From contig NZ_JAPWHB010000006.1 in the NCBI RefSeq assembly GCF_027214025.1, positions 1-64,000 on the forward strand: a stretch of DNA of 64,000 nt, read 5' to 3'. The notes below the pieces were generated by a model. The model ran no database searches. It was given only the letters and a program-made list of their open reading frames with translations, and was not told where the DNA came from. Position 1 is the first letter of the stretch; the number at the start of each line of letters is the position of its first letter. A program made the translations under genes and the position numbers. This document shows positions 1 through 64,000 of the stretch, in pieces. This DNA is from Parahoeflea alexandrii. GTDB taxonomy: Bacteria > Pseudomonadota > Alphaproteobacteria > Rhizobiales > Rhizobiaceae.

Positions 1-227
1 CCCCTGCCGGGCCACGCCTTGGCAGGGGCTCATGGCACCTGCGCAAAAGCAATTTCCAGACGTCAAGTTACAGTACCTTATCAGGGCAAAGCCAAGATCA
101 CCCTCAAGGCCTGACCGGACGAGCTCAAGATCAACAGTGCGCAACACGGCCACCAGGAGGCCGACTGTAAACAACAGGCGTACTGCAAAAGCGGCATACT
201 TCATTGCTCCCGTGGCCGGTTTCGTGC

Positions 228-231
<4 letters not shown>
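1..231 (-). CDS. Membrane protein, N-terminal part, cut by the left edge (possible flippase-like family)
   Basis: An open frame runs from an ATG at 231-229 to the edge of the window, 77 codons without a stop. Its ATG overlaps the TGA of the upstream glycosyltransferase gene in an ATGA arrangement, which is strong evidence that it is a real, translationally coupled gene. The first ~35 residues contain a basic stretch, a hydrophobic segment (AVRLLFTVGLLVAVLR) and then TVDLELVRSGL. This resembles the start of the lysylphosphatidylglycerol synthase transmembrane/flippase-like family, often found next to GT2 genes in polysaccharide clusters. The part after residue ~40 is Cys-rich and less typical, so the family call is weak; the existence of a gene is more certain. 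Confidence 0.5.
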
Positions 232-997
<766 letters not shown>

Positions 998-1001
<4 letters not shown>

Positions 1002-2122
1002 CCCGCTTTGCCCAACATCGCAAGTTCGTTGCAAATATAATCAATCTCGCCGTCGGTCAGGCTCGGGTAGCTCGGCAGACTGATCACCCAGCGTCCGAGA
1101 TCCTCGCTCACCGGAACAGAGCTGGGGCCAAAATAGTCCATTTCCGCCGGCGGCTGAAATCCAGGACGGGTTTCTATTCCCTTGTTCGACAGGGCTGACA
1201 TCACGTCGTCCCGGCCCTGAGGGAATGTGGCGGCGTCCAGCTTCAGTGCGATGGCCCAGATTGCTGCCTCGCATGTCTCGGTGATCATCTGCATTTGCGT
1301 GCCCGGAATTGACAGAAGCCGTTCCTTGTACCGCCGGTACATTCTGTTTCGCTGTTCCAGAATCGTCTCTATTTTTTCCAGCTGGGCGACACCCAGCGCA
1401 GCCTGAAGATTGGTGAGGCGAAAATTGTGGCCCGGCAACTCGTGCCAATAGTGGCGGTGACGGCGCAAGCCATGGCTGCGATAGAGACGCATTCTTTCTG
1501 CAAGGCCACTGTCATGAGTGGTCACCAGGCCACCCTCGCCGGTTGTGACCGTCTTCGTGGCATGAAAACTGAAAGTGTTGATCTGGCCCCGTGCCCCGGC
1601 CATGAGAGAGCCCATCCTTGAGCCGAATGCTTCGGCCGCGTCCTCTATGAGAGGTATATCGTGGGCAGCGGCGAGAGCGAGCAATCCGGGCATGTCGCAC
1701 ATGTTGCCGTAACTGTGAACGGCGACGATTGCGCGCGTCCGTTTGGAGATGAGCTTTTCCACGGCCTTTGGCTGGATGCACCAGGTTCGGGGATCGACGT
1801 CACAGAAGACCGGGACGGCGCCCTTCTGAAGCGCCACGTTGGCGGCCGCCATGAAGGCGAAACCCGGCACAATGATTTCGTCACCCGGTTTTACGTCGAG
1901 AGCCAGAAAGGCCAGGTCCAGAGCCGCCGTACCGTTGGCGACAGCAAGGGCATGGGGAACGCCTAGCAACTGGGCGCAGGCAGCTTCCAGCCGTTCGACA
2001 TAAGGGCCGCCGGAGATCCAGCTGGATTGAAGCGCATCAATGACGTACTTCTCTTCATTGCCCCAGAACTCAGCCTTCGCCCAAGGGATACGTCGACCTG
2101 ATGCCGCCTGCTTATTTGCCAT
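998..2122 (-). CDS. DegT/DnrJ/EryC1/StrS family aminotransferase
   Basis: A 374-residue PLP-dependent aminotransferase of the sugar aminotransferase family, which transaminates keto-sugar nucleotides for surface polysaccharides. Visible landmarks are GGPYVERLE near residue 40, ALAVANGTAALDLA at ~60, LIEDAAEAFGS at ~159, and the probable Schiff-base lysine K190 in FSFHATKTVTTGEGG. Length is normal for the family. It overlaps the upstream methyltransferase gene by 11 bases and the downstream glycosyltransferase gene by 4, so the three are translated as a block. Neighbouring methyltransferases suggest an amino- or methylated deoxysugar product; the exact substrate is unknown. Confidence 0.9.
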
Positions 2123-2804
2123 AAAGCCCCGTTTCTTTCAACGGCTGGCGGCGCGCGGTGATCATCCAACCGGTTGCCAAGGCTTCCTCTTTTTCTATAT
2201 CGAAACCGTGATGCCCGAGCTGCGCGGCGATTTTATCCTTGCTGTGATAGCAGTAGCCGCGTGCGTCTAGTTGAACCATGAACTTGCGTAGGCGGTTGAG
2301 CAGATTGTCAGCATCAAGAAAGTTGAACAGTATCCGGTCGCAATTCGGCGCAATATGATCAATAAATGTCGCTTCGTCAGCCACATAAGGTAGAACTCCG
2401 ATGGCAATGGCGGTATCGACTCTTGGTATTGAGTCGTTCAAGATATCCAGTTGATCGACTGTGATACGCTCAGTGAGATTGGCAGGGATGTTTTCGCGGG
2501 TCAGCTCAACCGCCGATTTTGCGAAATCCAAAGCATACACGCGGGCCTGTCGCTCCGCCATGATGATCGAAAAAATGCCGCTGCCACAACCGATGTCCGC
2601 AGCGGTTCCCCCTTCGGAGTTGCTGTCAATGAAGCTGCGGACCATGGCGTAGCGCTTGCGCATGTAAGCCTTCTCGACGGGCAATAGAAACGTCCGGTAG
2701 AATGCGCGAAACAGCCAAGATCCTCGCAAGGTTTCCTCAGAGCCGGTGTCATAAAAGCCCGAAAAGCCCTTGATGTTTCGTTCCCAGTAATCCCTGCTCG
2801 ACAT
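2112..2804 (-). CDS. Class I SAM-dependent methyltransferase
   Basis: A 230-residue protein with a Rossmann SAM-binding motif ADIGCGSGIFSII at residues ~69-81, followed by ARVYALDFAKSAVELTREN (acidic loop after beta 2) and DTAIAIGVLPYV (motif for beta 4). It resembles small-molecule or sugar methyltransferases of the UbiE/Methyltransf_25 type. It lies 22 bases after the larger methyltransferase gene and overlaps the aminotransferase gene, so it is part of the same minus-strand polysaccharide operon. The acceptor is not determinable; a sugar O- or N-methylation is the natural inference. Confidence 0.8.
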   Translation of the reverse strand: MSSRDYWERNIKGFSGFYDTGSEETLRGSWLFRAFYRTFLLPVEKAYMRKRYAMVRSFIDSNSEGGTAADIGCGSGIFSIIMAERQARVYALDFAKSAVELTRENIPANLTERITVDQLDILNDSIPRVDTAIAIGVLPYVADEATFIDHIAPNCDRILFNFLDADNLLNRLRKFMVQLDARGYCYHSKDKIAAQLGHHGFDIEKEEALATGWMITARRQPLKETGLYGK

Positions 2805-2826
2805 GAAAAGGTCCTTTCAATCGGGG

Positions 2827-4071
2827 CTAGTTTGTTTGATGGATTTGGATTTCCGGCAATGGGTAGACCAGTTTCAGCCCGGCAAGGTGAGGCGCGTTGT
2901 CAAAGAACTGCTTGAAGTGCCAGGGCAGCACGATCAGGTAGTCCGGATTGCGCTTGAGCAGTTCGCTTTCGGGGATGATGGGAATGAGTGTTCCTGGCGT
3001 AAAGGCTCCAAACTTGTCCTCGTTCACCTCTCCGACAGCGGCAATATCATCCGTGGTAACACCGCAATACTGGAGCAGAACGTTGCCCTTCGTGGATGCT
3101 CCAAGCGCGCCGACATAGGCGCCTTTCTGACGCGCCATCTGGAAAAACTCACGCAACGCATCCCGGCTTTTTTCAACGCGATCAGCAAAGGCGCGGAAGG
3201 GAGCAAGGCCGTCAAGACCCAGGGCGGTCTCATGCTCGAGAATTGCCGACAGGCCGTAGAACTCGGGCTGCGGAGCCTCTTTCCGCGCGACGGTGAGCGA
3301 AAAACTCCCTCCGTTCACATCGTTGAACGAAACGTCGATGATCTTGGCTCCGGCGCGATCCGTCATCCATTTGATCTGGGCCAGGGCGTAATACTCAAGG
3401 TGTTCGTGGCATACCGTGTCATAACTGTTCCGGGCGAGCATGGTCGGAAGATAGCTCTGCTCCAGAACCCAGATGCCGTCGTCCTCGAGCATCTGGATGA
3501 CTTCATGCATGAACTCGGCCGGCGCCTCCAGATCATAAAACATCGAGAACGATGTGATCACCCGTGCGCGCCGCTCGCCGAGATGGCGACGCAGGGTCTC
3601 AGCCGAAAAGAAGTCCGGTATGAGGCGGATGTGAGGCTTGTAGTAGGACGCAAATTTCCGGCCCGTTGGATCGACTCCGACAAGGTCATAGAGATCGGCG
3701 GGATAGGCCGACAGCGTCGTTCCGTCGTTGCTGCCGATGTCAACAATCAGGTCTCCGGCCCGGAGCGGAGCGGTCTCCTGAATGTAGCCTACCTTGGCGT
3801 GGAGATGCTTCACCATGCTGGCGTTGAGCCCGGAGCGATAGCCATACCTTTCGCCGTACATGGCCTCGAGATCGAATGTGTGAGCCAGCTGAACCAGACC
3901 GCAAACCTCTTCGGGCTTGCCAGTGCATTTCACCAGTTGCAGGGGGCCAGTGTCGACCTGTTCCGCTTCGGATCGCGGAAAGATGCCGCTCATCACCTGC
4001 TCGCCCAGATCCAATATGGGCGCCAAATGCTCATTTCCACAAATGCGACAGCGGCTTATCATTCTGGACAT
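2827..4071 (-). CDS. SAM-dependent C-methyltransferase-like protein with zinc-binding N-terminus
   Basis: This 414-residue protein has the three-part layout of sugar C-methyltransferases (TylC3/NovU type). A zinc-ribbon-like N-terminus begins SRCRICGNEHLAPILDLG with CxxC at residues 8-11 and further Cys at ~51 and ~58. A central SAM-binding domain carries VDIGSNDGTTLSAYP near 110. The C-terminal domain carries GALGASTKGNVLLQY. The start at 4071 is chosen because the conserved N-terminus begins there; an upstream in-frame ATG at 4137 adds 22 residues that look non-coding. Within the operon it may add a branch methyl to a keto-deoxysugar before the aminotransferase acts. Confidence 0.85.
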   Translation of the reverse strand: MSRMISRCRICGNEHLAPILDLGEQVMSGIFPRSEAEQVDTGPLQLVKCTGKPEEVCGLVQLAHTFDLEAMYGERYGYRSGLNASMVKHLHAKVGYIQETAPLRAGDLIVDIGSNDGTTLSAYPADLYDLVGVDPTGRKFASYYKPHIRLIPDFFSAETLRRHLGERRARVITSFSMFYDLEAPAEFMHEVIQMLEDDGIWVLEQSYLPTMLARNSYDTVCHEHLEYYALAQIKWMTDRAGAKIIDVSFNDVNGGSFSLTVARKEAPQPEFYGLSAILEHETALGLDGLAPFRAFADRVEKSRDALREFFQMARQKGAYVGALGASTKGNVLLQYCGVTTDDIAAVGEVNEDKFGAFTPGTLIPIIPESELLKRNPDYLIVLPWHFKQFFDNAPHLAGLKLVYPLPEIQIHQTN

Positions 4072-4318
4072 TATGGCTTTCGATCGTATCCGGTGATGAT
4101 GCACAGAGCGAGTACCTTCTAGATCAAAGCGAGTCAATCTAGCCGTTGAATGGCCCCGTTTCGTGTTGCCATTGCGGATCTGTTGGCACGCGGCTGGTGA
4201 CCCGCTTGCGGCCTGAGTGGTTGCGCGGCTTGGCCTTTCGCAAGAAAAACAATCATTTGCGGCCTTGCCACAGCGGTCATTGCCCTCCCGCCGCCATCTC
4301 CGGCAAATCCGGAACGGC

Positions 4319-5302
4319 TCAGCCCTTGGGCGTGTTCAGCGCGATGAACCAGTCGACCAGGTCGCCGACGTCCTTTTCCAGCGTGTTGCGGGGCTCCCAG
4401 TTGAAGAATTGCCGAGCCTTGCTGTTTTCCGAAAAACTGCGCGGCACGTCGCCGACGCGTTCGGGCCTGAACAGGAGTTCGGGTGTCTCAAACCCGCGGG
4501 CCCGCATCGCCTCGACCAGCAGCGTGGCGATCTTCAGGATGCTGGTTTCGGTCCTGGTCGCCACGTGAAAGACGGTGCCTCTGGATGGCCGCGTGTCGGT
4601 CGCGGCTTTCGCAATGACGGCGCAGATGTCGCTGACATGGATGAAGTCGCGGGTCGCCGAGCCGTCGCCGTAGATCTCGATCGGCTGTCCTGCGAGAAGC
4701 TTGCGGATGAAGGTCGGGATGACGCCGCTCGAGCGCTCCGAATAGGGGCCGAACACGTTGGAAAAGCGCAACACGGTGGTTTGCAGGCCGTAGCAGCTGG
4801 AAAAGGCCTGGCAATAGGCCTCGCCGGCCAGCTTGCCCGCAGCATAGGGATTGCCAAGATCGGGCGCCATCTGCTCGTGGATCGGCGGCGCCGCATTGGC
4901 GAGCGGCGCGCTGGAGGAGGCGAAGACGAGCTTCTTGACGCCGGCCGTCCGCGCCGCCTGAAGCGCATTCAGGGTCCCGATGACGTTGTTCTGAAGATCG
5001 AAGAACGGGTCCTCGACGGACCGGTTGACGCTGGAGGAGGCGGCAAGATGGACGACGTAGTCGGCACCTTCCATCGCCTGCGTCAGGGCCGCGGGATCCA
5101 GAATGTCTCCTGTCACGTGGGTGATCTCGGGCGCGCCGTCCGCCCCGAGCGCGACGGCATGTCTGCCCGCGGGCGCCGGCGTTGAATCGTAGATGACGAT
5201 TTCCCGGGCCAGCGGCTCCGCGGTTCCGGAGGCGCCGGCCAGGAGACGGACCAGGTTGGTCCCGATGAACCCGTTGCCGCCTGTGACAAACCACCTACTC
5301 AT
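4319..5302 (-). CDS. NAD-dependent epimerase/dehydratase (extended SDR)
   Basis: A 327-residue extended short-chain dehydrogenase acting on a nucleotide sugar. It has the Rossmann glycine motif TGGNGFIGTNLV at the N-terminus, DYVVHLAASSSV around residue 75, and the catalytic Y-x3-K in NPYAAGKLAGEAYC at ~155. SRFSNVFGPY-like substrate-binding sequence follows (RFSNVFGPYSERSSG). An in-frame start five codons upstream at 5317 is possible; MSRWFVTGG at 5302 places the Rossmann strand right at the N-terminus as is typical. It is separated by 247 bases from the C-methyltransferase gene but points the same way, so it may lead the operon. Substrate (UDP-, GDP- or dTDP-sugar) is unknown. Confidence 0.88.
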   Translation of the reverse strand: MSRWFVTGGNGFIGTNLVRLLAGASGTAEPLAREIVIYDSTPAPAGRHAVALGADGAPEITHVTGDILDPAALTQAMEGADYVVHLAASSSVNRSVEDPFFDLQNNVIGTLNALQAARTAGVKKLVFASSSAPLANAAPPIHEQMAPDLGNPYAAGKLAGEAYCQAFSSCYGLQTTVLRFSNVFGPYSERSSGVIPTFIRKLLAGQPIEIYGDGSATRDFIHVSDICAVIAKAATDTRPSRGTVFHVATRTETSILKIATLLVEAMRARGFETPELLFRPERVGDVPRSFSENSKARQFFNWEPRNTLEKDVGDLVDWFIALNTPKG

Positions 5303-5705
5303 ATCAACCCAATCCAATCATCATGCGCCGATGCGGCTGAGCGCGTCGTGCTGTCCCGGCATCCTGCCCTTATAGATCAGGGTGGCAGGATTTCCAGCCA
5401 AATTGGATAGACCGCCGTCTGGCAGGCGAACCGGGCGGCGTGACCCGGCCCGCTGCGATGTGTTCGCATCTCGTCGAACCGGGCAGCACATGGGGGCAGG
5501 CGGCAACGAGCCGGGATCAATTTCTTGACCTGCGCAAACCATCGCTCCATACATCGACACCGGATCTGCCGCGACGGGCAGATCCGCGACAGCTGTTGTC
5601 TTGATACTCCCCGGGGAGGACGGGGTCACCGGTTTCCATATCCACTCCGATCGCTTGATCGATACATGAACCCGTCACGTCCATCCCTGTTCAGGAAAAG
5701 TCCGA
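5303..5705. other. Intergenic region between divergent polysaccharide genes
   Basis: This 403-base gap separates the minus-strand epimerase operon from the plus-strand polymerase/ligase gene and presumably holds promoters for both. The clearest element is an inverted repeat, ATCCTGCC at 5361-5368 and GGCAGGAT at 5384-5391, with a 15-base loop. A short minus-strand open frame in it has no recognisable protein features and I do not call it. No confident -35/-10 pair was found. Confidence 0.4.
5361..5391. repeat. 8-base inverted repeat upstream of the epimerase operon
   Basis: ATCCTGCC and its exact complement GGCAGGAT are separated by 15 bases, about 60 bases upstream of the epimerase start. 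It could be a regulator site or a transcript hairpin; there is no T-tract to make it a terminator. Confidence 0.35.
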
Positions 5706-6968
5706 ATGCGATTCCCGTTTCCGTCAAAGTCCGCGTCGAAGAGAATCTTCCTGTTTCGCCGCAGACTGGATGGCTGGATCTTCGCGCTCGGGGCTTTCAT
5801 GTTTCTGCTCCCGACAGAAACCAGCGCGGTGGTGTTTGGTGTTTTCGTGGTCATGGGGATGTACCTGCTGCTGTTCCGGCCTGCAAAGTCCCTGCGGCAC
5901 CTGGACAGGAAATACGTTCTTGCGACCCTGGCCTTTTCAACAGGATGCCTGGCGATAAACCTGTTGAACGGCAGCCTGCCTGAAGACATGCGGTGGTCGT
6001 CCTATCCGCTCTATTATCTCCTGATCATCCCGCTTGCCGTCGGCGCGGTGCTGGTGCGTGATCCGCTGCGCCAGTTTGTGCTGGGCACGCGCGCCGGCCT
6101 CGTGGTCCTGGCAATCTGGGGGCTTGCGGTGACTGTGATGGAAGGCGGGCGTTTCGGCTTCGGCTCAAACGCCGCCAATGCGTCGTTTGCGATTGCGTTT
6201 CTGGCGGTGGTTTCCCGCCTGGAGGTGAAGCCGGCTCCGCAGCTCCTGGCCAACCGGAGACTGTTTTTCTACATAGCCCTGATCCCGATCCTGATTTCCG
6301 GCACCCGGTCGGTGCTTCCCGTCTTCATCGCCGGTCTGGTCTGGGATCTTTTCAGTCTCGCCCGGGCCGACATGAAAGGCTGGAAGCTCACCGACCGGCG
6401 GGCGTGGGCGGTCTGGGGTGTCCTGCTGGCGCTTGCGGCGGGCAGCATCTGGCTGGTAACCCCGATCCTGACGCAGAGAGTCCACGCCACCATCAAGGAA
6501 GTGAACGTCACGCTCGAATTCTCGGAATTCACCGGCACGTCGGGCATTTCAACCCGGCTTGTCCAGTGGCAGGCTGCCCTTGACCTGATCCCGGAACACC
6601 CGTTCTTCGGTCGGGGCGGATACGGAATTTCGGCTGAGATCGCTCGGCACAGCCCGTCCTACAACCAGGAGAACCTTGGAAAATACACCTTCGTTCACAA
6701 TTTCATCCTGGATGAAATCCTGCAGCGTGGCTTTGTTGGCCTGATGCTGATGCTCGGCTTTTTCGGATTCTGCTTCAACCGGATCTATGTGCTTGGCGGC
6801 CCCGCCACGAAAGAGAATGTCCTGCTGATGCTGGCTTTGACCATCTCGTTCGGAATGTTGCATTACCTGCTTGTGATCGACCGGCATGTCGCGCTTTACG
6901 CGCTCTATTTTGTCTTGCTGACCACCGCAAATCGCGGCTGGCGACCGCCCTACAGGCAGATCGCGTGA
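5706..6968 (+). CDS. O-antigen ligase/polymerase family membrane protein (WaaL/Wzy-like)
   Basis: A 420-residue polytopic inner-membrane protein with about ten hydrophobic segments. The large periplasmic loop near residues 285-345 contains FFGRGGYGISAEI and KYTFVHNFILDEILQRGFVGLMLML; the pattern of glycine, then HNxxL, then xxGxxGL is the hallmark of the Wzy_C/O-antigen ligase family. Such proteins join polyprenyl-linked glycans to lipid A core or polymerise repeat units in the periplasm. It heads the plus-strand half of the polysaccharide locus, 202 bases before the epimerase/sugar-transferase fusion. Ligase and polymerase cannot be separated by sequence alone. Confidence 0.8.
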   Translation: MRFPFPSKSASKRIFLFRRRLDGWIFALGAFMFLLPTETSAVVFGVFVVMGMYLLLFRPAKSLRHLDRKYVLATLAFSTGCLAINLLNGSLPEDMRWSSYPLYYLLIIPLAVGAVLVRDPLRQFVLGTRAGLVVLAIWGLAVTVMEGGRFGFGSNAANASFAIAFLAVVSRLEVKPAPQLLANRRLFFYIALIPILISGTRSVLPVFIAGLVWDLFSLARADMKGWKLTDRRAWAVWGVLLALAAGSIWLVTPILTQRVHATIKEVNVTLEFSEFTGTSGISTRLVQWQAALDLIPEHPFFGRGGYGISAEIARHSPSYNQENLGKYTFVHNFILDEILQRGFVGLMLMLGFFGFCFNRIYVLGGPATKENVLLMLALTISFGMLHYLLVIDRHVALYALYFVLLTTANRGWRPPYRQIA

Positions 6969-7170
6969 AACGGCTGCGTGGGCAGTGATGGTACAATTGG
7001 TGCTGTCCGCGTTGCGGCCTTAGGGTGTATCTGGTTCCCATGTTTGCGGACGAGGCCGGAGCGCATACTGGACAAGAATTGAGTTCATGCGGCAAACATC
7101 GCCCGGACTGGCCTGAGCGATGGCAGTTCGGAGGGGTCAGGAGTCCGCGGATGGGTGGTCTGGGAATAAC

Positions 7171-8370
7171 ATGAGAATAGTGATTACGGGAGCATCGGGC
7201 TTCGTGGGGCAAAGCCTGGTGCCGCTTCTTGCGAGACCCGGAGTGCAGCTGCTGCTGGTCGGCCGCGATCCGGCAAGACTGGCGGCCTTGTTCCCCCACA
7301 TTGATTCCTGCGCGTATGACCATCTTGTAGAGCGCGCGCGCGGATGGGATCTGCTGCTCCATCTTGCCGTTGCCAACACTGACGCGAAACTCGACAGTCA
7401 GGATTTCAGCCGCGTGAATGTCGATTTCGGGGTTGAGGTTGCCGGCAAGGCGCGCGAGGCAGGCATCGGCCGGGTGCTCAATGTGTCTTCTACCCATGCT
7501 CTCAACCAGGCCAATAAATCTGCATATGCCGCCAGCAAGCGGCAGGCGGCGGAACAACTGGCATTGATGGACGGAGTGAATGTGACGACCATCTATCTGC
7601 CCGCAGTCTACGGAGACCGATGGAGCGGGCGGTTACGAAGGCTCAATAGCTTGCCAAAATGGCTGGCGCACGGCCTGTTCGGCCTTGTCGCGATGTTCCG
7701 GCCGACTGTCCATGTGCACAGGCTCGCCGATTTTATCCTGTCGGGAGAATCGGCGGTTTCCGCAACCGGCCTTGTCCTGTCGGACGGCCAGCAGCACAAT
7801 GTCTGGTTCGCCTTCTTCAAGCGGTTGATCGACCTGGCCGTGGCGATCGGGGTGTTCGTCGTGCTGTGGTGGGCCATGCTGCTGATCTGGGCTGTCATCC
7901 GCGTCCAGTCGCCGGGTCCGGGCATTTTTGCCCAGAAACGCGTCGGCACCAACGGGCGTGAATTCGTCTGCTACAAGTTCCGGACCATGAAGCTCGGAAC
8001 CCGCCAGGCGGGGACCCATGAAATCTCGGCCGCGGCGATCACCCCCTTCGGGCGGTTCCTGAGGGCCACCAAGCTCGACGAGCTGCCGCAGGCATGGAAC
8101 ATCCTGTGCAACCAGATGAGCCTTGTCGGGCCGCGGCCCTGCCTGCCCACCCAGACGGCGCTGATAGAGGCGCGCGACCGGCTCGGCGTTCTCAAGGCCA
8201 AGCCGGGCATCACCGGCCTGGCACAGATCAATGGCATCGACATGAGCGATCCGGAACGGCTGGCAAAATGGGATGCAAGGTATCTGGCCTTGCAATCGCT
8301 CGGCCTGGACATCTCGATTGGCCTGTCGACGCTCGTCGGCCGGGGGCAGGGCGACAAGGTCGCTCAATGA
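7171..8370 (+). CDS. Fused NAD-dependent epimerase/dehydratase and undecaprenyl-phosphate sugar transferase
   Basis: A 399-residue two-domain protein. Residues ~1-215 form an SDR domain (MRIVITGASGFVGQSLVPLL, LNVSSTHAL, Y-x3-K in SAYAASKRQAAEQL). Residues ~220-399 are a PglC/WbaP-type sugar transferase: one membrane helix (LAVAIGVFVVLWWAMLLIWAV), then KRVGTNGREFVCYKFRTM, KLDELPQAWNIL, MSLVGPRP and KPGITGLAQINGID. The transferase part would start a lipid-linked glycan by moving phospho-sugar onto undecaprenyl phosphate, and the SDR part could make or modify that sugar. The ATG at 7171 precedes the Rossmann strand; an upstream in-frame start at 7120 is less likely. It converges on the SulP gene, 15 bases apart. 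Similar fusions exist in other Rhizobiales, to my knowledge. Confidence 0.88.
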   Translation: MRIVITGASGFVGQSLVPLLARPGVQLLLVGRDPARLAALFPHIDSCAYDHLVERARGWDLLLHLAVANTDAKLDSQDFSRVNVDFGVEVAGKAREAGIGRVLNVSSTHALNQANKSAYAASKRQAAEQLALMDGVNVTTIYLPAVYGDRWSGRLRRLNSLPKWLAHGLFGLVAMFRPTVHVHRLADFILSGESAVSATGLVLSDGQQHNVWFAFFKRLIDLAVAIGVFVVLWWAMLLIWAVIRVQSPGPGIFAQKRVGTNGREFVCYKFRTMKLGTRQAGTHEISAAAITPFGRFLRATKLDELPQAWNILCNQMSLVGPRPCLPTQTALIEARDRLGVLKAKPGITGLAQINGIDMSDPERLAKWDARYLALQSLGLDISIGLSTLVGRGQGDKVAQ

Positions 8371-8385
8371 GCGCCCGCTGAAGCC

Positions 8386-9666
8386 TCACCTGTCAGGCGG
8401 GGTCCAGTCGGTTTCCACGGACTTGCGGCGGCTCAGGCGCAGCGCGAGGCCAATGGATACGCCGGCGCCGATGGCCACGGTCAGGTCGACAAGAACCGTC
8501 AGGACCAGCGTCAGAACCAGAAGCAGTATGTCGCTTTTCCTGCCGCGCGCGTATTCACGCCATTTGTGCGGTTCCGTCATGTTCCAGGCCGTGATGATGA
8601 GAAGGGCTGCAAGCGCCGGCATCGCCAGGTAGCTCGCCGCCGGCGCGGCGAACGCCATCACCAGCAGGATGACGACCGCATGCACAAGCCCTGCGACCGG
8701 TGTCTTGCCGCCGGCCTTGATGTTGGTCGCGGTTCGCGCAATCGCACCGGTCGCCGGAAGGCCCGTGAACAACGCAGAGCCGATATTGGCGATGCCTTGC
8801 GCCGTCAGCTCGGCATTCGGCCTGTGCTGTCCCTGAATCATCTTGTCGGCGACCATGGCTGAGAGAAGCGATTCGACCCCTGCCAGGAAGGCAATGATGA
8901 AGGCGGACGGCAGCAACTCGATCATTCGCGAGAGGGAGAGGTCCGGCAGTTGCGGCCATGGCATCTGGCTCGGAAGTTCGCCGAACCGGGAGCCAAGCGT
9001 ATCGACCGGCAGCGCCATCAGCGCCACGAGCGCCGACCCGACCCCGACGGCCACGATGAGGCCGGGGAAGCGGGGAGCGATGCGCCGCAGGAAGACGATC
9101 AGTATCAGCGTGACAATCGCAATCGCGAAAGTCGCGGGACTGAAAGTCTCCCGCGCCTCCCACAGCACCGGAATCTTTTCCAAGAAGTCCGCCGGCTCCT
9201 TGTCGACGGCCAGGCCGAGAAAATCCTTGAGCTGGCTCGTGGCAATGATGATGCCGATGCCGATGGTGAAGCCGTTGACCACCGCCTCCGGCACGAATGC
9301 AATCAGGCTTCCGGCCCGGAAATAGCCGCCGACAAGCAGGATGATGCCCGCCATGAAGGTTGCGAGCACAAGGCCGTCATAACCGAACTGGGAGATCACG
9401 CTGAACACGACGACGATGAAGGCCCCTGTCGGGCCTCCGATCTGGACGCGGCTTCCGCCAAGCAGCGAAATCAGGAAACCGCCGACAATGGCGGTGACAA
9501 TCCCCTTCTCCGGACCGGCGCCGGAAGCGATGGCGATGGCGAGGCTCAGCGGCAGCGCAACCATGGCGACCGTCGCCCCGGCCAGCAGGTCACTGACAAA
9601 AAGCTGCCAGCTGTAGGTCTGAAGTGTCGTGAGTATCTTTGGTTGACGCATTTTTCGAGAGCCCAT
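8386..9666 (-). CDS. SulP family inorganic anion transporter lacking a STAS domain
   Basis: A 426-residue membrane protein of the SLC26/SulP family. The signature begins near residue 25: SDLLAGATVAMVALPLSLAIAIASG, then GGFLISLLGGSRVQIGGPTGAFIVVV and FLAGVESLLSAMVADKMIQGQHRPNAELTAQGIANI. Family members carry sulfate, bicarbonate or similar anions. Most bacterial SulP proteins end with a cytoplasmic STAS domain (~100-150 residues); this one stops right after the last membrane segment (LRLSRRKSVETDWTPPDR). The start is uncertain among ATGs at 9666 and 9651 and a TTG at 9672. It follows an XRE regulator gene on the same strand after ~100 bases, so co-transcription is likely. Confidence 0.88.
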   Translation of the reverse strand: MGSRKMRQPKILTTLQTYSWQLFVSDLLAGATVAMVALPLSLAIAIASGAGPEKGIVTAIVGGFLISLLGGSRVQIGGPTGAFIVVVFSVISQFGYDGLVLATFMAGIILLVGGYFRAGSLIAFVPEAVVNGFTIGIGIIIATSQLKDFLGLAVDKEPADFLEKIPVLWEARETFSPATFAIAIVTLILIVFLRRIAPRFPGLIVAVGVGSALVALMALPVDTLGSRFGELPSQMPWPQLPDLSLSRMIELLPSAFIIAFLAGVESLLSAMVADKMIQGQHRPNAELTAQGIANIGSALFTGLPATGAIARTATNIKAGGKTPVAGLVHAVVILLVMAFAAPAASYLAMPALAALLIITAWNMTEPHKWREYARGRKSDILLLVLTLVLTVLVDLTVAIGAGVSIGLALRLSRRKSVETDWTPPDR

Positions 9667-9765
9667 TGCCAAAATTGCCAGAGTCTATGTTTCTCTTTGT
9701 GCAGCTTCGAGCGGCAGGATCGTCGGCAGGGCTGTCGGCGGTCGCCGTCGCGACTTGATTGAATT

Positions 9766-10038
9766 TCAGTGCGGCATTCCGGATGCGGATGCAGGGGTTT
9801 TCAGCCTGACCCCGCGCCCGCCGGCGGTGCTGGCCGCGTGATCCCCGATGAGTTCGATGCCGGCCTTGTCGAGAGCCTCCGCCACCTTGGTGAGCGTATC
9901 TATGGTGCCGCGGACATTGCCGTCACTGGCTTCCATCCGCTGGATCGTCGGCAGCGATACCCCGGCCAGCGCGGCCAGGTCCTTCTGGTCGATTCCAAGC
10001 AGAGCCCGGGCGGCGCGCAACTGTGAGGCGGTGATCAT
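9766..10038 (-). CDS. XRE family helix-turn-helix regulator
   Basis: A 90-residue protein almost entirely made of a Cro/C1-type HTH domain: MITASQLRAARALLGIDQKDLAALAGVSLPTIQRMEAS, followed by a helix (IDTLTKVAEALDKAGIELI) that closes the domain. The C-terminal tail GGRGVRLK is short and basic. A perfect 10-base inverted repeat lies just upstream of its start, suggesting autoregulation. The SulP transporter gene lies immediately downstream on the same strand, so the regulator probably controls that transporter. No toxin-like partner gene is present, so it does not look like an antitoxin. Confidence 0.85.
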   Translation of the reverse strand: MITASQLRAARALLGIDQKDLAALAGVSLPTIQRMEASDGNVRGTIDTLTKVAEALDKAGIELIGDHAASTAGGRGVRLKTPASASGMPH

Positions 10039-10049
10039 GATGCGGGCTC

Positions 10050-10104
10050 ATGTTTAAAGGCTTTATATAGATGCATGCTACGCGCATACTCATGCTTTAA
10101 ACAT
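10050..10104. promoter_or_regulatory. Candidate operator/promoter of the XRE-SulP operon
   Basis: ATGTTTAAAG at 10050-10059 and its exact complement CTTTAAACAT at 10095-10104 flank 35 bases that include TATATAG, a plausible -10 element for minus- or plus-strand transcription. The site starts 12 bases upstream of the XRE start codon. A perfect 10+10 repeat in front of a Cro-type repressor is the usual layout for an autoregulatory operator. Binding is inferred. Confidence 0.55.
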
Positions 10105-10199
10105 CAATACTACCATGTCAGACGTGATGCAAGCCGTCTCCGATGGCACCCCGTCGTGAAAGCCTGCGGCAGGTGGGCTCCGGCGCTCTTCCGGGGATG

Positions 10200-11036
10200 T
10201 CACTCGCCTTGCGACAAGGCCTGCGGGCTTGTGCCTGGCTCGGGCAATTGCTTGTGCGCCCATTCGATCCGCTTGTAGTCAAAGCCGTATTCAAGCGTCG
10301 GTTTGACCACCTTGAAATAGGGAGAGAGGTCGAAATCCCGCGGCGCGAACAGCGAATGATGCCTGATGTGCAGGATCTCGCGGCGGGAATAGTCCGAATC
10401 CGCCCGCTGCCTGCCCGGTGCACGCGTGACTTCGGGAAGGATCGGATAGTGCACCGATTGGAAGGCCTGGGCGATCATCGAGGAGCAGATGGCGCGGGTC
10501 GGGTCGCCTGACCCGAAGGCGATCATCCGTCTGCGCCAGCGCACCGGCACCGGCGGTGTGGGAAAGAAATACCGCAACATGTCGAAAATGTTCTTCATGT
10601 CGTAGCGGACGCCGAGCCGTTCCACCATGTAGGCGACAACAGTCGCCCGGTCCTCGGGGGTCAGGCCCACCGGCCGGCAGATCCGCGTGTTGAAGCGGGC
10701 ATATTTGGACAGCGGCACCGCAACGCAGCCTTCGCCGAGATTGACTTCGACGAGTTGCGGGTATTCTCCGGACCCTCCATCCTCCGGTATCAGCGCGGTG
10801 CCGACATAGAGCGCCGCATGCGACCAGGTGGACTGGGTCAGATACTTGATCGCCGCGGATACCTTCTGGTTCCCCTCCACCAGCAGGATATCGCCTGGCT
10901 GCAGGGTTCGCGAAAGGGTTTCCGGATCGGATGGCGTATAGGGCTCGTAGCCCGGGTTGGCTGAATGCAGCCGCCGCGCCAGAAACCGTCCAAGGCGGTC
11001 GAGCAGGCTGTCTTTCATCTCGCGTGCTTCAGTCAT
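10200..11036 (-). CDS. YiiX/permuted papain-like (NlpC/P60 superfamily) protein
   Basis: A 278-residue protein with features of the YaeF/YiiX circularly permuted NlpC/P60 group. It has LQPGDILLVEGNQKVSAAIKYLTQSTWSHAALYVG (GD start and catalytic-type His) around residues 45-75, and a probable catalytic Cys in RAICSSMIAQAFQSVHYPILP around 190. No signal peptide is evident. These proteins are thought to hydrolyse amide or acyl bonds, often on lipids or cell-wall material; the substrate is unknown. An upstream in-frame extension would overlap the mbfA promoter and coding start, so ATG 11036 (or 11018) is preferred. It is divergent from mbfA with a 124-base shared region containing an ICE. Confidence 0.75.
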   Translation of the reverse strand: MTEAREMKDSLLDRLGRFLARRLHSANPGYEPYTPSDPETLSRTLQPGDILLVEGNQKVSAAIKYLTQSTWSHAALYVGTALIPEDGGSGEYPQLVEVNLGEGCVAVPLSKYARFNTRICRPVGLTPEDRATVVAYMVERLGVRYDMKNIFDMLRYFFPTPPVPVRWRRRMIAFGSGDPTRAICSSMIAQAFQSVHYPILPEVTRAPGRQRADSDYSRREILHIRHHSLFAPRDFDLSPYFKVVKPTLEYGFDYKRIEWAHKQLPEPGTSPQALSQGE

Positions 11037-11130
11037 GCTGAAACACTTGGACGCGACCGTGCCCTGGATCAACCCGGCAGGGATCAACTTTGCGTTTTCG
11101 CGGCTTGATAACTTCGCCGGAACCTCATAA

Positions 11131-11146
11131 TTTAGAACCATTCTAA
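11131..11146. promoter_or_regulatory. Iron control element (ICE), probable Irr-binding site of mbfA
   Basis: TTTAGAACCATTCTAA lies 15 bases before the mbfA start; the core TTAGAA-CCA-TTCTAA is a perfect 6+6 inverted repeat. It matches the known rhizobial ICE pattern (TTTAGAA...TTCTAA) bound by the heme-responsive regulator Irr, which represses mbfA under low iron in Agrobacterium and Bradyrhizobium. The close fit to the start codon is consistent with repression. The divergent YiiX-like gene could also be affected. Confidence 0.8.
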
Positions 11147-11160
11147 TTTGTGGGGTTCCC

Positions 11161-12144
11161 ATGCTCAATCGCATTCTCGGCTTCAACCGCAGGTCCTTCA
11201 ACTCCCTGAGCGAGCAGGAAATTCTCGCTTTGGCGATATCGTCCGAAGAGGACGATTCTCGCATTTACCTCGCCTATGCGGATCACCTGAGAGATGACTA
11301 TCCGCAATCGGCCAGGGTGTTCGAGGAGATGGCGGCGGAGGAAAGCGTGCACCGCGCGCGGCTGATCGAGCGCCACAAGGCACGGTTCGGAGATCGCATT
11401 CCTCTCATTCGCCGCGAGCATGTGCGAGGGTTTTACGAACGCAAGCCGGATTGGCTGGTCAAGAACCAGTCCGTCGACAGGATCCGCCAGATCGCCGAGG
11501 ACATGGAGGCCCAGGCCCACAATTTCTATCTTGCCGCCGCGGGCCGCGCCTCGGACGCGGACACCCGCAAGCTGCTCGGCGATCTCGCGCTGGCGGAGAA
11601 GAGCCATGAATCCCTGGCGCGCCGGCTTGGCCTTGAACACACGCCCGAAGACGTGAAGTCCGAAGAAGCGGAGACCGCCCGCCGCAAATTCATCCTGACC
11701 TATGTCCAGCCCGGGCTGGCTGGATTGATGGACGGCTCGGTTTCCACCCTTGCGCCGATCTTCGCTACCGCGTTTGCCACCGGCGACACCTGGACAACCT
11801 TTCTGGTCGGACTGTCGGCATCCGTCGGGGCCGGCATCTCCATGGGCTTCACCGAGGCCGCCCATGACGACGGGGTGATCTCCGGCCGCGGATCGCCGCT
11901 CAAGCGCGGCTTGGCTTCGGGCATCATGACCGCGATCGGCGGTCTTGGTCACGCGCTCCCCTACCTGATCCCGGATTTCACCATCGCCACCTCCGTGGCC
12001 ATCGCGGTGGTCTTCGTCGAGCTCTGGGCCATCGCCTGGATCCAGAACCACTGGATGGAGACGCCGTGGAGCAGGGCGATTTTTCAGGTGGTCCTGGGTG
12101 GCGCCCTGGTCTTTGCCGCAGGCCTGCTGATCGGCAATGCCTGA
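11161..12144 (+). CDS. mbfA: Membrane-bound ferritin / iron exporter MbfA
   Basis: A 327-residue fusion of an N-terminal ferritin-like (rubrerythrin/Er-type) domain and a C-terminal VIT1/CCC1 membrane domain. Metal-ligand motifs in the first ~160 residues are SSEEDDSRIYLAYADH, EEMAAEESVHRARLIERH, EDMEAQAHNFY and LALAEKSHESLARR (Glu and ExxH-type pairs). The membrane part starts GLAGLMDGSVSTLAPIFATAFA around residue 183 and has about five hydrophobic segments. Known MbfA proteins export iron and protect against iron and peroxide stress. Length agrees with Agrobacterium MbfA. The ICE upstream implies induction when iron is sufficient through loss of Irr repression. Confidence 0.93.
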   Translation: MLNRILGFNRRSFNSLSEQEILALAISSEEDDSRIYLAYADHLRDDYPQSARVFEEMAAEESVHRARLIERHKARFGDRIPLIRREHVRGFYERKPDWLVKNQSVDRIRQIAEDMEAQAHNFYLAAAGRASDADTRKLLGDLALAEKSHESLARRLGLEHTPEDVKSEEAETARRKFILTYVQPGLAGLMDGSVSTLAPIFATAFATGDTWTTFLVGLSASVGAGISMGFTEAAHDDGVISGRGSPLKRGLASGIMTAIGGLGHALPYLIPDFTIATSVAIAVVFVELWAIAWIQNHWMETPWSRAIFQVVLGGALVFAAGLLIGNA

Positions 12145-12186
12145 TCTGTGACCAGCGCGAATCGGAGGTCCGGCGAATTGACGCCG

Positions 12187-12206
12187 GGTTCCGGCCGGCC
12201 GGAACC
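12187..12206. terminator. Perfect 20-base palindrome after mbfA
   Basis: GGTTCCGGCCGGCCGGAACC is fully self-complementary and lies ~40 bases after the mbfA stop. It would fold into a strong GC-rich stem in RNA and may end transcription or stabilise the 3' end, but no T-tract follows, so intrinsic termination is unsure. Confidence 0.4.
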
Positions 12207-12367
12207 GTTGCTGCTTCACCGCAGCGTCAGGCGCATTAATCCTTTAAGAAGAGTGGATCAGGCAAACCCTGCTGCTTGAGTTGCCAAGCGCTGGGGTGTG
12301 TGCCATTGAGCGCCCTGGCTAGATTGGGTTTCGATGGCGAGTTGTTTTTCAAGAAGAGACTTCGGGC

Positions 12368-14272
12368 ATGATTCGTAAGGTGATCCATTGGCTTGCTGCG
12401 ATTAATCGGCGCTCCAAGCAATTCATCCTGATCATCATCGATTTTGTTCTGTTCTCCGGCGCGGTTTGGCTGGCCTACTCGCTCCGCTTCAACGCCCTTT
12501 ACAATCCCGATATCAACCAGGCGCTTCTGATCCTGGCCGCGCCTGTCATCGGCATCCCGATCATGTACGCCTCCGGCCTGTACACCTCGATTACCAGGTA
12601 TGTCGGCGAACAGGCGCTGTGGACCATTTTCAAGGCGGTCGGGCTGACTGCCATTCTCTGGGCAGTGGTCGCCTATGTGGCGCGGCTTGAAGGTTCCACC
12701 CTTGTGCCCCGATCGGTGCTGGCGCTGTTCTGGCTGCTGTCGCTTCTGATGGTGTCCGGCTTTCGCTACATCTCGCGCTGGCTGATCCTGGAATTTACCC
12801 AGGAGCCGACCCAGCGCCGGAACATCCTGGTCTACGGCGCAGGCGACGCCGGACGCCAGATTGCCGCGACCCTGAAGCAAAGCAGCAACCGGATTACCGT
12901 CTTCCAGGTTGATGACGACCCGGCAATGTGGGGCGCCACGGTTGGCGGTATCAGGATCAGCAATCCTGCCGATCTCGAACGGCTGATCGAGAAGAAGGGC
13001 ATCAGCGAAGCGATCGTGACCATGCGCAGCGCCAACACCGCTCGCAGGGCCGAGGTCGTCGAGCGGTTGAGCGATCTGGGACTGCGGGTTCGCATCCTGC
13101 CGGCCTTTGTCGACATCGCAGATGGCAAGCACACCGTCGATCTGATCCGTGATGTCGAGATCGGCGATCTGCTGGGCCGCGACGCCGTGCCTCCGGATTC
13201 TGGCCTGATGGAAGCCAACACCCGCAACAAGGTGGTTCTGGTGACCGGAGCCGGAGGGTCGATCGGTTCGGAACTGTGCCGGCAATTGAGCGCGGTTGGC
13301 GTGTCCAAGCTGGTGATGCTGGATGCGAGCGAGATCGCGCTCTACCAGATCGACCGCGAACTCGCCAAGCAGACCGGCTTTGAAAAGGTCGCGGTGCTGG
13401 GATCGGTCGACGATCAGGCGTTGCTGCGGCGTGTCATGCGCGACCACGCGGTTCGCACAGTGTTCCATGCCGCCGCCTACAAGCACGTGCCGCTGGTCGA
13501 GGCGAACCCGTTCGAGGGCGTCAAGAACAACGTGATGGGCACCTTCTCGGTGGCGTCAGCCGCCTATGACAGCGACGTCGAGGTCTTCGTGCTGATATCG
13601 ACGGACAAGGCGGTCAGGCCGTCAAGCATCATGGGCGCGTCCAAGCGGGTAGCCGAACTGGTGGTTCAGGATTTCGCCGAGAAGGCGAAACGCAACAACA
13701 AGGCAAAGGTGTTCTGCGCTGTCCGGTTCGGAAACGTCATCGGCTCCAGTGGCTCGGTGATTCCGCTGTTCAAGGAACAGATCCGCAATGGCGGACCGAT
13801 CACGCTGACCCATGCGCAAACCACGCGCTACTTCATGTCGATCGAGGAAGCGGCGCAACTGGTGATCCAGGCCGGCAGCCTGGCCCGCCGCAACGACGAG
13901 AACGGTCATTCCCCTGGCCGCATTTTTCTGCTCGACATGGGCAACGCGGTCTGCATCCGCGATCTGGCGATCAAGATGGTGCAATTGTCCAATCTGACGG
14001 TCTGCGACGAGACCAATCCCGGCGGGGATATCGTCATCAAGGAAATCGGGCTGCGCCCCGGCGAAAAGCTGCATGAAGAGCTTTTCTTCTCCGTCGAGGC
14101 GGCAAAGCCGACATCGCACCAGAAGATATCGGTCGCCGCCGAATCCGCACCCGACGGCTTCGACATGGCCGAGATCTACAGGGAGCTTCAGGATCTGACG
14201 ACCAGTGAAGACCATCCCGGCCTGATCGCATTCCTGCGCCGCGTTGCCGGAATGGGCCTGCGCGCGGAATGA
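12368..14272 (+). CDS. Membrane-anchored nucleoside-diphosphate-sugar epimerase/dehydratase (CapD/FlaA1 long form)
   Basis: A 634-residue protein with about four N-terminal membrane helices (residues ~15-130), a first Rossmann domain (ILVYGAGDAGRQIAATLKQ at ~155), and a C-terminal SDR domain (VLVTGAGGSIGSELCRQL at ~290; VFHAAAYKHVPLVE; catalytic region PSSIMGASKRVAELVVQ; PLFKEQIRNGGPITLTH). This is the long PglF/WbpM/CapD architecture, which makes UDP-4-keto-6-deoxy sugars by 4,6-dehydration for surface glycans. In this family the canonical Tyr is often Met; here MGASK shows that replacement. It likely supplies precursor for the polysaccharide locus at the start of the window. The MFS gene follows by 55 bases. 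Confidence 0.92.
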   Translation: MIRKVIHWLAAINRRSKQFILIIIDFVLFSGAVWLAYSLRFNALYNPDINQALLILAAPVIGIPIMYASGLYTSITRYVGEQALWTIFKAVGLTAILWAVVAYVARLEGSTLVPRSVLALFWLLSLLMVSGFRYISRWLILEFTQEPTQRRNILVYGAGDAGRQIAATLKQSSNRITVFQVDDDPAMWGATVGGIRISNPADLERLIEKKGISEAIVTMRSANTARRAEVVERLSDLGLRVRILPAFVDIADGKHTVDLIRDVEIGDLLGRDAVPPDSGLMEANTRNKVVLVTGAGGSIGSELCRQLSAVGVSKLVMLDASEIALYQIDRELAKQTGFEKVAVLGSVDDQALLRRVMRDHAVRTVFHAAAYKHVPLVEANPFEGVKNNVMGTFSVASAAYDSDVEVFVLISTDKAVRPSSIMGASKRVAELVVQDFAEKAKRNNKAKVFCAVRFGNVIGSSGSVIPLFKEQIRNGGPITLTHAQTTRYFMSIEEAAQLVIQAGSLARRNDENGHSPGRIFLLDMGNAVCIRDLAIKMVQLSNLTVCDETNPGGDIVIKEIGLRPGEKLHEELFFSVEAAKPTSHQKISVAAESAPDGFDMAEIYRELQDLTTSEDHPGLIAFLRRVAGMGLRAE

Positions 14273-14327
14273 AACAGCGGGGCTCGATCGGCATGACATC
14301 GAACGGACCCCTTCACCGGCGGGTGTC

Positions 14328-15557
14328 ATGATCCCTCCCGCCCGCCGCGTCGAACCGCTGACGTTGCTCATCGGCATATCCATGACGATCGGCTACGGGA
14401 CGCTGTACTACCCCTTTGCGATTCTTGGACCGGAGATCGCCCGTGCGCAGGGCTGGAGCACCGGTTTCGTGTTCGGGGTCTTTTCCGCAGCGTTGCTGAC
14501 CAGCGCGGTCACCGCTTCGCTGGTGGGGCGGGCCATGGATCGTTATGGCGCACGGCCGGTAATGGTCACCGGGTCATGTCTGGCAGCGCTTGCGCTGGTC
14601 AACCTGTCGCTGGTCCAGTCGATGACCGGCTTCGTTGTTGCCATGCTGGTGATCGAGTTTGCCTCCCGCATGGTGCAGTACGAAACCGGCTTTGCGGCCC
14701 TGACCGCCATCCACGGACGCAATGCCCGGCGTCCCATTGCTCATGTCACGCTGGTTGCGGGCTTCGCCTCGACCGTGTTCTGGCCGCTGATCCACTGGCT
14801 GCTCGGCTTCATGGACTGGCGCGGCGTCTGCCTTGTGCTTGCTGCCGTCAATTTCCTGATCGCGCTGCCGATCCACGCCTCGGTTCCGGGCATCATCAGG
14901 ACGCGCGATAATCCTCAACCTGCGCCAGTGCAGAACCGGGACCCGGGCCTGCTCAGGCCAGGAAACCGGACGTCGGCGTTCGTATTCATGGCCTTTGCCT
15001 TTGCTGGCGGCAGTTTCCTGATGTCGGCCGTGCACACGTCGTTTTTCCTGATCCTGGAGGAGATGGGCCGTGGCGCGGCGCTCGCAGCGCTTGCCGGCGC
15101 GGTCATCGGCCCGATGCAGGTGGCTGCAAGGCTTGTCGAGATGCTGACCGGCGAGCGGGTGTCCTCCTCGGTCGTCGGCGTGATCTCGAGCACGACGCTG
15201 CTGACCGGCCTGGCGTGTCTGATGGCGGGGCTCTGGTTTGATGGAGAACTGATCGTGATCGCGTTTGCCGTCAGTTTCGGCATTGGCCAGGGATTGAATT
15301 TCATCGCCCGCGCCATTCTTCCGGCCCGGCTGTTCGGCACCGATGGCTATGGCGCCATGACCGGCAATCTCGCCACTGTTCGCCTGTTTGCCATGGCCGG
15401 CGCGCCGGTCTGCACGGCGCTGGCCATCAGCCATGCCGGCATCGGATTGACCTTCGCCCTGCTCATGCTTGTGGCCGCCATGAGCGTCGCGGCGTCCTGG
15501 GCTCTGTTCGTGATTGAAAAACGGGCCGCCGCAGAAGCGGTCGAATCAGCTGCCTGA
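14328..15557 (+). CDS. MFS transporter
   Basis: A 409-residue protein with twelve hydrophobic segments. The N-terminal half has the loop 2-3 motif GRAMDRYGARPVMVTG around residue 65, a variant of the MFS signature GxxxDRxGRR. The second half begins near TSAFVFMAFAFAGGSFLMSAVHTSFF. The ATG at 14328 avoids overlap with the dehydratase gene; an upstream in-frame start at 14244 adds residues without membrane character. Substrate is not inferable. It is convergent with the cysteine-peptidase gene (31-base gap). Confidence 0.85.
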   Translation: MIPPARRVEPLTLLIGISMTIGYGTLYYPFAILGPEIARAQGWSTGFVFGVFSAALLTSAVTASLVGRAMDRYGARPVMVTGSCLAALALVNLSLVQSMTGFVVAMLVIEFASRMVQYETGFAALTAIHGRNARRPIAHVTLVAGFASTVFWPLIHWLLGFMDWRGVCLVLAAVNFLIALPIHASVPGIIRTRDNPQPAPVQNRDPGLLRPGNRTSAFVFMAFAFAGGSFLMSAVHTSFFLILEEMGRGAALAALAGAVIGPMQVAARLVEMLTGERVSSSVVGVISSTTLLTGLACLMAGLWFDGELIVIAFAVSFGIGQGLNFIARAILPARLFGTDGYGAMTGNLATVRLFAMAGAPVCTALAISHAGIGLTFALLMLVAAMSVAASWALFVIEKRAAAEAVESAA

Positions 15558-15588
15558 CAATTATCTCTGTCGGTGCAGTCGTCCAGCC

Positions 15589-16197
15589 TCAGTCCAGCGC
15601 GCCGACCAGAACGTCCGAGCCGTTCTCGATGGTGACCCAGCGGCCGGAATTGGTTGACGCCTGGCGCTTGAGATAGCTGTAGGGCGTTTCGCGCCAGTTC
15701 TTGACCTCGTCAACCAGATTGTCGAGCACGAAATCGCCTTCGGAGGTCCTCAGCGTCAGCACCGCATGACCTTCGCCGTCGGGCTTGCGGACCACCGTGA
15801 TCAGGGTGTCGGCGGGCGAAAATCCGCGCTCGATCAGCATGTGGCGCTTGAGCAGCACATAATCTTCGCAGTCGCCGGCCACGTTGGGATAGGTCCAGAC
15901 CTCTTCCTTGCCGAACAGCTCCATGTCGGTCTTCGGCATCACCGAGAAATTGACCGCGCGGTTGATTTCCCGGACCACGTCCCAGCCGTAATCGGTAACC
16001 TTCGGCGCGGCCCCAGATCCCTTGACCGGCTCGCATTCCGACGTGAATTTCTTGCAGAACTCGTAGTGGCCGATGGGTTGCGATGTCACCCGCCCGACCT
16101 GCATCGACAGGCCGGAAGCCATCGCGCTCGCTGGCATCATAATCGACGCCAACAGGGCAATCATTGCCCGCTTTGCTCGTCCCGGTCCGCACAACAT
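15589..16197 (-). CDS. Secreted transglutaminase-like cysteine peptidase (BTLCP family)
   Basis: A 202-residue protein with an N-terminal signal peptide (MLCGPGRAKRAMIALLASIM, cleavage likely near AMASG). The mature part has the BTLCP triad pattern: Cys in NVAGDCEDYVLLKRHMLIERG, His in DGEGHAVLTLRTSEG, and Asp in DFVLDNLVDEV. This periplasmic family, common in Proteobacteria, is related to LapG-type proteases; the target is unknown, and no LapD/large adhesin gene is nearby to support a LapG role. It has 252 bases of upstream DNA to the hydrolase stop and its own likely promoter. Confidence 0.85.
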   Translation of the reverse strand: MLCGPGRAKRAMIALLASIMMPASAMASGLSMQVGRVTSQPIGHYEFCKKFTSECEPVKGSGAAPKVTDYGWDVVREINRAVNFSVMPKTDMELFGKEEVWTYPNVAGDCEDYVLLKRHMLIERGFSPADTLITVVRKPDGEGHAVLTLRTSEGDFVLDNLVDEVKNWRETPYSYLKRQASTNSGRWVTIENGSDVLVGALD

Positions 16198-16449
16198 CGC
16201 CGGTTTACTCCACGCCGTCCCATTTCGTTAACAAAGAGTTAAGATCGTATGGGCGGAAGAGTCAACGGCGCGGCCGCATCCTTGTCGAGACATGGTTACT
16301 GGCCGCGGCTTCTGCGCCACACCTGCCGGCAAGGGTGGGAAATGATCCGTTCCGGGACATTCTTGAGATGCGGCGCTTGAACGGCGCGAGACCGCAGCCC
16401 CGGAGGAATATGCCCGGGCAGCGCCAATCGGAAGGGTCGGGCTTGCCAG

Positions 16450-17247
16450 TCAGCCCTTGGCAGCGATCCCGTCCACGGCCGCGAGAATCCGGGCAATGTC
16501 CTCGTCCCGCGACAGCCGGTGGTCGCCGTCGCGGATCAGCGTCACCGTGACATTCTCCGATGGCAGGTGCTCGACCAGCCGCAACGCGTGGCGCCACGGC
16601 ACATCAGGGTCCGCCATGCCCTGGATGATGTGGACCGGCGCACCGGTCTCGATCAGCCCGTCCAGCACCCTGTTCTTGCGGCCGTCCTCGAACAGCGCCC
16701 GGGTAAAGACGTTCGGATCGGGGCCGTAGGGGGTGGGCTCCTCATAATAGCCGTCCCGCTCGAGCGCCGCGCGTTGCGCGTCCGTCAGTTCCGGCTCCAT
16801 CAGTTCCAGCGTGAAGTCTGGCGCCGGCGCGATCAGCACCAGTCCGGCCACCCGGTCACCCTGGCCGCGCGCATTCAGTTCCTGTACCATGCGCAGCGCG
16901 ATCCAGCCACCCATCGACGAGCCGACGAGGATCTGCGGACCTGACGTGTAATGCTCGAACGCCGCCAGGCTCTCTTCCAGCCACCGCGATATCGTGCCGT
17001 CGCGAAAATCCCCGCCGGATGCGCCGTGACCGGAATAGTCGAACCGCAGGCAGGCTTGCCCGTTGCGCCCGGCCTGCTGGCACAGTGCTTCGGCCTTTGA
17101 GCCGGTCATGTCCGAGCGGTAGCCGCCGAGCCAGACCACACCCGGCAAGCCGGCGCCTTTCGCCATTGCCTTGCGGGTCAGTGCCGCGATCGGACGCTGG
17201 TCCGCGCCCGTGCCCACATCCAGTTTGCTGGCGACCGGTTCCGTCAT
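16450..17247 (-). CDS. Alpha/beta hydrolase
   Basis: A 265-residue serine hydrolase. It has the strand/oxyanion region GVVWLGGYRSDM, RFDYSGHGASGG, the nucleophile elbow ILVGSSMGGWIALR (Ser near residue 105), an acidic residue in IQGMADPDVPW, and the catalytic His in IRDGDHRLSRDEDI. It resembles palmitoyl-protein/carboxylesterase ABHD10-like enzymes; substrate unknown. ATG 17247 is preferred because GGGAG lies ~10 bases upstream; ATG 17280 would add 11 residues. It is divergent from infC across ~190 bases, a neighbour arrangement I recall as common in Rhizobiales. Confidence 0.85.
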   Translation of the reverse strand: MTEPVASKLDVGTGADQRPIAALTRKAMAKGAGLPGVVWLGGYRSDMTGSKAEALCQQAGRNGQACLRFDYSGHGASGGDFRDGTISRWLEESLAAFEHYTSGPQILVGSSMGGWIALRMVQELNARGQGDRVAGLVLIAPAPDFTLELMEPELTDAQRAALERDGYYEEPTPYGPDPNVFTRALFEDGRKNRVLDGLIETGAPVHIIQGMADPDVPWRHALRLVEHLPSENVTVTLIRDGDHRLSRDEDIARILAAVDGIAAKG

Positions 17248-17440
17248 CTTCAGTGCGCTCCCATTTTGTCGTTTCTGCATCTTTTACAAGATTCGGACGC
17301 CTGTTACCGGCCCTGTGGTGATTTTTTCGCAAAGCCATGCTATTGACACCGGCCAGCCGATCACGACATTGCGCTCGAGACATCTATACTCGTGCGCCGG
17401 AACCGGCTGAATTGCACGAGTTAATCAGGAGACCAAAGCC

Positions 17441-17977
17441 ATTCGCAGACCATTCAGAGCGCCGCCAACCGCCAACGAAGGCCCCCGCGCGAACCAGAAT
17501 ATCCGGACCCCGACGGTCCAGCTCATCGACTCCGAAGGCCAGAACCACGGCGTCGTGCCAACCGAACAGGCGTTGGCGATGGCCGAAGAAGCTGGCCTCG
17601 ACCTGGTCGAGATCAACTCTGCGGGCGACGTGCCCGTCTGCAAGATCGTCGATCTGGGCAAGCTGAAATACGCATCGCAGAAGAAGGCCTCCGAGGCGCG
17701 CAAGAAGCAGAAGACCGTCGAGGTCAAGGAAATCAAGATGCGCCCCAACATCGACACGCATGATTACGACGTGAAGATGCGTGCGATGAACCGCTTCTTT
17801 GACGAAGGCGACAAGGTGAAGGTGACCTTGCGGTTCCGCGGCCGTGAAATGGCCCACATGGAACTCGGCATGAAACTGCTTCAGAAAGTCAAGGACGACA
17901 CTGCCACCATCGCCAAGGTGGAAGCGGAGCCGAAGCTTGAAGGCCGTCAGATGATGATGGTTCTGGCTCCGAAATAA
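17441..17977 (+). CDS. infC: Translation initiation factor IF-3, ATT start
   Basis: The 178-residue IF-3 protein prevents premature joining of ribosomal subunits and checks the start codon. Reading back from the conserved core ([20 protein letters not shown]) the frame reaches ATT CGC AGA CCA TTC at 17441, giving the usual IF-3 N-terminus (M)RRPF. AGGAG lies at 17427-17431, well spaced for this ATT. No ATG occurs in frame before it; an internal GTG at 17555 would remove 38 conserved residues. C-terminal motifs [18 protein letters not shown] and [13 protein letters not shown] are intact. In E. coli the AUU start is the basis of IF-3 autoregulation, and the same is likely here. Confidence 0.95.
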
Positions 17978-17998
17978 CACTCTGGACAGCCTGATGCG

Positions 17999-18035
17999 AA
18001 CCGGTCCGGCGGATGCCATGGCCGGTTTTTGCTTT
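17999..18035 (+). terminator. Intrinsic terminator of infC
   Basis: AACCGG(t)CC pairs with GGCCGGTT and is followed by TTTGCTTTT, 22 bases after the infC stop codon. This separates infC from rpmI-rplT, at least partly. Confidence 0.65.
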
Positions 18036-18062
18036 TATCGCGCTGATTCATCCGAACGCCCG

Positions 18063-18090
18063 TTGCGCTTTTGTCAGCCTACGGCTATAA
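18063..18090 (+). promoter_or_regulatory. Candidate sigma-70 promoter for rpmI-rplT
   Basis: TTGCGC at 18063-18068 and CTATAA at 18085-18090 with a 16-base spacer fit the rhizobial housekeeping promoter pattern (TTGAC-like, CTATAT-like). It lies between the infC terminator and the rpmI leader. Confidence 0.4.
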
Positions 18091-18145
18091 GGCGCGCGTT
18101 CAAACCGGCCGGCAGGGCATGCCGAGGCGGTTTCCAACGCTTGAT

Positions 18146-18171
18146 GCAAAAAGGGGTCTTCGCCCTTTTGC
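18146..18171 (+). promoter_or_regulatory. Leader hairpin before rpmI
   Basis: GCAAAAAGGG pairs with CCCTTTTGC (one bulged A) around a short GTCTTCG loop, 70 bases before the rpmI start, in a ~150-base untranslated leader. Ribosomal L35/L20 operons are commonly autoregulated through their leaders, so it may be part of an L20-responsive or attenuator structure. No consensus comparison was possible. Confidence 0.4.
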
Positions 18172-18240
18172 GTCTCACCCAACAAGAAATGGCCATGCGG
18201 TGCCCACGCGGTACCCTGAGGTCTGACAAGGAGTAGCGAA

Positions 18241-18441
18241 ATGCCCAAGATGAAGACGAAATCGTCTGCCAAGAAGCGGTTCAAGATCACGGCGAGCGGC
18301 AAGGTCCTCGCTGCAGCCGCCGGCAAGCGCCATGGCATGATCAAGCGGTCCAACAAGTTCATTCGCGACGCACGCGGCACCATGGTTCTTTCCGAACCTG
18401 ACGCCAAGATCGTCAAGAAGTTCCTTCCCAACGGCCTGTAA
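18241..18441 (+). CDS. rpmI: 50S ribosomal protein L35
   Basis: A 66-residue basic protein, [20 protein letters not shown] at the N-terminus and ending KFLPNGL, typical in length and sequence for L35. A good ribosome-binding site (AAGGAG) precedes it. It is followed after 37 bases by rplT, the standard pair, and both are likely regulated through the upstream leader. Confidence 0.97.
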
Positions 18442-18478
18442 GCAGAGCCGGGACCAGCGATTTTAAGGAGATCATGAT

Positions 18479-18880
18479 ATGGCACGCGTAAAACGGGGCG
18501 TTACCGCCCATGCAAAGCACAAGAAGGTCCTGAAGAAAGCCAAGGGCTTTTACGGGCGCCGCAAGAATACCATCCGCGCCGCGAAGGCTGCCGTCGACAA
18601 GTCGATGCAGTACGCCTACCGCGACCGCAAGGTCCGGAAGCGGAATTTCCGCGCACTCTGGGTTCAGCGCATCAACGCCGCTGTGCGCGAGCACGGCCTG
18701 ACCTACGGCCGCTTCATCGACGGTCTGACCAAGGCCGGCATCGAGGTTGACCGCAAGGTTCTTTCCGACATGGCGATCCATGACGCGGAAGCATTCGGTG
18801 TTCTGGTTGCCGCTGCGAAGAAGGCGCTCGAATACCTCAAGGACAAGACTCCGAACGAGTTTGAAAGCGCTGTCGCCTAA
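18479..18880 (+). CDS. rplT: 50S ribosomal protein L20
   Basis: A 133-residue protein with the invariant L20 features: [37 protein letters not shown], and [20 protein letters not shown]. It binds 23S rRNA early in large-subunit assembly and, in bacteria studied, represses its own operon. AAGGAG at 18465-18470 gives a strong ribosome-binding site. A strong terminator follows. Confidence 0.97.
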
Positions 18881-18913
18881 GCCAGCGTTTTCCCGCAGAG
18901 TTTGAATTTTGGG

Positions 18914-18946
18914 ATCCCGCGCTGGCACGGCTGGCGCGGGATTTTT
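18914..18946 (+). terminator. Intrinsic terminator of rpmI-rplT
   Basis: ATCCCGCGC pairs perfectly with GCGCGGGAT (9 bp, 11-base loop) and runs into a T-tract, 33 bases after the rplT stop. Confidence 0.85.
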
Positions 18947-19051
18947 CGTATCGGAACCGGGCATTCGCCTGTTTCTCGGAAGTGCCAAGTCGTTTAAGCA
19001 CAGGCCGGCCGCCCGCCAGATACGGCCGCAATGAACAGGTAGTCAAAGACC

Positions 19052-20134
19052 ATGAGCCAGTACCAGAGCCTTGAAACCTCCATCATGGACGAGATCGCCG
19101 CCAGCGCCGATGAGGCGGCCATCGAGGCCGTGCGCGTCGCAGCCCTTGGCAAGAAGGGCTCCGTGTCCGAACTGCTCAAGGGCCTTGGCAAGATGACGCC
19201 GGAGGAGCGCCAGGAGGCGGGGCCGGCGATCAACGGGTTGAAGGCCCGCGTCACCGATGCCATCACGGCCCGCAAGGCCGAGCTCCGGGACGCCGCCATC
19301 ACCGAGCGGCTGGCGCGCGAAACCGTCGATGTCAGCCTGCCGGTGCGCCAGTCTCCGGTCGAGCGTGGCCGGATCCACCCGATCAGCCAGGTGGTTGACG
19401 AAATCACCGCCATATTCGCCGACATGGGCTTTTCCATCGCGGAAGGCCCCGACATCGAGACCGATTACTACAATTTCACCGCACTCAATTTCCCCGACGG
19501 CCATCCCGCCCGGGAAATGCACGACACGTTTTTTCTCGAGCCCGATGAAAACGGCGACCGCAAGGTTCTGCGCACCCACACCTCGCCGGTGCAGATCCGC
19601 ACGATGGAAGCGCAGCAGCCGCCGATCCGCATCGTCATTCCGGGCAAGACCTACCGGCAGGACAGCGATGCCACCCATTCGCCGATGTTTCATCAGCTCG
19701 AAGGCCTGGTGATCGACAAGACAATTCACGTCGGTCACCTGCGCTGGGCCCTGGAGGAGTTCTGCAAGGCCTTCTTCGAGGTCGACACCGTGACCATGCG
19801 TTTCCGGCCGTCGTTCTTCCCGTTCACCGAGCCGTCTTTCGAAGTTGATATCCAGTGCGATCGGTCCGGCCCCACCGTCAAGTTCGGCGAGGGCAGCGAC
19901 TGGATGGAGATCCTCGGCTGCGGCATGGTGCATCCCAACGTTCTGCGGTTTGGAGGCATCAATCCCGATGAGTACCAGGGCTTTGCCTGGGGCATCGGCA
20001 TCGACCGCCTGGCAACGCTGAAATACGGCATGCCGGATCTGCGCGACTACTTCAGCGCCGATGTTCGCTGGATCAGCCATTACGGTTTCCGTCCGCTCGA
20101 CCTGCCGACATTGTTCGGCGGCCTGAGCACTTGA
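19052..20134 (+). CDS. pheS: Phenylalanyl-tRNA synthetase alpha subunit
   Basis: A 360-residue class II synthetase catalytic subunit. It has the N-terminal coiled-coil tRNA-binding region (~1-90), motif 1 area [19 protein letters not shown], motif 2 area [25 protein letters not shown], and motif 3 [20 protein letters not shown]. With PheT it forms the alpha2-beta2 enzyme charging tRNA-Phe. Length is standard. pheT does not follow directly: a 170-residue unknown gene lies between them, all on the same strand with short gaps. Confidence 0.97.
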
Positions 20135-20162
20135 TCAATCAACGCAAAGATCGGCACTCCAA

Positions 20163-20675
20163 ATGACAAGCCTCGAAAACAAGTCTGACGCCGACATCGA
20201 CCAGTGGATCATCAACCACGAGCGTGCGGGCAAGACGCGTGCGCCGTTGTTCCAGGAACTGATCGTCGAGCGGAACCGGCGCCATGGAAAGGGTCTGGAC
20301 ATCGGCACGTCAATCGCGGCGATGTCCAGGTCCGCCAGAGAGAACCGCTATATCAGCTATGGTGATCTGGCCGCCTCGAATGGAATGACCTGGAGCAAGG
20401 CACGGCCGTTGATGAATGGCAAACATGGTCACCTGGATGATCTTCTCGCCTACTGCCACTCGCACGAAATGCCCCTCCTGACGTCCATCGTGGTTGGACG
20501 CGATCACCTCGACAGTGGTGAGATGGATGAGGACACCATTGACGGATTCGTTGCCGGTATCCGGCGGCTTGGCGTTTCGGTTTCCGAACCGGTTGAGTTC
20601 TTGAAACAATGCCAAAGCGAATGTTTCGAATGGGCCGCCAAGCAGCCTGATGAAATCGACTTGGTCGAAGAATAA
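20163..20675 (+). CDS. Conserved protein of unknown function inserted between pheS and pheT
   Basis: A 170-residue acidic protein. It starts with a helix-rich region (DADIDQWIINHERAGKTRAPLF), then a block RENRYISYGDLAASNGMTWSKARPLMNG, then HLDDLLAYCHSHEMPLLTSIVVGR and DSGEMDEDTIDGFVAGIRRLG, ending with CFEWAAKQ. The YGDLA..NG block recalls the DNA-binding part of alkyltransferase-like proteins, but no PCHR active site is present and the match is weak. I recall similar proteins scattered in Alphaproteobacteria, often in accessory regions. It lies 28 bases after pheS and 18 before pheT, so it is likely co-transcribed. Function unknown. Confidence 0.8.
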   Translation: MTSLENKSDADIDQWIINHERAGKTRAPLFQELIVERNRRHGKGLDIGTSIAAMSRSARENRYISYGDLAASNGMTWSKARPLMNGKHGHLDDLLAYCHSHEMPLLTSIVVGRDHLDSGEMDEDTIDGFVAGIRRLGVSVSEPVEFLKQCQSECFEWAAKQPDEIDLVEE

Positions 20676-20693
20676 AGGTCCGAGGAAAACAGA

Positions 20694-23105
20694 ATGAAAT
20701 TCACCCTCTCCTGGCTCAAGGATCACCTTGAAACCGACGCCACGCTGAACGAGATCTGTGAACGGTTGACTGCCATCGGCCTCGAGGTCGAGGACGTCGA
20801 TGACAAGGCGGCCTACAGGCCCTTCACCATCGCCAGGGTCGTCTCCGCCGAGCAGCACCCGAATGCCGACAAGCTGCGCGTGCTGATGGTCGACAAGGGC
20901 GACGGCAAGCCGGTGCAGATCGTCTGCGGCGCGCCCAACGCCCGCGCCGGCCTGATCGGCGCGCTGGCCGAACCGGGCACCTATGTGCCGGGCATCGATG
21001 TGACGCTTTCTGTCGGTAACATCCGCGGTGTCGAAAGCCACGGCATGATGTGCTCGGAAAAAGAGCTCGACATGTCCGACAATCATGACGGCATCATCGA
21101 TCTGCCCGACGACGCGCCGGTCGGTGCGTCCTTTGCCTCCTATGCCGGCCTCGACGATCCGGTCATCGAGATCAACCTGACGCCCAACCGTCCCGACTGC
21201 ACTTCGATCCACGGCATCGCCCGCGACCTGGCGGCCTCGGGTCTCGGCAGGCTGAAAACCCCGAAAGCGCCCGACTTTGCCGTCGACGGCGAGACGACGC
21301 AGAATGTGAAGATCGTGCTCGACGACGAGAGCCTGTGTCCAGGCTTCGCCTGGCGGATGGTGCGCGGGGTAAAGAACGGCCCGAGTCCGAAATGGATGCA
21401 GCAGCGGCTCATCGCCATTGGACTCCGGCCGATCTCGGCGCTGGTCGACGTCACCAACTACATGACCTTCGACCAGGGCCGGCCGATGCACGTCTTCGAC
21501 GCCGACAAGGTCAAAGGAGATCTGGTCGTGCGCCGTGCGCAGGAGGGCGAGGAAATCCTCGCGCTCGACACCCGCACCTACAAGCTCAATCCCGCAAACG
21601 TCGTGATTGCCGATGACAACGGACCCGAGTCCATCGGCGGCATCATGGGCGGCGAGCATTCCGGCTGTGACGAGAACACCACCAATGTGCTGATCGAATC
21701 CGCGCTCTGGGATCCGATCAACATCGCCAAGACCGGCCGCAGCCACGGCATCATCACCGATGCCCGCTATCGCTTCGAGCGCGGCGTCGATCCCGAATAC
21801 ATGATGCCGGGCCTCGAGCGTACCACCGAACTGGTGCTCGATATGTGCGGCGGCACCGCCGCGGAAGCCCGCGTCGTGGGCTACAAGGGGCATGAAAAGA
21901 AGATCGTTGAATTCCCCTTCTCCGAGGTCAAGCGCCTTACCGGCCTGACAGTCTCCGACGACGAGTCCCGGGAGATCCTTTCCGGCCTCGGCTTCGAAGT
22001 GTCCGGCGAGGGCGAGACCGTGAGCGTCGCGGTTCCTTCCTGGCGGCCCGATGTGGATGGCAAGGCAGATCTGGTCGAGGAAGTCATGCGCGTCCATGGC
22101 GTCGACAACATCAAGCCCGAGCCGCTGCCGTCGATGGGCGCGGTCAACGGCAAGATCCTCACCACGTTGCAGATCCGCACCCGGCTTGCCAAGCGCGCGC
22201 TTGCGGCGCGGGGCATGCTCGAGGCCGTCAACTGGTCCTTCATTGCCGAGGACCACGCCCGGTTGTTCGGCGGTGGAAGCCGCGCGCTCAAGCTCGTCAA
22301 CCCGATCGCCGCCGACATGTCCGACATGCGGCCCTCGCTGCTGCCGGGTCTGATCCTGGCTGCCCAGCGCAACGCCGACCGCGGCTTTGGCGACGTGGCG
22401 CTGTTCGAGGTGTCCGGCACCTATGAAAACGATAGGCCCGAAGGACAGCGCCGTGTTGCAAGCGGCATCCGCCGCGGATCGGCGCAGATGACCGGCTCGG
22501 GCCGCCACTGGGACGGGGCGGCAAAATCCGTCGGTGTGTTCGACGCCAAGGCCGACGCGATTGCCGCTCTCGAGGCCTGCGGGGCGCCCGCGGACCGGTT
22601 GAGCTTCGAGCCGGGCGCCCCCGACTGGTATCATCCCGGCCGCTCCGGCCTGATCAAACTCGGCCCGAAAACCGTGCTCGGCCATTTCGGAGAGTTCCAC
22701 CCCAACACGCTGGATGCACTCGATGTCTCCGGCCCGCTCTGCGGCTTTGAGGTCTTTGTCGATGCGATCCCCGAGGCCAAGCGAAAGGCCAATCGCACCA
22801 AGCCGGTTCTGAGCCTTTCGGCCTTCCAGGCCGTGCGCCGTGACTTTGCCTTTGTCGTCGATACCGGTGTGCCGGCCGCCACATTGGTGCGTGCTGCGCA
22901 GGGCGCCGACAAGGCGCTGATCACGGGCGTCAATGTGTTCGACCTGTTCGCCGGACCCTCGCTCGGCGAAGGCAAGAAGTCGGTGGCCATCGAGATCACC
23001 ATCCAGCCGCGCGACCGCACGCTGACCGACGAGGATCTCGACAAGCTGGCGAAATCCGTCATCGCCAATGTCGAAAAATCCTCGGGCGGGGTGTTGAGGG
23101 GCTGA
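20694..23105 (+). CDS. pheT: Phenylalanyl-tRNA synthetase beta subunit
   Basis: An 803-residue protein with the full PheT layout: N-terminal EMAP-like tRNA-binding domain ([13 protein letters not shown]-like sequence at ~55-65, [10 protein letters not shown]), B3/4 editing domain ([21 protein letters not shown]), B5, a catalytic-like core with [19 protein letters not shown], and the C-terminal anticodon-binding FDX-ACB domain ([13 protein letters not shown] ... [15 protein letters not shown]). The beta subunit binds tRNA and edits mischarged Tyr. AGGAAAACAGA precedes the ATG. A terminator-like hairpin follows. Confidence 0.97.
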
Positions 23106-23112
23106 TTTGCCT

Positions 23113-23145
23113 GAAGCGGCTCCATGTCGGGGCCGCTTCTTGCGC
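23113..23145 (+). terminator. Terminator-like hairpin after pheT
   Basis: GAAGCGGC at 23113-23120 pairs with GCCGCTTC at 23132-23139, followed by TTGCGCTTCT, directly after the pheT stop. The T-tract is imperfect. Confidence 0.5.
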
Positions 23146-23303
23146 TTCTGCGACATGAGGCCGTTCCGGTAGCTGCCGGTTGGTGAAATCAACAGAATTT
23201 CCATGTTCCGCTCACTCAATCGGCGACGTGCCCTTGCAGGAACGTGTCTGCCGGTTGCATGCTGCGCGCCAATGGAGCAGGGCGGCGGAGCGTAGTGCGT
23301 ATA

Positions 23304-24689
23304 ATGAACCTCATTCTCAACTCAGACAGCTATAAATACTCACATTTCGCCCAGTATCCGCCCGAAACGGCGGCGATCTCGGCCTATGTCGAGGCGCGAC
23401 CCGGCGGCAAGCACGACCATGTGCTGTTTTTCGGGCTGCAGATGTTCCTCAAGGACTACCTCTCGCGAAAAATCACCATGGCCGATGTCGACGAGGCGGA
23501 AGAGATGATCACGGCGCACGGCCTGCCGTTTCACCGCGAGGGTTTCGAGAAGATCGTTACCCGCCATGACGGCCATTTTCCGCTGCTGATCGAGGCGCTG
23601 CCCGAAGGCATGGTCGCGCCCACGGGCACGCCGCTGGTGCAGGTCAGGAACACCGATCCGGATTTCTTCTGGCTGCCGACCTTCATCGAAACAGCACTTC
23701 TGCGCGCCGTCTGGTACCCCTCCACCGTCGCCACGGTCTCGCACGGTGCGCGCCAGATCATTTCCGCCTCGCTCGACCGCACCTGCGATGCGCCGGCCGA
23801 GGTTCTGCCCTTCCGCCTGCATGATTTCGGCGCCCGCGGCGCCACCTCGCTGGAGCAGGCCGGTATCGGTGGCGTCGCCCACCTGGTCAGCTTCATGGGC
23901 ACCGATACCGTGAGCGCTCTGGTCTATGCGCGGCGGTTCTATCACGAGCAGATGGCAGGTTTCTCGATCCCGGCCGCCGAGCACTCGACCATGACCAGCT
24001 GGGGCGAGGACCGCGAGACCGAGGCCTATCGCAACATGCTCACCCAGTTCGCCGGTCCCGGCAAGCTGGTCGCCGTGGTGTCGGATTCCTACGATCTCTA
24101 CCGCGCGGTCAAGAACATCTGGGGCGAGGAGCTGAAGGCCGAGGTCGAGGCCTCGGGCGGCACGCTGGTGGTCAGGCCCGATTCCGGCGACGCCACCCGG
24201 GTGCCGGTCGACACCGTGCAGATGCTGGGCGAGATTTTCGGCTTTTCGGTCAACGCCAAGGGCTACAAGGTGCTCAATCCGGCGGTCCGCGTCATCCAGG
24301 GCGATGGCGTCACTCCAGAGACGATCAGGATCATTCTTGGTCGGCTTGAGGACAAGGGCTGGTCGGCGGAAAACATCGCCTTCGGCATGGGCGCCGGCCT
24401 GCTGCAGAAGGTCAACCGCGACACGCTGCGCTTCGCCATGAAGGCCAATGCCCGCCAGGACGATGATGGCCAGTGGCACGGCATCAACAAGAACCCCAAG
24501 ACCGATCCCGGCAAGGCGTCAAAACGCTACCGGCAGGCGGTGGTGCGCGAAAACGGAACCCTGCTGGCTGTGCCGCTCAAGGACATCGGCGATCGCCAGA
24601 ACCTGCTGCAGCCGGTCTGGCAGGATGGAAACTTGCTGGTCGACTGGACTTTCGCACAGATCCGCGAGCGGGCCGCAAGCGGCGGCTAG
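23304..24689 (+). CDS. nadV: Nicotinamide phosphoribosyltransferase (NAMPT/NadV type)
   Basis: A 461-residue enzyme that converts nicotinamide and PRPP to NMN. It follows the NAMPT pattern rather than the nicotinate enzyme: LNSDSYKYSHFAQYP at the N-terminus, RLHDFGARG, GTDTV (the Asp that recognises the amide in human NAMPT), the catalytic-type His in PAAEHSTMTSWGED, VVSDSYDLY, VVRPDSGD and RVIQGDGV. ATG 23304 starts the conserved sequence; an upstream in-frame start at 23244 is unlikely. Alone here, without nadM/nudix or nadR genes alongside. It is convergent with gtrA, 18 bases apart. Confidence 0.92.
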   Translation: MNLILNSDSYKYSHFAQYPPETAAISAYVEARPGGKHDHVLFFGLQMFLKDYLSRKITMADVDEAEEMITAHGLPFHREGFEKIVTRHDGHFPLLIEALPEGMVAPTGTPLVQVRNTDPDFFWLPTFIETALLRAVWYPSTVATVSHGARQIISASLDRTCDAPAEVLPFRLHDFGARGATSLEQAGIGGVAHLVSFMGTDTVSALVYARRFYHEQMAGFSIPAAEHSTMTSWGEDRETEAYRNMLTQFAGPGKLVAVVSDSYDLYRAVKNIWGEELKAEVEASGGTLVVRPDSGDATRVPVDTVQMLGEIFGFSVNAKGYKVLNPAVRVIQGDGVTPETIRIILGRLEDKGWSAENIAFGMGAGLLQKVNRDTLRFAMKANARQDDDGQWHGINKNPKTDPGKASKRYRQAVVRENGTLLAVPLKDIGDRQNLLQPVWQDGNLLVDWTFAQIRERAASGG

Positions 24690-24707
24690 AAGGCGGGCAG
24701 GCTCGTG

Positions 24708-25127
24708 TCAGCCGTCGTCCCGGCCGGTTACAGGATCTTCCACCGGTTCGCGGCCGGGACCGAACACGAAGCGCGAATAGCCGAGATAGGCAAACGTGGT
24801 CGCCGACCCCGATCCGAAGATCAACGCCAGGTAGGGCGAGATGCCCGGCAGGATCAGCAGTAGGCCGGAATAGACCGAATAATTGATCAGCGTGGAGACA
24901 AGGCCGACGCCGCCATAGCGCACGCCTTCCACCGCGACCTTCCGGTGCGAGGCGCCGAAGGTGAAGGTGCGGTTGATGATGTAGCTGCACACCAGCGCCG
25001 ATCCGATCGCCGGCGCCCGGGCGCTGAAGGGATCGAGCAGCTTGAACTCCAGCAGCAGCCAGAGCACGCTCATGTCCACCACGAAGCCCACCGCGCCCGC
25101 AAACAGAAAGAATGAAAGTTTTCTCAT
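24708..25127 (-). CDS. GtrA family membrane protein
   Basis: A 139-residue protein with four membrane helices in the GtrA pattern: RKLSFFLFAGAVGFVVDMSVLWLLLE, ARAPAIGSALVCSYIINRTFTF, VRYGGVGLVSTLINYSVYSGLL and LALIFGSGSATTFAYLGYSRFVF. The N-R-x-F-T-F sequence after helix 2 is typical. GtrA proteins are proposed to help flip polyprenyl-phosphate sugars. A GtrB-like glycosyltransferase gene lies ~2.5 kb away, at 27635-28645, so they may work together though not adjacent. Confidence 0.88.
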   Translation of the reverse strand: MRKLSFFLFAGAVGFVVDMSVLWLLLEFKLLDPFSARAPAIGSALVCSYIINRTFTFGASHRKVAVEGVRYGGVGLVSTLINYSVYSGLLLILPGISPYLALIFGSGSATTFAYLGYSRFVFGPGREPVEDPVTGRDDG

Positions 25128-25385
25128 GAAGCGGGTTTTCGGCCTTCGGGTTTGACAGCCAGAGCCTCGGCCCGACCGGAATCCCGGAAGTCCTCGCTTA
25201 CAAAGCCGCCAGCGTCAACCCGCGCAGGGCCGGGTTCTCCAAAAATCATGCATCCATATCCCCCGATCCGGAGCGTGAATGCAACCCGGGTGTTGACATG
25301 CCCCGCCTCCGGCGGGCTTGAATGCACCCTGACTTGCTGCAGCGTCCTGTGCTGGCACACATCCGCATGAATGGGAGGAAAGAAC

Positions 25386-26372
25386 ATGTTTCGATGGGGA
25401 ATTTTGTCCACCGCCAAGATCGGCCGCGAGCATGTGATCCCGCAATTGCAGGATTCCGAAAACGGCGTGGTGACCGCCATCGCCAGCCGCGATCACGGCC
25501 GCGCCCGCGCGCTCGCCGACCGGTTCGGCGTTCCGCTGGCATTCGCCAGCTACGAGGAACTGCTGGCCTCGCCGGAGGTCGACGGCATCTATATCCCGCT
25601 GCCCACCTCGCAGCACATCGAATGGTCGATCAAGGCGGCCGAGGCCGGCAAGCACGTCTTGTGCGAAAAGCCGATCTCGCTCAGGGCTGGCGAGATCGAA
25701 CCGCTGATTGCCGCACGCGACGCCAACAAGGTTCTGGTCAGCGAAGCCTTCATGGTCACCTACCACCCGCAATGGCACAAGGTCCGCTCGCTGATCGCCG
25801 AAGGCGCCATCGGCCGCCTGCGCCATGTCCAGGGCGCCTTTTCCTATTTCAACACCGATCCCGCCAACATGCGTAACGATGCCGCGCTCGGTGGCGGCGG
25901 CCTGCCGGACATCGGCGTCTATCCGACGGTTACCACCCGGTTCTCAACCGGCTGCGAACCGCTGCGGGTGCAGGCAACCGTCGAGATGGATCCGGCTTTC
26001 GGCACCGACCGCTATGCCAGCGTCAAGGCCGATTTCGGCGCGTTCGAGATGAGCTTCTACTGCTCCACCCAGATGGCGGCGCGCCAGTCGATGGTCTTTC
26101 ACGGCGATGATGGCTTCATCGAGGTGACGGCGCCGTTCAATTCGGGCGACTACGGCCACCCTACGGTCACGCTCGAAAGCCGTGGCCACGACCAGGCCAC
26201 CACCTTCCGCTTCGGCGGCGTGCGACAGTACCGGCTCGAGGCCGAAGCCTTCGTCCGCAAGGTCGGCGGCAGCGACGACGAGGTGTTCACGCTCGAGCAG
26301 TCCGTTCTTAATCAGAAGTTCATCGACGCCGTTTACCGGGCCGCCAGCCATGACGGCTGGGAGACGGTCTGA
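25386..26372 (+). CDS. Gfo/Idh/MocA family oxidoreductase
   Basis: A 328-residue NAD(P)-dependent sugar or cyclitol dehydrogenase. The N-terminal Rossmann domain starts [21 protein letters not shown], continues [20 protein letters not shown], and has the conserved CEKPIS motif near residue 95 (K is part of the catalytic set); the C-terminal domain contains [11 protein letters not shown] and a downstream helix. It is close to xylose/glucose-fructose dehydrogenases in style. GGGAGGA just before ATG 25386 decides the start over the in-frame ATG at 25371. Flanked by unrelated genes; likely monocistronic. Confidence 0.88.
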
Positions 26373-26567
26373 CCGCACGAGAGCGTTTGCAGTCGCGCTA
26401 GGACGTTGGTTTGCAACAGGCGAAGGCCTGATGTATGCAAATTGCCCGTCCGGCTCGTGTTTGGCCGAATCAGTACCGCCATCTAAATATTTGATCTCAG
26501 TAGAGAATATTTGGAATTTCTGGACGGCAGGCATGGGATTCAGTCAAGCAGCGGGGCGAGCAGAAAC

Positions 26568-27275
26568 ATGAACCGGGAACAGACCAACAGGATCAGGTTT
26601 GTAATCGAGGAACTGCTGCCGCCGATCGTGCGCGATTCCGTCCTGTTTACCGCGCTGGCCCGCATGGTCTGGGGCAAGCACATCGACAAACTGGCGGACT
26701 TCCGTGTCCGGGCCCCGTTCCTGACACCCCAGGAATATGAAGATCTTTATACCAAGCACCCGCGGGTGCATGACGAGACCGACAACTCGCAAGCCTGCAT
26801 CGCGGAAATCGCAGCTGATCTGACCGGCGACAGCGTCTGCGATGTCGGCTGCGGAACCGGATACCTGCTCAGGGCGCTGGCTGAACGGCGCAACGAGACG
26901 CCCCGCCGCTATGTCGGTGTCGATTTCGTCATTCCCGAGCATTTCAGCGACCAGGGCATCGAATTCGTCAAGGCGCCGATCGAGCAATTGCCGTTCGAGG
27001 ATGGCGCGTTCGATACCGTCATCTGCACCCACGTGATCGAGCATATTCTCGACTATCGGCGGGCGCTTGCCGAGTTGAGGCGCGTTGCCCGCAAGCGGCT
27101 GATCATCGTCGTGCCGCGCGAGCGCGAGGCGATCTACACCTTCAACCCGCATTTCAATTTCTTCCCCTACAAGCACAGTTTCCTGCGCGCCATCCAGCCG
27201 CTCGAACACCGGTTCAAGTGCATCGACATCGGCCGTGACATCTATTTCATGGAAGACAGGACGGCGCCGCTATGA
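26568..27275 (+). CDS. Class I SAM-dependent methyltransferase
   Basis: A 235-residue methyltransferase with the SAM motif SVCDVGCGTGYLLRALAERR at ~residue 90 and later GAFDTVICTHVIEHILDYRRALAELRRVARKRLIIVVP, the usual Methyltransf_11 pattern. Its TGA overlaps the ATG of the small transporter gene (ATGATGA), indicating coupling. With the following SMR-like, GT2 and GT-C genes it probably modifies a lipid-linked sugar or a related metabolite. The start at 26568 is chosen over upstream in-frame codon 26511, which adds non-conserved residues. Confidence 0.8.
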   Translation: MNREQTNRIRFVIEELLPPIVRDSVLFTALARMVWGKHIDKLADFRVRAPFLTPQEYEDLYTKHPRVHDETDNSQACIAEIAADLTGDSVCDVGCGTGYLLRALAERRNETPRRYVGVDFVIPEHFSDQGIEFVKAPIEQLPFEDGAFDTVICTHVIEHILDYRRALAELRRVARKRLIIVVPREREAIYTFNPHFNFFPYKHSFLRAIQPLEHRFKCIDIGRDIYFMEDRTAPL

Positions 27276-27628
27276 TGAAGACAACGACACTGGCCGGCGT
27301 CATCGCCGTGCCGCTGGTCATTTCGATCGGCCAGATCCTGTTCAAGCGCTCGAGCGAGACGCTGAGCGGACCGGGCGGGCCGCTGTGGGGACTGATCGGC
27401 AGCCCTCATTTCTGGATAGCGCTGGTGATGTACGGGCTGGCCACCGTGGCCTGGGTCTTCGTCATCCGCGACATGCCGATCGGTCGCGCCTACATGTTCA
27501 TGGCGCTGTCCTATCTCTACATCCCGCTGCTGTCGCTGGTGTTCCTGTCCGAATCGATTTCCGTCACCCAGATCATCGGCGCCTTGATCATCTGCGTCGG
27601 CATCGTCGTCAGCGGCCTGAAAGCCTGA
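27272..27628 (+). CDS. Small EamA/SMR-like membrane carrier (ArnE-type)
   Basis: A 118-residue protein with four membrane helices: TLAGVIAVPLVISIGQILFKRS, FWIALVMYGLATVAWVFVIRDM, IGRAYMFMALSYLYIPLLSLVFL and IIGALIICVGIVVSGLKA. The pattern of a single EamA half matches EmrE/ArnE-type carriers; ArnE/F flip undecaprenyl-phosphate-aminoarabinose. Because it is translationally coupled to a methyltransferase and next to GtrB-like and GT-C genes, flipping of a polyprenyl-phosphate sugar is a better guess than drug efflux. It converges on the GT2 gene with a 6-base gap. Confidence 0.78.
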   Translation: MMKTTTLAGVIAVPLVISIGQILFKRSSETLSGPGGPLWGLIGSPHFWIALVMYGLATVAWVFVIRDMPIGRAYMFMALSYLYIPLLSLVFLSESISVTQIIGALIICVGIVVSGLKA

Positions 27629-27634
27629 TCGGTT

Positions 27635-28645
27635 CTAGGCGACCTTGCGCGGCTTCCCGACCGTCTTGCCGGTCTGGCTGGCCAGCACTGCGGGATCGAG
27701 GCGGTTGCGCGGTGCCGATGTGATCGACATGTAGTGAAACCGCTTCTGTTCGGCCCGTCCGCGCGCCACCGAATCCAGGATCACCCCGGCCGAGAAGATC
27801 ATCAGCGCCATCATCATCAGCGCCATGGCCAACACCCAGGTCGGCATCCTCGTCACCAGGCCGGTGAGGAAATACTCGTTGAGCACCGGCACCATGAACA
27901 TCATCGACACGGCGAGCGTGATGCCGCCGATATAGCTGAAGAATGTGAACGGTCGGGTTTCCTTCATCAGCATGGCAAACATCCAGAGGATCTTCGCGCC
28001 GTCCTTGAAGGTTGACAGCTTGGAGTGCGAGCCTTCCGGCCGGCGCCCGTAGTCGAGCGCCAGCTCGGTCACCGGGATCTTCAGCACGGAGGCATGCACG
28101 CTCATCTCGGTCTCGATTTCAAAGCCGCCGGACATCGCCGGAAAACTCTTGGCGAAACGGCGCGAGAAGGCCCGGTAGCCGGAGAAGATGTCGGTGAAGT
28201 CATTGCCGAAGATCGACTTGTACAGGGTGTTGAAAATCGAGTTTCCGAAGGCATGGCCGCGGCGGCCTGCGTCGTCGGTAACCCCGCGGCGGGTGCCGAC
28301 AACCATGTCGCAGCTCTCGGTCAAAAGCGTGCGGATCAGCTCCGGGCCGTCGTTCGGCGAATAGGTGCCGTCGCCATCGGCCATCAGGTAGATGTCGGCA
28401 TCGATGTCGGAAAACATCCGGCGCACCACATGTCCCTTGCCCTGGCGCGGTTCACGCACAACAATGGCCCCTGCGAGCGCCGCGCGAAGCGCCGTCTGGT
28501 CCTTTGAATTGTTGTCGTAGACATAGATCCGGGCGCTGGGAATGGCCGCGCGAAAACCCGCGACCACGTCGCCGATGGTTGCCGCTTCATTGTAGCAGGG
28601 CAGAAGCACCGCGATTTCGAGGCCTTCAAGCAAACCGTCCGTCAT
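27635..28645 (-). CDS. GT2 glycosyltransferase with C-terminal membrane helices (GtrB/DPM-like)
   Basis: A 336-residue protein. The GT-A domain has LEIAVLLPCYNEAATIGDVVAGF, IYVYDNNSKDQT and DIYLMADGDGTYSPND (DxD-like motif); VRRMFSDIDA and FGNSIFNTLYKSIFGNDFTDIFSGYRAFSRRF follow. Two membrane helices (FTFFSYIGGITLAVSMMFMV and VLAMALMMMALMIFSAGVIL) anchor it. This is the polyprenyl-phosphate glycosyltransferase layout. Start 28645 is selected because upstream in-frame residues back to 28897 would lie across the divergent gene. It is divergent from the GT-C gene and convergent with the small carrier. Confidence 0.87.
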   Translation of the reverse strand: MTDGLLEGLEIAVLLPCYNEAATIGDVVAGFRAAIPSARIYVYDNNSKDQTALRAALAGAIVVREPRQGKGHVVRRMFSDIDADIYLMADGDGTYSPNDGPELIRTLLTESCDMVVGTRRGVTDDAGRRGHAFGNSIFNTLYKSIFGNDFTDIFSGYRAFSRRFAKSFPAMSGGFEIETEMSVHASVLKIPVTELALDYGRRPEGSHSKLSTFKDGAKILWMFAMLMKETRPFTFFSYIGGITLAVSMMFMVPVLNEYFLTGLVTRMPTWVLAMALMMMALMIFSAGVILDSVARGRAEQKRFHYMSITSAPRNRLDPAVLASQTGKTVGKPRKVA

Positions 28646-28751
28646 GGGGATCCCCGTTAGCTGCGGGCCGGATTCGCCCGTCGCTTTACTATTTCTTGAG
28701 AAGGTTAAGGCTAGGTTGAATGTCTCGGACAAATTTGCGTTGGAGTTCCCA

Positions 28752-30605
28752 TTGACCAGTACCAGCCCTGCCGCCGGGGAACCCGGCTTTGTGTCTGCCG
28801 GGAAGGTCGAACGGCCACACCGCATCAGTCCGCTGGCGCCGCTGCACATGCCGGTTCTTCTGGCCTTCGCTGCGCTGGTCGCGGTAACGGCAGCCATGCA
28901 TTTTGCCTCCTACGTGGATTATGTCGGGGCCGACAATGACGATGTCATGCGCCTCGTCGAGGTGCGCGATCTGCTCGCCGGCCAGGACTGGTTCGATCTC
29001 ATGCAGCACCGTCTGGGGCTGGATGGCGGCACATTGATGCATTGGTCGAGATTGATCGACCTTCCGATCGCCAACCTGATCCTGTTCTTCTCCCTGTTCA
29101 TGAACCCGGTCATGGCGGAAGCCTCGGCGCTGTTTGTCTGGCCATTGCTGACGACATTGCCGATCTTCTATGCGCTCGGTATCGGCGGCGGTGTGCTGGC
29201 GGGTCGACAGGGCCGGCTGATGGCGCTCGCCCTGGCGTTCCTGTTCGTGCTCGGGGTCAACAGGTTTCAGCCCGGCTCGATCGATCATCATAACGTCCAG
29301 CTCGGATTGATCGCCACCATTGCTGCCTGTCTCATTCTTCCGGGGCGCCCCCCGCTTGCGCACGCGATTGCCGGTGTGGCCGCGGCGCTGGCCATAGCCA
29401 TCGGCGCCGAAACCACGCCGCATGTTCTTGTCGCCGCCCTCATTGTCGCTGTGCAGTGGCTCTGGCTCGGCAACCGGGTGAACGCCGCGGCGGCGGCCTT
29501 TTCCCTTGCCATGGCCGCGGCCTTGACCGCCGTGTTTTTTCTCACCGTTCCTCCTGCCCGTTATGGCATGGTCGCCTGTGACGCCCTGTCGACGGGATTT
29601 TACTCTCTCGGAGTCCTGGGGGCAGGAAGCTTCTTCCTCGCGGTGGCGACGGTTTCCGCGCGTGGCTTTGCCTCCCGCCTGACGGCGCTCGGCCTCGCCG
29701 GCGCCGCAACGCTGGGCGCCGCTGTGGTGATTGCGCCGCAATGTCTCGGCAATCCGCTCGGAAACCTCGATCCGTTGCTGGTCTCGATGTGGCTCGACAG
29801 CGTGATCGAAGCCCAGCCGGTATGGTCGCAAGTTGCAGAAGAGCCCTGGAGCGCAGGCGGGTTCTACCTGGTGCCGGTACTGGCCATGGCTCTGTGCATC
29901 TGGCGGATCCGTCAGCGCCGCAATGTCCATGCCCACGGTGCCTTGCTGGCGCTGCTGGCGGTCTCCTGGGCCATCGCCCTGGTCCAGGTTCGTGGCGCGG
30001 TCTTCGGCAACCTGCTGTCGGCGATCCCGATGGCGGCGCTGGTGGCCGATATGCGGACGCGCGCCAACGCTGATCCGAAAAACTTGCGCAAGGGGCTGGC
30101 CTTTGCCGGTTCGGCTCTCGCCGCCGTGCCGTTTGTCTGGGCCCTGGCCGGCGCCCTTCTCTCAATGGCGGCCGGAAAGGTTGTGGGCGAGGAGGTTGCC
30201 GGCCTGTTTCCGGAGGAGCAGATCATCTGCACGGATGCCGCGGCGATGCGGGCCTTGGCGCGCGAGCCCGCGGGCGTGGTCGCCGGGCCCTCCAATCTTG
30301 GCGCGCACATCCTGCGCTTCACGCCGCATCGCGTTCTGTCGGCGCCCTATCACCGGAACCAGGGCGGCATGCTCACCGAGCTGCATGCCGCGATGGCGAC
30401 GCCGAAGGATGCCGTCAAGTTCCTGCGTGGCGCCGGTGTAACGGTCGTCGCGTTCTGCAAGACCGATCCGCAAGTCGACACCATCGCGAAAGTGGCGCCC
30501 GACGGTTTGTATGCTGAGTTGGGCAAGGGAATCGTGCCGGTCTGGCTCGAACCGGTGCCCGGAACGCAGGATCAGCCGCTGCAGCTCTTCCGCGTCAAGC
30601 CGTAA
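28752..30605 (+). CDS. Large polytopic membrane protein, GT-C glycosyltransferase-like
   Basis: A 617-residue protein with about 11-12 hydrophobic segments and a soluble C-terminal part (from ~520). The first loop has YVGADNDDVMRLVEVRDLL ... HWSRLIDLP, with acidic residues where GT-C enzymes hold their catalytic Asp, and later FQPGSIDHHNVQLG, similar to the DHH motif of oligosaccharyltransferase-like proteins. I infer a transferase that uses a polyprenyl-phosphate sugar in the periplasm; family assignment is tentative. A TTG at 28752 with GGAG six bases upstream is the best start; an in-frame ATG at 28644 overlaps the start of the divergent GT2 gene and lacks such a site. Confidence 0.75.
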   Translation: MTSTSPAAGEPGFVSAGKVERPHRISPLAPLHMPVLLAFAALVAVTAAMHFASYVDYVGADNDDVMRLVEVRDLLAGQDWFDLMQHRLGLDGGTLMHWSRLIDLPIANLILFFSLFMNPVMAEASALFVWPLLTTLPIFYALGIGGGVLAGRQGRLMALALAFLFVLGVNRFQPGSIDHHNVQLGLIATIAACLILPGRPPLAHAIAGVAAALAIAIGAETTPHVLVAALIVAVQWLWLGNRVNAAAAAFSLAMAAALTAVFFLTVPPARYGMVACDALSTGFYSLGVLGAGSFFLAVATVSARGFASRLTALGLAGAATLGAAVVIAPQCLGNPLGNLDPLLVSMWLDSVIEAQPVWSQVAEEPWSAGGFYLVPVLAMALCIWRIRQRRNVHAHGALLALLAVSWAIALVQVRGAVFGNLLSAIPMAALVADMRTRANADPKNLRKGLAFAGSALAAVPFVWALAGALLSMAAGKVVGEEVAGLFPEEQIICTDAAAMRALAREPAGVVAGPSNLGAHILRFTPHRVLSAPYHRNQGGMLTELHAAMATPKDAVKFLRGAGVTVVAFCKTDPQVDTIAKVAPDGLYAELGKGIVPVWLEPVPGTQDQPLQLFRVKP

Positions 30606-30714
30606 GGAAAGGCATGCCGGCGGATGCCGCGGTTTTCTTGAGGACCGTGGCGCGCTATCCTCGGGCAAGGTGATGTGTGCATCATGCTGCCCGAGAGCCT
30701 GGAGACCGAATCTT

Positions 30715-31779
30715 ATGAACGCCGTCCGCAGCCTGGTAACGATTGCCCGCAAGACGATGCTGGTTGTCCTGATCGCATGCGGCCCGAATGCCGCTGCCGT
30801 GCAGCCGGCGGCCGCCGATCAGCCGGCCAAGCAGATATTCGGCGCGGCGAAACTGCCGGCCGTGCTTCCCCCCCGCGCAATCGGATTTTACTCCAAGGGC
30901 TGTCTTGCCGGCGGCATCGCCATTCCCACGGACGGACCGACCTGGCAGGCCATGCGGCTGTCGCGCAATCGCCGCTGGGGACACCCCGATCTGATCACGC
31001 TGGTGGAGAGATTGTCGCGAGACGCTGCCGCCCAGGATGGCTGGCCCGGACTTCTCGTCGGCGACATTGCGCAACCGCGCGGTGGCCCGATGCTGTCCGG
31101 CCATGCGTCGCATCAGATTGGTCTCGACGCAGATGTCTGGCTCACACCGATGCCCGGCCGCACCCTGTCCGCTGCCGAGCGGGAAAACATTTCGGCCACC
31201 TCGATGCTGAAGAAAGGCACGCTCTATGTCGATGACCGGATATGGACCCCGGCCCATGCAAGGCTTCTGATGCGAGCGGCAAGCTACCCCGAGGTCGAGC
31301 GCATTTTCGTTCATCCCGGCATCAAGAAGAAGCTGTGCGACAGCTGGACAGGCAACCGTGCCGCGATGGGCAAGATCCGGCCCTATTACGGGCATCACTA
31401 TCATTTCCACATCCGCATCAAGTGTCCGCCCGGCGTCAGCGGCTGCAAGGACCAGAGCCCGCCACCTGCAGGATCGGGATGCGACAAGTCGCTCGCCTGG
31501 TGGTTCACCGATGAGCCCTGGGCGCCTGCCAAGCCCAAGAAAGACACCAAGCCCGCACCAAAGAAGCGCGACATCCAGCTGTCGGATCTTCCGCAGGCCT
31601 GTAGAGTCGTGATCGAAGCACCGTCCCCTGCATCTGAGGCTGAAGTCACGCTTGGAGCAGACCCGATTGCCCGCATCGCCAGGGCGAATGCCAATGCTGC
31701 TCCCGTGGGCGCGTCCGCCTTCGCGCCTGTTCCCCTGCCGGGTCGCATCCCGCTGCCGGTGCCCCGGCCGGCCAACTAG
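30715..31779 (+). CDS. mepA: Penicillin-insensitive murein endopeptidase MepA
   Basis: A 354-residue periplasmic zinc endopeptidase (M74/LAS superfamily) that cuts peptidoglycan cross-links. A signal-peptide-like start (ARKTMLVVLIACGPNAAAV) is followed by the metal-binding motif GHASHQIGLDADVW at ~125 and the second His motif GHHYHFHIRIKCP at ~230. Cys residues typical of MepA are present. The tail after ~residue 275 is unusually long and rich in Lys, Pro and Ala (KPKKDTKPAPKKRD ... GRIPLPVPRPAN), possibly for wall binding. GGAG precedes ATG 30715; frames opening upstream of this in the same frame are not conserved. Confidence 0.92.
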   Translation: MNAVRSLVTIARKTMLVVLIACGPNAAAVQPAAADQPAKQIFGAAKLPAVLPPRAIGFYSKGCLAGGIAIPTDGPTWQAMRLSRNRRWGHPDLITLVERLSRDAAAQDGWPGLLVGDIAQPRGGPMLSGHASHQIGLDADVWLTPMPGRTLSAAERENISATSMLKKGTLYVDDRIWTPAHARLLMRAASYPEVERIFVHPGIKKKLCDSWTGNRAAMGKIRPYYGHHYHFHIRIKCPPGVSGCKDQSPPPAGSGCDKSLAWWFTDEPWAPAKPKKDTKPAPKKRDIQLSDLPQACRVVIEAPSPASEAEVTLGADPIARIARANANAAPVGASAFAPVPLPGRIPLPVPRPAN

Positions 31780-31923
31780 GGTTTTCGCCCCGGCAGGCAG
31801 TGAATTATCGCGGTCTCGACGGCTTTTGTTTGCCGCGGGGACAAGCTATAGAATGCCTGATCAAATCGATTGAAAATGTCGAATCCGGTATTTTGGCCGG
31901 TTTCTTCGAGATAACGAGCCGCC

Positions 31924-32301
31924 ATGACCGTTCGAAAAGCCATTGCATTGATCGCGCATGACCAGAAGAAGGATGACCTGGCGGACTTCGCCAGGACCCA
32001 TCAGGCGGCATTGGCGCGGTTTCCGATCGTTGCCACCGGGACCACTGGCGGCCGCATTGCCGAGGCGTGTCCCGATCTCGATATCAAGCGGCTCAAGAGC
32101 GGGCCGCTGGGCGGCGATCAGCAGATCGGCGCCCTGATTGCCACCGGCGATGTCGGCCTTGTTATCTTTTTTGTCGATCCGCTGACGGCGATGCCGCATG
32201 ATGTCGATGTCAAGGCGCTGATGCGGCTTGCCATCGTTTATGATATTCCGATGGCGCTCAACCGCGCGACCGCCGATACCTTGCTGAAAGCGCTCGGATA
32301 A
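31924..32301 (+). CDS. mgsA: Methylglyoxal synthase
   Basis: A 125-residue enzyme converting dihydroxyacetone phosphate to methylglyoxal and phosphate, a bypass relieving sugar-phosphate stress. Conserved sequences are [35 protein letters not shown] (catalytic Asp region) and [21 protein letters not shown] (His and Asp). Length is slightly shorter than in E. coli (152). It lies 70 bases before glk, so both could be co-transcribed. Confidence 0.95.
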
Positions 32302-32371
32302 CGCGCGGACCTTACCTGGCGCCGCCTGCCGGGCCGCGCCGCAACCAGACCAGGCTTACAGGGACCAGAGC

Positions 32372-33397
32372 ATGCCCATTTCCCACGACACCGAACATTC
32401 CATCGCCTTTCCCATCCTGATTGGCGATATCGGCGGCACCAATGCCCGTTTTGCCATCCTCACGGATGCCAATGCGGAGCCGAAGGAATTCCCGATTCTG
32501 GCCACCGCCGACTACCCCAGCATCGACGAGGCGATCCAGGCCGGCGTGCTCGACCGCACGTCGCTGCAGCCCAGATCAGCGATCCTCGCGGTTGCGGGCC
32601 CGATCAAGGGCGATGAAATCGACCTGACCAATTGCGACTGGGTGATCCAGCCCAAGGTGATGATCCGCGATCTCGGCTTCGAGAGCGTGACGGTGATCAA
32701 TGATTTCGAGGCTCAGGGGCTGGCGGCGGCTTCGCTCGGGCCTGAGTATCTGGAAAAGATCGGCGGCGGCGAGATCCGGCCGTCGACCTCGCGTGTGGTG
32801 GTCGGACCCGGCACCGGACTCGGTGTTTCGGGCCTGGTGCATGCGCGCCATACCTGGTTTCCGGTGCCCGGCGAAGGCGGCCATGTCGACATCGGCCCGC
32901 GCACCGGCCGGGACTACGAGCTGTTTCCGCTCTATGAACCCATCGAAGGCCGGATTTCCGCCGAGCAACTGCTGTGCGGACGCGGCATGATGAATATCTA
33001 CCACGCGGTCTGCAAGGCAAACGGCGTCAAGCCGGCAGCCGCCACGCCATCGGAAGTGACTGCGCACTGGGCATCCGGGTCGGATCCGGCCGCGGTCGAG
33101 ACGATCGAGCTGTTTGTCACCTATCTCGGCCGGGTCGCGGGCGACCTGGCGTTGATCTTCATGGCGCGCGGCGGCGTGTTTCTCGCCGGCGGCATCGTCC
33201 AGAAGATCCTGCCGGCGCTCAATCAGCCGCGGTTCCGCCAGGCGTTCGAGGACAAGGCGCCGCACAGTGCCATCCTCAGGACGATCCCGACCTTCGTCAT
33301 CACCCATCCGCTGGCCGCCCTGTCCGGTCTTGCGGCCTATGCCCGCACCCCGGTCCGTTTCGGCGTCGCGACCGAAGGCCGCCGCTGGAAAGCATAG
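32372..33397 (+). CDS. glk: Glucokinase
   Basis: A 341-residue proteobacterial-type glucokinase phosphorylating glucose with ATP. It has the phosphate-binding start [18 protein letters not shown], the glucose-binding [12 protein letters not shown] and ATP-domain [26 protein letters not shown] (conserved EGGH) and [11 protein letters not shown]. Length and motifs are complete. Located after mgsA, which consumes triose phosphate; the pairing of flux entry and overflow is noted as an inference. Confidence 0.95.
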
Positions 33398-33502
33398 GCA
33401 AACGGAATTCAACCCGCTATAGAGCCGCCATGAACAGCGCGGGGACATTCCTGCCTGATTGAGATGGCGATCCTGGCGGAACGCCTGACAGGATGACAAG
33501 AC

Positions 33503-35329
33503 GTGAAGCTTGGCAGGAACATCAAGCTGGATGTGCAATCGCTGACGATGGTGATCCGCCGGATCATCCGTGAGAATGGCCGCGATTACATCAAGACCTA
33601 CATATTTGCGGCCATTTGCCTGGCCCTGGTCGCGGGATCCACGGCCTTCATGGCCTGGATTATGGAAGCCGTCATCGACGAGACCTTCGCCAAGCGAAAC
33701 ACCGATATGATCTGGGTGATCTGCGGCTCGATCTTAGGCGCCTTCATCATTCGCGGCGCCGCGTCCTACGGCCAGGCCGTGGCGCTGGCGCAGGTCGGAA
33801 ACAACCTCGTCGCCCGCTATCAGCAGCGCCTGATCGACCACCTGATGCGTCTCGGGATGGGCTATTTCGGCGACACCCGTTCGGCCCATATTGCAGCCCA
33901 GATCTCCCAGAATGTTGCCGGCATCCGCGACGTGATGAACCTGACGATCACCTCCTTTGCGCGCGATCTGCTGACCCTGATCGCGCTCGTGGTCGTCATG
34001 CTGACCAAGGACCCGGTGCTTAGTGCAATGGTGTTCCTCGGCGCGCCGCCGGTGCTCATCGGCCTTCGCTACATTTCCAGGCGCCTCAGGAGCGCCACGC
34101 GCGAATCGGTCGACCTCAACAGCCGGGTGCTCAGCGCCATGCAGGAGACGGTGCAGGGCATTTCCATCGTCAAGGCCTTCACCATGGAAGAGCAGATCAG
34201 CGCCCGGTCATCCGAGCTGATCAAGGCTGCCGAAAGCCGCTCCAACCGCATCGCCCGGCTGACCGAGCGCACCGCGCCGCTTGTCGAAACCATCGCCGGC
34301 TTCGCGATATCCGGCATCATCGCCTATTCCGCCTACCGCTCGGTCTATGGCAACCAGCTGCCAGGCGCCTTCTTTTCCTTCATCACGGCGCTGCTGCTTG
34401 CCTACGACCCGGCCAGGCGGCTGGCGCGGCTTCAGGTCAATCTCGAGCGCGCCGTCGTCAATGCCAGGATGATCTACGAGATCCTCGACGAGGAACCGAC
34501 CCAGGGCGACCGTCCGGATGCCGGAACCCTTGTGGTCAAGGGTGGCGAGATCGAATTCCGCGGTGTCGGCTTCGGCTACGGCCGCGGCGATATCGTTCTC
34601 GATGATGTGAGCTTCGTCGCCGAGGCCGGAAGGACGACGGCGATTGTCGGGCCATCGGGCGCGGGCAAGTCGACACTGATCTCGCTGGTGCCGCGGTTTC
34701 ACGATCCCGCCTCCGGCCAGGTGCTGATCGACGGCACCGACATCGCCACCGTCACCAAGACATCGCTGCGCCACCAGATCGGCTATGTCTCCCAGCAGCC
34801 CTGGCTGTTCGAGGGCTCGATCCGCGAAAATCTGCGTTACGCCCGGCCCGACGCCACCGACGCAGAGATCGAGGAGGCGGCACGACTGGCCAACGCGCAC
34901 GAGTTCATTCTCGCCCAGCCGCAGGGCTATGACACCATGCTCGGCGAAAACGGCGTCAACCTGTCCGGCGGCCAGCGCCAGCGCATTTCGATCGCCCGTG
35001 CGCTTGTCCGCAATGCGCCGATCCTGCTTCTCGACGAGGCAACGTCGGCGCTCGACAACGAATCCGAAGCCGCGGTGCAAAAGGCGCTCGAGGGCGCCAT
35101 GCAGAACCGCACGGTGCTGGTGATCGCCCACCGGCTTTCGACAATCGCCCGCGCTGACCGTATTGTCGTCATGCAGGCGGGCCGGGTGGTGGAAATCGGC
35201 AACCACGCCGATCTGAGCGCCAACAAGGACGGGCTCTATGCCCGGCTTCAGGCCTACAGCGAAACCGGCGGCGATGTGGTTTCCGAAGCCGCCGACGCCG
35301 TGACGGACACGAACGGAGGCAAGCCATGA
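33503..35329 (+). CDS. MsbA-type ABC exporter (permease and ATPase in one chain)
   Basis: A 608-residue half-transporter. Six membrane helices fill residues ~25-310. The C-terminal ATPase domain has Walker [15 protein letters not shown]-loop [11 protein letters not shown], signature [16 protein letters not shown], Walker [13 protein letters not shown] and H-loop VIAHRLSTI. The start codon is GTG. Such exporters carry lipids, glucans or drugs; lipid A/lipid flipping is the default inference because this gene is single-copy-like and next to dapB, but the substrate cannot be read. Its stop overlaps the dapB start (ATGA), so both are translated together. Confidence 0.9.
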
Positions 35330-36156
35330 CAACAGCAACCGGAAGCATGGGGCTTATCGTTGTCGGCGCCGCCGGCCGCATGGGCCAGGCGCTGATCCGC
35401 ACCATCGCCGAGATCGACGGCGTCCATCTGGCCGGCGCCATCGAACGGCCCGGATCGGATGTGCTCGGCAAGGATGCGGGTGAACTCGCCGGGCTCGGCC
35501 CGAACGGCGTGATCATCACCGAGGACGCGCTGCCGGTTTTCGCCGGCGCCGAAGGTGTGCTCGATTTCACCGCGCCTCAGGCGTCGCTGGAATTCGCCGA
35601 TCTCGCCGCCCAGGCGCGCATTGTCCACGTCATCGGCACCACCGGCATGGACGAAAGCCACGAGGCCCGGCTGCATGCCGCCTCGCGCCACGCCCGCATC
35701 GTCAAGTCCGGCAACATGAGCCTCGGCGTCAACCTGCTCTCGGTGCTGGTGCGCCAGGCGGCCAAGGCGCTGGATGCCGGCGACTGGGACATCGAGGTGC
35801 TGGAAATGCACCACCGCCACAAGGTCGACGCGCCATCGGGCACGGCGCTGCTGCTCGGCGAGGCCGCAGCCGAAGGCCGCGGCATCGGGCTCGGCCAGCA
35901 CTCGGTGAGAGTCCGTGACGGCCACACCGGCCCGCGCGAGCCCGGCAGCATTGGCTTCGCCACATTGCGCGGCGGTTCGGTGATAGGCGAGCACTCGGTC
36001 ATTCTCGCCGGCGAGGGTGAAACCGTCGAACTGACCCACCGTGCCACCGACCGCTCGATCTTTGCCCGCGGCGCCGTCCGTGCCGCTCTCTGGGCCCGCT
36101 ACCAGAAGCCGGGCTACTACTCCATGCTCGACGTGCTCGGTCTGAACGACCGCTGA
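35326..36156 (+). CDS. dapB: 4-hydroxy-tetrahydrodipicolinate reductase
   Basis: A 276-residue enzyme of the lysine/DAP pathway. The N-terminal nucleotide-binding motif is [27 protein letters not shown] and [12 protein letters not shown] are in the NAD(P)H domain; the substrate-binding and catalytic loop is [21 protein letters not shown] (His pair and Lys); [14 protein letters not shown] lies near the C-terminus. Complete length. Translationally coupled to the ABC exporter and 44 bases before gpmA. Confidence 0.97.
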
Positions 36157-36200
36157 TCGGAACCGCCTGAACCCAACCTGCCTGAACAAAGGAAATCACC

Positions 36201-36836
36201 ATGTCCGGAACGCTCGTCCTTGTCCGCCACGGCCAAAGCGAATGGAACCTGAAAAACCTCTTCACCGGCTGGAAGGACCCTGACCTGACTGAGCTCGGCA
36301 TCGAGGAAGCCAAGACTGGCGCCCAGGCGCTCAAGGAAACCGGCCTCAAGTTCGACGTCGCCTTCACCTCGGTTCTGATCCGCGCCCAGCACACGCTCGA
36401 CCTGATCCTGGAAGGCATCGGCCAGACCGGTCTCGAGGTGATCCGCGACCAGGCGCTCAACGAGCGCGATTACGGCGATCTCTCAGGCCTCAACAAGGAC
36501 GATGCGCGGAAGAAATGGGGCGAGGAGCAGGTCCACATCTGGCGCCGCTCCTACGACGTGCCGCCGCCGGGCGGCGAAAGCCTCAAGGACACCGGCGCCC
36601 GCGTCTGGCCCTACTACATGACCGAGATCCTGCCCCGCGTGCTGCGCGGCGAAACCGTGTTGGTCGCAGCCCATGGGAATTCCCTGCGCTCGCTCTTGAT
36701 GGTGCTCGACCGCCTCGACCGCGAGCAGATCCTCTCGGTCAATTTGGCTACCGGCGTGCCCATGGTCTACAAGCTCAACGCCGACTCCACCGTCGCTTCC
36801 AAGGAAGTACTGGGCGACATGTCCAAGGCGCACTGA
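36201..36836 (+). CDS. gpmA: 2,3-bisphosphoglycerate-dependent phosphoglycerate mutase
   Basis: A 211-residue glycolytic mutase of the histidine phosphatase superfamily. The phospho-His motif is [26 protein letters not shown], the second conserved region is [12 protein letters not shown], and the C-terminal catalytic His is in [18 protein letters not shown]. Length (211) is shorter than E. coli GpmA (~250) but common for alphaproteobacteria. It ends with a terminator and follows dapB by 44 bases. Confidence 0.96.
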
Positions 36837-36865
36837 CAGCGCCGTAACGGGATTGTGACGACATC

Positions 36866-36898
36866 AAATCCGTCTGGCATCGCCGGGCGGATTTTTTG
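36866..36898. terminator. Terminator after gpmA
   Basis: AAATCCG pairs with CGGATTT across a loop of ~17 bases and the arm merges into six Ts, 30 bases after the gpmA stop. It could also end transcription from the converging Ada-like gene. Confidence 0.7.
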
Positions 36899-36906
36899 AT
36901 ACCGGC

Positions 36907-37803
36907 TCAGGAGCCTTGAGAGGCACCCGCCTGCACACACCCCGTTTCCCAGCCGAGCATCGCCCGCTTGCGGGTGATGCCCCAGTGATAGCCGGTGAGC
37001 GCGCCGGACTTGCCCATGGCCCGGTGGCAGGGCACCACGAAGGATATCGGGTTGCGCCCGACCGCGGCACCGACGGCACGTGAGGCTTTGGGGTTGCCGA
37101 TGGCTCGAGCGACATCCTGATAGCTCGACGCAGTCCCGAGCGGGATCCTCAAGAGCGCCTCCCAGACACGCACCTGGAAATCAGTGCCGATCATGACGAT
37201 CCGCAAGGGCTGGTCGGCACGCCATTGCTCCGGCGAGAAGATGCGGGCCACATAGGGCGCGGTCATCACCTGGTCGGGCGAGAAGCGAGCGCCGGGCCAG
37301 CGCCTGGTCATATCCTCAAGCGCCGCCTGCTCCTCCCCCGGATCAGCAAAGGCAAGGCCGCACAACCCGCGTTCCGTCGCCATGATCACCGCCGTGCCGA
37401 ACGGCGAGGGATGGAATCCGTAGTGGATCGCCAGTCCGGCGCCGCCGGTCTTGAAATCGCCCGGGCTCATCGCCTCGTGGGTGACGAACAGGTCGTGCAG
37501 CCGACCCGGTCCCGACAGGCCGAGTTCGTAGCTCGCATCGAGCAGCGGCAGGCCTTCGTGGCCGAGCAGCCGCCGGGCGTGATCCAGCGTCACCGCCTGC
37601 AAAAAGGCCTTCGGCGTCAGACCGGCCCAACGGCTGAAAGTCTTCTGCAGCCGTCCAGGCGCCACGCCGATATCGGAGGCGATCTCCTCCAGCGACGGTT
37701 GCGCCCGGTAGTCGAGCGAGATGCGCTCGATGGTCTTGCGGACAAGCTCGTAGTCAGCGCCCTTCGGGGTGATGTCGCGGTCAAGCTGGGCGGTCACGGT
37801 CAT
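36907..37803 (-). CDS. Ada-like fusion: AraC HTH plus O6-alkylguanine-DNA alkyltransferase
   Basis: A 298-residue protein. Residues ~1-110 are an AraC-type double HTH (SLEEIASDIGVAPGRLQKTFSRWAGLTPKAFLQ, SYELGLSGPGRLHDLFVTHEAMSPGDFK). Residues ~130-298 are a methylguanine methyltransferase with FQVRVWEALLRIPLGTASSYQDVARAIGNPKASRAVG and the acceptor Cys in FVVPCHRAMGKSG. The N-terminal Zn/methyl-phosphotriester-sensing domain of E. coli Ada is missing, so a direct-repair enzyme with a DNA-binding partner domain, possibly a regulator without the standard sensor, is inferred. ATG 37803 starts the conserved protein. Confidence 0.9.
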   Translation of the reverse strand: MTVTAQLDRDITPKGADYELVRKTIERISLDYRAQPSLEEIASDIGVAPGRLQKTFSRWAGLTPKAFLQAVTLDHARRLLGHEGLPLLDASYELGLSGPGRLHDLFVTHEAMSPGDFKTGGAGLAIHYGFHPSPFGTAVIMATERGLCGLAFADPGEEQAALEDMTRRWPGARFSPDQVMTAPYVARIFSPEQWRADQPLRIVMIGTDFQVRVWEALLRIPLGTASSYQDVARAIGNPKASRAVGAAVGRNPISFVVPCHRAMGKSGALTGYHWGITRKRAMLGWETGCVQAGASQGS

Positions 37804-37919
37804 CTTATGGCTCCTCGCAGCGCGATCGAATGCGCTGCTGCACGTTTGGCAACGGGCCCAATCAATCACGCACCGGTTCGCGCCGCCACCCGAAATACGC
37901 CGGGTGCTCCCGAAACGCC

Positions 37920-38390
37920 TTAGCGCTTCTTGATGGTCGCCAGCGCCCGCTGGAACGCGGTCGCGAAGCTTTCCTTGTCGTCGGGATTGAGGAACGAGCC
38001 GACATCGGTCTGCCTGCCCTGGCCGCTGATCTGCATTTGGGTAATGCCGATCTCGTCGTGGCGGTCGACGTTGAACCGCGCCCAGAACGGGTTGAAGCGG
38101 TGGTCGACCGCCCGTCCCGACGGCGAAACCTTCTTCACTTCCAGATCGGTGCGGGACATGCGGATGAACTCTCGCATCCGCCCCGACCGGTAGCTCAGCC
38201 AGAACGCCCCGAACAGCAGCGCCAGATCGAGTCCGAAGAATGCAAACACCGGCCAGGCCCCGACCCGCGCAAAGATCACCATGTGCAAGGCGGTAATGAC
38301 GGTCGTAATCGCCATCAGCAACACGAAGCCCAGCCGGCCGAGCGATCGGTAGGGGCTCAGAACGGCTTCAAACAGCGGTTCGTCGTTCAT
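37920..38390 (-). CDS. DUF2244 domain membrane protein
   Basis: A 156-residue protein with two hydrophobic helices (LGFVLLMAITTVITALHMVIFA and GAWPVFAFFGLDLALLFGAFWL) followed by a soluble domain with REFIRMSRTDLEVKKVSPSGR and FNPFWARFNVD. This is the DUF2244 arrangement, common in Alphaproteobacteria, function unknown. It is divergent from nth across ~70 bases, a conserved neighbour pair in this order, as I recall. The protein likely sits in the inner membrane. Confidence 0.88.
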   Translation of the reverse strand: MNDEPLFEAVLSPYRSLGRLGFVLLMAITTVITALHMVIFARVGAWPVFAFFGLDLALLFGAFWLSYRSGRMREFIRMSRTDLEVKKVSPSGRAVDHRFNPFWARFNVDRHDEIGITQMQISGQGRQTDVGSFLNPDDKESFATAFQRALATIKKR

Positions 38391-38463
38391 TGCTGCAATC
38401 GTCTCCAGCCGGGTTTTGTCCCAGGGTTTGCCATCAACCTCTTGCTCAGATTATAGGGATGAA

Positions 38464-39255
38464 ATGGAAAAGCCCAAGAGCCCGAAACACGTCAAAATGT
38501 CGCCGCTTGCGTCCGCAGCGGAAAAAATGCCGGCTCAGCGCAAGACGGCGGTCAAACGCAAGCCCGCCGCACGCCGCCCCAGGATCCCCTACACGAAGGA
38601 CGAGATCAGGGAGATCTTCCGCCGTTTCTCGATCCAGCGGCCCGAACCCAAGGGCGAACTCGAACACGTCAATCCGTTCACCCTCGTGGTGGCCGTGGCG
38701 CTGTCTGCGCAGGCGACCGACGCCGGCGTCAACAAGGCGACCCGTGCCCTGTTCGCCGTGGCCGACACGCCGGAAAAGATGCTGGCGCTGGGCGAGGACA
38801 AGGTCCGCGACTACATCAAGACCATCGGGCTCTACCGCAACAAGGCGAAAAACGTCATCGCGTTGAGCCGGAAGCTGGTTGATGATTTCGGCGGCGAGGT
38901 GCCCCGCACCGAAGACGAACTGGTGACCCTGCCCGGCGTCGGCCGCAAGACCGCCAACGTGGTCATGTCGATGGCCTTCGGCGTGCCGACGCTCGCCGTC
39001 GACACCCATGTCTTCCGCATCGGCAACCGGCTCAGGATCGCGCCGGGCAAGACACCGGACGAAGTTGAGGCAGCCTTCCTCAGGATCATCCCCGAGGACT
39101 ACCTGTTCCACGCCCACCACTGGCTGATCCTGCACGGCCGCTACTGCTGCAAGGCCCGCAAACCCGAATGCGAGCGCTGTGTCATCGCCGATATCTGCAA
39201 GTCGAAGGAAAAGACCACCGACGTGCCCGCGCCGCTGGTGGAACTGCCGGCTTAG
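38464..39255 (+). CDS. nth: Endonuclease III
   Basis: A 263-residue bifunctional DNA glycosylase/AP lyase that removes oxidised pyrimidines. The helix-hairpin-helix motif LPGVGRKTANVVMS contains the catalytic Lys; the catalytic Asp is in AVDTHVFRIGNRL. The 4Fe-4S cluster ligands are C-x6-C-x2-C-x5-C in CCKARKPECERCVIADIC. A Lys-rich N-terminal extension (~50 residues) precedes the core. ATG 38464 is a better start than the in-frame TTG at 38416. Confidence 0.96.
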   Translation: MEKPKSPKHVKMSPLASAAEKMPAQRKTAVKRKPAARRPRIPYTKDEIREIFRRFSIQRPEPKGELEHVNPFTLVVAVALSAQATDAGVNKATRALFAVADTPEKMLALGEDKVRDYIKTIGLYRNKAKNVIALSRKLVDDFGGEVPRTEDELVTLPGVGRKTANVVMSMAFGVPTLAVDTHVFRIGNRLRIAPGKTPDEVEAAFLRIIPEDYLFHAHHWLILHGRYCCKARKPECERCVIADICKSKEKTTDVPAPLVELPA

Positions 39256-39413
39256 GTGGTGTGAGGGGGATTGCAATCTGCTGGAGTGAAATTGCCGACT
39301 CTGCTGCTTTCAAGACCGTAGTCCTAGGTATTCTGACTTAACGGCAATGGTTTTCAACTGTAAGCTTATCTCCACATGTGATTTCAATCGCATGTTTTGA
39401 ATGGGGGGAAGCA

Positions 39414-41117
39414 TTGCCGTTCTATATCCGTAAATCGGTTTCTGCAGGGCCTTTTCGATTCAATTTTTCGAAATCCGGCGTTGGGGTATCTGTAGGCGTC
39501 CGCGGACTGCGAATAGGAACAGGCCCAAGGGGGCACTACATTCACGCTGGCGTTGGGGGCCTTTATTATAGGTCTTCCATCAGACGGGCCGGAAGGCGCG
39601 GGGCGGTAGCGGAAACCGCGCCGGAAATTCCGAGGGAAATTTACGACCAAACCGACGTCGCAATGATCGAAATCGATTCAGGCGACGTCATCCAGATGCG
39701 CGATGTAACCTTTGGTCAGCTGCTCGATGAAATCAATGAGAAAAGCAGCCAAGTTAAGATGTCTGCCGCGTTTTGCTGGTCTGCGATCATAATTGGAATA
39801 TTCGCCGGTTTCGCGTTCGGCGGTGCCGGCTTGCTTCTGACACTTCTTGCCCTTCCGGGCTTGGCAATCGGAGGGTGGCTCGATTCCTATCGCCGGAGCA
39901 CGGTGCTCTACTACGATCTCGAAGGCGATGCTGAGGAAGCTTACAAGCGGTTGACGCAAGGTTTCGATGGACTTCTCGGCTGCGCTGGCAAGTGGCACAT
40001 TGAAGCGGGTGGCGCCGTTACAAACCTGACCGCTTGGAAACGCAACGCAGGCGCTTCTCACCTCGTCAAGAAGAACGCGACTACCCTCTCCTATCAATTG
40101 CCTGCCGTCATCAAGAGCAACGTTACGCCGCCCGCGCTTGGCGTAGGCAAACAGACGCTATTCTTCATGCCCGATATCGTACTGATTCAGGACGGAGCAC
40201 GATTTGGTGCAGTGCCATACGGCGAACTTACGCTCCGCTGGCAGGACTCGCGTTTCATCGAAGATGGTCGGGTGCCAAGCGATGCTCGTATTGTCGATTA
40301 CACCTGGAAGCATCCCAACAAAAGTGGTGGCCCGGACAGGCGCTTCCGAGACAACAGGCAAATCCCGATCTGCCTTTATGAGACCATCCATTTCCAGAGC
40401 AAGAATGGCATCAACGAACTCGTCGAATTCTCGCAGACAGGCAAAGCCGCGGTATTTGCCGATGGCTGCAATCTTCTCTCTCGCCTTCCCAAAGAAAAGA
40501 CCACGCGTTCACTACCGCCTGCGCGGCCCATTGAGCCTGTTTCCGGTTCCCTGGAGCTGCACGTGCCAGTGAAACGCCGACCGCTTCGTAAATTCCTGTA
40601 TATAGTGCTTGCGATAGGCGTCGGACTACCCGTGCTTGGAGCTCTTCTTCCCGACCCTGCGGTAAAAAGGGAGGCGGCCACGGTAATCGAAAACCACAAT
40701 TCGGCAGTTGCTACGAAACCTCTCGCTGCCATTGAAAATGCACCTGACGCGTTCGAGCAAGTGGGACCGTCCGCTGATATCCCGTCCCCGCGTGCTCCCA
40801 GTTCATCACCAAAAGGTGCGGGTATCCGCACAACAGAGCCAACTCCGCCATTGTCTGACCAGTCGCCAAACACCATCGAAACCAGCTTGCAGGATGTCTC
40901 GCCAGAGGGCGGAAGTGAAACACCTGTAGACATCACCAACCATGCTCGAACTGCGGTTAACCTTCGCGAGGGGCCAAGTACGAAAAACAGAATTCTAATG
41001 ACAATTCCCAAAGGTGCTGCGGTAAAAATCCTCGGGCAAAATGGCAATTGGAGCCACGTTGATGTTGGGGGTGGCAAAAAGGGTTGGATTTCGAGCGAGT
41101 TTCTCACAGCTGATTAG
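39414..41117 (+). CDS. DUF4236 protein with membrane segment and C-terminal SH3 domain
   Basis: A 567-residue protein. It opens with a DUF4236-type motif (LPFYIRKSVSAGPFRFNFSK, then GVRGLRIGTGPRGHYIHAG). A hydrophobic segment pair (CWSAIIIGIFAGFAFGGAG, LLLTLLALPGLAIGGW) follows at ~120-165, then a soluble middle (DGLLGCAGKWHIEAGG). Near residue 395 there is another helix (FLYIVLAIGVGLPVLGALL), then a low-complexity linker and an SH3b domain ending NLREGPSTKNRILMTIPKGA ... GWISSEFLTAD. A TTG at 39414 with GGGGGGA upstream is the likely start; a GTG at 39378 is in frame. AT-richer than its neighbours, suggesting acquisition. Function unknown. Confidence 0.8.
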   Translation: MPFYIRKSVSAGPFRFNFSKSGVGVSVGVRGLRIGTGPRGHYIHAGVGGLYYRSSIRRAGRRGAVAETAPEIPREIYDQTDVAMIEIDSGDVIQMRDVTFGQLLDEINEKSSQVKMSAAFCWSAIIIGIFAGFAFGGAGLLLTLLALPGLAIGGWLDSYRRSTVLYYDLEGDAEEAYKRLTQGFDGLLGCAGKWHIEAGGAVTNLTAWKRNAGASHLVKKNATTLSYQLPAVIKSNVTPPALGVGKQTLFFMPDIVLIQDGARFGAVPYGELTLRWQDSRFIEDGRVPSDARIVDYTWKHPNKSGGPDRRFRDNRQIPICLYETIHFQSKNGINELVEFSQTGKAAVFADGCNLLSRLPKEKTTRSLPPARPIEPVSGSLELHVPVKRRPLRKFLYIVLAIGVGLPVLGALLPDPAVKREAATVIENHNSAVATKPLAAIENAPDAFEQVGPSADIPSPRAPSSSPKGAGIRTTEPTPPLSDQSPNTIETSLQDVSPEGGSETPVDITNHARTAVNLREGPSTKNRILMTIPKGAAVKILGQNGNWSHVDVGGGKKGWISSEFLTAD

Positions 41118-41209
41118 CTGTTGTGATGGAACCTCAGATGCTGAAAGTCGCGGGACGCCACGGAATTGCCATCGCAACTGCCCGGAGGCAGGTCCACAGC
41201 CTTAAGATC

Positions 41210-41227
41210 GGCGAAGATAACTTCGCC
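41210..41227. repeat. Hairpin after the DUF4236 gene
   Basis: GGCGAAG and CTTCGCC are exact complements around ATAA, in the 185-base gap between the DUF4236 gene and the convergent CysZ-like gene. There is no T-tract, so termination is uncertain. Confidence 0.35.
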
Positions 41228-41302
41228 TAGGTTGCGGCTAAAGCCACGTTTATGTCCATATCAGGCCTATTTCGGGCTTTCTCTCCATGAGAAGAAAGTC
41301 TG

Positions 41303-42022
41303 TTAATCGGTCCCGGCCTTAGCACGCCGTTGCCCCGCGATCATCTTGTGCAGATGCACCATCATGCCGGCTGCGAACATCGGGGTCAGCAGGTTCAGGA
41401 GCGGCACCGACAGGAAGGCGGCGATGATCAGGCCGGCGAAGAAGATCGTCGTCGAGTTGCGCGACCTCAGCCGCTTGGCGTCGGCCGGGCTCATGAAGCG
41501 CATGGCGGCGAACTCGAAATACTCCCGGCCCAGCAGGTAGCCGTTGACCAGGAAGAAGGCCGCCAGGTTGATGCCGGGGACCAGCAGCAGGATCAGCGCA
41601 AACAGGTTGCCGAGCCCCACCACCAGCAAGAATCCGAGCGATTGCCGGATCGACTGGCCGAGCGGCATCGGCCGGCCGGGTGTCTCGCCAGGGTAGTCTC
41701 GGGTTTCGATCACCTCGGCGATGTCGTCGAGAAACAGGCCGGCCATCGCCGCCGTCACCGGCGCAACGAACAGCGCCAGCACCAGAGCGAGCCCGACGCC
41801 GGCAATGATTGCCGCCACCGTACCGGCCCATCCGGCCCAGTCGGGCAATCCCGGCAGCAGGTTTTCGAGCCATGGCATGGCAAACACCGAAAACGCCTCG
41901 CCCAGACCGAACCAGAGTCCGGCCAGCAAAAGGATGGTCAGCCCCAGCGACTTGAACAGCACCGAGCGCGAAGCCGGTGCGAACAGGTTGGATCCGCCCA
42001 GTCTGGCGGCTTCAATGATCAT
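41303..42022 (-). CDS. CysZ/EI24-like membrane protein
   Basis: A 239-residue protein with four or more helices: VLFKSLGLTILLLAGLWFGLG, GWAGTVAAIIAGVGLALVLALFVAPVTAAMAGLFLDDIAEVIE, SLGFLLVVGLGNLFALILLLVPGINLAAFFLVNGYLLGREYFEF and TIFFAGLIIAAFLSVPLLNLL. The NGYLLGREYFEFAAMR segment is typical of the EI24/CysZ family; CysZ itself transports sulfate, but most alphaproteobacterial relatives are untested. The start 42022 is chosen as the longer in-frame extension to 42217 shows no conserved features. Gene order does not clarify substrate. Confidence 0.82.
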   Translation of the reverse strand: MIIEAARLGGSNLFAPASRSVLFKSLGLTILLLAGLWFGLGEAFSVFAMPWLENLLPGLPDWAGWAGTVAAIIAGVGLALVLALFVAPVTAAMAGLFLDDIAEVIETRDYPGETPGRPMPLGQSIRQSLGFLLVVGLGNLFALILLLVPGINLAAFFLVNGYLLGREYFEFAAMRFMSPADAKRLRSRNSTTIFFAGLIIAAFLSVPLLNLLTPMFAAGMMVHLHKMIAGQRRAKAGTD

Positions 42023-42278
42023 CGGCGGCTTCCCTTCTTCAACATCTGCGCGCCATCCCGGTCGGTGCGCGCGGGAGTTCTCCCGCCGTGCCTGACCGGT
42101 GGCCGGTTCCATGTGGGGATTGCGGCCATCCGGGTCAACATTTTCCCGTGGACGCCGGCTCCACCGTCTTGCCCGAATTTCATCGTGTCGGATGACAGAT
42201 CGACACAAATCAGCCATGATTCGAGCGCCTCACGGGCAGGCCGCCAATGGCTGTAATCACTCGCTTTCGGGAACGCCC

Positions 42279-43391
42279 ATGTCCGCACAGCGGATACGTC
42301 CTGCCACACTTTCCGACATCGATGCCCTGGACGCGATCGAGAAGGCCGTGTTTCCCGCGGACCGGATTTCGCGCCGCTCTTTCCGCACATTGATCGACCG
42401 CCCCACCGCCGAAACGCTGGTGCTGGAGACCGATGGAGAGATCCGCGGCTACGCCATGATCCTGTTTCGTGCCGGTGCGGCTCTTGCCCGGCTTTATTCG
42501 CTCGCCGTGGCCGCAGGCCATGCCGGCAAGGGCTATGGTCGGGCGCTTCTTGCCGCCGCCGAAAAAGCCGCCATGGAGCATGACCGCATCCTGCTCAGGC
42601 TCGAGGTGCGCGAGGACAATGCGCCCGCCATCGCGCTCTACAAGACCACCGGCTACCGCCGTATCGGCCGCGTCGCCGACTACTATGCCGATGGCATGGC
42701 AGCCCTCCGCTTCGAAAAGCTGCTGCGCGGACCCGAAGCTCCGGATGTGCTGACGCCGTTCTATGAACAGTCCACCGATTTCACCTGCGGCTCCTGCTGC
42801 CTGCTGATGGCGCTCGCCCGCTTCCGCTCACCGGAATTTCTCGATCCCGTCTGGGAAATCCGGCTCTGGCGCGAGGCCACCACCGTCTTCATGCTCTCGG
42901 GGCCAGGTGGCTGCGAGCCGTTCGGTCTTGCCATGGTGGCGCGCGAGCACGGCCTCGATCCCGAGGTCTGGTGCTCGACCGAGGAGCTGCTGTTCCTTGA
43001 AACGGTGCGCGATCCGGAAAAGCGCCGGGTGATGGAACTGGCGCAGACCGATTTCCGCGCCCGGGTTGCCGAAGCCGGCACGCCGGTGCACACCGAGGCC
43101 TTCACGCTCGACTGGCTGCGCGCCCGCCTCGCCGAAGGTCACGTTGCCATCATCCTGGTCAGCGGCTACCTGATGATGGGCAAGAAGGTTCCCCACTGGG
43201 TGCTTGCCCACGGCGATGACGGCCGCCACATTTTCGTGCATGATCCCTGGGTCGAGGACGAGGTCGGCGAAACCGTGGCCGACGCCGCCAATATCCCGGT
43301 CCCCTATGCGGTCCTTGACCGGATCGCCCGTTTCGGCCGCACGGGCCTGCGCGCCGCCGTGCTTATCAAGGGAAAGTCTCCCCATGTCTGA
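42279..43391 (+). CDS. GNAT acetyltransferase fused to a C39-like peptidase
   Basis: A 370-residue two-domain protein. Residues ~1-150 are a GNAT acyltransferase (IRPATLSDIDALDAIEKAVF, RLYSLAVAAGHAGKGYGRALLAAAEKAAM with the acetyl-CoA loop, NAPAIALYKTTGYRRIGRV). Residues ~155-370 are a papain-like C39-type peptidase domain with a plausible active site: Q164 and C170 in EQSTDFTCGSC, H306 in PHWVLAHG, D322 in FVHDPW. The next gene, a RimK-like ligase, starts inside its last codons (8-base overlap). Similar GNAT/C39 plus RimK pairs have been noted bioinformatically as peptide ligase-peptidase systems; substrate unknown. Confidence 0.85.
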   Translation: MSAQRIRPATLSDIDALDAIEKAVFPADRISRRSFRTLIDRPTAETLVLETDGEIRGYAMILFRAGAALARLYSLAVAAGHAGKGYGRALLAAAEKAAMEHDRILLRLEVREDNAPAIALYKTTGYRRIGRVADYYADGMAALRFEKLLRGPEAPDVLTPFYEQSTDFTCGSCCLLMALARFRSPEFLDPVWEIRLWREATTVFMLSGPGGCEPFGLAMVAREHGLDPEVWCSTEELLFLETVRDPEKRRVMELAQTDFRARVAEAGTPVHTEAFTLDWLRARLAEGHVAIILVSGYLMMGKKVPHWVLAHGDDGRHIFVHDPWVEDEVGETVADAANIPVPYAVLDRIARFGRTGLRAAVLIKGKSPHV

Positions 43392-44841
43392 CTGGATCAT
43401 CCTGTCCACCGCGCTGGCGGGCTTCGATCATGCCGCCACCAAGCACAAAGTGCTCGCCACCCGCGATTATCTCGCCCGGCCCGAGCTGTTCCGCGGCGCC
43501 CGGCCCAACATCATCAACCTGTCGCGCTCTTACGCCTACCAGAGCCGCGGCTACTACGCCTCGCTGCTGGCGGCGGCCCGCGGCCAGCGGGTGATCCCGT
43601 CCGTCGAGACCATCATCGACCTGTCGGCCCGCAAGCTCTACGAGAATGCCATCCCCGAACTCGAGGATTCGCTCAACAAGAGCCTGCGCGAACACGGCGG
43701 CGAACCGTTGCCGTCACGGTTGCGGATATTCTTCGGAACCTCGACCGATGCGCGGCTCGAGCGCTTCGGCAGGCTGCTGTTCGACTGGTTCCGGGCGCCG
43801 ATCCTCGAACTGACGCTGAAGGACGGAGACTGGACGGCGATCACCAAGATCGGGCTTCTGCCGATCAGCAAGCTCGATGAGCCGGGCCGCGAGGCCTTCT
43901 TTCAGGCCATGGCCCGCTACACCGCGCGGCAGTGGAAGGACGCCAAGTCGCGGGCGCCTGCGCGCTACTCCTTTGCCACCCTGGTCGATCCCAACGAAGC
44001 CCTGCCGCCGTCCTCGATTGCAAGCCTCAAGCACTGGTCGCGCGTTGCCGCGCGCATGGGCGTTTCGGTCGAACCGATCACCCGCAAGGACCTGCCGAGG
44101 CTGGCCAATTTCGATGCGCTGTTCATCCGCGAAACCACCTCGATCTCCAACCACACCTACCGTTTCGCTCGTCGCGCCCAGCAGGAGGGCATGCCGGTGA
44201 TCGACGATCCGGTGTCGATGATCCGCTGCACCAACAAGGTCTACCTCGACGAACTGATGGCCTCCAACGGCATACCGGTGCCCGACACGGTGATGCTGAT
44301 CGGGCCGGAGGACTTCCAGCGCGCCGCCGATCAGCTCGGCTTCCCGATGGTCTTGAAGGTGCCCGATTCCTCCTTTTCCAGAGGCGTCAAGAAAGTTGCC
44401 TCAATGGCCGAACTGAAAGAACTGGCCGGCGCCTGGCTGCATGATTCGGAAGTGCTGATCGCACAGAAATTCATGCCCACCAGTTTCGATTGGCGCATCG
44501 GCGTTCTGGGTGGCAAGCCCTTGTTCGCGGTGCAGTATCTGATGGCCAAGAAGCACTGGCAGATCGTCAAGCACGACACCGGCGGCAAGCCGCTCGAAGG
44601 CGGCTTCAAGTCGTTCTCGCTGGCGCAGGTGCCGCCGCTGGTGCTCGACACCGGCCTGCGCGCCGCCTGCGCGGTGGGCGACGGTCTTTACGGCGTCGAT
44701 CTCAAGGAAACCGATGACGGCGTCTTCGTCATCGAGGTCAACGACAACCCCAATCTCGAGCACGGTGTCGAGGATGCCGCGGAGAAGGATGAGGTCTGGA
44801 CCCGGCTGACCAACTGGTTCATCGAGCGGATCGCCACCTGA
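43384..44841 (+). CDS. RimK-like ATP-grasp ligase with N-terminal RLAN domain
   Basis: A 485-residue protein. The first ~180 residues match the RimK-like N-terminal (RLAN) layout: WIILSTALAGFDHAATKHKVLATRDYL ... NIINLSRSYAYQSRGYYASLLAAARGQ. The ATP-grasp part (~200-475) shows FIRETTSISNHTYRFARRAQ, PVIDDPVSMIRCTNKVYLDEL, MVLKVPDSSFSRGVKKV, and the metal-binding VFVIEVNDNPNLEHGVEDA. ATP-grasp enzymes of this type ligate amino acids or peptides to carboxylates. The true start 43384 overlaps the GNAT-C39 gene. Product is unknown; it probably builds a peptide or modifies a protein tail in concert with its partner. Confidence 0.87.
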   Translation: MSDWIILSTALAGFDHAATKHKVLATRDYLARPELFRGARPNIINLSRSYAYQSRGYYASLLAAARGQRVIPSVETIIDLSARKLYENAIPELEDSLNKSLREHGGEPLPSRLRIFFGTSTDARLERFGRLLFDWFRAPILELTLKDGDWTAITKIGLLPISKLDEPGREAFFQAMARYTARQWKDAKSRAPARYSFATLVDPNEALPPSSIASLKHWSRVAARMGVSVEPITRKDLPRLANFDALFIRETTSISNHTYRFARRAQQEGMPVIDDPVSMIRCTNKVYLDELMASNGIPVPDTVMLIGPEDFQRAADQLGFPMVLKVPDSSFSRGVKKVASMAELKELAGAWLHDSEVLIAQKFMPTSFDWRIGVLGGKPLFAVQYLMAKKHWQIVKHDTGGKPLEGGFKSFSLAQVPPLVLDTGLRAACAVGDGLYGVDLKETDDGVFVIEVNDNPNLEHGVEDAAEKDEVWTRLTNWFIERIAT

Positions 44842-44969
44842 CCCGGGTCCGGCAGGCCGGCTTTCCGCTTCCGGCTTCGGGCGGACTGTCGTTTCCCTCC
44901 GAAACAGGCTATAGCAGCCGCGGCTTGGCGCGCTGAGCCGGACCACTGACCGCGACCAGGACAAACTTG

Positions 44970-47810
44970 ATGCTCAAAGCCGCCGAAGACAACCTCGATC
45001 TCACCAAGATTGTCGATCCGGCAAAACTGCGCAAGGCGCTCAACGCCATCGCCGCCAGGCATGGCGGCGCCAGCAACGAGGCCAGGATGGACGTGCTGGC
45101 GGAGGTCAAGCGCGTCAACGCGCTCGGCCGCGAGACCGCCCGCACCATGCTGTTCGAGGATGGCGGTGGTACCGCCTGCGCCATGCGGATCTCGCATCTG
45201 CAGGACGTCATCACCGCCGCGCTCTACGACTACGCCAGCGTTCACGTCTACAGGGTCGAAAACCCTTCGAAGTCCGAGCGCATGACCGTCACCGCCGTTG
45301 GCGGCTATGGCCGCGGTACCCTGGCGCCGGGCTCCGACATCGATCTGCTGTTCGTGCTGCCCTACAAGAACACGCCCTGGACCGAACAGGTGGTGGAATG
45401 GATCCTCTACATTCTCTGGGACATGGGGCTCAAGGTCGGCCACGCCACCCGCAATGTCGACGAGTGCATAAGGCTGTCGCGCTCCGACATGACCATCCGC
45501 ACCGCCATTCTCGAAGCCCGCTTTCTCTGCGGCGAACGGGCGCTCTTCGATGACCTCGGCGGCCGCTTCGAAAGCGAGGTGGTGGACAGCACCGGACCCG
45601 AATTCATCGCCGCGAAACTTGCCGAACGCGACGAGCGCCACCGCAAGGCCGGCGACACCCGCTATCTGGTCGAGCCCAATGTCAAGGAAGGCAAGGGCGG
45701 CCTGCGCGACCTCAACACGCTGTTCTGGATCGCCAAGTATTTCTACCACATCCGCGACACCGAGGAGCTTGTCGGCCTCGGCGTGCTGTCGCGCCGCGAG
45801 TTCAACCTCTTCGTCAAGGCCGAGGATTTCCTCTGGGCCGTGCGCTGTCACATGCACTATCTCACCGGCAAGTCCGAAGAGCGGCTGTCCTTCGATATCC
45901 AGCGTGACATTGCTGCCGGCCTTGGCTACCAGGATCACCCCGGCCTGTCGGCGGTCGAGCGATTCATGAAACACTATTTCCTCGTCGCCAAGGATGTCGG
46001 CGACCTGACCCGCATCTTCTGCGCCGGGCTGGAGGACCAGCAGGCCAAGCAGGCGCCGGGGCTAACGGGTGTGATCAGCCGCTTTGCCAATCGTCCGCGC
46101 AAGATTCCCGGCACGCTCGACTTTCTCGAGGACAAGGGCCGCATCAATCTGGCCGACGCCGAGGTCTTCAAGCGCGATCCGGTCAACATCATCCGCATGT
46201 TCCACCTGGCCGACATCCGCGGCCTGGAGTTCCATCCCGATGCGCTCAAGCGCGTCACCCGCTCGCTGCGGCTGGTCAACGCGGAGCTGCGCGAAAACGA
46301 GGAAGCCAACCGGCTGTTCATGTCGATCCTGACCTCGAAGCGGCAGCCGGCGGTGATCTTGAGGCGCATGAACGAGGCCGGAGTTCTCGGCCGCTTCATT
46401 CCCGAGTTCGGCAAGATCGTCGCGATGATGCAGTTCAACATGTATCACCACTACACGGTCGACGAGCACCTGATCCGCACCGTTTCGGTGCTCTCTGGCA
46501 TCGACAAGGGCGAAGGTGAACGCGAGCATCCGCTGGCCTCGAAGCTGATGCCCGGGATCGAGGAGCGCGAGGCGCTTTATGTCGCCGTCTTCTTGCACGA
46601 CATCGCCAAGGGGCGGCCGGAGGATCATTCCATCGCCGGCGCCAAGGTGGCGCGCAAGCTCTGCCCGCGGCTTGGCCTTTCCGCCAACCAGACTGAGCTC
46701 GTTGCCTGGCTGGTCGAGGAGCACCTGACCATGTCGATGGTGTCGCAGACCCGCGATCTCAACGACCGCAAGACCATCAGCGATTTTGCCGAGAAGGTGC
46801 GCACGCTGGAACGGCTGAAACTGCTGTTGATCCTGTCGGTCTGCGATATCCGGGCCGTCGGACCCGGCGTCTGGAACGGCTGGAAAGGGCAATTGCTGCG
46901 CACGCTCTACTACGAGACAGAACTGATGCTTTCCGGCGGCTTTTCGGAAGTCTCGCGCAAGGAGCGTGCCGCCCATGCCCGCGATGCACTCGGCGAGGCG
47001 CTGTCCGACTGGAGCCCGAAGGAGCGCAAGGCCTATCTGAAGCTGCACTACGAGCCTTACCTGCTGGCCGTGCCGCTCGAGGAGCAGGTGCGCCACGCCA
47101 ATTTCGTCCGCGAGGCCGACAAGGCGAAGAAGCCGCTCGCCACCATGGTGCGCACCCATGCCTTCCATGCCATTACCGAAATCACGCTATTGTCGCCCGA
47201 CCATCCGCGGCTCTTGTCGATCGTTACCGGCGCCTGTGCCGCCGCCGGCGCCAACATCGCCGATGCGCAGGTCTTCACCACCTCCGACGGACGGGCGCTC
47301 GATACCATCCTGATTAACCGCGAACTGCCCGACGACGAGGACGAACTGCGGCGCGGCGCCTCGGTCGGCCGCATGATCGAGGATGTGCTGGCCGGCCGGG
47401 CCTACATTCCCGAGGTGATTGCCCGCAAGACCCGCGGCAAGACCAGGAAGCGGCCGTTCATCATCAAGCCGCAGGTGACGATTTCCAACACGCTGTCCAA
47501 CAAGTTCACCGTCATCGAGATCGAATGTCTTGACCGCACCGGCCTGCTCTCGGAGGTCGCTTCGGTACTGTCGGATCTGTCGCTCGACATCGCTTCGGCT
47601 CACATCACCACCTTTGGCGAAAAGGTCGTCGACACGTTCTATGTTCGCGATCTGGTCGGCCAGAAGATCACCAACGAGAATCGCCAGACCAACATCGTCG
47701 CCCGGCTCAAGGCCGTGCTTGCCAAGGAAGAGGACGAGGTGCGGGACAAGATGCCTCCGGGAATGATCGCGCCGCAGGGCTCGGCGCGGCGGGGCAAGAC
47801 CCCGGCATGA
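44970..47810 (+). CDS. glnD: [Protein-PII] uridylyltransferase/uridylyl-removing enzyme
   Basis: A 946-residue nitrogen sensor that adds or removes UMP on PII proteins in response to glutamine. The nucleotidyltransferase motif [21 protein letters not shown] is at ~110, the HD hydrolase domain at [23 protein letters not shown] (~540), and two C-terminal ACT domains at [22 protein letters not shown] (~750) and [30 protein letters not shown] (~860). An adjacent TTG at 44967 is also in frame. Its stop overlaps the murJ start by 4 bases, the conserved rhizobial glnD-murJ pair. Confidence 0.97.
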
Positions 47811-49372
47811 GCCTGATCGGAAAATTCGCCAGCGTCGGCGGCGCCACCATGGCGAGCCGTGTGTTGGGCTTCGTCCGCGAGGCGATGATCGCGGCTTTTC
47901 TCGGCGCCGGACCGGTCGCCGATGCCTTCTATGCTGCCTTCCGCTTCCCCAACCTGTTTCGCAGGCTGTTTGCCGAGGGCGCGTTCAACGCGGCCTTCGT
48001 GCCGCTGTTTGCGAGCGAGATCGAGGGTGGTGGGCAGGCGGCAGCGAAGAAATTCGCCGAGCAGGTTCTCTCGGTTCTGCTGCTGTCGCTGTTCGTGCTG
48101 TCCGCCCTGGCGATGATCTTCATGCCGTTCCTTGTCGGCACCGTCATCGCGCCGAGATTCGCATCGGACCCGGAGAAATTCGATCTCACCGTGCTGCTGG
48201 CGCGCATCATGTTCCCCTATCTCGCCGCCATGAGCCTGGTGGCGATGCTGGCCGGTATCCTCAATTCGCTGCGGCGCTATTTCCTCGCGGCGCTGGCGCC
48301 GATCCTGCTCAACGTGGTTCTGGTGGCGGGGCTGGCGGCGTCGGGGTACCTTAGCCTGGCGGCGCCCGATATCGGCAAGGTCCTGGGCTGGTCGGTCTCC
48401 GTGTCGGGAGTGCTGCAGCTCGGCCTGCTGGTCTGGGCGCTCCGGCGCGCGAACTTCAGTATCGGTTTCGTCCGTCCGCGCTTGACGCCGGCCGTCAGGC
48501 GCCTTTTGTGGCTGGCCCTGCCGGCGGCCGTGACCGGCGGCATCACCCAGATCAACCTGCTGGTCGGCCAGATCATCGCCTCGGCCGAGGCCGGCGCCAT
48601 TGCCGTCATCAACTATGCCGACCGCCTCAACCAGCTGCCGCTGGGTGTCATCGGCATTGCCATCGGTGTCGTGCTGCTGCCCGAACTGGCCCGCGCGCTC
48701 AAGGCCGGCGACATGAAGGAAGCGCAATACCTGCAGAACCGCAGCCTGGAATTCGGCATGGCGATCACCGTCCCTGCCGCCTTCGGCCTTGCGCTGCTGC
48801 CCGAGCCGATCATCGCCCTGGTGTTCGAACGCGGCGCCTTCAGCCGGGACACAACGATCGTCACGGCCCAGGTCCTCGCCGCCTTCTCCATCGGCCTGCC
48901 GGCCTTCGTGCTCACCAAGATCTTCACGCCGGTGTTTTATGCCCGCCAGGACATGCGCACGCCGCTGTGGGCTTCGGCCCTGTCGGTCGTCGTCAACATT
49001 TCCGGCAGCCTGCTGCTGTTTCCGCGTCTGGGCGTGATGGGCCTGGCGATCGCCACCAGCCTCGCCGGCTGGCTCTCGGCGCTCTATCTCGGCCAGCAGC
49101 TGGTGGCGCGCGACCTATTCCGGCCCGCTGCTGTCACAATTCGCCGCATCGTGCTCATCGTCACCGGCGCGGCGCTGATGGGCGCGCTGTTGTGGTGGGC
49201 CGAGGCAAGCTTCCCGCATCTGCTGCTCGACGCGTCGCTTCCGGTCCGGCTGGCCTCGGTGCTGCTGACGGTGGCCGCGGCTGCCGTTGTCTATTTCGGT
49301 TTCGCCTTTGCCACCGGTGCGCTCGACCGGGGTGAATTCGCCCGGGTGCTCAGACGCCGCAAAAAGGCCTGA
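47807..49372 (+). CDS. murJ: Lipid II flippase MurJ
   Basis: A 521-residue membrane protein of the MOP superfamily with about 14 helices that flips lipid II for peptidoglycan synthesis. Diagnostic sequence is [64 protein letters not shown] (read as separated blocks: [19 protein letters not shown] is typical), then [16 protein letters not shown] and [20 protein letters not shown]. Its ATG overlaps the glnD TGA. Essential in most bacteria; full length. Confidence 0.96.
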
Positions 49373-49486
49373 GGCTGGGACCACCCGGATTGATAGCCTC
49401 TTGACCTGACATCGCTGCAGCCGCATAACCCCGCCCGATTTCAACGAGGTATCCGGGCCCTCCACAAGCCCGGCGGGGAGTACATC

Positions 49487-50551
49487 ATGTCCGCCACTTT
49501 CAAGCCGCTCGTCTTCTCCGGTGTCCAGCCGACCGGCAATCTGCACCTGGGCAACTATCTTGGCGCCATCCGCAAGTTCGTGGCTCTACAGGAGCAGCAC
49601 GACTGCATCTTCTGCGTGGTCGACATGCACTCGATCACCGCGCAGCTCGTCCATGAGGACCTGAAGGGCCAGACCCGCTCTATTGCCGCGGCGTTCATCG
49701 CTTCCGGCATCGATCCGGTAAAGCACATCGTTTTCAACCAGTCGGCGGTCTCCGGCCATGCGGAATTGGCCTGGATCTTCAACTGCGTCGCGCGCATCGG
49801 CTGGATGAACCGCATGACCCAGTTCAAGGACAAGGCCGGCAAGGACCGCGAAAATGCCTCGCTCGGGCTGCTGGCCTATCCTAGCCTGATGGCCGCCGAC
49901 ATCCTGCTCTACCGCGCCACTCATGTGCCGGTCGGAGAAGACCAGAAGCAGCATCTCGAACTCGCCCGCGACATCGCGCAGAAGTTCAACATCGATTTCT
50001 CCGACCGCATCCGTGCCGCCGGTCTCGGCGTCGAGATGATGGTCGGCGAGGAAAAGATCTCCGGTTTTTTCCCGATGACCGAACCCCTGATCGAGGGGCC
50101 GGCGCCGCGCGTCATGAGCCTGCGCGACGGCACCAAGAAGATGTCGAAATCCGACCCGTCGGACCTCTCGCGCATCAATCTTACCGACGATGCCGACACC
50201 ATCGCCAAGAAGATCCGCAAGGCCAAGACCGATCCCGCACCCTTGCCGGAAACACTCGAGGAGCTCGAAGGACGCCCCGAGGCGCAGAACCTCGTCGGCA
50301 TCTATGCCGCGCTCAGCGACCGCACCCGCAAGGATGTGCTGGAAGAATATGCCGGCCAGCAGTTCTCGGTGTTCAAGCCTGCCCTGGTCGAGCTGGCGGT
50401 CGCCGTTCTCGGGCCGATCACCTCCGAGATGCAGCGGCTGATGGACGATCCGAGCCACATCGATGCAATCCTCAAGGAAGGCAGCGCCCGCGCCAACGTC
50501 ATTGCCGAAAAGACCATGGCCGACGTTCGCGAAATCATCGGCTTCGTCTAG
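49487..50551 (+). CDS. trpS: Tryptophanyl-tRNA synthetase
   Basis: A 354-residue class I synthetase charging tRNA-Trp. The HIGH-like motif is in [17 protein letters not shown], and the KMSKS motif is in [13 protein letters not shown]. [18 protein letters not shown] sequence ([15 protein letters not shown]) and [13 protein letters not shown] complete the active site. Size fits the bacterial family. It follows murJ by ~115 bases; GGGGAG before the ATG gives a ribosome-binding site. Confidence 0.97.
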
Positions 50552-50672
50552 GCACCGGCCCGGGGCCGCTGCCAGGCCGCGCGCCCCTGTCGGGACGGCT
50601 TGGCGAGGGCGCCCGCGGGAGTCTCAAAATCGCACTTGCGGGACAGCCCGCTCTGATGGCATTGTCCCGCCC

Positions 50673-51164
50673 ATGGTATCAAGAAGACGTTCACGCGAGG
50701 CCGGCCACCGCCGCAAGTTCCTCGCAGTCATCGATGACACGCCGGAATGCGAGCGCGCCATGCGCTACGCAGGGATGCGGGCTTACAATTCCGGCGGCGG
50801 ACTGGTTCTGGTCTATGTCATCGAGCCCGGCGATTTCCAGCACTGGCTCGGTGTCGAGGAAATCATGCGCGCCGAGGCGATGGAAGAGGCCGAGGCGACG
50901 CTTGCCAAGGCCAGCGAGAAGATGCGCCAGATCATCGGCATCGATCCCGAAGTGGTGATCCGGCAGGGAAAGACCACCGAGGAGATCCACGCGGTTATCG
51001 AGGAAGACCAGGATATAGCCATCCTGGTACTGGCCGCCGGCTCCGCCAAGGATGGCCCCGGGCCGCTTGTCGCCTCCATCGCCGGACGCGGCGCAGCCTT
51101 CCCGATTCCGGTCACCGTCATCCCCGACGCCCTGTCCGATGACGAAATCGACGCGCTGAGTTAG
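50673..51164 (+). CDS. Universal stress protein (UspA family)
   Basis: A 163-residue protein with a Usp fold. The first strand RRKFLAVIDDTPECERAMRYAGM is typical, with GGLVLVYVIEPGD next, EVVIRQGKTTEEIHAVIEEDQDIAILVLAAGSAKDGPG in the middle, and PIPVTVIPDAL at the end. The ATP-binding G-2x-G-9x-G(S/T) motif is not clearly present. The start is ATG 50673; earlier in-frame codons would overlap trpS. Its stop codon is part of a 24-base palindrome. Positioned between trpS and nfu as in many rhizobia. Confidence 0.85.
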   Translation: MVSRRRSREAGHRRKFLAVIDDTPECERAMRYAGMRAYNSGGGLVLVYVIEPGDFQHWLGVEEIMRAEAMEEAEATLAKASEKMRQIIGIDPEVVIRQGKTTEEIHAVIEEDQDIAILVLAAGSAKDGPGPLVASIAGRGAAFPIPVTVIPDALSDDEIDALS

Positions 51165-51184
51165 AGCATCGTACGATGCTCTAA
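51161..51184. repeat. Perfect 24-base palindrome overlapping the usp stop codon
   Basis: The arms TTAGAGCATC and GATGCTCTAA surround GTAC, making a fully self-complementary sequence whose first bases include the stop codon TAG of the universal stress gene. Palindromes with a GAGCAT core are frequent between genes in rhizobia. It may act as a transcript end or be a repeat-family copy. Confidence 0.6.
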
Positions 51185-51279
51185 GCCATATCCGCCCTTG
51201 ATTGCGAGGCTCTCGAGGCTTATCTTGTTTTGAAGAATTCTAAACTGGCCGGTCAACGCACCAGGCAGGGAGACCGACA

Positions 51280-51843
51280 ATGTTCATCCAGACCGAATCC
51301 ACCCCCAATCCCGCGACCCTGAAGTTCCTGCCCGGCAAGGTGGTGATGGATCAGGGCACCGCCGATTACCGCGACGCCGACGAGGCCGGCCCGGCTTCCC
51401 CGCTCGCCGCCAAGCTGTTCGGCATTCCCGGCGTCACCGGGGTGTTCTTCGGCTATGACTTCATCACCATCACCAAGGATGGACCCGACTGGCAGCACCT
51501 CAAGCCTGCCATTCTCGGCACCATCATGGAGCACTTCATGTCCGGAGCGCCGATCATGGCCGCCGGCAATGACGGCGCCCCGGTGACCGACGAGGAATTC
51601 TTCGAGGCCGGCGACGAGACCATTGTCGCCACCATCAAGGAACTGCTCGAAAGCCGGGTCCGCCCCGCCGTCGCCCAGGATGGCGGCGACATCACCTTCC
51701 GCGGTTTCCGCGACGGCAAGGTGTTCCTGCACATGAAGGGCGCCTGCGCCGGCTGCCCGTCGTCGACCGCCACGCTCAAGCACGGCATCCAGAACCTGCT
51801 CAAGCATTTCGTGCCGGAAGTGCGCGAAGTCGAAGCCGTCTGA
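51280..51843 (+). CDS. NifU-like Fe-S scaffold/carrier protein (Nfu type)
   Basis: A 187-residue protein with an N-terminal Nfu_N domain (MFIQTESTPNPATLKFLPGK, FGIPGVTGVFFGYDFITITK) and a C-terminal NifU domain carrying the cluster motif KGACAGCPSSTATLKHGI with CxxC. It carries and delivers 4Fe-4S clusters to target enzymes. The architecture, size and position fit the alphaproteobacterial Nfu family, found beside trpS/usp. Upstream, GGGAG gives a ribosome-binding site. Confidence 0.93.
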   Translation: MFIQTESTPNPATLKFLPGKVVMDQGTADYRDADEAGPASPLAAKLFGIPGVTGVFFGYDFITITKDGPDWQHLKPAILGTIMEHFMSGAPIMAAGNDGAPVTDEEFFEAGDETIVATIKELLESRVRPAVAQDGGDITFRGFRDGKVFLHMKGACAGCPSSTATLKHGIQNLLKHFVPEVREVEAV

Positions 51844-51931
51844 CGCACTCGGCCTTTACCGCGCCTGCCGCTGTGCCTATGAACATCGGCAACAGGTTGC
51901 CATGCGCTGTCCGCATGGCCCTTTGCCATGG

Positions 51932-52624
51932 ATGTGCCCGGTGCTGACGCTCGCCATTGATTGTTCCGCAAGGTTTTGTGCCGTCGCCCTCTATGACGCG
52001 GGCGCGGATAGCATTTTGGCATCCGCCAGTCCGGACATCGGCCGCGGTCATGCCGAGCAATTGCCGGCCGTACTTCAATCGGTGCTGGCGGATGCCGGCG
52101 TTGACCTGTCCCGGGTCGACCGCATCGGCGTGACCATCGGCCCCGGCTCCTTTGCCGGCATCCGGGTGGGCGTCGCCTTCGCGCGCGGCCTGGCGCTTGC
52201 GCTCGGGGTACCGGTTGTCGGCGTCGGCTCGCTGGAAGCCATCGCCGTCCCCGCCGCGTGCCGGAACGGAAAAGCCACAATGGCCGTGCTCGACGCCAGG
52301 CGCAGTCACGTCTGGGCCATCATCGTCGATGCCCGCGGCGCGATCGTCGAGCCTGCCTGCGAACTCTCGCCCGAGACCGCCGCCGCGCTGGCTCTTAAGC
52401 ACGGTTGCGCCATCACCGGCAGCGGCGCGGCACTGCTGGCCGACATCGACAACGCCCTCGCGGCCGGCATCGTTGGCGACCTCGTCGCCCCGGAGATCGA
52501 CGACGTGGCCCGTCTCGCCGCTGGCCTCGATCCCGCCGCCAACCCGGCCGAGCCACGCTATCTTCGCGATGCCGACGCCAAGCCGCAAGCAGGCTTCGTG
52601 CTGCCGCACGAGGCAGTGGTCTGA
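51932..52624 (+). CDS. tsaB: tRNA t6A biosynthesis protein TsaB
   Basis: A 230-residue HSP70/actin-fold partner of TsaD in N6-threonylcarbamoyladenosine synthesis. Motifs are LTLAIDCSARFCAVALYD at the start, SPDIGRGHAEQLPAVLQSVLADAG, and GVTIGPGSFAGIRVGVAFARGLALALGVPVVGVGSLEA. Start codon choice is uncertain: ATG 51932 or GTG 51941 fit the family better than ATG 51902. The TGA overlaps the rimI ATG by one base, giving coupling of the tsaB-rimI pair, a standard bacterial arrangement. Confidence 0.94.
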   Translation: MCPVLTLAIDCSARFCAVALYDAGADSILASASPDIGRGHAEQLPAVLQSVLADAGVDLSRVDRIGVTIGPGSFAGIRVGVAFARGLALALGVPVVGVGSLEAIAVPAACRNGKATMAVLDARRSHVWAIIVDARGAIVEPACELSPETAAALALKHGCAITGSGAALLADIDNALAAGIVGDLVAPEIDDVARLAAGLDPAANPAEPRYLRDADAKPQAGFVLPHEAVV

Positions 52625-53115
52625 TGGTCTTCAGTCTGTTCTCGCGTCAGCCCGAATGCCTGATCCTGTCCATCGAGATGCAGGATGCGCGCACCGCCTC
52701 GCGCATTCATGGCGAGGCCTTTGCCCGCGCCTGGGGCGACGGCGAATTCGAGAGCCTGATTTCCCAGCAATCCGTCTTCGGCTTTCTGGCCTGCCCGGAG
52801 GGCCGGTCCCGCGATGCGGCCGCGGGTTTCGTGCTGTCGCGCGAAGCGGCGGGCGAGGCCGAGATCCTGTCGATCGGAATTTCGCCGAAACAGCGCCGCG
52901 CCGGTCTGGGGTGGCGATTGATGCGCAGCGCCATGCAGGAGGCAAAGCGGCGCGGCGCCGAGGAGATGTTCCTCGAGGTCGACGAAACCAACACGGCGGC
53001 GGTTGCGATGTACCGCAAGCTCGAGTTCGTCCAGGTCGGCGAGCGGCGCGCCTATTATTCACAGCAAGGCGCGCCGAGCACGACGGCGCTTGTCATGCGC
53101 CGCGATCTTCGTTAG
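52624..53115 (+). CDS. rimI: Ribosomal protein S18-alanine N-acetyltransferase RimI-like
   Basis: A 163-residue GNAT acetyltransferase. The acetyl-CoA-binding motif is EAEILSIGISPKQRRAGLGWRLMRSAMQEAKRRGAEEMFLEVDETNTAAVAMYRKLEFVQVGERRAYY (motifs A and B, given as a pattern), and the family place after tsaB supports RimI. The protein acetylates the N-terminal Ala of ribosomal S18 in E. coli. Coupled to tsaB by a TGATG overlap; the start is fixed by that. Confidence 0.9.
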   Translation: MVFSLFSRQPECLILSIEMQDARTASRIHGEAFARAWGDGEFESLISQQSVFGFLACPEGRSRDAAAGFVLSREAAGEAEILSIGISPKQRRAGLGWRLMRSAMQEAKRRGAEEMFLEVDETNTAAVAMYRKLEFVQVGERRAYYSQQGAPSTTALVMRRDLR

Positions 53116-53182
53116 TCCGCAGGGGATCGTCGGCTAAGGTATCGCCGGCATAACCTCTCCACATCAACCGGCGGGGCAGGCG

Positions 53183-53608
53183 ATGGACGAGCAGAAATCC
53201 CTGGAAGACAGATGCGCCGAACGCGGCATGCGCATGACCGAGCAACGCCGGATCATTGCGCGTGTGCTTGATGGCGCCGATGATCATCCCGACGTCGAGG
53301 AACTGCACCGCCGTGCCGTGCTGGTTGATTCGCGCATTTCCATGTCCACCGTCTACCGCACCGTGAAACTGTTCGAGGACATCGGCATCATCGAGCGGCA
53401 TGATTTTCGCGATGGCCGCTCGCGTTACGAGACGGTGCCCGAAGAACATCACGACCATCTCATCGATCTGCGCACCGGCCAGGTGATCGAATTCCATTCC
53501 CCGGAGATCGAGGCGCTGCAGGAGCGCATTGCCCGTGAACATGGCTTCAGGCTGGTCGATCACCGGCTGGAACTTTATGGAATTCCGATCAAGCCCGACA
53601 AGAAATAG
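53183..53608 (+). CDS. Fur-family metal regulator, probably Fur/Mur
   Basis: A 141-residue Fur-family repressor. The winged-helix domain contains RCAERGMRMTEQRRIIARVLDGADDHPDVEELHRRA and STVYRTVKLFEDIGIIERHDF; the metal site is in PEEHHDHLIDLRTGQVIEF (HHDHL), with further His and acidic residues downstream. In rhizobia the gene between rimI and plsC is the one known as fur/mur, which mainly senses manganese. Irr has a different length and heme-regulatory region and is not this gene. So Mur is the better specific guess. Confidence 0.88.
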   Translation: MDEQKSLEDRCAERGMRMTEQRRIIARVLDGADDHPDVEELHRRAVLVDSRISMSTVYRTVKLFEDIGIIERHDFRDGRSRYETVPEEHHDHLIDLRTGQVIEFHSPEIEALQERIAREHGFRLVDHRLELYGIPIKPDKK

Positions 53609-53656
53609 CGCCCCGATGCCGGATTTCGTCTGTTTTTCAGCCTTGCCGGTCCGCCC

Positions 53657-54454
53657 ATGATCGCCGGCCTGCGCATTGCCTTCGTTCTGGCGGCCTTCCT
53701 GACCCTGACGCTGGTGCTGCTGCCGGTACAGCTGATCGCGCTTGGATTTGGCCATTCGGTCATGCGGCGGTTGCCGCGCTGGTGGCATCGGACGATGTGC
53801 CGGATCATCGGCCTCAAAGTGCATGTCAGGGGGAGCCTGTCACCGGACCGGCCGCTGCTGATGGTCGCCAATCACGTCTCGTGGAAGGATATCCTGGTCC
53901 TCGGATCGGTTGCCGACGTCGTCTTCATCGCCAAGTCGGAAGTCCGCACCTGGCCTGTGCTGGGCTGGCTCGCCCGGCTGCAGCGCTCGGTGTTCGTTGA
54001 GCGCGAGGTCCGGCGCAAGACCGGCGACCAGATTTCTGAAGTCTCCAGCCGGCTGCTGGCGGGAGAAGTGGTGGTGCTGTTCGCCGAGGGAACCACGTCG
54101 GACGGCAACCGGGTGATGCCGTTCAATTCCTCGCTGTTCGGTGCGGCAAGCGCCGCGCTGCCGTTCACGCCCGAAGGCAGGGTCAACATCCAGCCGGTGT
54201 CGATCGCCTATACCGGCATCCACGGCATGCCGATGGGACGCTACCACCGGCCGGTCGCGGGCTGGCCCGGCGACGTGGCGCTGGGGCCGCATATGCTGCG
54301 CGTCATCCGCGACGGCGCGCTCGATGTCGAGGTGGTCATCAGTGAGGCTGTCCCGTTCGATGCGGCCACCGACCGCAAGAAGACGGCGCGGCTCGTCGAG
54401 GCCCGTGTGCGCGAAGGCCTCAACGCCGCGCTGCGTGGCAGATTCAATGGCTGA
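53657..54454 (+). CDS. plsC: 1-acyl-sn-glycerol-3-phosphate acyltransferase
   Basis: A 265-residue membrane-bound acyltransferase making phosphatidic acid. The catalytic NHx4D motif is NHVSWKD around residue 76, the glycerol-phosphate-binding motif is VVLFAEGTTSDGNRVMPF near 136, and a hydrophobic N-terminus (AGLRIAFVLAAFLTLTLVLLPVQLIALGF) anchors it. Located between fur/mur and miaB as in other Rhizobiales. Confidence 0.94.
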   Translation: MIAGLRIAFVLAAFLTLTLVLLPVQLIALGFGHSVMRRLPRWWHRTMCRIIGLKVHVRGSLSPDRPLLMVANHVSWKDILVLGSVADVVFIAKSEVRTWPVLGWLARLQRSVFVEREVRRKTGDQISEVSSRLLAGEVVVLFAEGTTSDGNRVMPFNSSLFGAASAALPFTPEGRVNIQPVSIAYTGIHGMPMGRYHRPVAGWPGDVALGPHMLRVIRDGALDVEVVISEAVPFDAATDRKKTARLVEARVREGLNAALRGRFNG

Positions 54455-54496
54455 ATGGCCATTTTCAAGCCGTGATTTTGTCGCTAAAAGCCCGGC

Positions 54497-55906
54497 ATGA
54501 CACACGCAACCCTCACGCCTGATGCCAAACCGGAGACTGCCCCTGCCGCACAAGACGGCGGACAGTCCAGGAAGGTCTTCGTCAAGACCTATGGCTGCCA
54601 GATGAATGTCTATGACAGCGAGCGCATGGGCGACGCCTTGGTGCGCGACGGCTATCAGACCGTCGACACGGTCGAGGCGGCCGACCTGATCCTCATCAAC
54701 ACCTGCCATATCCGCGAAAAGGCAGCCGAAAAGGTCTACTCGCAGCTCGGACGTCTGGCCAAGCTCAAGCGGGAGCGCAATGCCGAAGGCGGCGACCTGA
54801 TGGTCGCGGTCGCCGGCTGCGTCGCCCAGGCCGAAGGCCAGGAAATCATCCGCCGCGCGCCGGTCGTCGATGTCGTCATCGGCCCGCAGACCTATCACCG
54901 CTTGCCCGAGGCGCTGGCCAGGGCGCGCAACGGCGAAAGCGTGGTGGAGACCGAGTTTCCCGCCGAGGACAAGTTCGACGGCCTGCCGAACGCGCCGGAA
55001 AAGGCCATTCGCGCCCGCGGCGTTGCCGCCTTTCTCACGGTCCAGGAAGGCTGCGACAAGTTCTGCACCTTCTGCGTCGTGCCCTACACCCGTGGCGCCG
55101 AGGTGTCCCGTCCCGTCGACCGCATCCTCGGCGAGGCCGAGCGGCTGGCCGAAGCCGGTGTCCGCGAGATCACGCTTCTTGGCCAGAACGTCAATGCCTG
55201 GCACGGCAAGGGCGCCGATGGCCGCGAATGGGGACTGGGCGAACTGGTGCGCCGGCTGGCCACCATCAAGGGCATCGACCGTATCCGCTACACCACCAGC
55301 CATCCGCGCGACATGGATGACGCGCTGATCGCGGCGCACCGCGATCTGCCCGAACTGATGCCCTATCTGCATCTGCCGGTGCAGTCCGGCTCGGACCGGA
55401 TTCTCAAGGCGATGAACCGGCGCCACACCGCCGCCGAGTATGTGAAGCTTGTCGAGCGTATCCGCGCAGCCCGTCCGGATATCGCGCTGTCGGGCGATTT
55501 CATCGTCGGCTTCCCCGGCGAAACCGATGCGGATTTCGAAGACACCATGCAACTGGTTCGCGAGGTTAGATACGCCTCGGCCTTCACCTTCAAGTATTCG
55601 ATCCGGCCAGGCACGCCGGGCGCCGACATGGAGGGCCAGGTCGACGAGGCGGTCAAGACCGAGCGCCTGGCGCAGCTTCAGGATCTGATAAATCAGCAGA
55701 CCCGCGCCTTCGGCCGCGAATGCGTCGGAAAAGTGGTGGATCTGCTCCTGGAGAAACCCGGACGCAACACCGACCAACTCTTTGGCCGTTCTCCCTGGCT
55801 GCAGCCGGTAATAGTTGATGCAAAGCTGGGGGAAATCGGTGACATTGTGAGGGTGCGAATCACGCAACCCGGCACGACCGGTCTTTACGCGGAGCTTGTG
55901 GAATGA
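54497..55906 (+). CDS. miaB: tRNA-2-methylthio-N6-dimethylallyladenosine synthase
   Basis: A 469-residue radical SAM methylthiotransferase. It has the UPF0004 domain with Cys residues in [29 protein letters not shown] and VAVAGCVAQ, the radical SAM motif [22 protein letters not shown] (CxxxCxxC), and a TRAM domain at the C-terminus ([14 protein letters not shown] ... [16 protein letters not shown]). It modifies A37 of tRNAs reading UNN codons. A single-strand operon with phoH, ybeY and corC begins here. Confidence 0.97.
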
Positions 55907-55921
55907 CCGCCACGTGCAATT

Positions 55922-56979
<1,058 letters not shown>

Positions 56980-56983
<4 letters not shown>

Positions 56984-57495
56984 GCGTTGACCCGTCAGTC
57001 AGCCTGGCGATTGCCGTCGAGGCCGGGGAGTGGGGGGACGTCGGGGCAATCGAGGCTTTGGCGCAGACCGCGCTTGCGGCGGCCGTGCGCGACCTGACGG
57101 AACGGGAGGGCCAGCCCTTTCCGGAAGAGCCGCCGGAAGTGTCGCTGGTTCTCGCCGATGATGCGATGATGGCCGATATCAACAGCCAGTGGCGAAATCA
57201 GCCCAAGCCGACCAATGTGCTGTCCTTTCCGGCGTTTCCGCTGGCGCCGGGCGGCCAGCCTGGCCCGATGCTTGGCGACATCATCCTGGCCCGCGAGACG
57301 ATCGAGCGCGAGGCCGCCGACCTGGGCAAGCCGGTCGACGAGCACATCACGCACCTCATCGTGCACGGATTTCTTCATCTTTTCGGCTACGATCACATCG
57401 AAAACAGCGATGCCGAGAAAATGGAAGCGATCGAGACTCGCATTTTGACCTCGCTTAACCTATCTGACCCATACGGCGATACAGAGCCGGTTTGA
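56980..57495 (+). CDS. ybeY: Endoribonuclease YbeY
   Basis: A 171-residue metal-dependent endoribonuclease involved in 16S rRNA 3' maturation and ribosome quality control. The zinc-binding H-x3-H-x5-H motif is in HLIVHGFLHLFGYDHIEN. WRNQPKPTNVLSFPAF and LGDIILARETIEREA are other conserved family features. Fully coupled to ybeZ, 13 bases before corC. Confidence 0.95.
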
Positions 57496-57508
57496 TATTG
57501 AAGAGACG

Positions 57509-58651
57509 ATGACAGAGAGCAATGCCCCGGCCGAGACCGGAGACGCGCAAGGCGCTTCAAGCGCTTCATCTACCGAAGAAGCTCCCAGTTATCTTCCCGT
57601 GCCTGTGCGCAGGGAAGAGGTGGCCGTCCAGCAGGACGAACGCTCTGGAATGGGGCTGTGGCAACGTCTCATGCGTGCCATGTTTCCGCCCTCCGACCGC
57701 GAATCCATCCGCGAGGACCTCAACGACGCGTTGCAGTCCGGCGGTGAATTGCATGAGGCGTTCTCGCCCGACGAACGTGCCATGCTGCACAACATCCTCC
57801 GGCTCCGCGAGGTCCGTGTCGAGGACCTGATGGTTCCGCGCGCCGATGTCGAGGCGGTCGATCAGACCACCTCGCTTGGTCGTCTACTCGAGATCTTCGA
57901 GGAATCGGGCCGCTCCCGCATGCCGGTCTATGCCGAAAATCTCGATGATCCGCGCGGCATGATCCATATCCGCGACCTTCTTGCCTGGATAACAAAGCAG
58001 GCGCGCACCAAGCGCAAGTCCACGGCCAAGAATGCCGCCAGCCTTCAAAAGGTCAACTCGCTCAATGCGCTGGAGCTGTCCCGGGTTGACCTGAGCAAGA
58101 CGCTTCAGGAATCGGGCATCACCCGCAAGGTGCTGTTCGTGCCGGCTTCGATGCTGGCGTCGGACCTGATGCAGCGCATGCAGGCCAACCGCATCCAGAT
58201 GGCGCTGGTCATCGACGAATATGGCGGCACCGACGGACTGGTCTCGCTCGAGGACATTGTCGAGATGGTGGTCGGCGACATTGCCGACGAGCATGACGAT
58301 GAAGAGGAAACGCTGATCAGCAAGGCCGGCGAGGACATCTGGGTTGTCGACGCCAAGGCCGAGCTTGAGGACCTGGCCGAGGAGATCGGACCGGATTTCG
58401 ACATTCGCGAGCAAAGCGAGGAGGTCGACACCATCGGCGGACTGATCTTCTCCGAACTCGGCCGCGTGCCGGCCCGCGGCGAGGTCGTCCAGGCACTGCC
58501 CGGTTTCGAATTTCATGTGATGGATGCCGATCCGCGCCGCGTCAAACGCGTGCGTATCATCAGGAAACGCCAGGCTCCGCGCCGTCGCCTTTCCCGTGGC
58601 GAGACGGCTCCCAAGAAAGACTCCGGTCCCGGTAACGCCAGCGCCGCATGA
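57509..58651 (+). CDS. CorC/TlyC family CBS-domain protein
   Basis: A 380-residue protein. After an acidic, variable N-terminus there are two CBS domains (RVEDLMVPRADVEAVDQTTSLGRLLEIFEESGRSRMPVY, and SMLASDLMQRMQANRIQMALVIDEYGGTDGLVSLEDIVE) and a CorC_HlyC (transporter-associated) domain near the end (DIREQSEEVDTIGGLIFSELGRVPARGEVVQALPGFEFHVMDADPRRVKRVRI). No DUF21 membrane domain is present, so it is the soluble CorC-like form. Proposed role is magnesium/cobalt handling, unproven here. Followed by a gap with a terminator-like structure. Confidence 0.9.
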   Translation: MTESNAPAETGDAQGASSASSTEEAPSYLPVPVRREEVAVQQDERSGMGLWQRLMRAMFPPSDRESIREDLNDALQSGGELHEAFSPDERAMLHNILRLREVRVEDLMVPRADVEAVDQTTSLGRLLEIFEESGRSRMPVYAENLDDPRGMIHIRDLLAWITKQARTKRKSTAKNAASLQKVNSLNALELSRVDLSKTLQESGITRKVLFVPASMLASDLMQRMQANRIQMALVIDEYGGTDGLVSLEDIVEMVVGDIADEHDDEEETLISKAGEDIWVVDAKAELEDLAEEIGPDFDIREQSEEVDTIGGLIFSELGRVPARGEVVQALPGFEFHVMDADPRRVKRVRIIRKRQAPRRRLSRGETAPKKDSGPGNASAA

Positions 58652-58713
58652 GGCGGTGGCGGTCTTTGTCGCGGTAACCCTGCATCCCGGTCCCGCCCGG
58701 CAAGCGCCCGGAT

Positions 58714-58770
58714 CCGCGGCCGGCCGGACAAAAAAGCCGGGAGCAGCGACGGACATCGCCGCGGTTTTTT
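58714..58770 (+). terminator. Possible terminator between corC and lnt
   Basis: CCGCGGC at 58714-58720 and GCCGCGG at 58758-58764 are exact complements with a long inner loop of 37 bases, followed by six Ts. The long loop makes it uncertain. Confidence 0.35.
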
Positions 58771-58849
58771 GAAAGGATACCGCAACTGATTCGCTTGGCC
58801 GGAACGCGCCGGACAAGCCGGATCCCTGTTGGCTGGGAGTAGACCGGAT

Positions 58850-60445
58850 TTGGAACGGATCGCTGAATCCATCATGTTGAGCTGGGGCTTCAAACGCCTG
58901 CTCCTGGCTTTCGCCGCCGGCGCGCTGTCTGTTCTGGCCTTGCCGCCGTTCAATTTCTTTGCCGTTCTGTTCGTCTCGTTTCCGGTTCTGGTCTGGTTGC
59001 TCGATGGCGCCAGCGGTTCGGCTGAGCGGGGCATACTCGGGCGGATGCGCCCTGCCTTTGCCACCGGCTGGTGGTTCGGCTTCGGCTATTTCGTGGCCGG
59101 CCTCTGGTGGCTGGGCAATGCGCTGCTGGTCGATGCGAACGGCTTCGCCTGGGCCTTGCCGCTTGCCGTGCTCGGTCTGCCAGCGCTGCTGGCGCTGTTC
59201 TATGGCGTGGCCACCTCGCTTGCCTGGCTGCTGTGGTCGGATGGAATCGGGCGTATCGCGGCGCTTGGTGCGGCTTTCGGGCTGATTGAATGGGGCCGCA
59301 GCTTTGTCCTGACCGGTTTCCCCTGGAACGCCATCGGCTATGCGGCGATGCCGGCGCCGCTGATGATGCAGTCGGTCGAGCTTGTCGGCATTTTCGGCAT
59401 GTCGGCGCTGACTGTGTTCGTGTTTTCGGCGCCCGCCCTGATCGGCACGAGGCGCGGCGCGGTTGCCGGGATGGTCGCGGCGCTGGCACTTTTCTCCGCC
59501 CATGTCGGCTATGGCTGGTTTGCGCTTCATCGTCTCGATCGCTCCGGGCTGACGCCCGCCGAGGCCGTGATCCGGATTGTGCAGCCGGCTATCGATCAGT
59601 CGCAGAAGTGGGATCTGGAAGAGCGCGAGCGGATATTCTCGCGTTTGCTGGCGTTCAGCGCCCTGGCGCCGCGCGAGGGCGAGCCGCGTCCCACCCACAT
59701 TGTCTGGCCCGAGACCGCGCTGCCGTTCCTGCTCACCGAGAATCCCGGCGCTCTCTCGCGCATTGCCGACATGCTGCAGGTGGGCCAGACCCTGATAACC
59801 GGCGCAGTCCGGTTCGAGGACGGGGCCGGAGGCGCGGCACAACGTTACTACAACACCATCTACGTCATTGACGACGAGGGCCAGATCATCGGATCCGCCG
59901 ACAAGGCTCATCTGGTTCCCTTCGGCGAGTATCTGCCATTCGAGGCGTCGCTTCGGCGTCTCGGTCTGACTCCGGTGGCCGAAACCTTTGGCGGGTTTTC
60001 CGCCGCCGACCGGCGCGGCATGCTGTCTTTGCCGGGCGGACTGGGTGCCGTTCCGCTGATTTGTTACGAGGCGATCTTCCCGGATCTGTCGGTCGTGCCT
60101 GAAGGCAGGGGGGATTTGCTGCTCAATCTGACCAATGACGCCTGGTACGGCATCACGCCAGGCCCTTATCAGCACCTGCACCAGGCGCAGCTGCGGGCTG
60201 TCGAGACCCGGCTTCCGCTGGTCCGCGCAGCCAATAGCGGCATCTCCGCCGTGGTCGACGCCGGCGGCCGCATTGTCGGCAGTCTGCCGCTTGGCGAGGC
60301 CGGCGTTTTCGATGTCCGGTTGCCGTCCCGCGCTGATCAATTTTCGCTTATAAGAATTAGGCGATTTAACTTTGGATTGATAATCGCCATAATGGTGGTG
60401 ATGGCGCTCTTTGCTCGCAAAAGTAAAAATCAACGGTTTGATTGA
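58850..60445 (+). CDS. lnt: Apolipoprotein N-acyltransferase, TTG start
   Basis: A 531-residue inner-membrane enzyme that adds the third acyl chain to lipoproteins. About six to eight membrane helices are at the N-terminus (LLLAFAAGALSVLALPPFNFFAVLFVSFPVLVWLLDG), followed by the periplasmic nitrilase domain with catalytic Glu in HIVWPETALPFLL (~E280), Lys in ADKAHLVPFGEYLPFE, and Cys in PLICYEAIFPD. The preferred start is TTG 58850 (LERIAESIM), preceded by GGGAG; an earlier TTG at 58829 and a later ATG at 58874 are possible. The protein family starts with MERL/MERIA-like residues. Confidence 0.93.
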   Translation: MERIAESIMLSWGFKRLLLAFAAGALSVLALPPFNFFAVLFVSFPVLVWLLDGASGSAERGILGRMRPAFATGWWFGFGYFVAGLWWLGNALLVDANGFAWALPLAVLGLPALLALFYGVATSLAWLLWSDGIGRIAALGAAFGLIEWGRSFVLTGFPWNAIGYAAMPAPLMMQSVELVGIFGMSALTVFVFSAPALIGTRRGAVAGMVAALALFSAHVGYGWFALHRLDRSGLTPAEAVIRIVQPAIDQSQKWDLEERERIFSRLLAFSALAPREGEPRPTHIVWPETALPFLLTENPGALSRIADMLQVGQTLITGAVRFEDGAGGAAQRYYNTIYVIDDEGQIIGSADKAHLVPFGEYLPFEASLRRLGLTPVAETFGGFSAADRRGMLSLPGGLGAVPLICYEAIFPDLSVVPEGRGDLLLNLTNDAWYGITPGPYQHLHQAQLRAVETRLPLVRAANSGISAVVDAGGRIVGSLPLGEAGVFDVRLPSRADQFSLIRIRRFNFGLIIAIMVVMALFARKSKNQRFD

Positions 60446-60513
60446 CGCAAAACCCCCAAAATAGCATAGTTGTTTTCGTCAACCCAATTCCCGTCTTGAT
60501 CATGGACCAACTG

Positions 60514-60535
60514 ACCGGGTTCCTCCGGTTTTTTT
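60514..60535 (+). terminator. Terminator after lnt
   Basis: ACCGG pairs with CCGGT around a six-base loop, followed by seven Ts, ~70 bases after lnt and ~60 before the next gene. Confidence 0.6.
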
Positions 60536-60596
60536 GAACTGCAATCAAAACGGGATAAAGCAACAATAGAGCCGAGGCTCTTGTCAGGACGAAAGT

Positions 60597-61016
60597 ATGA
60601 TTGAAAACAAGAAAAAGCCCAATCCGATCGACATCCATGTCGGCAGCCGGATCCGTCTTCGGCGCACCATGCTGGGCATGAGCCAGGAGAAGCTCGGAGA
60701 AGCGTTAGGCATCACCTTTCAGCAGATCCAGAAATATGAAAAGGGCACCAACCGTGTCGGTGCCAGCCGCCTGCAGAACATCTCGACCATTCTGAATGTT
60801 CCGGTCAGTTTCTTCTTTGAAGATGCCCCGGGCGATCCGGCGACGGCCCAGCCGGGAATGGCCGAGGCCAACAGCTCGAACTATGTGGTCGACTTCCTGT
60901 CTTCGTCCGAAGGGCTGCAGCTCAACCGGGCCTTCATCAAGATCCCTGACCCCAAGGTCCGGCGCAAGCTGGTGGATCTGGTCAAGTCGCTGGCATCCGA
61001 ACCGGACTCCGACTGA
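60597..61016 (+). CDS. XRE family regulator (PhrR/PraR-like)
   Basis: A 139-residue regulator with an N-terminal Cro/C1-type HTH (HVGSRIRLRRTMLGMSQEKLGEALGITFQQIQKYEKGTNRVGASRLQNISTILNVPVSFFF, residues ~15-75) and a C-terminal helix-rich part with VDFLSSSEGLQLNRAFIKIPDPKVRRKLVDLVKSLA. This is the layout of the rhizobial PhrR/PraR-type regulators, and the place between lnt and metK matches. In rhizobia these proteins respond to acid stress or control surface attachment; which of these applies is unknown. It has its own strong terminator. Confidence 0.88.
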   Translation: MIENKKKPNPIDIHVGSRIRLRRTMLGMSQEKLGEALGITFQQIQKYEKGTNRVGASRLQNISTILNVPVSFFFEDAPGDPATAQPGMAEANSSNYVVDFLSSSEGLQLNRAFIKIPDPKVRRKLVDLVKSLASEPDSD

Positions 61017-61063
61017 ACCTCCTGTTCCCGTCCCCGGATGGGTTCGGGCAGGATTTCAGCTGT

Positions 61064-61109
61064 AAAAGCGCCGCGTGCCGTACTCGCCGAGTTCGGACGC
61101 GGCGCTTTT
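61064..61109 (+). terminator. Strong intrinsic terminator after the PhrR-like gene
   Basis: AAAAGCGCCGCGT and ACGCGGCGCTTTT are perfectly complementary (13 bp) with a 20-base loop; the arm itself ends in four Ts. It lies ~50 bases after the stop. Confidence 0.85.
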
Positions 61110-61175
61110 GTTCCGGCGGTCTTCCCTGGCCAGATGCCAGACGGGCCGGCTGGGTCAGGGATCTAATCTAATCAT

Positions 61176-61191
61176 ATCAAGATATATTTAT
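61176..61191. promoter_or_regulatory. Candidate SahR/SamR-type operator upstream of metK
   Basis: ATCAAGATATATTTAT is an imperfect palindrome (12 of 16 positions symmetric) 74 bases before metK, within an AT-rich stretch unlike its surroundings. ArsR-family regulators of the SAM/SAH cycle bind AT-rich palindromes with this look upstream of metK and ahcY in Alphaproteobacteria; the exact consensus is from memory. It may overlap the promoter. Confidence 0.45.
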
Positions 61192-61195
61192 GTCA

Positions 61196-61212
61196 TTCTG
61201 ACCTTGTCAGAA
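61196..61212. promoter_or_regulatory. 7-base inverted repeat in the metK leader
   Basis: TTCTGAC-CTT-GTCAGAA is an exact inverted repeat located ~50 bases before the metK start and just after the AT-rich palindrome. It could be a second operator or an RNA hairpin. I could not match the leader to a known SAM riboswitch class by eye. Confidence 0.4.
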
Positions 61213-61264
61213 TCATGCGTTGCCACTAAACGTTCTCGACCACTTCAATCTGATGGAGCCTGCC

Positions 61265-62506
61265 ATGGAGCGCTCGACTTTCCTTTTCACCAGTGAATCC
61301 GTATCCGAAGGTCACCCCGACAAGGTGTGCGACCGCATTTCGGACGAGATTGTCGATCTGGTCTATCGCGAGGCGAAGAAAACCGGTGTTGATCCGTGGA
61401 GCGTGCGGGTTGCCTGCGAAACGCTGGCGACGACCAACCGCGTTGTGATCGCCGGCGAGGTTCGCGTGCCGCCATCGCTGGTCAAGCTCGACAAGAACGG
61501 CAAGGAAGTCATCAATCCGGCCAAGTTCAAGTCCGCCGCCCGCAAGGCCATCAAGTCGATCGGCTACGAGCAGGAGGGCTTCCACTGGAAGACCGCCAAG
61601 GTCGAGGTGCTGCTGCATTTCCAGTCGGCCCACATCGCGCAGGGCGTCGACAATGCGGCCGATCATCAGGGCTCTGAAGGTGCTGGCGACCAGGGCATCA
61701 TGTTCGGCTACGCCTGCAACGAGACGCCGGAACTGATGCCGGCGCCGATCTACTACAGCCACAAGATCCTCGAACTGCTCGCCGCCGCCCGCCACAAGGG
61801 CGAGGGCGATGTCGGCAAGCTCGGCCCGGACGCGAAGAGCCAGGTCACCGTGCGCTACGTCGATGGCAAGCCGTCGGAAGTGGTCTCCATCGTGCTGTCC
61901 ACACAGCATCTCGACGGCAGCTGGGATTCGGCCAAGGTGCGCCAGGTCGTTGAGCCCTACATCCGCGAGGCGCTGACCGGCCTCAAGATCGCCGACGACT
62001 GCAAGTGGTATGTCAATCCGACCGGCAAGTTCGAAATCGGCGGTCCCGATGGCGATGCAGGCCTGACCGGCCGCAAGATCATTGTCGACACCTATGGCGG
62101 CGCAGCTCCCCATGGCGGCGGCGCCTTCTCCGGCAAGGACACCACCAAGGTCGACCGCTCCGCGGCTTACGCCGCGCGCTACCTGGCCAAGAACGCGATT
62201 GCCGCCGGTCTCGCCGAGCGCTGCACCATCCAGCTGGCCTATGCCATCGGCGTTGCCCAGCCGCTGTCGATCAACGTCAATTTCCATGACACCGGGAAAG
62301 TCTCCGAGGCTGCCCTCGAAGAGGCGCTGCCCAAGGTGATGGACCTGACGCCGCGCGGCATTCGTGCCCATCTCGATCTCAACAAGCCGATTTATGCGCG
62401 CACCGCAGCCTATGGCCATTTCGGCCGCAAGGCGGGCCGTGACGGCTCGTTCTCCTGGGAGAAGCTTGACCTGGTCAAGCCGCTCAAGGAAGCCCTCAAG
62501 GGCTGA
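61265..62506 (+). CDS. metK: S-adenosylmethionine synthetase
   Basis: A 413-residue enzyme joining methionine and ATP to form SAM. The conserved motifs are [26 protein letters not shown] at the N-terminus, [21 protein letters not shown] (P-loop-like, ~120), and [27 protein letters not shown] (~275). ATG 61265 is preferred: GGAG lies six bases upstream (within the alternative ATG at 61253) and the family N-terminus starts there. It has a complex leader and a repeat element after it. Confidence 0.97.
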
Positions 62507-62514
62507 CGCTCTCT

Positions 62515-62614
62515 ACAGCATTGCGCATCCAATTGGATGCGCAATGCTGTGGATTCGTGAAGTCATGCATGTACGTTATCGCTCAAATGAATCCATTTGA
62601 GCGCGACATGCACT
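62515..62614. repeat. RIME-like element with two palindromes
   Basis: A 100-base block between metK and trmB. The first part, 62515-62550, is a 36-base perfect palindrome (arms ACAGCATTGCGCATCC). The second lobe has GCTCAAATG at 62581 and CATTTGAGC ending at 62602 around AATC, flanked by TGCATGT and ACATGCA, forming an outer stem. Two large palindromes in ~100 bases is the layout described for rhizobial RIME1 intergenic elements; sequence identity was not tested. It may also help end metK transcription. Confidence 0.6.
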
Positions 62615-62629
62615 AGCAGGTTCAATGCA

Positions 62630-63334
62630 ATGACCAGCCCGCAACGGCGCAGCCGGTCGACCGAGGCATTTTACGGTCGCCGCAAGGGGAAGACGCTCAA
62701 GGCTCCGCAGGCCGAGGCGCTGTCGGCGCTTCTGCCGGTGCTGAAGCTTGATCTGTCTTCTCCTCCGCCCGATCCGCTGGCGGCGCTTTGGCCGAAACCG
62801 GTCTCGACGACAAGGCTTGAAATCGGCTTTGGCGGCGGTGAGCATCTGCTTCACCGGGCCCGCCATGCCCCCGGCACCGGTTTCATCGGCGTTGAACCCT
62901 TCGTCAATTCCATGGCCAAGCTGCTGGCAAGCCTGGAAACCGAAGGGCTGGAGAACATCCGCCTTTATGACGACGATGCCACGCGGGTGCTCGACTGGCT
63001 TCCCGATGCCTGCCTCGACCACATCGATCTGCTCTACCCCGATCCCTGGCCCAAGAAGAAGCACTGGAAACGCCGTTTCGTTTCCAGGCTCAACCTCGAC
63101 CGATTTGCCCGCGTCCTCAAGCCCGGCGGCCGGTTCTGTTTCGCCTCCGATATTGATACCTATGTGAACTGGACGCTGGCCCACATTGCCGCCCATCCGG
63201 ACTTTGAGTGGACCGCCCGCAAGGCCGCGGACTGGCGCATGCCGTGGGAAGGGTGGCCCGGCACCCGCTACGAGGCCAAGGCCATCCGCGAGGGCCGCAC
63301 GCCCTGCTACCTGGAATTCGTTCGCCTCGGCTGA
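62630..63334 (+). CDS. trmB: tRNA (guanine-N7)-methyltransferase
   Basis: A 234-residue SAM-dependent enzyme that makes m7G46 in tRNA. Motifs are [15 protein letters not shown] (SAM loop) at ~65, [15 protein letters not shown], and the family hallmark [21 protein letters not shown] at ~137 and [19 protein letters not shown] at the end. Length normal. ATG 62630 is chosen because upstream in-frame codons fall in the repeat element. Confidence 0.95.
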
Positions 63335-63630
63335 CAGGCCGCCGGCATCGGCGTACTTGACGGGCGCCGCAGCCCGAATACCGGAATTCCCTTGCCGAAG
63401 CGGTCGAATGAGTCTATATGGACTTCAAATTCTTGATCGCTATGAACAAGGGTGGGCCCGCGAGGACCCGCTCTTTTTTGTTGCCAGGCGATCAGTTGAA
63501 CCATCGCAGCGCGCGTTGCCTCGGGGAGGACACCAGAGGACGCTGCAGCACTTTCAATGTGCTGCATGTTTTATCCTTCGAATCCTCCGGGAGGTTGGCG
63601 GGTGCATGCAGCAGCCAGGACAAGGTCCCG

Positions 63631-64000
63631 ATGACAGACGAAACCGCGATGCCCAATGATGACAGACTGGTTACGGAAACCGGCGTTGACGCGCGCATTG
63701 CCGAAATCGTCGAGCCCGTGATCCAGGCGCTGGACATGCGCCTGGTGCGGGTTCGCCTGTCTGGCCAGAACGGCCTGACCCTGCAGATCATGGCCGAGCG
63801 CAACGACGGCACCATGAGTGTTGAGGATTGCGAGGCGGTATCCCGTGCCATCTCCCCGGTGCTTGATGTTGAGGACCCGGTCGAGAAGGCGTATCATCTG
63901 GAAATATCGTCGCCCGGCATTGACCGCCCGCTGGTGCGCAAGTCCGATTTTATCCGCTGGGAAGGTCATCTCGCCCGTTGTGACGCGTCCGTGCTGATCA
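63631..64000 (+). CDS. rimP: Ribosome maturation factor RimP, 3'-truncated by the window
   Basis: The frame starts at ATG 63631 (AGGA upstream) and runs without a stop to 64000, 123 codons. The translation starts [20 protein letters not shown], and continues with LRVRLSG-like strand, [26 protein letters not shown] and [26 protein letters not shown], which are the N-terminal RimP domain and its SSPGxDRPL signature. RimP helps mature the 30S subunit and usually starts the rimP-nusA-infB operon, expected beyond the right edge. Confidence 0.95.

What the first reader, a model, noticed from the sequence alone, without database searches (positions are those of the whole stretch)
42279..44841. Two-gene cassette: GNAT/C39-peptidase fusion coupled to a RimK-like ATP-grasp ligase
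Seen: a GNAT domain and a papain-like domain (Q164, C170, H306, D322) are in one chain, and the next gene, an RLAN plus ATP-grasp ligase, starts within its last 8 bases. Known: ATP-grasp RimK relatives add amino acids or peptides to carboxylates; C39-like peptidases cut peptides; GNAT enzymes acylate amines. Inferred: one pathway that makes, trims and caps a peptide or a peptide tail on a protein. It is a synthesis/removal pair, with no known product to my knowledge. The gene pair is in a conserved-looking chromosomal setting, not on a mobile element, so it may be a housekeeping metabolite or modification.
Basis: partly seen in the sequence, partly recalled or inferred. Interest (0 to 1): 0.68.

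Follow-up and report, generated by a model that had tools for sequence, protein, structure and literature searches.

The report
Acetyltransferase–peptidase and ATP-grasp ligase pair
Two overlapping bacterial genes encode a ligase that joins an acid to an amine, an acetyltransferase and an optional peptidase; the acetyltransferase and ligase nearly always occur together, so they probably make or modify one unknown peptide-like product.

Summary
Gene 1 is a RimI-like GNAT fused to DUF3335 (C39-like papain fold); gene 2 is an RLAN-RimK-type ATP-grasp ligase. All four domains are under purifying selection.

The conserved core is GNAT plus ligase. A GNAT gene lies within 1.3 kb of the ligase in 80 of 80 named loci, and beside it in 23 of 23 alphaproteobacterial and 49 of 51 examined phylum-sample genomes. 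One genome has both in one chain. In one family the genes have separated, yet DUF3335 and ligase co-occur in 36 of 37. Exceptions: Pseudomonas aeruginosa and Legionella adelaidensis records show the ligase without a GNAT beside it. The papain domain is accessory: missing in 26 of 80 named loci, with at least 8 changes on the ligase tree. The glnD setting was seen only in Hoeflea; this is a patchy module, not a housekeeping locus.

Most likely the ligase builds an amide or peptide bond, the GNAT acylates the same molecule, and the papain-like domain trims or removes it. The product is unknown. The GNAT-papain fusion, with a similar prediction, is already in print; this is a member of a known, uncharacterised family.

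The parts
42279..42728 (+). GNAT acetyltransferase domain (residues 1-150 of ORF 1), RimI/Ard1-like
   Evidence: Pfam PF00583 62.6 bits; NCBIfam rimI 70.5 bits against a cut-off of 86.4; VIA-align Z 22.9, rmsd 2.1, 147 aligned to RimI 2cnm; E109 and Y136 identical in 80 of 80 named loci, Y121 Tyr in 74 and Phe in 6
42750..43388 (+). DUF3335 papain-like (C39-like) domain of ORF 1 with Q164, C170, H306, D322
   Evidence: PF11814 248.3 bits over residues 160-364; four residues identical in 55 of 55
42279..43391 (+). ORF 1, GNAT/C39-like fusion protein, 370 aa
   Evidence: AlphaFold2 pLDDT 90.8, pTM 0.88
43462..43905 (+). RLAN domain of ORF 2
   Evidence: PF14401 148.8 bits at this place; no PDB chain by sequence profile under E 0.3
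43384..44841 (+). ORF 2, RLAN plus RimK/LysX-type ATP-grasp ligase, 485 aa
   Evidence: VIA-align Z 27.8, rmsd 2.3, 265 aligned to LysX 3vpd; catalytic residues conserved
43384..43391 (+). 8-base overlap of ORF 1 end and ORF 2 start (translational coupling likely, inferred)
   Evidence: sequence
42192..42220 (+). weak sigma-70-like promoter match upstream of ORF 1, in a stretch well conserved in four Hoeflea
   Evidence: (1 found, 0.3 expected in shuffles)

Best explanation
An acyltransferase-ligase module. The RLAN/ATP-grasp enzyme uses ATP to activate a carboxylate as an acyl phosphate and joins it to an amine, most likely adding an amino acid to a peptide or to the C-terminal carboxylate of a protein, as LysX/ArgX and RimK do. 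The RimI-like GNAT acetylates (or otherwise acylates) a free alpha-amine of the same molecule. These two are the core. Where present, the papain-like DUF3335 domain fused to the GNAT hydrolyses the bond that was made, or trims the product, and is an accessory activity. Shown here: the domains, conserved catalytic residues, near-obligate GNAT-ligase partnership, and dispensability of the papain domain. Inferred: the chemistry, the shared substrate, the order of steps, and the role of the papain domain.
For: GNAT gene near the ligase in 80 of 80 named loci, the best 80 of at least 586 relatives and rich in Mesorhizobium: 77 overlap it or lie within 150 bases, one lies 195 bases and two 1.1-1.2 kb away. 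Likewise beside it in 23 of 23 alphaproteobacterial ligase genomes and 49 of 51 examined of 56 phylum-sample ligase genomes; of the other two, one is cut by a contig end and one has it elsewhere in the genome. The linkage survives changes of arrangement: co-directional with either gene first, or divergent. One genome (G419) has GNAT-RLAN-ATP-grasp in one 659-aa chain. In the family of G366, 36 of 37 ligase genomes also have DUF3335 and the three without the ligase lack it, although 11 of the 36 pairs lie over 90 kb apart on one contig, 24 on different contigs and only one 2.5 kb apart. RLAN and DUF3335 associate across 190 alphaproteobacterial genomes (13 with both, 10 and 4 with one; Fisher p 5e-11, kinship not corrected). 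Ligase fold nearest LysX/ArgX/RimK, Z 26-28; GNAT nearest Ard1/RimI N-terminal acetyltransferases, Z 22-23. In Legionella adelaidensis the ligase gene overlaps a second carboxylate-amine ligase (GCS2) followed by an N-formylglutamate amidohydrolase-like gene, which also points to amide chemistry. Papain domain: missing in 26 of 80; 10 changes on the ligase tree, 8 forced by well supported branches.
Against: No substrate, product or activity is known for any member that I could find, so no chemical step is tested. Exceptions: no GNAT within 7 kb of the ligase in the P. aeruginosa record L175 and none seen in the 9-kb L. adelaidensis record L216; a partner elsewhere in those two genomes was not tested. 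In the G366 family the partner was sought through DUF3335; that it is fused to a GNAT was confirmed for G366 alone. The ligase loop that binds the amino acid in LysX/RimK is not conserved in this family (alignment; model under pLDDT 50 at 396-402; role of the loop from recall), so the donor amino acid cannot be read off. DUF3335 also occurs without RLAN, in 4 of 17 alphaproteobacterial genomes. GNAT and ligase distances correlate less well (Spearman 0.67, 79 loci) than C39 and ligase (0.94, 53 loci), and the GNAT tree differs from the ligase tree in its C39 history.
Confidence: 0.55

Rival explanations
1. Reversible protein tail modification like RimK-RimB: the ligase adds residues to the C-terminus of one particular protein, the GNAT caps its N-terminus or the added tail, and the papain domain removes the tail.
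For: Closest folds act on protein C-termini (RimK with RpsF 5zk6, LysX/ArgX with LysW), and the GNAT is closest to protein N-terminal acetyltransferases. In Pseudomonas, RimB, a retropepsin-like protease, removes Glu residues that RimK adds to RpsF (passages of PMC12239564).
Against: No acceptor protein gene recurs beside it. RimK equivalog score far below cut-off (34 against 331). RimB-like PF05618 shows no association with RLAN (5 of 23 ligase genomes, 30 of 167 others; Fisher p 0.77). RimB is not a papain-fold enzyme.
Confidence: 0.25
2. Synthesis of a small soluble N-acylated di- or oligopeptide, as in N-acetylglutaminylglutamine amide (NAGGN): the GNAT acetylates the first residue, the ligase adds the next, and the peptidase recycles it.
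For: The same two activities are fused in NAGGN synthetase (TIGR03103) and, in the G419 fusion, in this family. The L. adelaidensis gene order ligase, GCS2, FGase suits a small amino-acid derivative; I raised the odds of this rival from 0.25 to 0.3 for it. NAGGN synthetase over cut-off co-occurs with RLAN in 4 of 11 genomes against 19 of 179 (Fisher p 0.03).
Against: TIGR03103 scores 21.4 on ORF 1 against a cut-off of 569. No match over its cut-off in the window's own genome. The p value is not corrected for kinship and two of the four genomes share a genus. No amidotransferase partner recurs.
Confidence: 0.3
3. The papain-like domain is not a hydrolase but a transacylase or transpeptidase (as phytochelatin synthase is, from recall) that moves the ligated peptide to a final acceptor.
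For: Papain-like folds include transferases (passages of PMC10318531); a papain-like transacylase role (BtrH family) is proposed in other predicted peptide pathways (passages of PMC2922099).
Against: Repeated absence of the domain does not suit an obligatory last step.
Confidence: 0.15
4. An antibiotic or toxin inactivation gene: the GNAT detoxifies an amine drug and the neighbours are accessory.
For: The best single PDB sequence match of the GNAT is nourseothricin acetyltransferase 5c82 (36 bits).
Against: By profile and by fold the GNAT is closer to RimI/Ard1; near-strict association with a ligase; no match in the defence library PADLOC; none of the ligase in phages.
Confidence: 0.03

Closest known systems
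DUF3335 (PF11814) GNAT-fusion proteins and RLAN (PF14401) ATP-grasp proteins, treated by Iyer et al. 2009 (Mol Biosyst 5:1636; the paper itself not held)
   Same: Same domains, architecture and family scores. [quoted passage not shown] From recall, Pfam's RLAN entry also mentions the GNAT-papain neighbour.
   Different: Not seen in the passages that I read: that the papain domain is dispensable, the GNAT-ligase fusion, and co-occurrence in trans.
RimK and RimB (ribosomal protein S6 polyglutamylation and its removal)
   Same: ATP-grasp fold (Z 26.2-26.8 for RimK chains); a ligase plus a peptidase.
   Different: RLAN domain added, GNAT partner, papain-type instead of retropepsin-type peptidase, scores under the RimK cut-offs.
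LysX/ArgX (LysW carrier-protein ligases)
   Same: Best fold match (3vpd Z 27.8, rmsd 2.3, 265 aligned).
   Different: Equivalog score 84.6 against 275.6; no other recurring gene beside it.
NAGGN synthetase (TIGR03103)
   Same: Couples a GNAT with an ATP-grasp ligase.
   Different: Score 21.4 against 569; no RLAN; no asparagine-synthetase-like partner recurs beside it (the partner is from recall).

Membership tests
PF14401 RLAN / PF08443 RimK-like ATP-grasp | Scores over the curated cut-offs | tested here: met
   145.8 against 25 and 36.9 against 21
PF14401 RLAN / PF08443 RimK-like ATP-grasp | ATP-grasp nucleotide and metal residues | tested here: met
   R249, K285, K325, D369, R371 in 81 of 81; D439, E451, N453 in 80 of 81, one X; roles by alignment to RimK/LysX and recall
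PF11814 DUF3335 (C39-like) | Score over cut-off and papain-type Gln/Cys/His/Asp | tested here: met
   248.3 against 25; 55 of 55 conserved
PF11814 DUF3335 (C39-like) | Peptidase activity | not testable with these tools
   No solved relative by sequence under E 0.5
RimI (S18 N-acetyltransferase) | TIGR01575 cut-off | tested here: not met
   70.5 against 86.4; another gene of the window, match at 52693-53097, scores higher at 83.9, itself just under the cut-off
RimI (S18 N-acetyltransferase) | GNAT fold with RimI-type Glu and Tyr | tested here: met
   Z 22.9 to 2cnm; E109 80 of 80, Y121 74 Tyr and 6 Phe; the catalytic roles and their RimI numbering are from recall
RimK S6 glutamate ligase | NCBIfam equivalog or subfamily cut-off | tested here: not met
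   TIGR00768 86 against 143.4; NF007764 34 against 331
LysX/ArgX | Equivalog cut-off | tested here: not met
   TIGR02144 84.6 against 275.6
LysX/ArgX | LysW carrier protein in the genome | not tested
   not searched
RimK-RimB pair | RimB-like retropepsin PF05618 as partner | tested here: not met
   None in the window's genome
NAGGN synthetase | TIGR03103 cut-off | tested here: not met
   21.4 against 569; none over cut-off in the own genome

The most novel reading that the evidence does not exclude
A widespread, undescribed N-acylated peptide or amide (or an acyl-capped peptide tag on a protein) is made in Pseudomonadota by a near-obligate GNAT plus RLAN-ligase pair, with a papain-like eraser that lineages gain, lose or exchange; Pseudomonas aeruginosa PA1345 is the ligase of this family in a model organism.
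Probability: 0.45. Interest if true: 0.7.

Novelty: new member of a known kind. Interest (0 to 1): 0.42.

Why it matters
A two-gene module whose ligase is in 56 of 299 sampled genomes of the phylum has conserved active sites and a near-strict partnership but no known product. Knowing that GNAT plus ligase is the core and the peptidase an accessory tells the experimenter what to delete, what to mix in vitro and what mass changes to expect (acyl plus residue). The tie to PA1345 puts a member in a genetically tractable organism.

Tried and rejected
Third-gene search: 107 loci over 8 kb; 23 dropped because my greedy ORF caller lost the ligase; 84 reduced to 44 under 75% identity. The GNAT family linked in 37 of 44 at that BLAST threshold, and nothing else recurred beyond 6 of 44 (a sensor-like family, judged by eye). 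The L. adelaidensis operon with GCS2 and FGase is an exception: homologues of those two proteins were in no other locus that I held, and that GCS2 had no match at E 1e-20 in 398 genomes (which has no positive control, so it shows little).

Partner exchange against simple loss of the C39 domain: the C39 label needs 10 changes on the ligase tree but 3 on the GNAT tree, and one pair of ligases 5% apart has GNATs 42% apart (L061/L056). This looked like gene replacement, but AU tests on the GNAT data did not reject the ligase groupings (p 0.151 and 0.393), so loss with faster GNAT change is not excluded. I claim neither. The ligase tree leaves out L118 (frameshift).

RimB-like retropepsin as a stand-in for C39: no association. 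NAGGN association: weak, kinship not corrected. Defence: no PADLOC match. Phages: no match of the ligase. Known fold for RLAN and C39: sequence searches of the PDB gave nothing; the fold lists were filled by the other domain of each chain, so these two domains remain untested by fold.

CpxR link: PMC12802237 (listing, a passage, and section 7 part 1 of 2 read) predicts by motif a CpxR site 69 bases before PA1345, not seen by DAP-seq; PA1345 is not among the regulated genes in the part that I read. The motif lies at -69 of the RLAN gene in L175, which identifies PA1345 as this ligase. A looser motif fell by the ligase in only 2 of 17 other loci, both of one genus. A lead only. My RimI alignment took a wrong reading frame for the window's RimI; only the counts across the 80 loci are used.

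Papers: searches. I saw no functional study of the pair, but two lists were cut (20 of 1,183 shown, 20 of 41), I opened few papers, and the key 2009 paper and most subscription journals are not held. Passages only were read of PMC4431377, PMC2922099, PMC12239564 and PMC10318531.
Full report
Observation. The two ORFs are at 42279-43391 and 43384-44841 on the + strand, overlapping by 8 bases. Pfam gives GNAT plus DUF3335 'Peptidase_C39 like' in the first and RLAN plus RimK ATP-grasp in the second, all over the curated cut-offs. The closest ligases, 92-93% identical, are from Hoeflea, so the window is Hoeflea-like.

What is conserved. RLAN occurs in 23 of 190 sampled alphaproteobacterial genomes and DUF3335 in 17 of 190. 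In 12 of the 23 a GNAT-DUF3335 gene adjoins the ligase; in the other 11 a GNAT without the papain domain does; one of these 11 (G180) has DUF3335 elsewhere. In 80 named loci found by a ligase profile (the best 80 of at least 586; many are Mesorhizobium) a GNAT lies within 1.3 kb of the ligase in 80, fused to C39 in 54 and not in 26. In a phylum sample 56 of 299 genomes have RLAN; I looked at the surroundings in 51 of the 56 and saw the GNAT beside the ligase in 49. One is cut by a contig end, with C39 in view (L151), and one has it elsewhere in the genome (G366). The five not looked at are G236, G250, G299, G345 and G370. Arrangements differ: co-directional with either gene first, or divergent.

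Three further results tie the GNAT to the ligase. First, genome G419 has a 659-aa chain with GNAT, RLAN and ATP-grasp, confirmed by Pfam, with a separate GNAT-C39 gene next to it. Second, in the family of G366 the genes have separated: 37 of 40 genomes have RLAN, 36 of these also have DUF3335, and the three without RLAN have none. Of the 36 pairs, 11 lie over 90 kb apart on one contig, 24 on different contigs (some short, so neighbourhood is not excluded for all) and one (G472) 2.5 kb apart. The three negatives are 86-89% complete, so they weigh little. In G366 itself the DUF3335 protein is fused to a GNAT; the others were not checked for this. Third, three genomes of one genus carry two RLAN genes each; where both surroundings were read (G243) one copy has C39 and the other does not, and in G239 and G321 the GNAT matches at the two places show the same split.

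Exceptions. Of 11 plasmid-collection records with the ligase, seven Azospirillum and one Tistrella also match ORF 1, and Aeromonas caviae, a record of chromosome size, has a GNAT without C39 overlapping the ligase start on the other strand. The P. aeruginosa record has no GNAT within 7 kb. In the 9-kb L. adelaidensis record the ligase gene, truncated at its N-terminus, overlaps a GCS2-type carboxylate-amine ligase followed by an N-formylglutamate amidohydrolase-like gene, and no GNAT was seen. That operon speaks for amide chemistry on an amino-acid derivative but shows that the GNAT can be absent from the ligase's surroundings.

The papain domain is accessory. On the tree of 80 ligases (79 named and the window) its presence needs 10 changes, of which well supported branches force 8. 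Whether these are losses, gains or exchanges of the whole GNAT gene is open: the GNAT tree needs only 3 changes, but AU tests do not reject the ligase groupings.

No wider operon and no fixed place. Among 44 non-redundant loci no other family recurs beyond 6 (23 of 107 loci were dropped by my ORF caller). The nth, cysZ-like, glnD and murJ surroundings were found only in four Hoeflea loci of 80, some loci being cut short. The seven Azospirillum replicons that carry it are 1.75-2.05 Mb; no phage record does. The pair is thus a patchy unit that changes place and not a housekeeping locus.

What the proteins resemble. The ligase model (pLDDT 86.9, pTM 0.59) is closest to LysX, ArgX and RimK (Z 26-28), but its scores are below the cut-offs of those families. 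The GNAT-C39 model (pLDDT 90.8, pTM 0.88) has a GNAT closest to Ard1 and RimI (Z about 23). RLAN and C39 have no sequence relative in the PDB; their folds were not tested alone.

Mechanism. Best supported is a module in which the ligase forms an amide and the GNAT acylates the same molecule, while the papain domain trims or removes. Shared substrate and chemistry are inferred from the partnership and the families; nothing here identifies the substrate. RimK-RimB is the nearest worked-out precedent for a ligase with an opposing peptidase (passages of PMC12239564), NAGGN synthetase for GNAT coupled to ATP-grasp. The pair passes the family tests of neither.

Known or new. PMC10318531 (passages) already states that DUF3335 is often fused to GNAT domains that might be ligases or acetylate, citing Iyer et al. 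2009, a paper I could not read. In ten searches of the held library I saw no functional study of the pair (two of the lists were cut). One lead: the P. aeruginosa relative in L175 (45% identical over 467 aligned positions) carries 69 bases upstream the motif that PMC12802237 lists for PA1345 as a predicted CpxR site, motif only and not seen by DAP-seq. This identifies PA1345 as the ligase; the regulation is unproven. Whether P. aeruginosa also has a GNAT-C39 gene was not tested.

Noticed in passing
L171 5378-8532 (genome G419): Natural fusion of GNAT, RLAN and ATP-grasp in one 659-aa chain, with a separate GNAT-C39 gene converging on it.
   Followed up: yes
L216 41-3232 (Legionella adelaidensis record NZ_LR134436.1): RLAN ligase (N-terminus short) overlapping a GCS2-type ligase gene and then an N-formylglutamate amidohydrolase-like gene; no GNAT seen. 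A variant operon that may hint at the substrate class.
   Followed up: partly
L175 6770-6784 and 6854-8443: P. aeruginosa PA1345 is the RLAN ligase (motif position matches PMC12802237); no GNAT beside it, partner in trans not tested; a predicted CpxR site lies 69 bases upstream.
   Followed up: partly
L099, L113: Contigs labelled Acidobacteriota whose ligase lies among Hyphomonadaceae sequences on very short branches; probably mis-binned contigs or very recent transfer.
   Followed up: no
L189 3155-5268 (genome G114): The RLAN-ATP-grasp gene is split over two overlapping frames: frameshift or sequencing error.
   Followed up: no
L034 6728-8725 (genome G180): Two DUF3335 matches in tandem in one 665-aa ORF, on another contig than the RLAN gene; stand-alone DUF3335 genes without RLAN nearby also occur (L030-L033, L036).
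   Followed up: no
L061 and L056: Ligases 5% apart have GNATs 42% apart, one with and one without C39: fast change or gene replacement.
   Followed up: partly
window 39378-41117: Protein with N-terminal DUF4236 and C-terminal SH3 domains.
   Followed up: partly
window 52405-53115: Best RimI-like GNAT of the genome, 83.9 bits, just under the TIGR01575 cut-off of 86.4.
   Followed up: partly
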